Shown: positions 1 through 34,949 of the stretch, piece after piece
How the letters are laid out: every line of letters begins with the position of its first letter
Position numbering within the stretch: the stretch's first letter is position 1
NCBI GenBank assembly: GCA_030705925.1
Contig: JAUZPM010000020.1
Coordinates: 1-34,949, forward strand
Length of the DNA: 34,949 bases
Origin: Bacillota bacterium
Lineage (GTDB): Bacteria; Bacillota; Clostridia; Oscillospirales; Feifaniaceae
Direction: 5' to 3'
Position numbers and translations under genes: made by a program
The notes under the pieces: model-generated
Database searches by the model: none
Seen by the model: only the letters and a program-made list of their open reading frames with translations
What the model was told of the DNA's origin: nothing

Positions 1-386
<386 letters not shown>

Positions 387-463
387 TTAAGAAAATGATT
401 CTAATAATGTGAGTATCTTGATTGTTTGCTGTTCAATTTTGAGGGTGCATGATTGTATCCTGA

Positions 464-578
464 ATTGGTGTCTATGACGCGGAGGTTCACCCGTTCCCAT
501 CCCGAACACGGTAGTTAAGCTTCGCGGTGCCGACAATACTTGGCGGGTGACTGCCTGGGAACATAGGTCGATGCCAAT
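464..578 (+). rRNA. 5S ribosomal RNA
   Basis: The conserved 5S core (CCCGTTCCCATCCCGAACAC, about 490-509, then GGTAGTTAAGC) is clear. The ends are set by pairing of ATTGGTG (464-470) with TGCCAAT (572-578), which closes helix I. The length of about 115 bases is normal. It is the last gene of the rRNA operon and is followed at once by a terminator. Confidence 0.95.
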
Positions 579-582
579 ACTT

Positions 583-613
583 AAATAGACGGATAAAATC
601 CGTCTATTTTTTT
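583..613 (+). terminator. rRNA operon terminator
   Basis: An 11-base stem AAATAGACGGA pairs across a short A-rich loop with TCCGTCTATTT and runs straight into a T-tract. It is a canonical intrinsic terminator just after 5S rRNA. Confidence 0.9.
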
Positions 614-655
614 GTGCTTTTTTATACTTTATCTGTAAACAATAGACTTGAATTA

Positions 656-684
656 TTGACTGTTTATTTATTTAAGTTTAATAT
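656..684 (+). promoter_or_regulatory. Sigma-A-type promoter of the sulfatase gene
   Basis: TTGACT (656-661) and TAATAT (679-684) are separated by exactly 17 bases, between the rRNA terminator and the sulfatase start. This suggests the sulfatase is transcribed independently of the rRNA operon. Confidence 0.7.
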
Positions 685-720
685 AAACCATATAAATATT
701 AGGAGATAATTTTAAATAAT

Positions 721-2157
721 ATGAAAAACATATTATTATTATTTTTTGACCAAATGAGATTTGACGCTATACACAATAGCTGTCTCCAGACTCCGCATAT
801 AAACGAACTAATAAAAGATGGAGTTTTTTTTAAACGAGCATATACACCGTCTCCTGTCTGCGTTCCTGCGAGAGTTTCGATGAATTATGGTATATATCCG
901 AATACATCTGGATGCTATGATAATAGCAACTGTGTTATTGAAGGACATAAAAATATTTTTGAGGTTTTATCGGAAAATGGATATCATACTGAGGGTATCG
1001 GTAAAATGCATTTTTCTTCCGATAAGTATGCTCTTCATGGTTTTACAAACCGGCAAACTCAAGAAGAGATATTTTCTCCTGGCGATAATGATGATTACCG
1101 CAGGTATCTTGATGAAAACGGATATGATTATGTTTTCGATGCACATGGGCAGAGAAGTGAGATGTACTACATCCCTCAAATATCTCAGCTTCCAGCTAAA
1201 CATCATCCGACGCAATGGGTTGGTGACAGATCAGTAGAGTTTATAGATAAATATAGCTCTGATAAGCCATTTTTGCTAATGTCTTCATTCATTCATCCTC
1301 ATCCTCCTTTTTCACCACCAACACCTTGGAATAAACTCTATAGAATGGGTGATATGCCTGCGCCTTTTGTCCCGGATGGCTACCTCCAGCTTCTTACATA
1401 TTATAATAAAAAACAAAATCGCTATAAATGTATTGACGATGGAGTTAATAATTATACTGTACTGACCCTGAAGGCATACTATTATGCTTGCATATCATTT
1501 ATTGATTATCAGATCAGACGTATTATAGAAACACTTAAAAATAGAGGGCTCTACGATAGCACACTTATTATATTCGCTTCTGACCACGGCGAATTGTTAG
1601 GGGATTATAATTCATACGGAAAAAGAACAATGCTTGACTCTGCGTGTAAAATACCATTATTTTTGAAAGCACCAAATTTAATGGCAGGTAAAGTATGCGA
1701 TAGTCCAGCGTCTCTTATCGATATAATGCCTACAATTCTAACTTATGCCGGTGTTGAATATGCTGATTTAGCTCTTCAAGGTGAGGATCTTATCTCTGTC
1801 GCAAATGGGGCTTCTAAGAGAGCTTGTGTTTTTTCGCAGCTTGGCAGTAATGAAAATGGCCTTTATATGATCGCAACCAAGGACGAAAAATATATAAGGT
1901 CTGAACCTGATGCAATGGATTATTATTTTTACGGAACTCGGCAAGAGGAAAGAAACCAGTTTGATGAATTAAGAGATAAAGCAGAAAAATTAAAAAATAG
2001 CTTGCTGGCTCAATATTTAAAAAAGGAAAGGTTTTTAAATAATGAACCCAGAAAAATATCGGATGATAAAAGGACGGGACACATTTTTCAGGATCATATA
2101 GGGCTAAGAGAACGGGAAAAAATCATACCTAATGGGTATAGGGTAGACTTAAGATAA
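721..2157 (+). CDS. Sulfatase family protein (Cys-type)
   Basis: A 478-residue alkaline-phosphatase-superfamily sulfatase, predicted to hydrolyse a sulfate ester. The C-x-P-x-R signature is C47-V-P-A-R51; in this family the Cys is converted to formylglycine by a maturase (anSME), and none is encoded in the window. The N-terminal metal Asp is D10 in LLLFFDQMR, and a second metal motif S-D-H-G-E is at 287-291. There is no signal peptide or membrane segment, so a cytoplasmic enzyme is likely, as in choline-sulfatase or aryl-sulfatase relatives. The substrate cannot be read from the sequence. AGGAG (701-705) is 15 bases from the ATG, longer than usual, but no better start is seen. It is a single gene with its own promoter, convergent with the broken LTA-synthase-like gene. 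A phosphoesterase is less likely because of the intact CxPxR. Confidence 0.88.
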   Translation: MKNILLLFFDQMRFDAIHNSCLQTPHINELIKDGVFFKRAYTPSPVCVPARVSMNYGIYPNTSGCYDNSNCVIEGHKNIFEVLSENGYHTEGIGKMHFSSDKYALHGFTNRQTQEEIFSPGDNDDYRRYLDENGYDYVFDAHGQRSEMYYIPQISQLPAKHHPTQWVGDRSVEFIDKYSSDKPFLLMSSFIHPHPPFSPPTPWNKLYRMGDMPAPFVPDGYLQLLTYYNKKQNRYKCIDDGVNNYTVLTLKAYYYACISFIDYQIRRIIETLKNRGLYDSTLIIFASDHGELLGDYNSYGKRTMLDSACKIPLFLKAPNLMAGKVCDSPASLIDIMPTILTYAGVEYADLALQGEDLISVANGASKRACVFSQLGSNENGLYMIATKDEKYIRSEPDAMDYYFYGTRQEERNQFDELRDKAEKLKNSLLAQYLKKERFLNNEPRKISDDKRTGHIFQDHIGLREREKIIPNGYRVDLR

Positions 2158-2188
2158 ATTGGAAAAGCAAGCGTTATGATAAAAGTAT

Positions 2189-3175
2189 TTAATGCCATAG
2201 ATCTTCGAGAGCATATCTTTTTCCGAAAATCGAGTCGTAATTTATTATACGGGCTTTTTCAAAGACGTCTTTTGGTGAATCTTTAAAGCTTCCTATTTTT
2301 CCGTCTGGAGTTACTGTTATTCCGTTTTGGATGATAGGCAGCTCGGACCCAATTTGCGAAAGCAGGCTAAAATAAGGGTTTTTAGGAAGACCCGCAAAAT
2401 CAAGAACTGAATATGAAAGTGATGAGTATTGGTGCCCTTCGCAGTTTGGAATCTTAGCATCATAGTTTGACCAAAATACAACTGGTGTAAATTTGTTGAT
2501 TAATGAATCAAAATACTCTGAATTTCTATCAATATAAGGACTCACAGAGGTTTTTGCAGATAACTTGTTTAGTTCAATTCCTTTCAGCGCTGGAAAATGG
2601 TCGCCGAAAAATACAATATTAACGGGTCTGTCGACAGTTTTAAAGTAATCGATAAGCGTTTTTAAAGACGCGTCAGCGTCACTGATGCCTTGAGAGTAGC
2701 ATTCAAACATTCCTGTTTTATAACTACCCAAGCCGTTTCCAGTAATTTTGATATCGTTTTGACCGTAAACGCCTTTGCTATATGGGAAATGATTTTGCAT
2801 TGAAACACCAAATACAAAAAGTGGTTTATCATCAGCAGAATATTTTTGATACTGTGCAATGATTTGATGTACAAAATAATCATCGCTTGCATAATTGCCT
2901 TTTTTACTGACATCTTTCATATCTTTTATAGTTACAAAATTATCAAATCCTATCAATGGATACACTTTATTTCTATTCCAAAAAGTAGAGACATATGGGT
3001 GTACTGCAATAGTGGTATAGCCATATTCTTTCAACAGCCTAGGAAGTGACGGCAAAGGCTGTTTAATGTATTGAGAATAGGCAATGCTTCCGCCGGGCAA
3101 AAATGCAGTGGACAGCCCGGTAAGCGCCTCAAATTCAACGTTGGCAGTTCCGCCTCCAACTTCACTAGAAGCCAT
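2189..3175 (-). pseudogene. LTA synthase-like sulfatase-fold protein, C-terminal half
   Basis: This is the extracellular catalytic part of an LtaS-family (lipoteichoic acid synthase / phosphoglycerol transferase) protein, separated from its N-terminal half by one in-frame TAA. The open stretch carries the nucleophile motif G-G-G-T-A-N (Thr at residue 10 of this piece), M-Q-N-H-F-P (127-132) and the metal motif G-D-H (191-193), all typical of LtaS. The ATG at 3175 has no Shine-Dalgarno sequence, so separate translation is unlikely. Six sense codons upstream of it (S-G-N-A-F-T) continue the family alignment up to the stop. Alone it lacks the N-terminal metal Glu and any membrane anchor, so it should not be active. 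A sequencing error is the main alternative to a true nonsense mutation. Confidence 0.8.
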
Positions 3176-3193
3176 AGTAAAAGCATTGCCGCT

Positions 3194-4093
3194 TTACATA
3201 AGTGAGTGAACAGTTGGCAAAGGATCTTTACTGAATCTAAGGCCGTTAACGTTCGTTATATCCCAAAATGATTCACTCAGTATCATAATTATAACTGGTT
3301 TATTTTTAATATCTAATTTAGGCTCTAAGTTTTTATTATATGATTGAATTACTTCCTTACTATAACTTTGTGGCTTGGAAACATGCATATACTGTTCATT
3401 AATAACGAATGAAAGAAAAAAACCATTTCGTTCGTAACTTGTTTTTTGATCCCACAGCATGGTTTTAGCACCTGATTTTTCAATCATCTCTGCAAAAGGC
3501 GATTTCCAAAAATTAAAAATGGAAATCAAGAAAAACAAAGATAGACATATAGATGCAAGCCGTATCGGCAAATGAGATGGTAAGAATTTTTTTAGGCAAA
3601 ATTTTATATTAGACTTAATTACTTTTTTAATTATTGCAATGATAACAGCTATAAGTATAAGGGAAATTAAAGTAATAATAAGATAAAAATTTATCCCGCC
3701 TACCATTACTTTTAGGCTCCAGAGGCCTTCGGAAATTTTGGATGTATCCCATGGCAAAACTGGCACCCCCATATTGGATAGTTTAAGGTATTCAACTGCT
3801 CCAATAAATAAAGTTATTAATATGTATGTTATATAAGTAGCTTTAAAGCGGCCCGATAATCCATAGATTAATACGATTATTGAGAGCCAAATAAGGTAAT
3901 TGAAGATAACAATAGGGACGTTATTTATTATCCATTTTAGAATAACGCCGAAACCTTTGTTTACAGCATATAAATCTATATACTGCAATAAAAATAGCGA
4001 TATAAAAGGCAAAAATAACAGGATCAGAATATTAAAAACAGATATAAAAGCATTTTTAGATAACAGGATATTTTGCTTAAAAAAGTTTTTCAA
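3194..4093 (-). pseudogene. LTA synthase-like protein, N-terminal membrane half ending at an in-frame TAA
   Basis: About 300 codons with five predicted hydrophobic segments, then the start of the sulfatase-fold domain with the metal-ligand region I-L-S-E-S-F-W-D. Reading stops at TAA (3194-3196). The same frame continues past it into the catalytic half, giving about 630 codons in total, normal for LtaS-type enzymes that polymerise glycerol phosphate on the outer membrane face. The start is probably TTG at 4093, because AGGTGA lies five bases upstream; a GTG at 4102 sits inside that ribosome binding site. The promoter is at 4129-4157. With the stop between the metal Glu and the nucleophile Thr, neither half has a full active site. 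The hydrophobic segments match a polytopic LtaS anchor. Confidence 0.8.
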
Positions 4094-4128
4094 AATATTC
4101 ACCTGCTGTTACGTTTATTTAATATATT

Positions 4129-4157
4129 ATATTACAAAAATATACACAATTTGTAAA
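4129..4157 (-). promoter_or_regulatory. Promoter of the LTA synthase-like gene
   Basis: On the minus strand TTTACA (4157-4152) and TAATAT (4134-4129) are 17 bases apart, about 36 bases upstream of the start. It is back to back with the thioredoxin-like gene promoter. Confidence 0.6.
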
Positions 4158-4191
4158 TACATTGTAAAAGCTTAATGGAACAATTATTAAA

Positions 4192-4220
4192 TTGACATGT
4201 TTTAAGTGATTTGGTATACT
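4192..4220 (+). promoter_or_regulatory. Strong promoter of the thioredoxin-like gene
   Basis: A perfect -35 TTGACA (4192-4197), a 17-base spacer and TATACT (4215-4220) with an extended -10 TGG in front. The start codon is 22 bases downstream. Confidence 0.8.
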
Positions 4221-4241
4221 TAATTTAAGTGAGGCGTTTAA

Positions 4242-4823
4242 ATGATGTGGAGTAAAATAAAAAGTAAATTGTTTTTAAATGAATACAGCATGATGATTGG
4301 AGTTGCGGTGATAATTCTTGCTGTTGTCATTATTTCGTTGATTGTTCAATTTGCGCCAAAACCTCCTAATGAAAGTCCTATAGATCCAAGGACGGTAAAA
4401 CAACAGGAGTTTGGCAATGTTCCTAAGCTGGTTGCTGTAAATCTTGATTTTTGTCCAATATGCAGGGCTTATAGACAGCAGCTTGACACGCTGAAGAAAG
4501 ATTATTGGGGCAAGGTAGATATTGAGATCTACGAAACCGGGGATGAACGGGCTGAAAAATTGTTGGACTCAATTGAGCTCGATAAGCCGGATACACCTGC
4601 ATACTTCCTGCTTGACCAAAGCGGCGAGGTTTTAGACCATAGCACCGGAGAACTTGATGTTGAATCCATACATGAGTTGTTTAAACAGAACTTTGGGATT
4701 GACCCAAATGCAGACAGTGACACTCAATCTTCACAAAGTTCACAGCCTATTCAAGGCTCTCAGGATTTGCAGAGTATACCAACCCAAAGTGCTGCAAATA
4801 ATAGCGCTCAAAAATCAAATTAA
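4242..4823 (+). CDS. Membrane-anchored thioredoxin-like protein
   Basis: 193 residues: a short N-terminus, one membrane segment (about 17-38), a thioredoxin-fold domain (about 58-152) and a Ser/Gln-rich low-complexity tail (155-193). The redox motif is C71-P-I-C74, and T118-P119 fits the cis-proline site. Topology suggests the domain lies outside the membrane, where it could reduce or isomerise disulfides in exported proteins; the partner is unknown. The active site sequence C-P-I-C differs from the classical C-G-P-C of thioredoxin. GAGG at 4231-4234 supports the ATG at 4242; the next codon is also ATG. It is monocistronic with a strong promoter and a terminator. A bacteriocin-accessory or thiol-disulfide exchange role is an alternative. 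Confidence 0.78.
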   Translation: MMWSKIKSKLFLNEYSMMIGVAVIILAVVIISLIVQFAPKPPNESPIDPRTVKQQEFGNVPKLVAVNLDFCPICRAYRQQLDTLKKDYWGKVDIEIYETGDERAEKLLDSIELDKPDTPAYFLLDQSGEVLDHSTGELDVESIHELFKQNFGIDPNADSDTQSSQSSQPIQGSQDLQSIPTQSAANNSAQKSN

Positions 4824-4828
4824 ATTAA

Positions 4829-4863
4829 AAATGCTGATGAGAATATCATCAGCATTTTGTTTT
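4829..4863. terminator. Bidirectional terminator between convergent genes
   Basis: The stem ATGCTGATGA (4831-4840) pairs with TCATCAGCAT (4846-4855) around a 5-base loop. T-rich sequence follows on the plus strand and A-rich sequence precedes it, so it can serve both the thioredoxin-like gene and the HEPN gene. Confidence 0.75.
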
Positions 4864-4888
4864 AAGATTCTTATTATTAAAATGGCTT

Positions 4889-5335
4889 TTAAGCATTGAC
4901 TGGTGCTTTTTGGAATTTTTTAAGCCAGGATAATGTTTCTAAAGTTTTTTCGTAAAGATTCATGGCTTTATTTTCGTCAATAAAGCGTTCCATTACACGT
5001 TTATATGAAAAAGGATAATCCGACATATAGTAAAACATGAGATCAATAATAAAATCCTCATAATTGTCTTTTTCTTCTTTTAAACGCTTGCCTACTTCTG
5101 TATCAGCAAGTTTGGGGTGTTGAGACAATGTATTTATTAAGTAAGGCAGATTATGAGACTTTGGCGCGTCTTTCCCGGTATGGCAAACAAACATACCCTT
5201 GACTAATCTTTCAACAGACTGCTGGCATAAAAAAGCCACATAAGCCCAACGCTTACATTTAATAAGATCTGCTGCAGTTTGTATATCGTAATCTGAGAGG
5301 TATACCCAATACTCATATTTTTCGTAAGATGTCAT
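4889..5335 (-). CDS. HEPN domain protein
   Basis: 148 mostly helical residues of the HEPN family (PF05168 type). It has the typical pattern of an N-terminal helix with Y-x-x-A-A-D, a central C-Q-Q-S-V-E-R-L-V-K-G helix, the K-S-H-N-L-P-Y-L segment and a C-terminal D-Y-P-F-S-Y-K-R helix. The R-x4-6-H RNase motif of toxic HEPN proteins is not evident, so this may be a non-nuclease partner. It is the last gene of a four-gene operon and overlaps the HD-GYP stop codon by ATGA; GGAGG eight bases upstream supports the start. HEPN proteins commonly pair with MNT nucleotidyltransferases, and one is encoded two genes upstream. Its action here is unknown. Confidence 0.8.
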   Translation of the reverse strand: MTSYEKYEYWVYLSDYDIQTAADLIKCKRWAYVAFLCQQSVERLVKGMFVCHTGKDAPKSHNLPYLINTLSQHPKLADTEVGKRLKEEKDNYEDFIIDLMFYYMSDYPFSYKRVMERFIDENKAMNLYEKTLETLSWLKKFQKAPVNA

Positions 5336-6255
5336 TTTGAAGCCTCCGTTGTGTCTAATTCACCGCTTTGGACAATTTCGTCTAGCGCCTCTGCAACTTT
5401 TTTATCATATAATTCTGGAAGACTTAATAACTCTTTAACAGCATCTTGAAATGAACGCGGTTTATTGTAGGTCCTTTGGCTTGTTATTGCATCAAATGAA
5501 TCTGCAACGGCAATAATTCTTGCCTCAATACAAAGATCTGAACCTTTTAAACCATAAGGGTATCCGCTTCCGTCAAGACGTTCATGATGGCATTGAGCTA
5601 TATACGCGATTTCATGACCAAAACGCGGCTCTAAAAGTCTTCGGCTTCCAATGGGGTGTTTAATAATTTGTCTGTATTCTTCACTTGTTAAAGGACCAGC
5701 TTTTTGCAAAATCTCATCTGAAAGGGAGCATTTCCCAACATCATGGAATAGCGCAGCGACTACAAGGTTTTGGGTTGAAATATCATTAAGTCCAAGTTTC
5801 TCAGCAAGTGCAACTGAATACTGCATAACCCTGCGGCCATGACCGCGAGTGTACATATCCTTAGCCTCAACTTTATCCGCCAAAGCCTGAAGATCATCTC
5901 TAAAACATGCTAAGTCAACGAAAAGAGGGGTAGTGACAACATAGAGCATTTTTAGATCCTCTTTGCTTGACATTAGAACTGTTTTTTTTAGCCCCTTAAC
6001 ATAAAATGAATCATTTTGAGCAAGTTCTATTAGATCGTTCTCATTATGTAAAGTTACCGAACCGCTTAAAATATAAAAAAACTCCACAGTATCCGGATTT
6101 TCTGCTGGGTCAATCCACATTGCCGAGCCAGCCGGGACAGACTGCAACATTACCTCAACACTGTTTTCGTCACTGCCGAGTTTTGAAAGCAGTTTAACGA
6201 ATAATCCCGGTTGACGGCTTGCTCCATCATCCCGGTTAACTGTAATAGCGGACAT
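5332..6255 (-). CDS. Cupin/HD-GYP domain phosphodiesterase
   Basis: 307 residues: an N-terminal cupin-like beta-barrel (about 30-110) and an HD-GYP domain (about 122-295). The catalytic signature is complete: H139 in Y-T-R-G-H-G, H171-D172-V-G-K, H223-H224-E, and D228-G-S-G-Y-P-Y-G-L. HD-GYP enzymes hydrolyse cyclic-di-GMP (some 3'3'-cGAMP), so a soluble phosphodiesterase is predicted. The cupin could sense a small ligand, or could resemble the cyclic-nucleotide-binding fold; it lacks an obvious full set of metal-binding histidines. GAGGTG just upstream supports the ATG. It lies between MNT and HEPN genes in one operon whose leader holds a cyclic-di-GMP-I riboswitch, a direct link between enzyme and regulator. 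Substrate choice between the two dinucleotides is inferred. Confidence 0.88.
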   Translation of the reverse strand: MSAITVNRDDGASRQPGLFVKLLSKLGSDENSVEVMLQSVPAGSAMWIDPAENPDTVEFFYILSGSVTLHNENDLIELAQNDSFYVKGLKKTVLMSSKEDLKMLYVVTTPLFVDLACFRDDLQALADKVEAKDMYTRGHGRRVMQYSVALAEKLGLNDISTQNLVVAALFHDVGKCSLSDEILQKAGPLTSEEYRQIIKHPIGSRRLLEPRFGHEIAYIAQCHHERLDGSGYPYGLKGSDLCIEARIIAVADSFDAITSQRTYNKPRSFQDAVKELLSLPELYDKKVAEALDEIVQSGELDTTEASK

Positions 6256-6285
6256 TTTTCACCTCAAAAATCAGCTTTGAGATTG

Positions 6286-6624
6286 TTATATTTCAGTTAT
6301 ATCGGTTCCGAACTCGATAATCTCTTCAACTATGCCAGCAGGCTCTAAAAGCTCATCCTGATTAAAAACCTGGACTTGAATATCTTTGCCATATTCAGAG
6401 CATATTTTTACAGCGTTTTTATAAACACTTTTTAGGTTATTGTTGCATTCTGATAAAAATATGGCGATATCTATATCGCTGTCCTTTGAATAGGTGCCTT
6501 TACTAAAAGAACCGAAAAGATAAATCCTATATATCAGCAAATTAGCTCGCAATTTTGGAATAAGATTATGTAAAATTGATGAAATCTGTGTAGGTAAATG
6601 TTTTGTCATTTGTTCGATAATCAA
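6286..6624 (-). CDS. MNT-type minimal nucleotidyltransferase
   Basis: 112 residues with the polymerase-beta-fold signature G38-S39 followed by D50-I-D52 (in S-K-D-S-D-I-D-I-A), and a likely third Asp at D81 in K-D-I-Q-V-Q-V. MNT proteins transfer NMP groups; partners of HEPN proteins can AMPylate them. The start is TTG at 6624, overlapping the preceding stop (TTGA), with AAGG seven bases upstream; an ATG five codons later lacks a ribosome binding site. It lies between the secreted-protein gene and the HD-GYP gene. The MNT/HEPN genes are separated here by the HD-GYP gene rather than adjacent, which is unusual. Whether it acts as an antitoxin or a signalling transferase is unknown. Confidence 0.85.
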   Translation of the reverse strand: MIIEQMTKHLPTQISSILHNLIPKLRANLLIYRIYLFGSFSKGTYSKDSDIDIAIFLSECNNNLKSVYKNAVKICSEYGKDIQVQVFNQDELLEPAGIVEEIIEFGTDITEI

Positions 6625-6938
6625 TAAGCCGCCTTAAAAGGATCGATTGTAACTGTTTGACCGTCAACTTCGTATGTTTTATCTTCGCAGATGACTTCTC
6701 CGCCTTCTTTAGCAACTTTAGCTTCAACTTTATCAGTAATTTTGCCTGTTTTGTCAGTAAGCTTATCTACGTCGACTTTATCAGTTGCTTGTGCTTTTTC
6801 AACAGAAGACTCAACTTTTACGTTTGCTTTGTCGATTGTTTGATCAATTTTGTCTTCAGTTGATTGGGCAAAGGCTCCAAAACTGAATAAATTAGCACTA
6901 ACCAAAAGTGATAAGACAACAGATACAGTTTTTTTCAT
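6621..6938 (-). CDS. Small secreted Lys/Asp-rich protein
   Basis: 105 residues with a clear Sec signal peptide: M-K-K, a hydrophobic core (about 4-20) and an A-F-A cleavage site after A24. The mature part (25-105) is hydrophilic, with repeated D-K and V-D/V-E units (T-D-K, V-D-K, T-D-K, I-T-D-K-V) that suggest an extended helix or coiled coil, ending in a short beta-like segment (T-Y-E-V-D-G-Q-T-V-T-I). I do not recognise a named family. AGGAGGG ten bases upstream supports the ATG. It is the first gene after the riboswitch and overlaps the MNT start. A cell-surface or matrix role would suit cyclic-di-GMP control but is inference. Confidence 0.7.
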   Translation of the reverse strand: MKKTVSVVLSLLVSANLFSFGAFAQSTEDKIDQTIDKANVKVESSVEKAQATDKVDVDKLTDKTGKITDKVEAKVAKEGGEVICEDKTYEVDGQTVTIDPFKAAY

Positions 6939-6964
6939 AAATAAAACCCTCCTATTATTTTGAA

Positions 6965-7140
6965 TATAAAAGGCAACTGACTGTCAGTTGCCTTACAAAC
7001 ATAATAACAGGAAAGGTTTAGCCTATTCCGCTTAAATTGTTTGGCAACTGGCTGCCATAGGATAATCCCTTAGGCCCTTTAGTTTTGTGCCCCTGTCTTT
7101 CAACAGGTTTACCATTTACATGGAGATACATTTTGTATCT
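6965..7140 (-). ncRNA. Cyclic-di-GMP-I (GEMM) riboswitch leader
   Basis: The minus-strand leader carries the GEMM-I hallmarks. GGTAAACC (about 7113-7106) is followed by a helix capped by a GAAA tetraloop (TGTT-GAAA-GACA), then GGGGCACAAAACT, GGGCCTAAGG and a 3' ATGGCAGCCAGTTGCC ending at 7043. Apparent pairing of GGT with ACT replaces the usual GGC with GCC. The aptamer spans about 7122-7043. Downstream, AAGGCAACTGA / TCAGTTGCCTT (6994-6970) with T-rich sequence after it forms an intrinsic terminator. Its first arm GGCAACTG is also complementary to CAGTTGCC of the aptamer 3' end (7050-7043), giving mutually exclusive structures. This suggests ligand binding favours termination (an OFF switch). 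The transcript starts near 7140 with a small extra hairpin. Confidence 0.87.
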
Positions 7141-7146
7141 AAAGTA

Positions 7147-7175
7147 AATATATCACTGGAGAATTTTTTTGTCAA
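7147..7175 (-). promoter_or_regulatory. Promoter of the riboswitch-controlled operon
   Basis: On the minus strand TTGACA (7175-7170) and TATATT (7152-7147) are exactly 17 bases apart. Transcription would begin near 7140, just before the aptamer. Confidence 0.8.
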
Positions 7176-7205
7176 TGAAAATTCTGTAATATCTTGCAAA
7201 TGTTT

Positions 7206-8057
7206 TTAAATTAAACTTGGAATAAATATCCTGTTATTAAAAGAGGGAAGTCCGCTAATTTCGATAGAATCCCCCTTAGCAATGCTATTAAATATTTCAA
7301 TAATAAGAGGGACAGTTTTATTTAACGCCGAACTAAGCATTTCTTCTGCAACTTTCGCAGTTAAACCCTTGCTGTTTTTCAACCTTAGGTGAGAACTGAA
7401 AAGATAATGTTGACCGGCAATGCGCTCAAATGTTTTTAAGACACATGTCAGAGTTGGGGAAGATTTAACACATAAACGTATAAAAAAGACAGTATCAGAA
7501 AAGCATTTGACAATTTTCCGTTCATTGATCTTTATTCCATAGACATCACTAAGAACACATTTATATAGTCGTGCGATACAGTTCATTGAAAAATCATCTA
7601 AAAATAATTCTTTCTCAATTCTAAATATTCGAACAGGAAAACCGGATCTTAAATCGAAGAGCACTGTATCAAGATCACTTTCGATTCTATGGTGGTAAGC
7701 TCTTTCACCATTGCCTTTCTCTAACTGCATGGAATATATAACTGGATGGACACAGACATCGAGACTATAATGGCACATAAAACCGATTACATAAGACAGT
7801 AATATTTGATAATCTTTCGAATCAGCATGTTTGCAGACATATGATTGAAGATAGGAAAGAAGCTCATCTGTTTTTTCACGATGCATGAGATTGCCGAGCA
7901 AAGGCAATTTCAGCCCCTTTTTATAAAACAATAAATCAGGGCCTTGAAGGCCCCAAAAATATGCAGCGTACTCTTTTTCAATAATCTTACGCAGTTTTTC
8001 TGGAAGAACAGTCAATAAATCGTCTCCAAATAATTTATGCGTAACAAAAGCAGGCAT
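7206..8057 (-). CDS. Zinc-dependent phospholipase C-like protein
   Basis: 283 residues from the ATG at 8057, chosen because AAGGAG lies seven bases upstream; the frame is open 18 codons further without a better start. It belongs to the zinc-dependent phospholipase C family (PF00882). Visible landmarks are T-H-K-L-F-G near the N-terminus, F-W-G-L-Q-G-P-D-L-L-F-Y, M-H-R-E-K-T, G-F-M-C-H-Y-S-L-D-V-C-V-H-P and H-H-R-I-E-S-D-L-D, whose His and Asp residues match the zinc ligands of the family. There is no signal peptide, unlike clostridial alpha-toxin, so it is probably an intracellular housekeeping member with unknown substrate. It lies between the luxS terminator and the riboswitch promoter and appears monocistronic. 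Confidence 0.8.
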   Translation of the reverse strand: MPAFVTHKLFGDDLLTVLPEKLRKIIEKEYAAYFWGLQGPDLLFYKKGLKLPLLGNLMHREKTDELLSYLQSYVCKHADSKDYQILLSYVIGFMCHYSLDVCVHPVIYSMQLEKGNGERAYHHRIESDLDTVLFDLRSGFPVRIFRIEKELFLDDFSMNCIARLYKCVLSDVYGIKINERKIVKCFSDTVFFIRLCVKSSPTLTCVLKTFERIAGQHYLFSSHLRLKNSKGLTAKVAEEMLSSALNKTVPLIIEIFNSIAKGDSIEISGLPSFNNRIFIPSLI

Positions 8058-8161
8058 TTTATTTCTCCTTAATAAAAATATACAAATATGATAGCATTTA
8101 TTAAAGAGCAAGTAAATAATAAATTATTGTTAATATGGACGGTATCTCCACCTGTAAACGA

Positions 8162-8200
8162 AAAAAATACAGGAGCTGTTTAAAGCTCACTGTATTTTTT
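8162..8200 (-). terminator. Terminator overlapping the luxS stop codon
   Basis: AAAAAATACAG (8162-8172) pairs with CTGTATTTTTT (8190-8200), with an inner GAGCT/AGCTC pairing. The hairpin includes the last codons and stop of luxS and is followed on the minus strand by a T-tract. Confidence 0.75.
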
Positions 8201-8641
8201 GATATTTTCAAGATTTTTTATCTTACTTAAAAAATCGTTGCATGCCTGCTTTGCTGCTTCTAGTTTTAATGAACGATAATTACCGCATTCTCTATCACTA
8301 TAGCCAAAAATCTCGCCATCGTATGCCAGGATATCATTCAATACATTTTTTATAATATCCAGCACTTCGTCTTTTGAGATTTTATCCCTCACGAGCAGAT
8401 AAAAGCCTGTCTGACACCCCATAGGACCGAAATAAACGACATCATCTGATATTCTGCTGTTGCGAACTAAAGTTGCGAACATGTGCTCAACAGAATGCAT
8501 CGTGCTGTTATCAAGCAAAATGCCTGTATTAGGTTTGCACATGCGCAAATCATATGTTATAACGTCGCCGTCTATTCGTGCGATGTAAACCCCGGGCATT
8601 AGTGTACGGTGATCGACCAGAAAGCTTTCTATTTTTTTCAT
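8180..8641 (-). CDS. luxS: S-ribosylhomocysteine lyase LuxS
   Basis: 153 residues, the normal length. LuxS cleaves S-ribosylhomocysteine to homocysteine and DPD, the precursor of autoinducer-2. The metal ligands are visible as H49-S-V-E-H53 and C119 in R-E-C-G-N-Y, and the catalytic Cys is C76 in G-P-M-G-C-Q-T-G-F. The N-terminal D-H-R-T-L-M-P-G motif is conserved. It overlaps the mtnN stop by one base (TAATG) with GGAG upstream, so the two steps (SAH to SRH to homocysteine) are translationally coupled. It is the last gene of an operon headed by an EAL-domain protein, an unusual partner for luxS. Confidence 0.97.
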   Translation of the reverse strand: MKKIESFLVDHRTLMPGVYIARIDGDVITYDLRMCKPNTGILLDNSTMHSVEHMFATLVRNSRISDDVVYFGPMGCQTGFYLLVRDKISKDEVLDIIKNVLNDILAYDGEIFGYSDRECGNYRSLKLEAAKQACNDFLSKIKNLENIKKYSEL

Positions 8642-9339
8642 TATATCTCCTTATATTCAAGTAAAAATTGTGTAATTATTTCGACCGAATGCTGTGCAGC
8701 TAATACAGCAAACTCGTCGTATGAAATATGGGAATCGTCTCCTGCACCGTCAGATATGGCTCGGACTATACCAAAGGGTATACCATTCATGGAACATACT
8801 TGACCAATTGCAGCCCCTTCCATTTCAACAGCAATCGGGTTGAAATGGCTTTTTATTCGGCTTCGCTGTAAGTCGCTGCAAATAAATTGATCACCTGAAG
8901 CAATAGTTCCAGTCTCAAAAGTAACTCCTATGATTGCAGCAGCTTTTTGCAGAGCAATAACTATTGAATTATTGCATGATAATTCGACAGTATCCAATGC
9001 ACTGATATAACCTAACGGATCGCCGACCGGGGAAGTATCAAGATCATGTTGTACAACTTTATCTGCAACCGCAATGTTGCCGATATGAAGGCTATTTGAC
9101 AAGGCCCCTGCAACACCGCAGCATATAATCGCGGATGGCTTAAAAACCAATGTCATCGTTTGAGTACATATAGCGGCACTGACTTTTCCTATTCCTGATG
9201 CAGCCACTATTACCTCACTGCCCGAAATTGAACCTGTATAAAACGTAATACCGCTTATTGTTTTCGATTCAATATTGCACATCTTGCTTTTTAGACCTTC
9301 AATTTCTTTATCCATTGCGCCTATAATGCCTATTGCCAT
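8641..9339 (-). CDS. mtnN: 5'-methylthioadenosine/S-adenosylhomocysteine nucleosidase
   Basis: 232 residues, typical for MTAN (Pfs). It removes adenine from methylthioadenosine and S-adenosylhomocysteine in the cytoplasm. Key residues match E. coli numbering: E12 (general acid), E174 in V-E-M-E-G-A-A and D197 in I-S-D-G-A. AAGGAG upstream supports the ATG. The gene starts 10 bases after the lipoprotein gene and is coupled to luxS, which uses its SRH product. Its other substrate, MTA, is the by-product of the spermidine synthase encoded in the polyamine operon of this window. Confidence 0.96.
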   Translation of the reverse strand: MAIGIIGAMDKEIEGLKSKMCNIESKTISGITFYTGSISGSEVIVAASGIGKVSAAICTQTMTLVFKPSAIICCGVAGALSNSLHIGNIAVADKVVQHDLDTSPVGDPLGYISALDTVELSCNNSIVIALQKAAAIIGVTFETGTIASGDQFICSDLQRSRIKSHFNPIAVEMEGAAIGQVCSMNGIPFGIVRAISDGAGDDSHISYDEFAVLAAQHSVEIITQFLLEYKEI

Positions 9340-9349
9340 TAGTTGCTCC

Positions 9350-10378
9350 TTACTTTTTATTTATATCTTTTAAATCTGCTATGTAAACCGAGTTAACGCC
9401 ATTCTCATCAGCATCTGTAAATGCCAGCGTATTACTGTCTGAAGAAATGCAGAAATTTGATAAATTGTATGATTTAGCAGAAAACGTGTATTGCTTAAGG
9501 GTATCCCCCTTGCTGCTTATAATCCCAGCGTTTACAGTTGTCTGAGTTCCGGCTGTTCTTCTGTCGGCATAGAAGAAACGGGATAAATCTGATGCGTATG
9601 CAAAATCCATTTTATCAGCAGTGGCTCTTTTTAACGGCGTGGCTTTTGCACTATTCAAGTCAAATAATCCAAACTCAGAGTTATTTTCTTTTACATAAAA
9701 TAATTTGTCGCTGCCCGTTGACTGATAAAGGCTTAACCCGGAAGTATTACTGATTTCTTTTCCATTTTTATCGATTATTACTGCACTTGTTGCATCACTA
9801 GCTTTTTTATAATAAAGAATTAAATTATGATTAATGAACATAGGATATTTTGCTAAATCAAAAGTTAGATTATTTAAGAGTAATTTTTCATTGGAAAAGG
9901 TTAGATCAGAGGTATATAAACTTGAATTTTTAAAATAAGCAAGTGTAGTGCCGTCAGGAGATATTGCGACATCAGTTTCAATTTCTTTTGGAAGCTTAAG
10001 GGTTTTTGCAATTTTTAAAGATTTTCCGTTTATCAAAAGATAAGCGCTGTCATTAGGTGATTTAATAAAAATATTATTGTTAGTAAGAACAGTTGCAGAA
10101 TTAAGATCGTACGAACTAACTTTAAAAGGGAGGTGGTGAAGACGTCTTTTTATTGTATCATAAAGATACAGACGTGTTGAATTATCTTTCTGCACTTGTA
10201 TTAAAAGACTATTGTTTAAAAATTTAATTTGCTCGATTTTATATCCATCTTCAACTAACTTGGGATAATTAAGCTTTACCGCATCTTTAATATTTGAGTG
10301 GTAAATAGCAGGAGTTTTTGCGCAAGCGGTAGAGAAAAGAAATGTCAGAAAAAATAATAAATATATAAATTTTCTCAT
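9350..10378 (-). CDS. Putative lipoprotein with TolB-like propeller
   Basis: 342 residues. A lipoprotein signal is likely: a hydrophobic core (about 4-16) then S-T-A-C19, where C19 would be lipidated (the -3 position is Ser, not the usual Leu). The rest shows recurring short beta units of the WD40-like/TolB type, such as D-V-A-I-S-P-D-G-T-T-L-A-Y and F-C-I-S-S-D-S-N-T-L-A-F-T, so a beta-propeller at the outer membrane face is inferred. There is no catalytic motif. It begins two bases after the EAL gene ends, with GGGAG inside that gene's end, so the two are one transcript. It could be a sensor or scaffold linked to the EAL protein; no function is established. Confidence 0.7.
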   Translation of the reverse strand: MRKFIYLLFFLTFLFSTACAKTPAIYHSNIKDAVKLNYPKLVEDGYKIEQIKFLNNSLLIQVQKDNSTRLYLYDTIKRRLHHLPFKVSSYDLNSATVLTNNNIFIKSPNDSAYLLINGKSLKIAKTLKLPKEIETDVAISPDGTTLAYFKNSSLYTSDLTFSNEKLLLNNLTFDLAKYPMFINHNLILYYKKASDATSAVIIDKNGKEISNTSGLSLYQSTGSDKLFYVKENNSEFGLFDLNSAKATPLKRATADKMDFAYASDLSRFFYADRRTAGTQTTVNAGIISSKGDTLKQYTFSAKSYNLSNFCISSDSNTLAFTDADENGVNSVYIADLKDINKK

Positions 10379-10380
10379 AA

Positions 10381-12729
10381 TTAAGTAAGACTCCCTTGCA
10401 TGTAATGATTTATAAATTCAGATTCCGGAACAGGTCTGGCGTAATAAAAACCTTGAATATAGTCACAGCCAATACCGCTTAAAACATCAACGGTATTTTT
10501 ATTTTCTACCCCCTCTGCGACCACAACCATATTAAACTTATGAGCAATATCAATGAGCATGCTTACAAGCTGAAAAGTCTTTTCGGAGTCGCAAATGCTG
10601 TCAATAAGTGATTTATCAATCTTAAGCGCATGCATTGACATCTTGCTAAGGTAAGCAATTCCTGAATATCCTGAACCAAAATCATCAAATGAAAATTCAA
10701 TTCCGAAGGATGTTAAATCTTCAATAACACTTTGCGCTTTATCAAAGGAATGGATAACTTCACTTTCCGTAATTTCAAAACCTATTTTTCCAGGGGGTAT
10801 TCCATTTTGCTTTAATATAGACTTAACATCACTGCAGAGGCTGTCTTTCATTAGTTGTATAACAGAGAGATTAATATTTATACGCATTTCGGTATCGGTT
10901 TTGGCAATAAACTTGCATACTTCATTTAGCAAAAAGTATCCAGCATCCACTATTAATCCGCTTTTTTCAGCGATCGGAATAAATTTAGATGGCGGGATAA
11001 AAGATCCGTCATTATCTTTAAGACGCATAAGAGCTTCGCCCTCATCCAGCCTTCCGGTTTTAACATTAAATATAGGCTGATAATGCACTTCTATATTGCC
11101 TGAATGAAGAGCCTGCTCTAAGCGCTCTTTAATCCTTCTTGATTCTTGCATTTCCTCGCCTATATAATGGTTGTAAAAGCAGACATTATCATTTGCGCTC
11201 TCTTTTGCTTTCATAAGCGCAAGCTCTGCCGATTGTGTCAGCTGCTGTTCCAAATTGCCAAATTCGGGATAGCTTACTATACCAATATTGCATCCGCATA
11301 TATATTCGATATCTTCAATAAACCATGATTTTTTGAAACGAGCCTTTATTATCGACAGTATATTTTCGCATTCGTTAGGATTTTCTATTATTAAGAGGTA
11401 AGAATCCGATTCCCAGCGGTAGGCATTCATATCACAAAATGATGATAAAAATCTTCCGACTTGCTGTAATAATAAGTCGCCCGCTTCACTTCCAAACATT
11501 CGATTAAAATTAGCAAAGTCACTAATATCAAGCAGGCCGCAGTAAAAATTATTGTTATTACGGCAAAGCTTTTCAATTTTTCTTATCCCGGCTATCCTGT
11601 TTGGCATATCGGTAATATTATCGGTAAGCCAGGCCTGCTCAAGACGCAGGTGCTGCTGTTTGAATTCTGTTATATCTGATCGGGAACATAAATGTGCCTT
11701 ATGCCCATTTGGCCAGTCTATAACAGTATCAAAAACTGAAAAATATCGATTTTCATCAGGCTCATAATATTCCCAGCTATATGAATTTGATATTATTTTA
11801 TCCTCTTTATAAAGACGATGCAATTTGCAGAAATCACATGGTTTGGAACGACCGTAGAGAACTTCATAACAAGGTTTGCCAATTTTGTTATGACCCGGTG
11901 ATCCGATTAACGCTTTATTTGCATACAGCAGCTCATACGACGAAAGATCTGTTACGTAAATATATTCATATAGGTTGTCAAAGACCTCTGCGAGAGCATG
12001 ATCGTATAATTCTAAATATTGAGATTTATAACAGCGTGTTATAAGGAGCGATAATATATTAGACGCAATTAGAAGACAGTGTAATTCATCAGTATTCCAA
12101 ATTCTTTTCTTTCGGCAGCCATCAAAACCCATATAACCTAGAATTTTATTATTAGAAACGACAGGAATAAACACTGTTGAAAATATATTCTGTTCATCAA
12201 AATATTTTTTTAGATTTCCTTCAAGTTTTGATGTATCATTGCAGATATATACAGTATTATTTTCAAAATCTGATTTAAGCTCTGTTATCATATTTGTCGT
12301 TATACTAAGTATGCCAGGCATTTTTGATAGGATTCCAGAATTACACCATTCGTGGAGATTAGAAACTACATTGTTTTCTGAGTCATACTCTGCAATAAAA
12401 GTCCTGTCTACATGAAGTATACTTCCAAGTTCTTTAATAAAATAATCTATGGCATTTTCATCGTTTGATTCATTAAGTGTTCTAAAAATGCATTGAGTCA
12501 TACTCTCGTGTATATTCTCGTCTTGAAAAACGCTGTTTTTTAAAGCACCTTTTCTTTTATTTGAAAGGCACTTGTATAATAAAAAAGCAGAAAAAAGTAA
12601 GCAAAAACTTACCGCTGCATATATAAATTCTTTATAAAATAAAAGTATAACTATATATAATACAGACAAAACACAAAGCGCTTTGATAAAACGGTTGCTG
12701 CATTTAGTTTGATTCAAACAAACCACCAT
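10381..12729 (-). CDS. GAF-PAS-(degenerate GGDEF)-EAL cyclic-di-GMP phosphodiesterase
   Basis: 782 residues: two membrane segments (about 15-52), GAF (about 75-235), PAS (about 245-355), GGDEF (about 370-520) and EAL (about 535-775). The GGDEF signature is lost (E440-S-D-S-Y444 at the G-G-D-E-F position), so no cyclase activity is expected. EAL motifs look intact: Y-Q-P-I, E565-A-L, I-N-L-S, F-E-I-T-E-S, D-D-F-G-S-G, A-E-G-V-E and I-Q-G-F. It should therefore degrade cyclic-di-GMP at the membrane. The PAS has a Cys cluster (C287, C298, C301) that could bind metal or sense redox. The ATG at 12729 has AGG directly adjacent; GTG or TTG codons 2 and 5 are possible true starts. It heads the operon with the lipoprotein, mtnN and luxS. 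Confidence 0.9.
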   Translation of the reverse strand: MVVCLNQTKCSNRFIKALCVLSVLYIVILLFYKEFIYAAVSFCLLFSAFLLYKCLSNKRKGALKNSVFQDENIHESMTQCIFRTLNESNDENAIDYFIKELGSILHVDRTFIAEYDSENNVVSNLHEWCNSGILSKMPGILSITTNMITELKSDFENNTVYICNDTSKLEGNLKKYFDEQNIFSTVFIPVVSNNKILGYMGFDGCRKKRIWNTDELHCLLIASNILSLLITRCYKSQYLELYDHALAEVFDNLYEYIYVTDLSSYELLYANKALIGSPGHNKIGKPCYEVLYGRSKPCDFCKLHRLYKEDKIISNSYSWEYYEPDENRYFSVFDTVIDWPNGHKAHLCSRSDITEFKQQHLRLEQAWLTDNITDMPNRIAGIRKIEKLCRNNNNFYCGLLDISDFANFNRMFGSEAGDLLLQQVGRFLSSFCDMNAYRWESDSYLLIIENPNECENILSIIKARFKKSWFIEDIEYICGCNIGIVSYPEFGNLEQQLTQSAELALMKAKESANDNVCFYNHYIGEEMQESRRIKERLEQALHSGNIEVHYQPIFNVKTGRLDEGEALMRLKDNDGSFIPPSKFIPIAEKSGLIVDAGYFLLNEVCKFIAKTDTEMRININLSVIQLMKDSLCSDVKSILKQNGIPPGKIGFEITESEVIHSFDKAQSVIEDLTSFGIEFSFDDFGSGYSGIAYLSKMSMHALKIDKSLIDSICDSEKTFQLVSMLIDIAHKFNMVVVAEGVENKNTVDVLSGIGCDYIQGFYYARPVPESEFINHYMQGSLT

Positions 12730-12789
12730 CCTGTAGCAAGTTTATTAAGTTGCCTGTTCTGATTAATAATAGCTGGAAGCATTTAAAAT

Positions 12790-12818
12790 ATTGTATAACA
12801 AATTTTGCTATTATTCAA
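12790..12818 (-). promoter_or_regulatory. Promoter of the EAL-luxS operon
   Basis: On the minus strand TTGAAT (12818-12813) and TACAAT (12795-12790) are 17 bases apart, about 60 bases before the EAL gene. No riboswitch-like structure was seen in the short leader. Confidence 0.5.
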
Positions 12819-12869
12819 CAAATAATATACTTTTATTTTACTTTATTTTATACGACTAAAAATTTATTA

Positions 12870-12898
12870 TTGACTTAAAAAAGCATTAATGTTATCAT
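12870..12898 (+). promoter_or_regulatory. Promoter of tRNA-Thr
   Basis: TTGACT (12870-12875), 17 bases, TATCAT (12893-12898); the tRNA begins 34 bases after the -10. It is divergent from the EAL operon promoter. Confidence 0.7.
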
Positions 12899-12931
12899 AT
12901 CGTATGAATCTTTTCATTTTAAATCAAATAT

Positions 12932-13007
12932 GCTACTGTGGCTCAGTTGGTAGAGCAGCGCATTCGTAATGCGCAGGTCGTCGGTTCGAATCCGACCAGT
13001 AGCTCCA
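12932..13007 (+). tRNA. tRNA-Thr (anticodon CGU)
   Basis: A full cloverleaf: acceptor GCTACTG pairs perfectly with CAGTAGC, the anticodon stem is GCGCA/TGCGC with loop TTCGTAA (anticodon CGT at 12965-12967, reading ACG), and the T-loop GGTTCGAATCC is standard. The 3' CCA is encoded (13005-13007). It stands alone with its own promoter and terminator. Confidence 0.97.
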
Positions 13008-13043
13008 AAGCTCTGTAAACATTTGGTTTACAGAGCTTTTTAG
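13007..13043 (+). terminator. tRNA-Thr terminator
   Basis: AAAGCTCTGTAAAC pairs with GTTTACAGAGCTTT around ATTTG and is followed by T residues, directly after the tRNA. Confidence 0.85.
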
Positions 13044-13085
13044 TTTACCTGCAAACCTTAATATCAACATTAAAATACAAAGGAA

Positions 13086-13130
13086 AGCAAATAAGAGCCT
13101 ATAATCATAAGATTAAGGCTCTTATTTGCT
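13086..13130 (-). terminator. Terminator of the alcohol dehydrogenase gene
   Basis: A perfect 15-base stem (13086-13100 with 13116-13130) around a 15-base loop, followed on the minus strand by a T-rich stretch, 40 bases after the stop codon. Confidence 0.75.
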
Positions 13131-13171
13131 GAATGGTTAAAAATCTATCTTTAAAAGAGGAAAATCAAATT

Positions 13172-14362
13172 TTAGAAATCAACTTCTAAGTCATAGAAGC
13201 AGCATTTTAGCAGTTTTTCCATCTGCGCTGGAGATATACTTCTTGGATTTGATCCTGTGCATGCATCTCCAACCGCAAGCTCGGCAACCTTAGAAAGTTT
13301 ATCATTAAATTCTTTTTCGTCAATGATTCCGTCTTCATAATCCTTTATGCATGAAGGGATATTAAGCGCCTTATTAAGATTATTGATATGAGCGATAAGT
13401 TTATCAACGAGTTCATCGGTGCTTTTGCCGGTAAGTCCTATAAATTTAGCTATTTCAGCATATCTTACAGCCGCGGATTCTTCTTTTGCATTGTATTTTA
13501 TTACTTTAGGAAGGTACATTGCGTTGGCACAGCCGTGAACAATGTGACCGCCTGAAAATGCGGCGCCGGTTTTATGTGCCATTGAATGGACTATGCCAAG
13601 CAGGGCATTTGAAAAAGCCATCCCGGCAAGACACTGGGCATTATGCATCTTAGCGCGTGCATCCATGTCTCCGTTGTAGGAATCAACGAGGTATTCGCTT
13701 ACCATTTTGATTGCGTGAAGAGCAAGGGGATCGGTGTAATCGCAGTGCATTGTAGACACGTAAGCTTCGATTGCGTGAGTCATTGCATCCATTCCGGTGT
13801 GTGCAGTTAGCTTTTTGGGCATAGTTTCAGCAAGATCAGGATCTACTATTGCGACATCAGGCGTTATATTAAAATCTGCAAGGGGATATTTTATGCCTTT
13901 AGCATAGTCCGTTATAACTGAAAAGGCAGTAACTTCGGTTGCTGTTCCTGAAGTTGATGGAATTGCACAAAATCTCGCCTTGGTGCGTAGGGTGGGGAAA
14001 TTAAACGGGATACAAAGGGCTTCAAATGTAGTATCGGGATATTCATAAAAAGCCCACATCGCTTTAGCCGCGTCGATAGGGGAGCCTCCGCCGATTGAAA
14101 CTATCCAGTCAGGTTCAAATTCACGCATTACTGCGGCGCCCTTCATTACTGTTTCGACGGACGGATCCGGCTCTACACCCTCAAAAAGTTTAACTTCCAT
14201 TCCAGCTTCCTTGAGGTTTGCAGTAACCTTATCCAGAAAACCGAAACGCTTCATGCTTCCTCCGCCGACAACTACAATAGCTTTTTTTCCTTTGAGCGTT
14301 TTCAGTGCGTCAATTGCACCTTTCCCGTGATATAAATCTCGCGGTAGTGTAAATCTTGACAT
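13172..14362 (-). CDS. Iron-containing alcohol dehydrogenase
   Basis: 396 residues, the normal length for group III Fe-dependent alcohol dehydrogenases (butanol/ethanol type). The cofactor motif is G91-G-G-S-P-I-D-A-A-K100. Iron ligands by alignment are D192 and H196 in G-M-D-A-M-T-H-A-I-E-A, H259 in I-V-H-S-M-A-H and H276 in V-H-G-C-A-N-A. It would reduce aldehydes to alcohols with NAD(P)H in fermentation. AGGAGG eight bases before the ATG gives a strong start. A near-perfect Rex operator lies about 39 bases upstream, so repression at low NADH and expression under reducing conditions are predicted. The LysR gene lies upstream on the same strand but is separated by a terminator. The substrate (ethanol, butanol, 1,3-propanediol type) cannot be decided. 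Confidence 0.93.
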   Translation of the reverse strand: MSRFTLPRDLYHGKGAIDALKTLKGKKAIVVVGGGSMKRFGFLDKVTANLKEAGMEVKLFEGVEPDPSVETVMKGAAVMREFEPDWIVSIGGGSPIDAAKAMWAFYEYPDTTFEALCIPFNFPTLRTKARFCAIPSTSGTATEVTAFSVITDYAKGIKYPLADFNITPDVAIVDPDLAETMPKKLTAHTGMDAMTHAIEAYVSTMHCDYTDPLALHAIKMVSEYLVDSYNGDMDARAKMHNAQCLAGMAFSNALLGIVHSMAHKTGAAFSGGHIVHGCANAMYLPKVIKYNAKEESAAVRYAEIAKFIGLTGKSTDELVDKLIAHINNLNKALNIPSCIKDYEDGIIDEKEFNDKLSKVAELAVGDACTGSNPRSISPAQMEKLLKCCFYDLEVDF

Positions 14363-14400
14363 AATGTTTCCTCCTTATATTAAATAAATAATCCTTATCT

Positions 14401-14418
14401 TTGTTAAAATTTTAACAT
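14401..14418 (-). promoter_or_regulatory. Predicted Rex operator
   Basis: TTGTTAAAATTTTAACAT matches the known Rex consensus TTGTTAA-N4-TTAACAA at 13 of 14 fixed positions. It is centred about 48 bases upstream of the iron alcohol dehydrogenase, a classical Rex target. The rex gene itself is not in the window. Confidence 0.75.
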
Positions 14419-14447
14419 AATATCCGGATTTTATGAAGATATGAAAA

Positions 14448-14479
14448 AGGCATACCGATATATACTTTTCGGTATGCCT
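14448..14479 (-). terminator. Terminator of the LysR gene
   Basis: AGGCATACCGA (14448-14458) pairs with TCGGTATGCCT (14469-14479); five T residues follow on the minus strand. It separates the LysR gene from the dehydrogenase gene. Confidence 0.85.
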
Positions 14480-14483
14480 ATAC

Positions 14484-15416
14484 TCATAAATTTGAAACAA
14501 TTTGAACTGTATCATTCAGTTTTTGAATAAACATATGATCCACTTCACATAAGTGATAACCTTTGTGATAAATGAGGATATCCTTGTATTTGTTTTTGGA
14601 CATATTGCAGGGCTTTTGCACAAGGAAAAAACAACTCAGAACGTCTTCGGGGACTGGCGAAACCCACATGTATGTAGTAGGAATACGACTTAAAATCTCA
14701 AACTGACTGCCGCGCTCGTAAACAGCTATCTTTTTCTTCTTTTCTTCAGCCTGTGCAATCATTTTTGCCTCGGATACAGGCAGGGCGGGGACTGTAAGAT
14801 CACCGTGTATAATTTCGGTATATTTCTGAAGCTTTGAAAATTCTATTATATCATCTGTGGCAAGAGGGTGCTTTTCAGACATTAGGGCTAGATATTGAAA
14901 TTCCCAAATGGGTTCGTATTTTAACTCTCTCTCTTCTAAAGCATTTAGAAAGTATTTTTCGTAAATTGTTTGATATCGAATTATTCCGAGGTTGTTAATA
15001 CCTTCTGCAACTTGGTTTATTGCTCTCATAGAGTTGGTTTCGCGATAATTAATATCGATAGCTTTTTCCAAATCCAGCTCTTTTATAAATTCTGTGAAGG
15101 CAAATGAGATATAACTGGCTCTCGGAACGCAAATATCAAATTGCTGTTTATTTTTTTCAGAGGGTTTATAAAGAGATTCCATCTCTTCAATCTGCGATAT
15201 TATACTTCTGGCATATTTTAAAAACTCTTCGCCTTTTCTTGTCGGAATAACACCCCTTGGAGTTCGGTTAAACAAAACTATGCCTAGAGACTTCTCGAGT
15301 TCCTTAATCGTTTTGCTGAGGTGTGGCTGAGCAATAAAAAGATTATCGGCGGCCTTTGAAATGGAACCTGTTTTTTCAACTTCGACGGCATACTTTAGAT
15401 GAAGGATATTATTCAT
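14484..15416 (-). CDS. LysR family transcriptional regulator
   Basis: 310 residues from the ATG at 15416, chosen because a run of six G (15429-15424) lies seven bases upstream; the open frame extends to a TTG at 15431 inside that site. The N-terminal winged helix (about 1-60) is typical: G-S-I-S-K-A-A-D-N-L-F-I-A-Q-P-H-L-S-K-T-I-K-E-L-E. The rest (about 90-300) is a periplasmic-binding-like effector domain. LysR proteins usually control a nearby or divergent gene, but no divergent gene is present; the dehydrogenase downstream or distant genes are possible targets. The effector cannot be told. Confidence 0.92.
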   Translation of the reverse strand: MNNILHLKYAVEVEKTGSISKAADNLFIAQPHLSKTIKELEKSLGIVLFNRTPRGVIPTRKGEEFLKYARSIISQIEEMESLYKPSEKNKQQFDICVPRASYISFAFTEFIKELDLEKAIDINYRETNSMRAINQVAEGINNLGIIRYQTIYEKYFLNALEERELKYEPIWEFQYLALMSEKHPLATDDIIEFSKLQKYTEIIHGDLTVPALPVSEAKMIAQAEEKKKKIAVYERGSQFEILSRIPTTYMWVSPVPEDVLSCFFLVQKPCNMSKNKYKDILIYHKGYHLCEVDHMFIQKLNDTVQIVSNL

Positions 15417-15510
15417 ACTTAATCCCCCCAAAACAGCTTATTTGTATTTATTTTAACATTATAGCATGTATCCTGTCTAACCTTTTCTGCTGCAAGATAA
15501 TTATTGCTAA

Positions 15511-15543
15511 TAAAAAAACCTTGAAACGAGAAGTTTCAAGGTT
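15511..15543 (-). terminator. Terminator of the ferritin-like gene
   Basis: AACCTTGAAAC (15517-15527) pairs with GTTTCAAGGTT (15533-15543), with a run of T on the minus strand, a few bases after the stop codon. Confidence 0.85.
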
Positions 15544-15548
15544 AGGCG

Positions 15549-15863
15549 TTACTGGAGTGGCGTTTGAAAATTGTGCGCCTGCTGCTGCTGAATTTGCTGT
15601 TTGCCTTTTTCGGTATGTTCAGCTTCTTTTGGGCTGATCATATAGAGTAGTTGCTGAAGTTCACCAACATGAGTCCTTTCTTCATCAGCTATATGGTATA
15701 AAACTTTTTTGACATTTTCATCGTTTGTTGACATTGCATGGGCCTCATAGCCTATGATAGCCTCGATTTCACCAGCAAGATCTACTCTGATTGCCTGCGC
15801 CAATTCATCAGTTGACAATTGTTTTGTGACATTTGCAACAAAAGGATTTCCAAGCAGAGCCAT
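15549..15863 (-). CDS. Ferritin-like / rubrerythrin-family diiron protein
   Basis: 104 residues forming two helices with the spaced carboxylate/His pattern of short ferritin-like proteins: G-E-I-E-A-I-I-G-Y-E-A-H (about 31-42) and I-A-D-E-E-R-T-H-V-G-E-L (about 58-69), then a Gln-rich tail. Such proteins bind two irons, usually across a dimer, and related ones serve in iron storage or peroxide defence, sometimes as encapsulin cargo. No encapsulin gene or obvious rubredoxin domain is present. AAGGAAG precedes the ATG. An 11-base inverted repeat lies upstream (15880-15923). The exact reaction is unknown. Confidence 0.78.
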   Translation of the reverse strand: MALLGNPFVANVTKQLSTDELAQAIRVDLAGEIEAIIGYEAHAMSTNDENVKKVLYHIADEERTHVGELQQLLYMISPKEAEHTEKGKQQIQQQQAHNFQTPLQ

Positions 15864-15879
15864 TAAAACACTTCCTTTA

Positions 15880-15923
15880 AGTATGATTTATTTTATTTTC
15901 CGTATTTTTTATTAAATCATACT
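15880..15923 (-). repeat. Inverted repeat upstream of the ferritin-like gene
   Basis: AGTATGATTTA (15880-15890) and TAAATCATACT (15913-15923) are perfect inverted copies 22 bases apart, directly upstream of the ribosome binding site. It could be an operator or a 5' UTR hairpin. Confidence 0.5.
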
Positions 15924-15924
15924 A

Positions 15925-15969
15925 TAAAAAAACAGTACAGCAGAATTCTTCAAAGATTTCTGCTGTACT
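15925..15969 (-). terminator. Terminator of the GpsA-like gene
   Basis: AGTACAGCAGAA (15934-15945) pairs with TTCTGCTGTACT (15958-15969). On the minus strand the hairpin is followed by G and seven T residues. Confidence 0.85.
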
Positions 15970-15979
15970 TTAAAGTGCG

Positions 15980-17026
15980 TTAATTTCCTTTATATTCTGT
16001 TGTAAAAGCATTCCAATCTATATCGATCGGCGCGCCGTGGTTGATTATATCATCGATATGAAGCAGAAGCGGAAAATCGGCTGGGTCCGCGATGCCTTTA
16101 TTTATCATAGACCTGAGGGCAGCGGCGGTACGCGTTGATATTACGATTGACTCCAACGTTACTCCGTTTAGTTCGGAAATGGCTTCTTTAAAACTTAATC
16201 CTCTGCCGAGCAAAGTCCCTATTTTTCGGGTGCGGCCTCCGAATATAGTTACGTAAAGATCACCGGCTGCAAAAATGATATTATCATCCTGCACCTTTGC
16301 GAGTTTCAATAATTTTCTTATTTCGCGTATGCTTTGGCCAAACAAAGCGGCCTGTGAATTATAATGCTGGGTGCCGCCTATACCTTCTTTTCTTTCCGAC
16401 AGTCCGACGGCAAGTGTAACTCCAAGAGCGTATGCGTTTTTCAAAGCGACGGCATATTCAACGCCCTCAACATCTGTTGAAAGGCTGATATGGTAATATG
16501 GCGTTTCAAATAAAGCCTTGAATTTTCTTAAAATTTCTATATCTTTTCCGCAGAAACAGACCTCTGTCTGATCATGATCGGCAAGTTCGTAACTTGTGCA
16601 GGGACCGCCGACGGCGTTTATCGAAAGATTTTTTCCGTAATAACTTTTTGAGTAAAGTTTGGGGTATGAAACCAGAGTATCATCTGGATCAGTAATCATG
16701 CCTTTGGTGATTGAAAGAATAGGAAGCGTTTGGGGGACTAGCGGTAATATCTCTGTCATGAACCAATCAACGCCGAAACTGTTTACGCCGCTTATTAATA
16801 CATCGGCTCCTGTGAGTGCTTTTGAAAACTCTTCAAATTGAAAAAATTTTATGCCACTTGGTAATTTACGTTTAAGTGTAAGATGTTCGCCGGTTTTTAC
16901 TGCATGCTCTATAATATCCCTATCCAGTGGCGTTCCGACCAGGCGAACCTCATGGCTATTCTCAGTTGCAGGATAACTCATTGCCGACCCCATCATTCCG
17001 GCACCTATTATCGTAATGATACTCAT
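15980..17026 (-). CDS. NAD(P)-dependent glycerol-3-phosphate dehydrogenase family protein
   Basis: 348 residues with an N-terminal Rossmann motif G8-A-G-M-M-G13 and the GpsA C-terminal features: the likely catalytic Lys in Y-A-V-A-L-K-N-A-Y-A-L-G, the segment G-D-L-Y-V-T and G-R-T-R-K-I-G. It would interconvert dihydroxyacetone phosphate and glycerol 3-phosphate, or a related sugar phosphate. The N-terminal motif (G-A-G-M-M-G) and the long middle part differ from housekeeping GpsA, so it may be a paralogue for sugar catabolism. It is divergent from a DeoR regulator with three TGATCA sites between them, the usual layout for a DeoR-regulated sugar gene. It appears to be a single gene. Confidence 0.82.
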   Translation of the reverse strand: MSIITIIGAGMMGSAMSYPATENSHEVRLVGTPLDRDIIEHAVKTGEHLTLKRKLPSGIKFFQFEEFSKALTGADVLISGVNSFGVDWFMTEILPLVPQTLPILSITKGMITDPDDTLVSYPKLYSKSYYGKNLSINAVGGPCTSYELADHDQTEVCFCGKDIEILRKFKALFETPYYHISLSTDVEGVEYAVALKNAYALGVTLAVGLSERKEGIGGTQHYNSQAALFGQSIREIRKLLKLAKVQDDNIIFAAGDLYVTIFGGRTRKIGTLLGRGLSFKEAISELNGVTLESIVISTRTAAALRSMINKGIADPADFPLLLHIDDIINHGAPIDIDWNAFTTEYKGN

Positions 17027-17038
17027 AAAATACTCCTT

Positions 17039-17103
17039 TGATCATTTACTTTTTCTAAGATAAATATTATAATAAATGATCATAAAGAAACAACATATGA
17101 TCA
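17039..17103. promoter_or_regulatory. Three TGATCA palindromes between divergent genes
   Basis: TGATCA occurs at 17039-17044, 17077-17082 and 17098-17103. The last two are 21 bases apart (two helix turns), and one falls inside a possible minus-strand promoter (TATAAT at 17071-17066). They are candidate operators for the DeoR protein. Confidence 0.5.
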
Positions 17104-17167
17104 ATATATTGATAATAATTCATCAGATAATGCAAGAATAGACTTAAAAAGATCAGGAGTATAAAGT

Positions 17168-17911
17168 ATGTTAAAAACAGAGCGTCAGGATGAAATCTTA
17201 AATATTCTTAGGGGAAAGAAACACGCAACAGTGCAGTATATAGCGAAACAGGTTTTTACAAGCCTCATAACAGTAAGAAGAGATTTGAAATATTTAGAGG
17301 ATAATGGCATTGTAAAGAGATATTATGGGGGAGTTTCGCTTATTGATTACGATAACCAGGTCGTGCCGCTGGCTTTAAGGGAAGACGAAAAACGGGCTGA
17401 AAAAAGCATTATAGCGAGAAATGCAGTTGAAATGATAAAAAGCGGCGATACTGTTTTTATGGATGCGTCCTCAACTGTTTTGCGAATGGTAGATTATCTT
17501 GATTCTGACAAGAATATAACGGTTATTACAAACAGTATAAAGACATTGATTGCATTAGGGGAAAAACACATAACCGCATATTGCACGGGCGGGCTGCTTC
17601 TAGAAAATTCGCTGGCGTTTGTAGGGACATTTGCAGAAAAAGCAATTGACAGTTTGCATGCCGATATTATGTTTTTCTCTTCTCAAGGTTTATCGATGGA
17701 CGGCGATATAACCGACTTTTCGGAAAACGAATCGCATCTTCGGCGGCATATGATGGAACATTCGCAGAAAAAAGTTTTCTTATGCGACAGTGGAAAAATC
17801 GGGAAAACGTTTATGTTTACCGTATGTAATGTTGGTCATGTGGATGAAGTTGTATGTGAAAAACCTTTGCCTTATGAATTAATTTCAATTCTAAATAAAA
17901 AAACAAAGTAA
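17168..17911 (+). CDS. DeoR/GlpR family transcriptional regulator
   Basis: 247 residues: an N-terminal helix-turn-helix (about 6-56; R-Q-D-E-I-L-N-I-L, then T-V-R-R-D-L-K-Y-L-E-D-N-G-I-V-K-R-Y-Y-G-G) and a DeoR sensor domain (about 75-235) with D-A-S-S-T-V and the C-terminal D-S-G-K-I-G. Members bind phosphorylated sugars and repress catabolic genes. AGGAG eight bases upstream supports the ATG. It is divergent from the GpsA-like dehydrogenase, its most likely target, with repeated TGATCA sites between. The effector is not known. Confidence 0.93.
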   Translation: MLKTERQDEILNILRGKKHATVQYIAKQVFTSLITVRRDLKYLEDNGIVKRYYGGVSLIDYDNQVVPLALREDEKRAEKSIIARNAVEMIKSGDTVFMDASSTVLRMVDYLDSDKNITVITNSIKTLIALGEKHITAYCTGGLLLENSLAFVGTFAEKAIDSLHADIMFFSSQGLSMDGDITDFSENESHLRRHMMEHSQKKVFLCDSGKIGKTFMFTVCNVGHVDEVVCEKPLPYELISILNKKTK

Positions 17912-18014
17912 AGTTTTATAGATTGAAATAATTTGGATTAAATAACATTGACTAAATCGTCAAAAATAATAGTGATTCAAATGAATCAAAAGGTTTGGCG
18001 AAAGGAGCACAAAT

Positions 18015-18230
18015 ATGACAAACGATAAAGCATATAAAGAGGCACTGCACAGACTTAAAATGGAATCAGCTGAGGAACTTGGCAGAATGCAGTTTGTAAA
18101 AGAAAATAATGATCACTATAAAGGAGATCTTCCTTCCAGAGTAAATGGTGAACAGGGTGGACCTATAGGTGGTCTAATGGTTAAAAAAATGATACAGATG
18201 GCTGAAAATCAGCTCACAAACGGCCAATAA
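18015..18230 (+). CDS. Alpha/beta-type small acid-soluble spore protein
   Basis: 71 residues with SASP features: the germination-protease region K-M-E-S-A-E-E-L-G, then Y-K-G-D-L-P-S-R-V-N-G, G-G, and the C-terminal M-V-K-K-M-I-Q-M-A-E helix. These proteins coat spore DNA in the forespore and are degraded on germination. The two conserved segments are separated by a longer than usual linker with G-G-P-I-G-G, so it is a divergent member. GGAG precedes the ATG. I see no clear sigma-G promoter in the 100 bases upstream. Its presence indicates a spore former. Confidence 0.88.
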   Translation: MTNDKAYKEALHRLKMESAEELGRMQFVKENNDHYKGDLPSRVNGEQGGPIGGLMVKKMIQMAENQLTNGQ

Positions 18231-18232
18231 AA

Positions 18233-18256
18233 AAAGGACGGGATTCCCCGTCCTTT
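18233..18256 (+). terminator. Terminator-like hairpin after the SASP gene
   Basis: AAAGGACGGG pairs with CCCGTCCTTT around ATTC just after the stop. Its T-run is short. Confidence 0.65.
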
Positions 18257-18264
18257 AGTACATA

Positions 18265-18293
18265 AAAAACAGGTGCATTAAACACCTGTTTTT
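18265..18293. terminator. Bidirectional terminator between the SASP gene and metK
   Basis: AAAAACAGGTG (18265-18275) pairs with CACCTGTTTTT (18283-18293). Runs of A and T on both sides let it act on both convergent genes. Confidence 0.8.
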
Positions 18294-18296
18294 ATT

Positions 18297-19481
18297 TTAA
18301 CTGTTTAATTCTTTTTTTAAAATCTCAACTTTATCGGTTTTTTCCCACGCAACGCCCAATTCTTCACGACCCATGTGACCGTATGCCGCAAGCTTTCTAT
18401 ATATTGGACGGCGAAGGTCAAGATTTTTAATTATTGCATCAGGTCTAAGGTCAAATACTTTATTAACTGCATTTGCTATTTTTTCATCATCAACGGAACC
18501 AGTCCCGAAAGTATCTATCATTACGGATACAGGATGCGCAACACCGATTGCGTAGGCAAGCTGAACTTCACATTTATTTGCAAGACCAGCCGCGACAATA
18601 TTTTTAGCAACGTAACGCGCCGCATATGCCGCACTTCTATCGACTTTTGTCGGATCTTTACCGGAAAAAGCACCGCCGCCATGCCGTGAATACCCGCCAT
18701 AGGTGTCAACGATTATCTTTCGTCCGGTAAGTCCGCTGTCACCTTGAGGACCTCCGACAACAAAACGACCTGTAGGGTTAATAAATATTTTCGTATCCTC
18801 ATCCATTAATTCTGCAGGGATTACTGTTTTTATAACAAGCTCATTGATGTCTTTTCGCAGTGTTTCAAGTGAAATTTCGGGAGAATGCTGTGATGAAACA
18901 ACCACCGTATCGATGCGGGTAGGTTTTCCATCGTCATATTCAACCGTAACCTGAGTTTTCCCATCTGGACGAAGATAGGGAAGCGCAGAGTTTTTACGAA
19001 CCTCTGTAAGCTTTTTTGCAAGCTTATGGGCAAGAGATATTGGAAGCGGCATCAGCTCTGGCGTTTCATCACAGGCGTAACCGAACATCATCCCCTGGTC
19101 GCCCGCTCCAGTTGAAAAATCATTTTCAGTTCTTCCTTCTCTGTGCTCAAATGCGTCATTTACCCCCATTGCAATATCGGGTGACTGTTCGTCGAATGAA
19201 GTCAAGACTGCACATGTGTTGCCGTCAAAACCATATTTAGCGCGGTCATATCCTATATCGAGAACTACCTCGCGGGCGATTTTTGGAATATCGACATAAC
19301 AATTAGTTGAAATTTCGCCCATAGTCAGTATCATTCCGGTTGTACAGCAGGTTTCACACGCAACCCTTGCCATAGGGTCGTTCTCGATTATTGCGTCAAG
19401 CACAGCGTCTGAAATCTGATCGCATATCTTATCCGGATGTCCTTCAGTAACTGATTCGGATGTAAAAAGTTTTTTTGTCAT
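18297..19481 (-). CDS. metK: S-adenosylmethionine synthase
   Basis: 394 residues, the standard length. MetK makes SAM from methionine and ATP. The N-terminal G-H-P-D-K-I (14-19), G-A-G-D-Q-G and the phosphate loop [16 protein letters not shown] are intact. It is the last gene of the polyamine operon, 16 bases after speB; SAM is the substrate of the SpeD encoded by the first gene. Linkage of metK to polyamine genes suggests SAM supply for spermidine, though as the general SAM synthase it is also needed elsewhere. A bidirectional terminator follows. No SAM riboswitch was seen. Confidence 0.98.
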
Positions 19482-19497
19482 TTTAATCCCTTCTTAT

Positions 19498-20352
19498 CTA
19501 TTTGTAAAATAAAAGCAGCAGTTCTCTGAGTATTTTACATGCTGTTATTGTTGATACACCGCTTTGATCCAAAACGGGGCTTAGCTCGTTAATGTCAAAG
19601 CCAACTATGTTAAGCTTTGATATAGTCAGACATGCTTCGAGCAGCTCTTTAAAGGTTATGCCTCCTGCCTCGGGCGTTCCTGTTCCCGGGAAAACCGATG
19701 GATCGAGCACATCGAGATCCAGTGAAAAATACACGGGCTTGTCCCGAAGACGTTCAACGATCTGCGGCAGGCCAAAAAAGTCAAACATTGTTGTATGCAC
19801 GTGCCCCTTAGACCAGATAAACTCTTCTCTGTCGCCGGAACGTATGCCAAACTGGAATATGTGCCCGTCGCCGGTGAGCTCCCAGATGCGGCGCATTACT
19901 GATGCGTGAGACAGCGGTTCACCTAGATACTCCATCCGAAGATCTGCATGTGCGTCAAAATGGATGATATAAAGATCAGGATATTTTTTTATCATAGCTC
20001 GAACCGAACCGAGCGTTACAAGATGTTCGCCGCCGATCATGCATGGGATTTTTCCGTCAGAAATAACCTCATAGCAATACTTTTCAATAACATCAAGAGC
20101 ATTCGCCGGACTTCCAAAGGATAATTCCAAATCTCCGCCGTCAAACACTTTTATATCGCTTAGATCCTTGCCTGTATAGGGGCTGTATGTTTCTATTCCG
20201 AAGGATTCGCTGCGCATCGCGCGGCTTGCAGAGCGTGTACCGGGACGGTATGACGTTGTTGAGTCAAACGGGGCGCCGAATATTACTATTTTTGAATCGG
20301 CGTATTCACTTTCACAGCCGATAAAAGTCGATATATTTTTATTCACAAGCAT
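19498..20352 (-). CDS. speB: Agmatinase (ureohydrolase family)
   Basis: 284 residues from the ATG at 20352, which overlaps the speE stop and has AAGGAG ten bases upstream; the open frame extends 12 codons further without a good site. The manganese ligands of ureohydrolases are all visible: G-G-E-H, D-A-H-A-D and S-L-D-L-D-V-L-D-P. Agmatinase converts agmatine to putrescine and urea. Its place between spermidine synthase and SAM synthetase, downstream of a PLP decarboxylase, fits agmatine rather than arginine or formiminoglutamate as substrate. Confidence 0.93.
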   Translation of the reverse strand: MLVNKNISTFIGCESEYADSKIVIFGAPFDSTTSYRPGTRSASRAMRSESFGIETYSPYTGKDLSDIKVFDGGDLELSFGSPANALDVIEKYCYEVISDGKIPCMIGGEHLVTLGSVRAMIKKYPDLYIIHFDAHADLRMEYLGEPLSHASVMRRIWELTGDGHIFQFGIRSGDREEFIWSKGHVHTTMFDFFGLPQIVERLRDKPVYFSLDLDVLDPSVFPGTGTPEAGGITFKELLEACLTISKLNIVGFDINELSPVLDQSGVSTITACKILRELLLLFYK

Positions 20353-21190
20353 GCTCGAGAAGCTCCTTAACGTAATTCGGAAGAGCAAAAGCTGCTCTGT
20401 GAAGTTCGGTGTTGTAATATCTGGTTTTCAGATTGAGAGCGTTCCAACTATCGGCATCCGCATTTAAGGGATCAGCCTTTTTTGAAGCGAATCCAAACAG
20501 CCAAAGACCTGACGGATATGTCGGTATATGAGCCTGATATACACGGCATACCGGGAAAAATTCATTGATGCGTCTGTGAGCGCGCATCATTGACTCGGCA
20601 TAGGTATCATAATAAGGACTCTCATGTTGGTTTACCAGTATCCCTTCTTCTGTAAGCGCTTTGAAGCAATTTCCGTAGAATTCACGAGTAAAAAGACCCT
20701 CTCCCGGCCCGAACGGATCGGTTGAGTCAACTATAATCAAATCATATTCGTTTTCTTTAGAACGAATGAATTTGAGTCCATCTTCGTAGTATAACTTTAC
20801 TCTTGGATCATCTAATTTGCAAGCAGTTTGAGGAAGATATTCCTTGCAGATGTCAACAACCATCTTATCGATTTCGACCATATCGATTTTTTCTATTGAG
20901 TTATAACGTGTAAGCTCTCTTACAGTCCCGCCGTCTCCGCCGCCGATAACAAGCACTTTTTTTGCTTTTGGGTTTGTAGCCATTGGCACATGGACGATCA
21001 TTTCGTGATAGATAAACTCGTCTTTTTCCGTAAGCATCATAAGACCGTCAAGAGTAAGAAATCGGCCGAACTCACTTGATTCGAATATATCTATGCGCTG
21101 TATTTCACTTTTGCCAGTGAAGAGCGGCTTGTCTATTCTGATTGAAAAGCGCACGTTATCCGTGTGCTGTTCAGTATACCATAATTCCAT
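20339..21190 (-). CDS. speE: Spermidine synthase
   Basis: 283 residues. It transfers the aminopropyl group of decarboxylated SAM to putrescine, giving spermidine and methylthioadenosine. The nucleotide-binding motif G83-G-G-D-G-G-T-V-R-E-L93 and the catalytic D-S-T-D-P segment are clear; the N-terminal W-Y-T-E-Q-H is typical. The ATG overlaps the decarboxylase stop by one base (TAATG), and the C-terminal codons overlap the speB start, so translation is coupled on both sides. Confidence 0.97.
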   Translation of the reverse strand: MELWYTEQHTDNVRFSIRIDKPLFTGKSEIQRIDIFESSEFGRFLTLDGLMMLTEKDEFIYHEMIVHVPMATNPKAKKVLVIGGGDGGTVRELTRYNSIEKIDMVEIDKMVVDICKEYLPQTACKLDDPRVKLYYEDGLKFIRSKENEYDLIIVDSTDPFGPGEGLFTREFYGNCFKALTEEGILVNQHESPYYDTYAESMMRAHRRINEFFPVCRVYQAHIPTYPSGLWLFGFASKKADPLNADADSWNALNLKTRYYNTELHRAAFALPNYVKELLEHACE

Positions 21191-22644
21191 TACGATTCCT
21201 CCAGAATGTTAATTGCATTTAGCGTCAGATCCTCGGTTCCGGTCAAGAGGCATCCTTTTTCTTTAGCATAGGATATATAGGTCAGTATTTCGTCTGTTAT
21301 CAGTTCGCCCGGCGCCAATATCGGTATGCCCGGGGGATAACACATTACAAACTCCCCGCAGATATGTCCGCTGCTTTCTTTAGTCGGGACACTGTTCTTT
21401 TTGGCATAGAAAGCCTTTTGGGGAGGGAGGTACACGCTTGGTTCTATATATTCATGGTCGAACATGCCGGACTTGTCCTTTGCATACAGACGCTTTATTT
21501 CCGACAGGGCAGATATTAATCTTTCGAGAGACAAAGCTCGATCTCCGAGCGAGATGATTGCAAGTATATTACCGATGTCCCCGAATTCAATCTGTATGCC
21601 GTACTGATCACGCAGAGTATCATATACCTCGATTCCCGCAAGCCCGATATCAAGAGTATGCACAGAAAGCTTTGTCGGATCAAAATCAAAAACGTCTTCG
21701 CCGTTCACGAGCTCTCTTGAAAACGCATAGTATCCGCCGATTTTATTTATTTCTGAGCGGGCGTATTCTGCAAAGTCTACTACTCTTGAGAATAACTTTT
21801 CTCCATCGAGCGCAAGCATTCTTCTGGAAAGATCAAGTGATGACAGCAGAAGATAAGATCCGCTTGTCGTCTGTGTCAGGTTTATCATCTGCCTTACATG
21901 ATCTGAATTGATTTTGCTGCCGACCAGCAAGAGCGAGCTTTGAGTGAGGGAGCCGCCTGTTTTATGCATACTTACGGCAGACATATCGGCTCCGGCATCC
22001 ATTGCTGAAATGGGAAGGCCATAACCGAAATAAAAATGCGTTCCGTGAGCCTCATCAGCGAGAACATACATACCGCTTTTATGGGCAATCTCACAGATGC
22101 CTTTAATATCGGAACATATCCCATAATAAGTAGGATTGTTTACAAATATCGCTTTTGCGTCAGGGTTAGCCGTTATTGCTTTTTGTACGTCATCCTTAGA
22201 CATTCCAAGAGGTATACCGAGCCGTTTATTAGTACCGGGATTAACATAAACGGGAATAGCACCGCTTAAAATAAGAGCGTTAATAGCACTCCTGTGTACA
22301 TTACGGGGCATGATTATTTTGTCGCCTGCTTTGCAGGTGCTGAGTATCATGGCCTGGACTGCCGCTGTCGTACCGCCTACAATAAAAAATGAATGAGCCG
22401 CGTGAAACGCTTGGGCGGCAAGCTCTTCAGCGTCACGTATGACGGAAACCGGATGGCAGAGGTTGTCAAGCGGCTTCATAGAGTTTACATCAACAGATAA
22501 ACACTCAGACCCTAAGAAATTTGCAAGTTCGGGATTTCCGCGGCCCTGCTTATGACCCGGAACGTCAAATGGAACAATTCGCATATCTTTATAGCGTGAA
22601 AGCGCTTCGAAAATCGGAGCGCTTTTTTGTGAAAGCTTTGTCAT
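21190..22644 (-). CDS. speA: Orn/Lys/Arg decarboxylase, PLP fold type I (probable arginine decarboxylase)
   Basis: 484 residues of the short Bacillus SpeA-like branch without the N-terminal wing domain of enteric enzymes. The PLP region shows D-E-A-H-G-T-H (197-203) and S-M-H-K228-T-G-G, where K228 would form the internal aldimine. A C-terminal domain with P-P-G-I-P-I-L-A-P-G-E follows. With a downstream agmatinase, arginine is the likely substrate (arginine to agmatine to putrescine), though ornithine or lysine cannot be excluded by sequence reading alone. The gene lies 10 bases after speD and overlaps speE. Confidence 0.9.
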   Translation of the reverse strand: MTKLSQKSAPIFEALSRYKDMRIVPFDVPGHKQGRGNPELANFLGSECLSVDVNSMKPLDNLCHPVSVIRDAEELAAQAFHAAHSFFIVGGTTAAVQAMILSTCKAGDKIIMPRNVHRSAINALILSGAIPVYVNPGTNKRLGIPLGMSKDDVQKAITANPDAKAIFVNNPTYYGICSDIKGICEIAHKSGMYVLADEAHGTHFYFGYGLPISAMDAGADMSAVSMHKTGGSLTQSSLLLVGSKINSDHVRQMINLTQTTSGSYLLLSSLDLSRRMLALDGEKLFSRVVDFAEYARSEINKIGGYYAFSRELVNGEDVFDFDPTKLSVHTLDIGLAGIEVYDTLRDQYGIQIEFGDIGNILAIISLGDRALSLERLISALSEIKRLYAKDKSGMFDHEYIEPSVYLPPQKAFYAKKNSVPTKESSGHICGEFVMCYPPGIPILAPGELITDEILTYISYAKEKGCLLTGTEDLTLNAINILEES

Positions 22645-22654
22645 TTTATTTACC

Positions 22655-23470
22655 TCAGTATATATTCATGCCGCTGAAAATCTCAATCATTTCCTTGCGC
22701 AGACTGTCGGTAATAGCAAGCCTCTGTCTTGGCGGCAGCTCGTAAATATCAGTGTTGAAAAGGTAATTTTGAAGTTCGATTTCCTTAATAAGCATTTTTG
22801 TATGGAAAATATTCGACTGATAGACATTTACATCAATCGCGTCGTACTTTGTGAGGGTTTGCGGATTTATATAATCCTGTATTGATGTTATATCATGATC
22901 AATAAAATATTTTTTGCCCTCTACGTCGCGGGTAAAGCCGCGAACACGGTAGTCTATAGTTATAATATCCGAATCAAAGCTTCCTATCAAATGATTCAAA
23001 GTGTTCAGCGGTGAGATCCTTCCGCAAGTCGAAACGTCTATATCGACTCTGAATGTCGCGATAGCGCTTTCCGGATGGTACTCAGGATAGGTATGAACGG
23101 TAACATGGCTTTTATCCAGATGTGAAACAACGCTTTTTCGGGTTTTTATAATTTCTGCCTCACCTTTGTTGCAGGATTCATCGATTAAGTGGACAGGGAG
23201 AGCTTCTTCTGTTATTAAAAGAGTTACGCTGGCACCCTGCGGGTCATAATCCTGCTTGGAGATGTTCAAAACATGTGCGCCGATTATATCCGTAACTTCA
23301 CACAGTATTTTTGTAAGTCTCTCTGAGTTATATTGCTCGTCGATATAGGCAATATAATCCTTTTGCTCCCGCTCGCTTTTTGCGTAACATACATCATAAA
23401 TGTTGAAACTGAGCGTTTTCGTAAGGTTGTTAAAGCCGTATAATTTCAGCTTCTCATTCAACCCTATCAT
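22655..23470 (-). CDS. speD: S-adenosylmethionine decarboxylase proenzyme (E. coli type)
   Basis: 271 residues from the ATG at 23470; AAAGG lies five bases upstream, while the GTG three bases earlier is too close. The processing site [14 protein letters not shown] matches E. coli SpeD; self-cleavage before S121 would create the pyruvoyl cofactor. The enzyme makes decarboxylated SAM. The long form (about 264 in E. coli) is clearly different from the short Bacillus/Thermotoga SpeH type. It is the first gene of the polyamine operon and lies directly behind a strong promoter. Confidence 0.95.
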
Positions 23471-23506
23471 CACAACCTTTCAATTCTATATAATATAACA
23501 GCTAAC

Positions 23507-23535
23507 ATAATACGTCCCATTTAGTAAAATGTCAA
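23507..23535 (-). promoter_or_regulatory. Promoter of the polyamine operon
   Basis: On the minus strand TTGACA (23535-23530) and TATTAT (23512-23507) are 17 bases apart, about 36 bases before the speD ATG. Confidence 0.75.
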
Positions 23536-23750
23536 TAAAAAATTGATAATTCTTTGATTAAACAGCAAAATTACGAATATTTTAAAAATGGTTAAAAATA
23601 AGTCGTTATAACTCGCAAAATCGCTGGAATACTCTAAAATACTTTGATTTCTTAAATATTTTACCAAATAGAATTTATAAGTTTAGGCTCATTTGTATAA
23701 TTCGGCTAATTTGAATATCTTTTTTATTTAAAATATTAAAAATCTGATAC

Positions 23751-23779
23751 TTGCTAATGTTTGCATTTATCTATATAAT
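23751..23779 (+). promoter_or_regulatory. Promoter of the scaffold/GGGtGRT operon
   Basis: TTGCTA (23751-23756), 17 bases, then a perfect TATAAT (23774-23779). The start codon is 63 bases downstream. Confidence 0.7.
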
Positions 23780-23842
23780 TATGAATGGTTAAATAAATAA
23801 CAATCTATTTAATTTATAAATATTGAAAGGAGTACTACAGGC

Positions 23843-24535
23843 ATGAATTATACACATGAAGTAGAAAGTATGTGTTATTTGGCAAAAGGCTGCGACCATG
23901 GCCCTGCTCCCATTCCGGAAGAAGGAAAATGGGTTCAGAGCAAAGAAATCAAAGATATATCCGGTTTGTCGCACGGTGTGGGCTGGTGTGCACCTCAGCA
24001 GGGCGCATGCAAACTTACCCTTAACGTTAAAGAGGGCGTTATTGAAGAGGCTCTGGTGGAAACACTTGGCTGCTCTGGCATGACGCATTCAGCTGCTATG
24101 GCTGCTGAAATCCTTCAGGGAAAGACTATTCTTGAAGCTCTTAACACCGATCTCGTTTGTGATGCGATCAATGTCGCTATGAGAGAGATTTTCAAACAGC
24201 TCGCTTACGGCAGAACTCAGACTGCATTTTCCGAGGGTGGTCTCCCAGTAGGTGCTTCGCTTGAGGATCTTGGAAAAGGCCTTCGTTCACAGGTTGGAAC
24301 AATGTTCGGGACAAAGAACAAGGGTGTTCGTTATCTTGAAATGGCGGAAGGTTATATCATTAACCTTGCTGTTGACGCTGATAATGAAGTCATTGGATAT
24401 AAGTTTGTACATCTCGGAAAAATGATGGCGGCTATCCGTGCTGGCAAAGATCCTAAAGAAGCATATGAGAAGAATGTTGGAACTTATGGCAGATATGACG
24501 AAGCTGTCAAATACATAGATCCCAGAAAAGAATAA
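23843..24535 (+). CDS. IscU/NifU-like iron-sulfur scaffold domain protein
   Basis: 230 residues. The N-terminal part resembles an IscU/NifU scaffold: G-A-C56-K-L-T-L-N-V corresponds to the first scaffold Cys, and L-G-C77-S-G-M-T-H-S-A-A-M-A-A-E-I-L-Q-G-K-T to the second. The third Cys region (H-C-S in IscU) is not recognisable. Extra Cys/His (C11, C17, H19, H44, C49) could add a metal site, and the C-terminal 80 residues look family-specific. AAAGGAG ten bases upstream supports the ATG. The next gene starts 18 bases later, and I recall this pairing in other Clostridia. It is likely to bind a metal or Fe-S cluster; its client is unknown. Housekeeping Fe-S assembly is less likely, as no sufS-type gene is present. 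Confidence 0.82.
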   Translation: MNYTHEVESMCYLAKGCDHGPAPIPEEGKWVQSKEIKDISGLSHGVGWCAPQQGACKLTLNVKEGVIEEALVETLGCSGMTHSAAMAAEILQGKTILEALNTDLVCDAINVAMREIFKQLAYGRTQTAFSEGGLPVGASLEDLGKGLRSQVGTMFGTKNKGVRYLEMAEGYIINLAVDADNEVIGYKFVHLGKMMAAIRAGKDPKEAYEKNVGTYGRYDEAVKYIDPRKE

Positions 24536-24553
24536 GAAAAGGAGGAAAAATAA

Positions 24554-25555
24554 ATGGTAAATTTTGAAGGTTACGACAGAAGAAAAGAAAAACTGGACGC
24601 TGAACTTGCAAAATACGGCTTTTCCTCTTTAGAAGAGTGCAGGGAGCTGTGTTCATCAAAGGGTATTGATGTTGATGCTATTGTTAAGGGCGTTCAGCCA
24701 ATTGCTTTCGATAATGCAACATGGGCTTATACCCTAGGTTGCGCAATTGCAATCAAAAAAGGTGCAAAAAATGCAGCTGAGGCTGCTGAAATGATTGGAC
24801 TTGGTCTTCAGTCTTTCTGCATCCCGGGTTCAGTTGCTGAAAACAGAAACGTTGGCGTTGGCCATGGAAATCTGGCTGCTATGCTTCTCCGTGAAGAGAC
24901 AAAATGTTTCTGCTTCTTAGCTGGTCATGAGTCATTCGCTGCGGCAGAGGGCGCAATTGGTATTGCAAGAACTGCTAACAAAGTTAGAAAAGAGCCGCTT
25001 CACATTATTTTAAACGGTCTTGGTAAAGATGCTGCATATATAATCTCCAGAGTGAACGGATTTACATATGTTCAGACTAAACTTGACTATGCGACCGGTA
25101 AACTCAATATAGTCCGTGAAAAAGCATTTTCAAACGGCGAAAAAGCTAAAGTTAAAGTATATGGCTGCGATGATGTTGTTGAAGGCGTCGCTGTTATGCG
25201 CCATGAGGACGTTGACGTTTCCATTACGGGTAATTCAACCAATCCGACACGTTTCCAGCATCTTGTTGCAGGCACTTATAAGAAATGGTCTTATGAGAAC
25301 GGCAAAAAGTATTTCTCAGTTGCATCAGGCGGCGGTACAGGAAGAACGCTGCATCCGGACAACATGGGTGCTGGCCCTGCTTCCTATGGCCTTACAGACT
25401 CAATGGGTCGTATGCACGGCGACGCTCAATTTGCAGGATCCTCATCAGTTCCTGCTCATGTTGAGATGATGGGACTTATCGGTATGGGCAATAACCCAAT
25501 GGTTGGCGCAACAGTTGCTGTTGCAGTTGCTGTTGAACAGGCTATGAATAAATAA
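24554..25555 (+). CDS. GGGtGRT family protein, function unknown
   Basis: 333 residues, named for its G-G-G-T-G-R-T signature (259-265, followed by L-H-P-D-N-M-G). Other conserved-looking blocks are P-G-S-V-A-E-N-R-N-V-G-V-G-H-G-N-L-A-A-M (91-110), F-L-A-G-H-E-S-F-A-A-A-E-G (121-133) and S-M-G-R-M-H-G-D-A-Q-F-A-G-S-S-S-V-P-A-H-V-E (283-304). It has Cys residues at 29, 33, 63, 89, 118, 120 and 205. No signal peptide or membrane segment is seen, so it is cytoplasmic. The glycine-rich block could bind a nucleotide or cofactor. GGAGG lies upstream, and the coupling to the scaffold gene suggests it receives or uses its metal cluster. I know of no established function for the family. Confidence 0.85.
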   Translation: MVNFEGYDRRKEKLDAELAKYGFSSLEECRELCSSKGIDVDAIVKGVQPIAFDNATWAYTLGCAIAIKKGAKNAAEAAEMIGLGLQSFCIPGSVAENRNVGVGHGNLAAMLLREETKCFCFLAGHESFAAAEGAIGIARTANKVRKEPLHIILNGLGKDAAYIISRVNGFTYVQTKLDYATGKLNIVREKAFSNGEKAKVKVYGCDDVVEGVAVMRHEDVDVSITGNSTNPTRFQHLVAGTYKKWSYENGKKYFSVASGGGTGRTLHPDNMGAGPASYGLTDSMGRMHGDAQFAGSSSVPAHVEMMGLIGMGNNPMVGATVAVAVAVEQAMNK

Positions 25556-25572
25556 ATTTAATTAGTTAATTT

Positions 25573-25619
25573 AAAAACTGCTGTAATTAAAGCATTTGCT
25601 TTTACAGCAGTTTTTATTT
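25573..25619 (+). terminator. Terminator of the scaffold/GGGtGRT operon
   Basis: AAAACTGCTGTAA (25574-25586) pairs with TTACAGCAGTTTT (25602-25614), followed by T-rich sequence. Confidence 0.85.
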
Positions 25620-25760
25620 TACATGTTTTAATTTAAATAAATATTTATAAATGGAGAAAAATTATTTCATATATACCTTATTATATAAAAAATGTTTCAG
25701 CATTTACTTTACAATTAAGGATACACTAATGATGAAGTATTTTTTTGCGGAGGTTTAACA

Positions 25761-27056
25761 ATGCCTAAATGTGTAATGATCGCTGATGATTTGACTGGAG
25801 CCAATGGTTCAGGTGTTTTGATTAAAAAACTAGGGCTCGATGTGATGACAATTATGGATTTGGAACGGATCAATATGCAAAACGTTGAACCTTATGATGC
25901 AGTAGTTTATCCGACTGACAGCAGAGCGATTGAGCCGGAGATGGCATATAGTCGTGTTCAAAATGCAATGAAAACTTTAAGCAATCAAAATGTTATACTT
26001 TATTCAAAACGAATCGACAGCACTTTTAGAGGCAATATAGGCAAAGAAATAGATGCTATGCTTGACTTTCTTGGGAATGGTTATATTGCTGTAGTAGTAC
26101 CTGTTTTCCCATCTGCAGGAAGGATATGCTGTGGTGGATATTTACTTGTTAATGGGATGCTGCTGCAAAACAGTGATGCGGGACGTGACCCGAAAGCTCC
26201 TGTCAATACCTCTATTGTGGAAAATTTATTAAAACGTCAAACAAAAAGAAAAATCGAATGTATATCTATAGAAACTGTTTCCAGAGGGGCAGATTCCGTA
26301 AGTGCTGCGATTAAAGAAGGGACTAAAAACGGAACAGGTATTTTTATTTCTGATGCTATAAGTGATGACGATATTTTAGCTATAGCGCAAGGTGCTATTA
26401 ATTCCGGTATCCCATTTATTACTGCTGATCCGGGGCCATTTACGGCGTCAGTTCTTAAAAAGATAGTTGTATCATCGGATGATATAATTAATAAAGTAAT
26501 GATTTCAGTTGGAAGTATTACAAACACTACACGTCAGCAGATAGAATTTTTAAAAAAAAGCAAGCAAGTTTTTATAGCCACAATTGATGTTAAAAAGCTT
26601 CTCGAGGGCCCCATGCAATATAAAGAAGAAATAGATAGGGTATATAGTTTATTGTGTGGCAATATTGAGAAATATAATTATATTAGCGTAATGCTAAGTT
26701 CAATTAATCCTGAAATGCGAGTTGATTTTTCGGAAGCCGCAAGCAAGATGAATTGTTCACCAGAGGATGTTTCTATATATGTAAATGAAGCAGTTGCAAA
26801 TGTTACTATTAATATATTAAAAAATCATTCTGATATAAAAGGAATTTATAGTTCGGGCGGAGATATTACAGTTGCTATATGTAAAATGCTTGAGTCGTCC
26901 GGGCTGAATCTGATAGGAGAAGTTATACCTCTCGCAGCTTATGGCAAGCTTGTAGGGGGACAGCTTCCGGATATCAGTATTGTAACAAAAGGCGGAATGG
27001 TTGGAGATCAGTCGGCTGCAGTTCAATGTTTAGACTACTTAATCAGCCGTCTTTAA
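25761..27056 (+). CDS. Four-carbon acid sugar kinase (probable D-threonate kinase)
   Basis: 431 residues of the DUF1537 family: an N-terminal substrate domain with I-A-D-D-L-T-G-A (7-14), K-R-I-D-S-T-F-R-G-N (83-92) and P-V-F-P-S-A-G-R, and a C-terminal nucleotide domain with S-S-G-G-D-I-T (364-370). Such kinases phosphorylate threonate, erythronate or related acids. Paired with a PdxA2 dehydrogenase, the known pathway is D-threonate to 4-phospho-D-threonate and then to dihydroxyacetone phosphate with CO2 loss. GGAGG before the ATG is clear. It is first of three genes (kinase, pdxA2, GntP permease) with 16-base and 10-base gaps. The exact acid is inferred from the gene set. Confidence 0.87.
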   Translation: MPKCVMIADDLTGANGSGVLIKKLGLDVMTIMDLERINMQNVEPYDAVVYPTDSRAIEPEMAYSRVQNAMKTLSNQNVILYSKRIDSTFRGNIGKEIDAMLDFLGNGYIAVVVPVFPSAGRICCGGYLLVNGMLLQNSDAGRDPKAPVNTSIVENLLKRQTKRKIECISIETVSRGADSVSAAIKEGTKNGTGIFISDAISDDDILAIAQGAINSGIPFITADPGPFTASVLKKIVVSSDDIINKVMISVGSITNTTRQQIEFLKKSKQVFIATIDVKKLLEGPMQYKEEIDRVYSLLCGNIEKYNYISVMLSSINPEMRVDFSEAASKMNCSPEDVSIYVNEAVANVTINILKNHSDIKGIYSSGGDITVAICKMLESSGLNLIGEVIPLAAYGKLVGGQLPDISIVTKGGMVGDQSAAVQCLDYLISRL

Positions 27057-27072
27057 GAAAGGATAGATATTA

Positions 27073-28074
27073 ATGGAAAAGCCAATAGTTGTTATACCTC
27101 TTGGAGATCCCTGTGGAATAGGACCTGAGATTGTGGTTAAAGCGCTTAACGTAAAGGAGGTCTATGATTGGTGTAACCCTATTGTAGTCGGCACCGAAAG
27201 CATTATTCTAAATGCAATGAAAATCTGCGGGATTAACCTGAAAATTCAAAGGACAGAGCATCCTAGGACGGCCGCTTTTAACTATGGCGTCATTCAGCTT
27301 TATAATGTCGAATGCATTAATCTTTCAGATATGAAAATTGGTGAAGTTCAGGGGATCGCTGGCGCTGCTGCCTATGCATATATTGAAAAATCCACAAAAC
27401 TAATATTATCCGGTGAAGCTGATGCGCTTGCAACAACACCAATAAATAAAGAATCATTTAAGGCTGGCGGGGTGAATTTTATTGGTCACACTGAAGTTTT
27501 GGAACATTTAACTGGCGCAACAGATCCTCTTACTATGTTTGAAGTAAGAGATATGAGGGTATTCTTCCTGACGCGCCATGTATCGCTTCGCAAAGCATGT
27601 GATCTGGTTACAAAAGAAAGGGTATTAGATTATATAAAACGATGTACAGATGCATTAAGAAGACTTGGAATCAAACAGGGCACAATGGCGGTCGCGGGGC
27701 TTAACCCCCATAGCGGCGAACACGGACTGTTTGGGGACGAGGAGGTCAAATATGTTGAGCCGGCAGTAAAAGAGGCGCAGGCGCAAGGTTATGATGTCGT
27801 AGGACCAATTGGCGCCGACTCTGTATTTCATTTAGCACTTCAGGGCAGGTTCAACAGCGTATTGTCCTTATATCATGACCAGGGGCATATTGCCACTAAG
27901 ACTTTGGATTTTGAGAGAACTATTTCTATCACAAACGGTTTGCCTTTCCTGAGAACATCTGTAGACCACGGGACTGCACTGGATATTGCAGGAAAGGGTA
28001 TCGCTAGCGAAGTAAGTTTAGTTGAAGCTATCAGACTTGCGGCAAAATACGCACCATCATTTAATAAAAGTTAG
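27073..28074 (+). CDS. pdxA2: PdxA2-type 4-phospho-threonate 3-dehydrogenase
   Basis: 333 residues of the PdxA family. Landmarks are G-D-P-C-G-I-G-P-E (11-19), T-T-P-I-N-K (121-126), G-H139-T-E, G-L-N-P-H213-S-G-E, Y-H268-D-Q-G and [15 protein letters not shown]; by alignment with E. coli PdxA, the metal ligands are probably H169, H213 and H268. PdxA proper acts in pyridoxal phosphate synthesis, but the adjacent DUF1537 kinase and permease point to PdxA2, which oxidises and decarboxylates 4-phospho-D-threonate. AAAGGA before the ATG supports the start. No pdxJ or serC is nearby, which agrees with the catabolic role. Confidence 0.88.
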
Positions 28075-28084
28075 GAGGTTTTTT

Positions 28085-29494
28085 ATGATAAATTTAGCAG
28101 CTACTGCGGCAACTACAGCCGCAAAAAATGTTAATATAATGCAAGTAAGCATTGGCCTTATAATTGCTATAGCATTTTTGCTATTTGCTGTGCTTTGGAC
28201 CAAAATACACCCGTTTATCGCCCTAATTATATCTGCGGCAATTGCCGGAATAATAGGCGGCATGAAGCTTGGTGATATATCTGGGGCTATTACAACAGGA
28301 TTTGGAAATACACTTGCCAGTATCGGCATCATAATCGGTTTCGGCGTAATAATGGGACAGATATTTGAATACTCGGGTGCCGCCGAGAGGATGGCGAGAG
28401 TTTTCTTAAAAATATGCGGAAAAGGCAATGAAGAACTGGCAATGGCTTTTACAGGATTCGTTGTTTCAATTCCAATCTTCTGCGACTCGGGATTTGTTAT
28501 CCTTTCTCCTCTTGCAAAAGCAATATCCAAAAGAACGCACAAATCTGTAATATCGCTTGGAGTTTCGCTTGCAGCAGGACTTGTGATCACCCATTCACTC
28601 GTTCCTCCGACCCCCGGACCGCTTGGAGCGGCAGGTCAGTTCAACGCTGATATAGGTCAAGTATTGCTATGGGGTATAGTTTTATCAATACCTATGACCA
28701 TTGTTGCCATGTTTTATGCGAAATGGATTGGAAAACGTATTTATCAGCTTCCAAGCGACAAGGGAGACGGTTGGGTAAGACTTGACAAACCTGCTGAATA
28801 TAGATATGGAACAATCGATGAAACGAACAAGAATCTTCCATCAACGTTTTCATCTTTTGCTCCGATCATTATTCCAATTCTGCTTATCCTTATTTCCACG
28901 ATCTCTACCGCTGCAGGTTATAAGGGTGGGGCAAAACAATATATTGACTTTTTAGGAGCTCCTGTTATAGCAGTTGGTATTGGTGTTTTATATGCAATAT
29001 TTGTTTTGCTTCGCAAGGTTGATAAAAAAACCAGCATCGGAGAGATGGAAAAAGGAATCAGAAGTGCCGGCGTTATTCTTCTAGTAACAGGCGGCGGCGG
29101 GGCACTTGGTAATATCATCCGTGCATCCGGAGCAGGGGATGCAATTGCAAAATCCCTTGCAAAAACAGCGATTCCAGCAATAATCCTTCCGTTTATCATA
29201 GCAACGCTTGTTCGCTTAATACAGGGAAGCGGTACTGTCGCAATGATTACGTCAGCTTCAATAACAGCTCCTATATTGCTTCCGCTCGGAATTAACCCGG
29301 CGATGGCGACATTATCAGCATGTGTCGGTTCACTTTGCTTTTCACACTTTAATGATAGCTATTTCTGGGTCGTCAACAGACTGCTCGGCATTGATGAAGC
29401 GAAAGAACAGATACGGGTATGGTCATTTACCTCGACCATATGCTGGGCAACAGGGTTTGTTGCGCTTATGATTTTAAATATATTTGTGCATTAA
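28085..29494 (+). CDS. GntP family acid-sugar permease
   Basis: 469 residues from the ATG at 28085, placed by AGGAGG (28073-28078) six bases upstream; the open frame runs 21 codons further back into pdxA2. It is a GntP-type transporter with about 12-14 hydrophobic segments and the family marks C-D-S-G-F-V-I-L-S-P and H-S-L-V-P-P-T-P-G-P. Members import gluconate and other sugar acids by proton symport. In this cassette it probably takes up threonate or a related four-carbon acid. The N-terminus is Ala/Thr-rich (L-A-A-T-A-A-T-T-A-A). It is last in the operon, ending before a 19-base-pair palindrome. Confidence 0.93.
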   Translation: MINLAATAATTAAKNVNIMQVSIGLIIAIAFLLFAVLWTKIHPFIALIISAAIAGIIGGMKLGDISGAITTGFGNTLASIGIIIGFGVIMGQIFEYSGAAERMARVFLKICGKGNEELAMAFTGFVVSIPIFCDSGFVILSPLAKAISKRTHKSVISLGVSLAAGLVITHSLVPPTPGPLGAAGQFNADIGQVLLWGIVLSIPMTIVAMFYAKWIGKRIYQLPSDKGDGWVRLDKPAEYRYGTIDETNKNLPSTFSSFAPIIIPILLILISTISTAAGYKGGAKQYIDFLGAPVIAVGIGVLYAIFVLLRKVDKKTSIGEMEKGIRSAGVILLVTGGGGALGNIIRASGAGDAIAKSLAKTAIPAIILPFIIATLVRLIQGSGTVAMITSASITAPILLPLGINPAMATLSACVGSLCFSHFNDSYFWVVNRLLGIDEAKEQIRVWSFTSTICWATGFVALMILNIFVH

Positions 29495-29525
29495 TAATAA
29501 CAGACGTTGAAAAGGACAGACGAAG

Positions 29526-29567
29526 AACAGGCGCTCTGCTGTATCTGTATACAGCAGAGCGCCTGTT
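29526..29567. repeat. GC-rich 19-bp perfect hairpin
   Basis: The arm at 29526-29544 (starting AACAGGCGCTC) is the exact reverse complement of 29549-29567, with loop CTGT. No T-tract follows; GGTAGGGGCACGAC is next to it. It lies between convergent genes, so it may stop transcription from both sides, or it may be a copy of a small repeated palindromic element. Confidence 0.7.
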
Positions 29568-29589
29568 ACGGTAGGGGCACGACACCAAA

Positions 29590-30765
29590 TCAGATGTTAG
29601 CTTTTACTTTACTGTGATTATTTTTTAAAATAATACTAATTAAAATAGAAGACAACAGCGCTGTTATTCCTCCAAACCAGAAGGGAGCGGCAGGACTTAG
29701 ATGATCCCACAGAAGGCCTGCGATTATTGAAGCTGGAAGTAATGCAATTCCTGAAATCGATGCGTAGAGCCCGAGAACAGTTCCTTTAAGTTCTGCCGGT
29801 GAAATTTCTGCGACAAGCGCCCGTTCAACCCCTGCTGTCATAGCTGTATATAAACCGTAAATAACAAATAAAATCAAAATTGCGATTTTTTGAGTGCATA
29901 CTGCAAAACCGATATAAACAAGACCAAAGGAAAAATATCCTGAAACTAGCAAATGCCGTCGGCCAATTTTATCTGACAGTCTTCCGAGAGGTATTGCAAG
30001 TATTGATGAAACAAAGTTATAAATAAAATAGAGGAGAATTACAGTTGTCGCATCATAGCCGACATGCTGAGCTCTGAGCAGCAAAAAAGCATTTGAAGAA
30101 TTACCTATTGTAAATAAAAATATTACGAGCATGAACCCTTTTAAGCGACTGTCAAGCTGCCTAAAACCGGAGACAAGGTGAATTTTTTGAACGTCTTTTT
30201 TTACTGCATTTTTTTCATTAATAAACAGAATTACTATTAGACCAAATACCGCCGGAATAGCGGATAATACAAATATTTGTTTATATGCATAGTTTCCGTT
30301 ATAGGATTTCATCAAAAAATACGCGAGCAGTATTCCAAGCGCGGAGCCTGCCATATCAAGTGCTTTGTGTATACCGTAGCTTGAGCCTAGTTTGCCCTCT
30401 TTAGCATTTTCAGCCACTAAAAGATCACGCGGCGCGGTTCTTATTCCCTTTCCAAAGCGGTCGATAATACGCGCCAAAAGGATTCCTGCCCATGACGATG
30501 CGAGAATCAGAGCCAGCTTATAAAAAAGCGACGCGCTGTATCCGAAAAATACTATCGGCTTTTTCTTTTTATATTTGTCAGAAATATAACCGCTGAATAC
30601 TTTTAAAAGACTTGCAAGACTTTCTGCGATTCCCTCGATTATTCCAACCAAAACCGGGGTCGCACCGAAAACAGAAGTAAGGTATAAAGGTATTAGGGGA
30701 TAAACCATCTCGGTGCTTATATCAACAAAAAAGCTTACAAAACCAAGTAAAAATATATTTAACAT
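29590..30765 (-). CDS. MFS transporter
   Basis: 391 residues with about 12 hydrophobic segments. The loop 2-3 motif of the major facilitator superfamily is visible as G-Y-I-S-D-K-Y-K-K-K-K-P and repeated in the second half as G-R-L-S-D-K-I-G-R-R-H-L. The C-terminal half is drug-resistance-like, but the substrate is unknown. AAGGA precedes the ATG and the gene starts 16 bases after the D-Ala-D-Ala ligase, so it is last in the cell-wall operon. Export of a wall-related compound is possible but unsupported. Confidence 0.88.
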   Translation of the reverse strand: MLNIFLLGFVSFFVDISTEMVYPLIPLYLTSVFGATPVLVGIIEGIAESLASLLKVFSGYISDKYKKKKPIVFFGYSASLFYKLALILASSWAGILLARIIDRFGKGIRTAPRDLLVAENAKEGKLGSSYGIHKALDMAGSALGILLAYFLMKSYNGNYAYKQIFVLSAIPAVFGLIVILFINEKNAVKKDVQKIHLVSGFRQLDSRLKGFMLVIFLFTIGNSSNAFLLLRAQHVGYDATTVILLYFIYNFVSSILAIPLGRLSDKIGRRHLLVSGYFSFGLVYIGFAVCTQKIAILILFVIYGLYTAMTAGVERALVAEISPAELKGTVLGLYASISGIALLPASIIAGLLWDHLSPAAPFWFGGITALLSSILISIILKNNHSKVKANI

Positions 30766-30781
30766 TTCTATTCCTTAAAAT

Positions 30782-31957
30782 TTATTTTTTCCCGCTGAAG
30801 CCTTTGACTCCCTGAAGCGCGAATATATTGGAATTGTATGTGAATGTAAGATTTTCACGTTCACGCTCACGTTTGAATGCTAGGTCAATAAGCTCGCTTG
30901 TGAGTTTTGTAAATGATTTGCCCGTTGCCTCCCAAAGATAAAACGACAGTGAACCTGGGATAGTGTTTATTTCGTTTATATATACATGATTATTGTCAGA
31001 TGTATCAATAAGAAAGTCTATACGTGAGACACCTGAAGCCCCAAGCGCATGAAAAGCTGACACTGCCAGCGCTTGTATTTCGTTCGTTAAGTCCTCAGGC
31101 AGTTCCGCGGGGCATTTGCGTTTAGCGCCGCTCATGCCTTTGCCGCCGCCTTTTGACACATATTTATCATTATAGCTTAGAATTTCATCGCTTTGAATAG
31201 GTTCTTCCAGAACGGATGGGGAAGCGGATGTATAATCACCGAGAACCGAGCAGTTGATTTCACGCAGTGCAGTGACTGCTTTTTCAACAAGTATATTAAC
31301 TGCGAATGACCCGGCAAAATCTATAGCATCGATTAATGAAGATCTATCTGCTGCTTTTTTGATGCCTACGCTTGATCCTAAATTTGCGGGTTTAACGATA
31401 ACAGGGTATGTTAGTGTATTTTCAATGTTTTCAATGATTTTGCTGTTATTAGACGTCCAGTCGCGTGCCGTGAAAGATATGAAGTCTACGACAGGAAGGT
31501 CACAATGGCGCAGGATTTGTTTCATTACGACTTTATCCATGCCAACAGCAGATGATATAACATCACAGCCGACATAAGGGATTCTTACGCTTTCAAGAAG
31601 ACCGGCAACCGTTCCATCCTCACAATTAGTTCCGTGAACGACGGGGAAAGCAACGTCGATCCTTATTTTTAGAGGTGCTTTGAAGGTTTTATGTTTTGTT
31701 CCGTATAGGAATACTTCTCCGCCGCTGCGCATCAGCGCCACTTCTTCACATTGTGAAAGCAGAGCGGGTATGTCTTTAAAATTTTCAACAACAGTAAGTG
31801 CCTCACCAGTATAAAGTGTGGCATCTTTAGAAATGTAAACAGGGGTCACGTCATATGTCGAACGGTCGATAGCATGTATCGTCTGAAGGGCGGATATAAC
31901 GGATATTTCATGCTCAACGGAAACGCCGCCAAACAGAACGGCTACATTGGTTTTCAT
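30782..31957 (-). CDS. ddl: D-alanine--D-alanine ligase family protein
   Basis: 391 residues of the ATP-grasp Ddl family. The N-terminal V-A-V-L-F-G-G-V-S-V-E-H-E-I-S, central E-D-G-T-V-A-G-L-L-E, V-K-P-A-N-L-G-S-S-V-G-I and C-terminal N-E-I-N-T-I-P-G-S (magnesium/ATP site) are present. It makes the dipeptide that MurF adds to the peptidoglycan precursor, and the preceding gene is MurF-like. The omega-loop region (N-D-K-Y-V-S-K-G-G-G-K-G-M-S-G-A-K-R-K-C) is Gly/Lys-rich and unlike the usual Y-D-x-K-A-K-Y form, so the second substrate (D-Ala, D-Ser or D-Lac) is not certain. AGGAGG upstream supports the ATG. Confidence 0.92.
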   Translation of the reverse strand: MKTNVAVLFGGVSVEHEISVISALQTIHAIDRSTYDVTPVYISKDATLYTGEALTVVENFKDIPALLSQCEEVALMRSGGEVFLYGTKHKTFKAPLKIRIDVAFPVVHGTNCEDGTVAGLLESVRIPYVGCDVISSAVGMDKVVMKQILRHCDLPVVDFISFTARDWTSNNSKIIENIENTLTYPVIVKPANLGSSVGIKKAADRSSLIDAIDFAGSFAVNILVEKAVTALREINCSVLGDYTSASPSVLEEPIQSDEILSYNDKYVSKGGGKGMSGAKRKCPAELPEDLTNEIQALAVSAFHALGASGVSRIDFLIDTSDNNHVYINEINTIPGSLSFYLWEATGKSFTKLTSELIDLAFKRERERENLTFTYNSNIFALQGVKGFSGKK

Positions 31958-31973
31958 TTAGGTTCCTCCTATA

Positions 31974-33572
31974 TCAGTTTTCTTCGTAATTGTCCGGCAG
32001 ATCGTTTTCAAAAAGCACGATACTGTCAGCGTCAGCTATATGTTTAAGTTTTTCTAATGCTTCATTTAAATTTTTAACTACATGTATATGTTCCTCGTCA
32101 AATCCGCCTTCACGCAAGCCCTCGACAATAGGAATAGAGCGTTTTATACCAACAGGGATCACAATGTCGCAGCAGTCTGCAGCATGCTTTCCGAATTCTT
32201 TATTGAGTTCATACTCCTTAGTTCCGAGTTCTACCATTCCAGGCGTGATGAGTATTCGTTTTTTGTCTTTAAACCTAGATAATACATTCAATGCCTCTGA
32301 CGCACCGGATGGATTAGAGTTAAAAGCATCGTCTATTACCGTGTAAGCTGCAGAATGTTTGAGCTCTAGTCTGTGTGTCACAGGGACAAGTTTTGATACG
32401 GCAAATGCAACGCTCTCCGGTTCAATGCCAAGAGTCAGGGCAATTGAAGCTGCCCCTGTGATATTAACTACGTTGTTCTCACCGAGAAGCTTTGTTTTAA
32501 GCGAAAGTTCAAGGCCGCTACTTGATTTTAGGGTGAATGTAAGTCCTTCTTTGACATATTCTATGTTTTCGGCCCAAAATGAAAGGGTGTTATTCTCAAT
32601 GCCGTAAGAGATCACTTTTTTTGATACTGATTTATTTTTTATTATATCGTTTGAATAGTTAAGAAATGCGACGCCGCTGTCCGGAAGGGCGTCCACAAGC
32701 TCAAATTTAGCCGCGGCGGTGTTTTCGATTGTTTTAAAGCTCTCGAGGTGAGCGGGCCCAATAGAGGTTATTAGCCCGTATGTCGGGTGGACGATATCAC
32801 ATATCTCTTTTATATCGCCCCGCTTTTTTGCGCCCATTTCTGCAATAAAGATGTTATGTGATGGTTTTAACTGTTCGCGGATCGTACGGACTACGCCCAT
32901 TGTTGTATTATAGCTTTCAGGAGTCATTAGTACGTTAAATTTTTCGGATAAAATCCGATGTAATATATATTTATTGCTTGTTTTACCGTAACTTCCCGTT
33001 ATACCTATCACCGTAAGGCTGCTTTGACCGGAAATTATCCTTTTTGCATCGCTCACATACCATGCTGAAACTGCGTTTTCAATTGGAGTATTAACGAAAT
33101 TTACAAATGGCACAAAAATAAAAGGGATATTAAGTAATAAAGATATGACTATAAACAGAGTGAACATGTTTGAATCAATGGAATTGACACAATCATAAGG
33201 GTAAAGGATATTAACTAGGGTGATCAATATGATGCAAATAATTGCTGACGTAATGTATAAACGTTTAACACGGGCTGTAATTACGAACTTTTTCTTTTGT
33301 GGGGTGTTTTTAAAAGTCAGCAGCCATATAATTGACGTCAATACAAATACACCTGCAAATAGGTAAATTTGACCGATAAGTATAAAAAAACATGAAGCTA
33401 AGGGGAGAATGCCCCATATACGCAGTTCTTTTGAAAAGTTTTCACTGAGCCATTTAAAGTAACGACTGTTTTTATATGAATTCAGCTGGAGCATATGAAA
33501 ATATTTTTTTAATGACATTATCATACATACAGAGAAAATGACTGCAGATAAATTGTATAAAAAAAGATACAT
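31974..33572 (-). CDS. MurF-like Mur ligase with N-terminal membrane domain
   Basis: 532 residues from the ATG at 33572, supported by GAGG six bases upstream; a GTG at 33584 overlaps the previous stop and is less likely. The first 165 residues hold about five hydrophobic segments in place of the usual MurF substrate-binding domain. Then come the Mur ligase ATP domain (G-I-T-G-S-Y-G-K-T-S near 190-200, I-A-E-M-G-A-K-K-R-G-D, and P-A-H-L-E-S-F) and the C-terminal domain with V-I-D-D-A-F-N-S-N-P. It probably joins D-Ala-D-Ala to a UDP-MurNAc-tripeptide, using the product of the neighbouring Ddl. Membrane attachment and a missing canonical N-domain are unusual, so a different acceptor cannot be excluded. 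Confidence 0.85.
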   Translation of the reverse strand: MYLFLYNLSAVIFSVCMIMSLKKYFHMLQLNSYKNSRYFKWLSENFSKELRIWGILPLASCFFILIGQIYLFAGVFVLTSIIWLLTFKNTPQKKKFVITARVKRLYITSAIICIILITLVNILYPYDCVNSIDSNMFTLFIVISLLLNIPFIFVPFVNFVNTPIENAVSAWYVSDAKRIISGQSSLTVIGITGSYGKTSNKYILHRILSEKFNVLMTPESYNTTMGVVRTIREQLKPSHNIFIAEMGAKKRGDIKEICDIVHPTYGLITSIGPAHLESFKTIENTAAAKFELVDALPDSGVAFLNYSNDIIKNKSVSKKVISYGIENNTLSFWAENIEYVKEGLTFTLKSSSGLELSLKTKLLGENNVVNITGAASIALTLGIEPESVAFAVSKLVPVTHRLELKHSAAYTVIDDAFNSNPSGASEALNVLSRFKDKKRILITPGMVELGTKEYELNKEFGKHAADCCDIVIPVGIKRSIPIVEGLREGGFDEEHIHVVKNLNEALEKLKHIADADSIVLFENDLPDNYEEN

Positions 33573-33580
33573 GAAAATCC

Positions 33581-34357
33581 TCACTCTTTTATTTTGTCGG
33601 GGGATAAAAAGTTTTCGACCACAGTGTTAAATATATAAGGCTGTTCAAGATAGGAAAAATGCCCCGCGCCTTTTAAGACAACAAGCCCGCTGTTTGATAT
33701 AGCCGACTCCATGATTTTAGCATCCCGAATGGGAGTTGCGGTGTCGCATTCGCCCCAAATTAGGAGTGTCGGAGTTTTTATTTTCGGAAGAATAGGCGTC
33801 AGATCTTCTGAAAGCAGTTTCACCATAGTCTTACGCATTAACGGAGAAGCGTTTTTATAATCTTCAGAACCAAAGTGAACGCGCGCTTTTTCCAAAAGCT
33901 TTTCTGTTTTGGATTTCCATAATGGAACGGTGAGCACTGATTTTGTAAATTTAAAAGCTGTGCTTCTAACAGACTTTTTTGCGCTGGGCGGAGCCTTTAT
34001 TCCGGCGGAATCAACTAGAATTATTTTTCTTGGCTTGATGTCATAATTTGCAGTAAGGTACAATATAATACGTCCGCCGTTAGAATGACCTATTAGGATA
34101 GGGGTTTTGATGTCCAAGGCATCTAAAAATCCTGATACAGTATCAGCATAATCCTTAACGGAAAATGGGAAGGATGGTTCTGCCGTTAAACCAAAACCGG
34201 GAAGATCAGGCGCAATGACATGAAAGTCAGCTTTTAGAAGGTTGACGATAGGCATTACCGTAGCAATGCTCGCCCCCCAGCCATGAAGGATTACAACATC
34301 TCGCCCCTGACCTTCGGTTATATAATTTATCTTTATGCCATTGCAGTTTATATACAT
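33581..34357 (-). CDS. Alpha/beta hydrolase fold protein
   Basis: 258 residues from the ATG at 34357, chosen because GGAG lies seven bases upstream; an ATG two codons earlier is too close to it. The oxyanion region H-G-W-G (25-28), the nucleophile elbow G-H-S92-N-G-G, an Asp in W-G-E-C-D-T-A-T-P and a His in G-A-G-H-F-S-Y-L-E form a standard catalytic triad. It resembles esterases, hydrolases and haloperoxidase-like enzymes, and the substrate is unknown. It heads an operon with MurF-like, Ddl and MFS genes, its stop overlapping the upstream edge of the next frame. A weak promoter with TATAAT (34412-34407) lies upstream. Confidence 0.88.
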   Translation of the reverse strand: MYINCNGIKINYITEGQGRDVVILHGWGASIATVMPIVNLLKADFHVIAPDLPGFGLTAEPSFPFSVKDYADTVSGFLDALDIKTPILIGHSNGGRIILYLTANYDIKPRKIILVDSAGIKAPPSAKKSVRSTAFKFTKSVLTVPLWKSKTEKLLEKARVHFGSEDYKNASPLMRKTMVKLLSEDLTPILPKIKTPTLLIWGECDTATPIRDAKIMESAISNSGLVVLKGAGHFSYLEQPYIFNTVVENFLSPDKIKE

Positions 34358-34442
34358 ACACATTCTCCGTTATCGTTAGCACGGTTTCATATTAACATTA
34401 TTTTATATTATAGAGGATTATTCTAAAAAAATAAAGAAATAA

Positions 34443-34478
34443 AAGACAAAAAGGGGCGATAGTGCCTCCTTTTTGTCT
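34443..34478 (-). terminator. Terminator of the glyoxalase-like gene
   Basis: AGACAAAAAGG and CCTTTTTGTCT form a stem (with a small imperfection near the loop). On the minus strand it precedes T-rich sequence, 15 bases after the stop. Confidence 0.75.
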
Positions 34479-34492
34479 TTGTAAATATAGCT

Positions 34493-34864
34493 TTATTTTT
34501 TATCAGGGATGATTTCGAGCCAATAGCCGTCAGGATCATTTATGAAGTAAATGCCCATTGTGGGGTTTTCATAACAAATAACGCCCATTTCTTTATGCTT
34601 TTTATATGCAGAGTCATAATCGTCGACGTTAAAAGCAAGATGTATCTCGTTATCGCCTAAGTTATAAGGTGTTTTCCTGTCTTTTAGCCAAGTTAGTTCC
34701 AGTTGATGACCGGTTATGCCATCGCCTAAAAATACAAGTTGAAAAGAACCGTCGCGTGATGTTTTTCGCCTTATTTCCTCAAGGCCAAGAGCTTCTTTAT
34801 AAAAAGCAAGGCTTTTTTCAAGATCAAACACGTTTAGATTGTTGTGAACCATTTTGAATTTCAT
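34493..34864 (-). CDS. Glyoxalase I-like VOC family protein
   Basis: 123 residues from the ATG at 34864; AAGGAG nine bases upstream supports it, and the open frame extends 19 codons back without a better site. It has two beta-alpha-beta-beta-beta units and four likely metal ligands in the E. coli GloA pattern: H7, E56 (Q-L-E-L), H75 (E-I-H-L-A-F) and E117 (W-L-E-I-I-P). Lactoylglutathione lyase isomerises the hemithioacetal of methylglyoxal and a thiol. Many Clostridia lack glutathione, so the thiol partner may differ. It may be cotranscribed with an upstream gene that runs off the window. Confidence 0.87.
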   Translation of the reverse strand: MKFKMVHNNLNVFDLEKSLAFYKEALGLEEIRRKTSRDGSFQLVFLGDGITGHQLELTWLKDRKTPYNLGDNEIHLAFNVDDYDSAYKKHKEMGVICYENPTMGIYFINDPDGYWLEIIPDKK

Positions 34865-34949
34865 AGTAAACAGCTCCTTGATTACATAATTCGTTAAATA
34901 ACTGAAGAAATGCATCTTCAATTTCTATAGGTTTGCGTTCGGCTAAATC
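34824..34949 (-). CDS. Possible C-terminal end of an upstream gene (partial)
   Basis: This is the only minus-strand frame open from the right edge, running 41 codons to a TGA at 34824. It reads D-L-A-E-R-K-P-I-E-I-E-D-A-F-L-Q-L-F-N-E-L and then overlaps the start of the glyoxalase gene by about 40 bases. The peptide looks protein-like and would explain why the glyoxalase ribosome binding site lies in open frame. No family can be assigned from so little, and it may be chance. Confidence 0.35.
   Translation of the reverse strand, partial: DLAERKPIEIEDAFLQLFNELCNQGAVYYEIQNGSQQSKRV

Follow-up and report, generated by a model that had tools for sequence, protein, structure and literature searches.

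Enzymes of the LtaS and GacH kind build glycerol-phosphate surface polymers, and the active domain in the LtaS family works outside the membrane, as is established for LtaS. The gene described here lies in the window, by which the whole analysed stretch of 34,949 nucleotides is meant, and its frame is cut by one internal stop. When the piece downstream of that stop was compared with solved structures, the best match was the GacH-type phosphoglycerol transferase (PDB 5u9z, 5wcx, and 6dgm; E 9e-20), with an alignment covering residues 4-294 of the 334 in the piece, while LtaS and the primase LtaP (PDB 4uoo, 2w8d, 4uop, and 2w5q) matched at E 5.8e-12 to 2.2e-7. The relation to GacH is distant, the likeness is one of sequence, and the window's frame, unlike GacH, carries an internal stop. 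A membrane part and a PF00884 domain are common to LtaS, LtaP, and the window gene. However, the downstream piece, scanned on its own, scored only 54.4 bits against the cut-off of 970 of the NCBIfam LtaS equivalog NF053595, and neither piece, tested separately, reached the score by which a true LtaS is recognised. The name "LTA synthase-like", given in the first-pass annotation, was refined to LtaS/GacH-like: the solved structures nearest to the downstream piece are of the GacH type, with LtaS behind them.

Interrupted genes of this kind have also been described as a class. PMC7918605 argues that purifying selection acts on many in-frame stops of bacterial genes, and sequencing errors and pseudogenes are named there among the sources of such stops. 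The window gene resembles the class treated there in having one in-frame stop in a frame that is otherwise conserved; it differs in that the stop was seen in one genome, whereas the class, as that study defines it, has the stop at the same place in at least two genomes.

The interrupted frame runs on the minus strand from 4102 to 2189 and is open except for a single internal TAA at 3196-3194. The first-pass annotation, which gave no strand, had claimed one in-frame TAA in an otherwise continuous frame, and this proved correct for the minus strand; the plus strand of 2189-4093 holds many stops. The features needed below are as follows.

721..2157, plus strand: arylsulfatase/choline-sulfatase-like gene of the PF00884 superfamily, open, 478 aa, convergent with the broken gene
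2189..4102, minus strand: interrupted frame of the putative LtaS/GacH-like phosphoglycerol transferase, 638 codons including both stops
3197..4102, minus strand: upstream piece, with the membrane segments and the first part of the catalytic domain, including the presumed metal-binding Glu at residue 277
3194..3196, minus strand: in-frame TAA, codon 303, with a sense codon in 37/37 aligned relatives
2189..3193, minus strand: downstream piece, with the remaining catalytic domain (Thr 319, His 438, and GDH 500-502)

The TAA is codon 303 of 638, a count that includes the internal and the final stop, so that 302 codons precede it and 334 follow. Two starts in the same frame were considered, GTG at 4102 as the alternative and TTG at 4093, which is codon 4. 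As an AGGTG-like ribosome-binding site was seen by eye just upstream of the TTG, a start at 4093 is likelier than one at 4102, and the upper coordinate of 4093 given earlier fits the TTG start.

The family of the encoded protein was read from both sides of the stop. The downstream piece alone matched PF00884 (Sulfatase) with 110.9 bits at a cut-off of 25, and when the search tool translated past the stop, the match over the whole place reached 123.7 bits. The upstream piece gave no Pfam family of its own and nothing in NCBIfam. Because the downstream part matches PF00884 by itself and relatives align across the TAA in a single frame, the continuity of the frame across the stop is not a product of chance. 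By homology across the stop, the gene is a predicted LtaS/GacH-like phosphoglycerol transferase, and the domain, the Glu/Thr/GDH residues, and the N-terminal membrane part expected of this branch of the PF00884 superfamily are all present, with the residues split by the stop. The open gene at 721..2157 belongs to the same superfamily, and its product is a separate enzyme.

To measure how far the gene is damaged, the window protein, its stop written as X, was aligned with 37 relatives, giving 38 rows. The relatives were BLAST matches at E <= 1e-4 with open stretches of at least 200 codons, and came from 35 loci, two of which supplied a pair of proteins each; neither copies of the window gene nor a duplicate of its paralogue were included. 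They are the best matches only, in that the order-level loci were taken from the top genomes and not from all 68 genomes with a match. The stop column held a sense codon in 37/37 relatives, of nine kinds and mostly polar, and is a variable position. The TAA thus stands as a nonsense pseudogene would have it, inside a conserved domain and at a place where every aligned relative has a sense codon.

Among columns with at least 80% agreement in the relatives, the window protein kept 1/1 in residues 1-200 and 8/8 in residues 201-302, and after the stop 40/42, the exceptions being residues 308 and 494. Glu 277, Thr 319, His 438, and GDH 500-502 were all retained. By analogy with LtaS, we take Glu 277 to be a metal ligand and Thr 319 the nucleophile, and the GDH motif to have a catalytic role. 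The first-pass annotation had placed the metal Glu before the stop and the Thr and the G500-D501-H502 motif after it, and these fell in near-invariant columns of the 38-row alignment; its remark that other damage is absent also agrees with the conserved columns. When all rows were ranked by their mean identity to the rest of the alignment, the window protein came 17 of 38 in the catalytic domain on both sides of the stop, as would be expected for a member that had been functional until lately. In the membrane part its mean identity was the lowest (37 of 37), and in the tail it ranked 32 of 36, which could reflect a divergent subfamily or a longer, somewhat older decay. The genus search returned the own genome alone, and across the sampled genomes even the best relatives reached no more than 43% identity over the downstream piece.

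The reading we prefer, and consider probable, is that one nonsense change has recently inactivated a chromosomal gene whose product would be an LtaS/GacH-like phosphoglycerol transferase anchored in the membrane. Translation begun at 4093 or 4102 would end at 3196-3194 and yield a membrane fragment that lacks the nucleophile, and the downstream piece would either go unmade or stay in the cytoplasm without the metal Glu, so that no enzyme would result. The search for another LtaS gene elsewhere in the genome, which had been proposed earlier as a check, found an LtaS-like paralogue on contig C2 with an open frame of 623 residues, 36% identical over the downstream piece, and this paralogue may cover the need for the activity. 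The single stop, the homology to either side of it, the kept conserved residues, and the open paralogue were observed directly; we infer that the stop is present in the living genome, is recent, and ends expression, and that the paralogue has the same function. Fresh inactivation, readthrough, and sequencing error had been the three readings offered before, with a lean to a recent event; this lean is supported, the conserved columns showing no other evident damage.

The distribution of the gene was examined at several levels. In the family, 6/8 searched genomes, the own genome being among the 8, had no match at E <= 0.001, and 2/8 had one. In the order, a match was found in 68/147 sampled genomes, which were drawn from a larger group. 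Therefore, absence of the gene is common among relatives. A scan of genome contigs gave three distant loci, titled Clostridiales, Acetoanaerobium, and Clostridia. If the stop is real, the gene would be a case of gene loss caught at one moment, in a family of surface-polymer enzymes without a match in 6/8 of the searched family genomes; if it is an error, it would serve as a warning against taking isolated stops in draft genomes as biology. The case is an ordinary one, and neither outcome would be surprising.

The main rival is a consensus error or a strain polymorphism: the TAA would have arisen when the consensus was built, or would be the allele of a minority strain taken up in a mixed-population assembly, and most cells would carry an intact gene. 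We consider this possible, though unlikely. The genome is a draft of 2,246,379 bases in 115 contigs with a completeness of 95.34%, and the frame lacks a second stop, both of which suit an error. To see how often isolated stops occur in this assembly, five families were searched in the own genome, giving 118 domain matches, in which only stops inside the matched stretches were detectable. A stop was found in 1/5 Sulfatase matches, namely the window gene, and in 1/62 ABC_tran matches, while MFS_1 (0/8), Radical_SAM (0/19), and BPD_transp_1 (0/24) matches had no internal stop. The second nonsense thus came from 113 matches of the four other families. It lies on contig C7 at 27245 (locus L104), in the frame of an ABC-transporter ATPase that spans 241 residues from stop to stop; its single TAG, at residue 102, is inside the ABC_tran domain, with ABC_tran homology on both sides. 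This case shows that isolated nonsense lesions occur elsewhere in the assembly.

If the C7 stop were an error, the density would be about 4e-4 errors per base, with a 95% interval of 1e-5 to 2e-3. This value was calculated from the single nonsense seen over 54,873 matched bases and from the 4.4% share of substitutions that lead to stops; the window gene, which had been found first, was excluded. An accurate short-read consensus usually has far fewer wrong bases than the central 4e-4, and a draft consensus could reach the lower end of the interval. Real lesions are therefore favoured, though the interval extends to plausible error rates. A further point against an error is that the Pfam matches obtained for the remaining genes of the window showed no second split domain, in an inspection that does not amount to a systematic frameshift test.

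A codon-usage scan was applied to a sample of 270,503 bases, which consisted of 12 stretches and the window. It gave 108 same-frame adjacencies, among which the window's case ranked only 17th; codon bias is too weak to rank candidates for interrupted frames. Both pieces of 5 of the 21 listed candidates were searched in Pfam, and no domain was shared across the stop; in two of these 5 pairs neither piece had a family in Pfam or NCBIfam. In a stretch on the minus strand of contig C10 (L084:4401-5645), same-frame open stretches of 219 and 195 codons are separated by one TAA. Neither had a Pfam or NCBIfam match, and they may be two genes or one interrupted gene.

Readthrough of the TAA at some level, which would yield a full-length enzyme, was another of the earlier options, and the present results make it very improbable. 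It would suit the kept catalytic columns and the position of the stop at a variable, mostly polar, and tolerant site. PMC7918605 does propose that bacteria often read through conserved in-frame stops, but only stops common to two or more genomes were taken there, and the window stop was seen in one. Moreover, TAA is the commonest terminator here, ending 22/31 other window genes and 82/116 long stop-to-stop frames in the 270,503 sampled bases, where the 82 include both pieces of the broken gene. Forty tRNA genes were found with Rfam on 39 loci, for which ARAGORN gave the anticodons. No anticodon for UAA was present among the 40 tRNAs, in a set that looks incomplete (for example, none is labelled Ile). 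As for release factors, the genome encodes two PCRF-domain proteins.

The relatives point the same way. A readthrough site would be expected to show the stop at the same place in orthologues; 0/37 aligned relatives, none of them a close orthologue, had it. In the matched stretches of relatives, one stop was flagged in the order search (G100) and one in the class search (G205), which covered 391 genomes and was limited to matches at E <= 1e-40; both stops are at the extreme C-terminal end. In G048, where the match came in two pieces, the aligned stretch had no stop. The order and class searches were queried with the downstream piece only, and the position of the stop itself was covered by the alignment with the 37 relatives. 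The idea that the stop is conserved in relatives was rejected on these grounds, and there is no sign of a conserved readthrough site in the sequences compared.

The pieces might instead be translated separately and assemble into a split enzyme, in which case reinitiation at the first in-frame ATG (3175), only 18 bases past the TAA, would give the downstream one. This short distance is in its favour; all the same, we hold the proposal to be extremely improbable. At that ATG no ribosome-binding site was seen, which agrees with the earlier remark on the second half. The active domain of LtaS is extracellular, which makes a split enzyme unlikely. The upstream hydrophobic segments are centred at residues 29, 62/73 (overlapping), 149, and 187, which are segment centres and not a count of membrane passes. 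By hydropathy, the downstream piece has no such segment, its top 19-residue mean being 0.87 versus 1.67-3.19 for the upstream ones. A two-piece enzyme outside the cell is therefore implausible, and the split enzyme was rejected, as the downstream piece lacks both a hydrophobic segment and the metal Glu, and no ribosome-binding site is evident for it.

A switchable control on a surface-polymer enzyme through partial TAA readthrough or downstream reinitiation, with the C7 TAG ATPase as a second case of such leaky termination in this lineage, would be highly speculative and is most doubtful. Reassignment and suppression were both dropped as unlikely, since the 40 tRNAs found include none for UAA and most genes here end in TAA; reassignment of UAA to an amino acid has only the single window case on its side, is contradicted by the terminator counts and by the internal TAA in just one of the 118 domain matches of five families, and may be put aside as next to impossible.

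Several observations concern the surroundings of the gene. The window, which is C20:1-34949, opens within the 3' end of a 23S rRNA gene, which is followed by 5S rRNA. A promoter scan gave 14 sites versus 10.7 (sd 3.3) in shuffles, which is no signal. On the minus strand at 7123-7040, a c-di-GMP-I riboswitch was found with 78.3 bits, upstream of a run of four genes in 4889-7123. The four genes behind the riboswitch encode a 105-aa protein, a small nucleotidyltransferase (PF18765/PF01909, with a weak match to PADLOC PDC-S09), an HD_5 protein that also matches cupin below the threshold, and a protein with a HEPN domain. It struck us as unusual that a HEPN/nucleotidyltransferase pair should stand under a c-di-GMP riboswitch.
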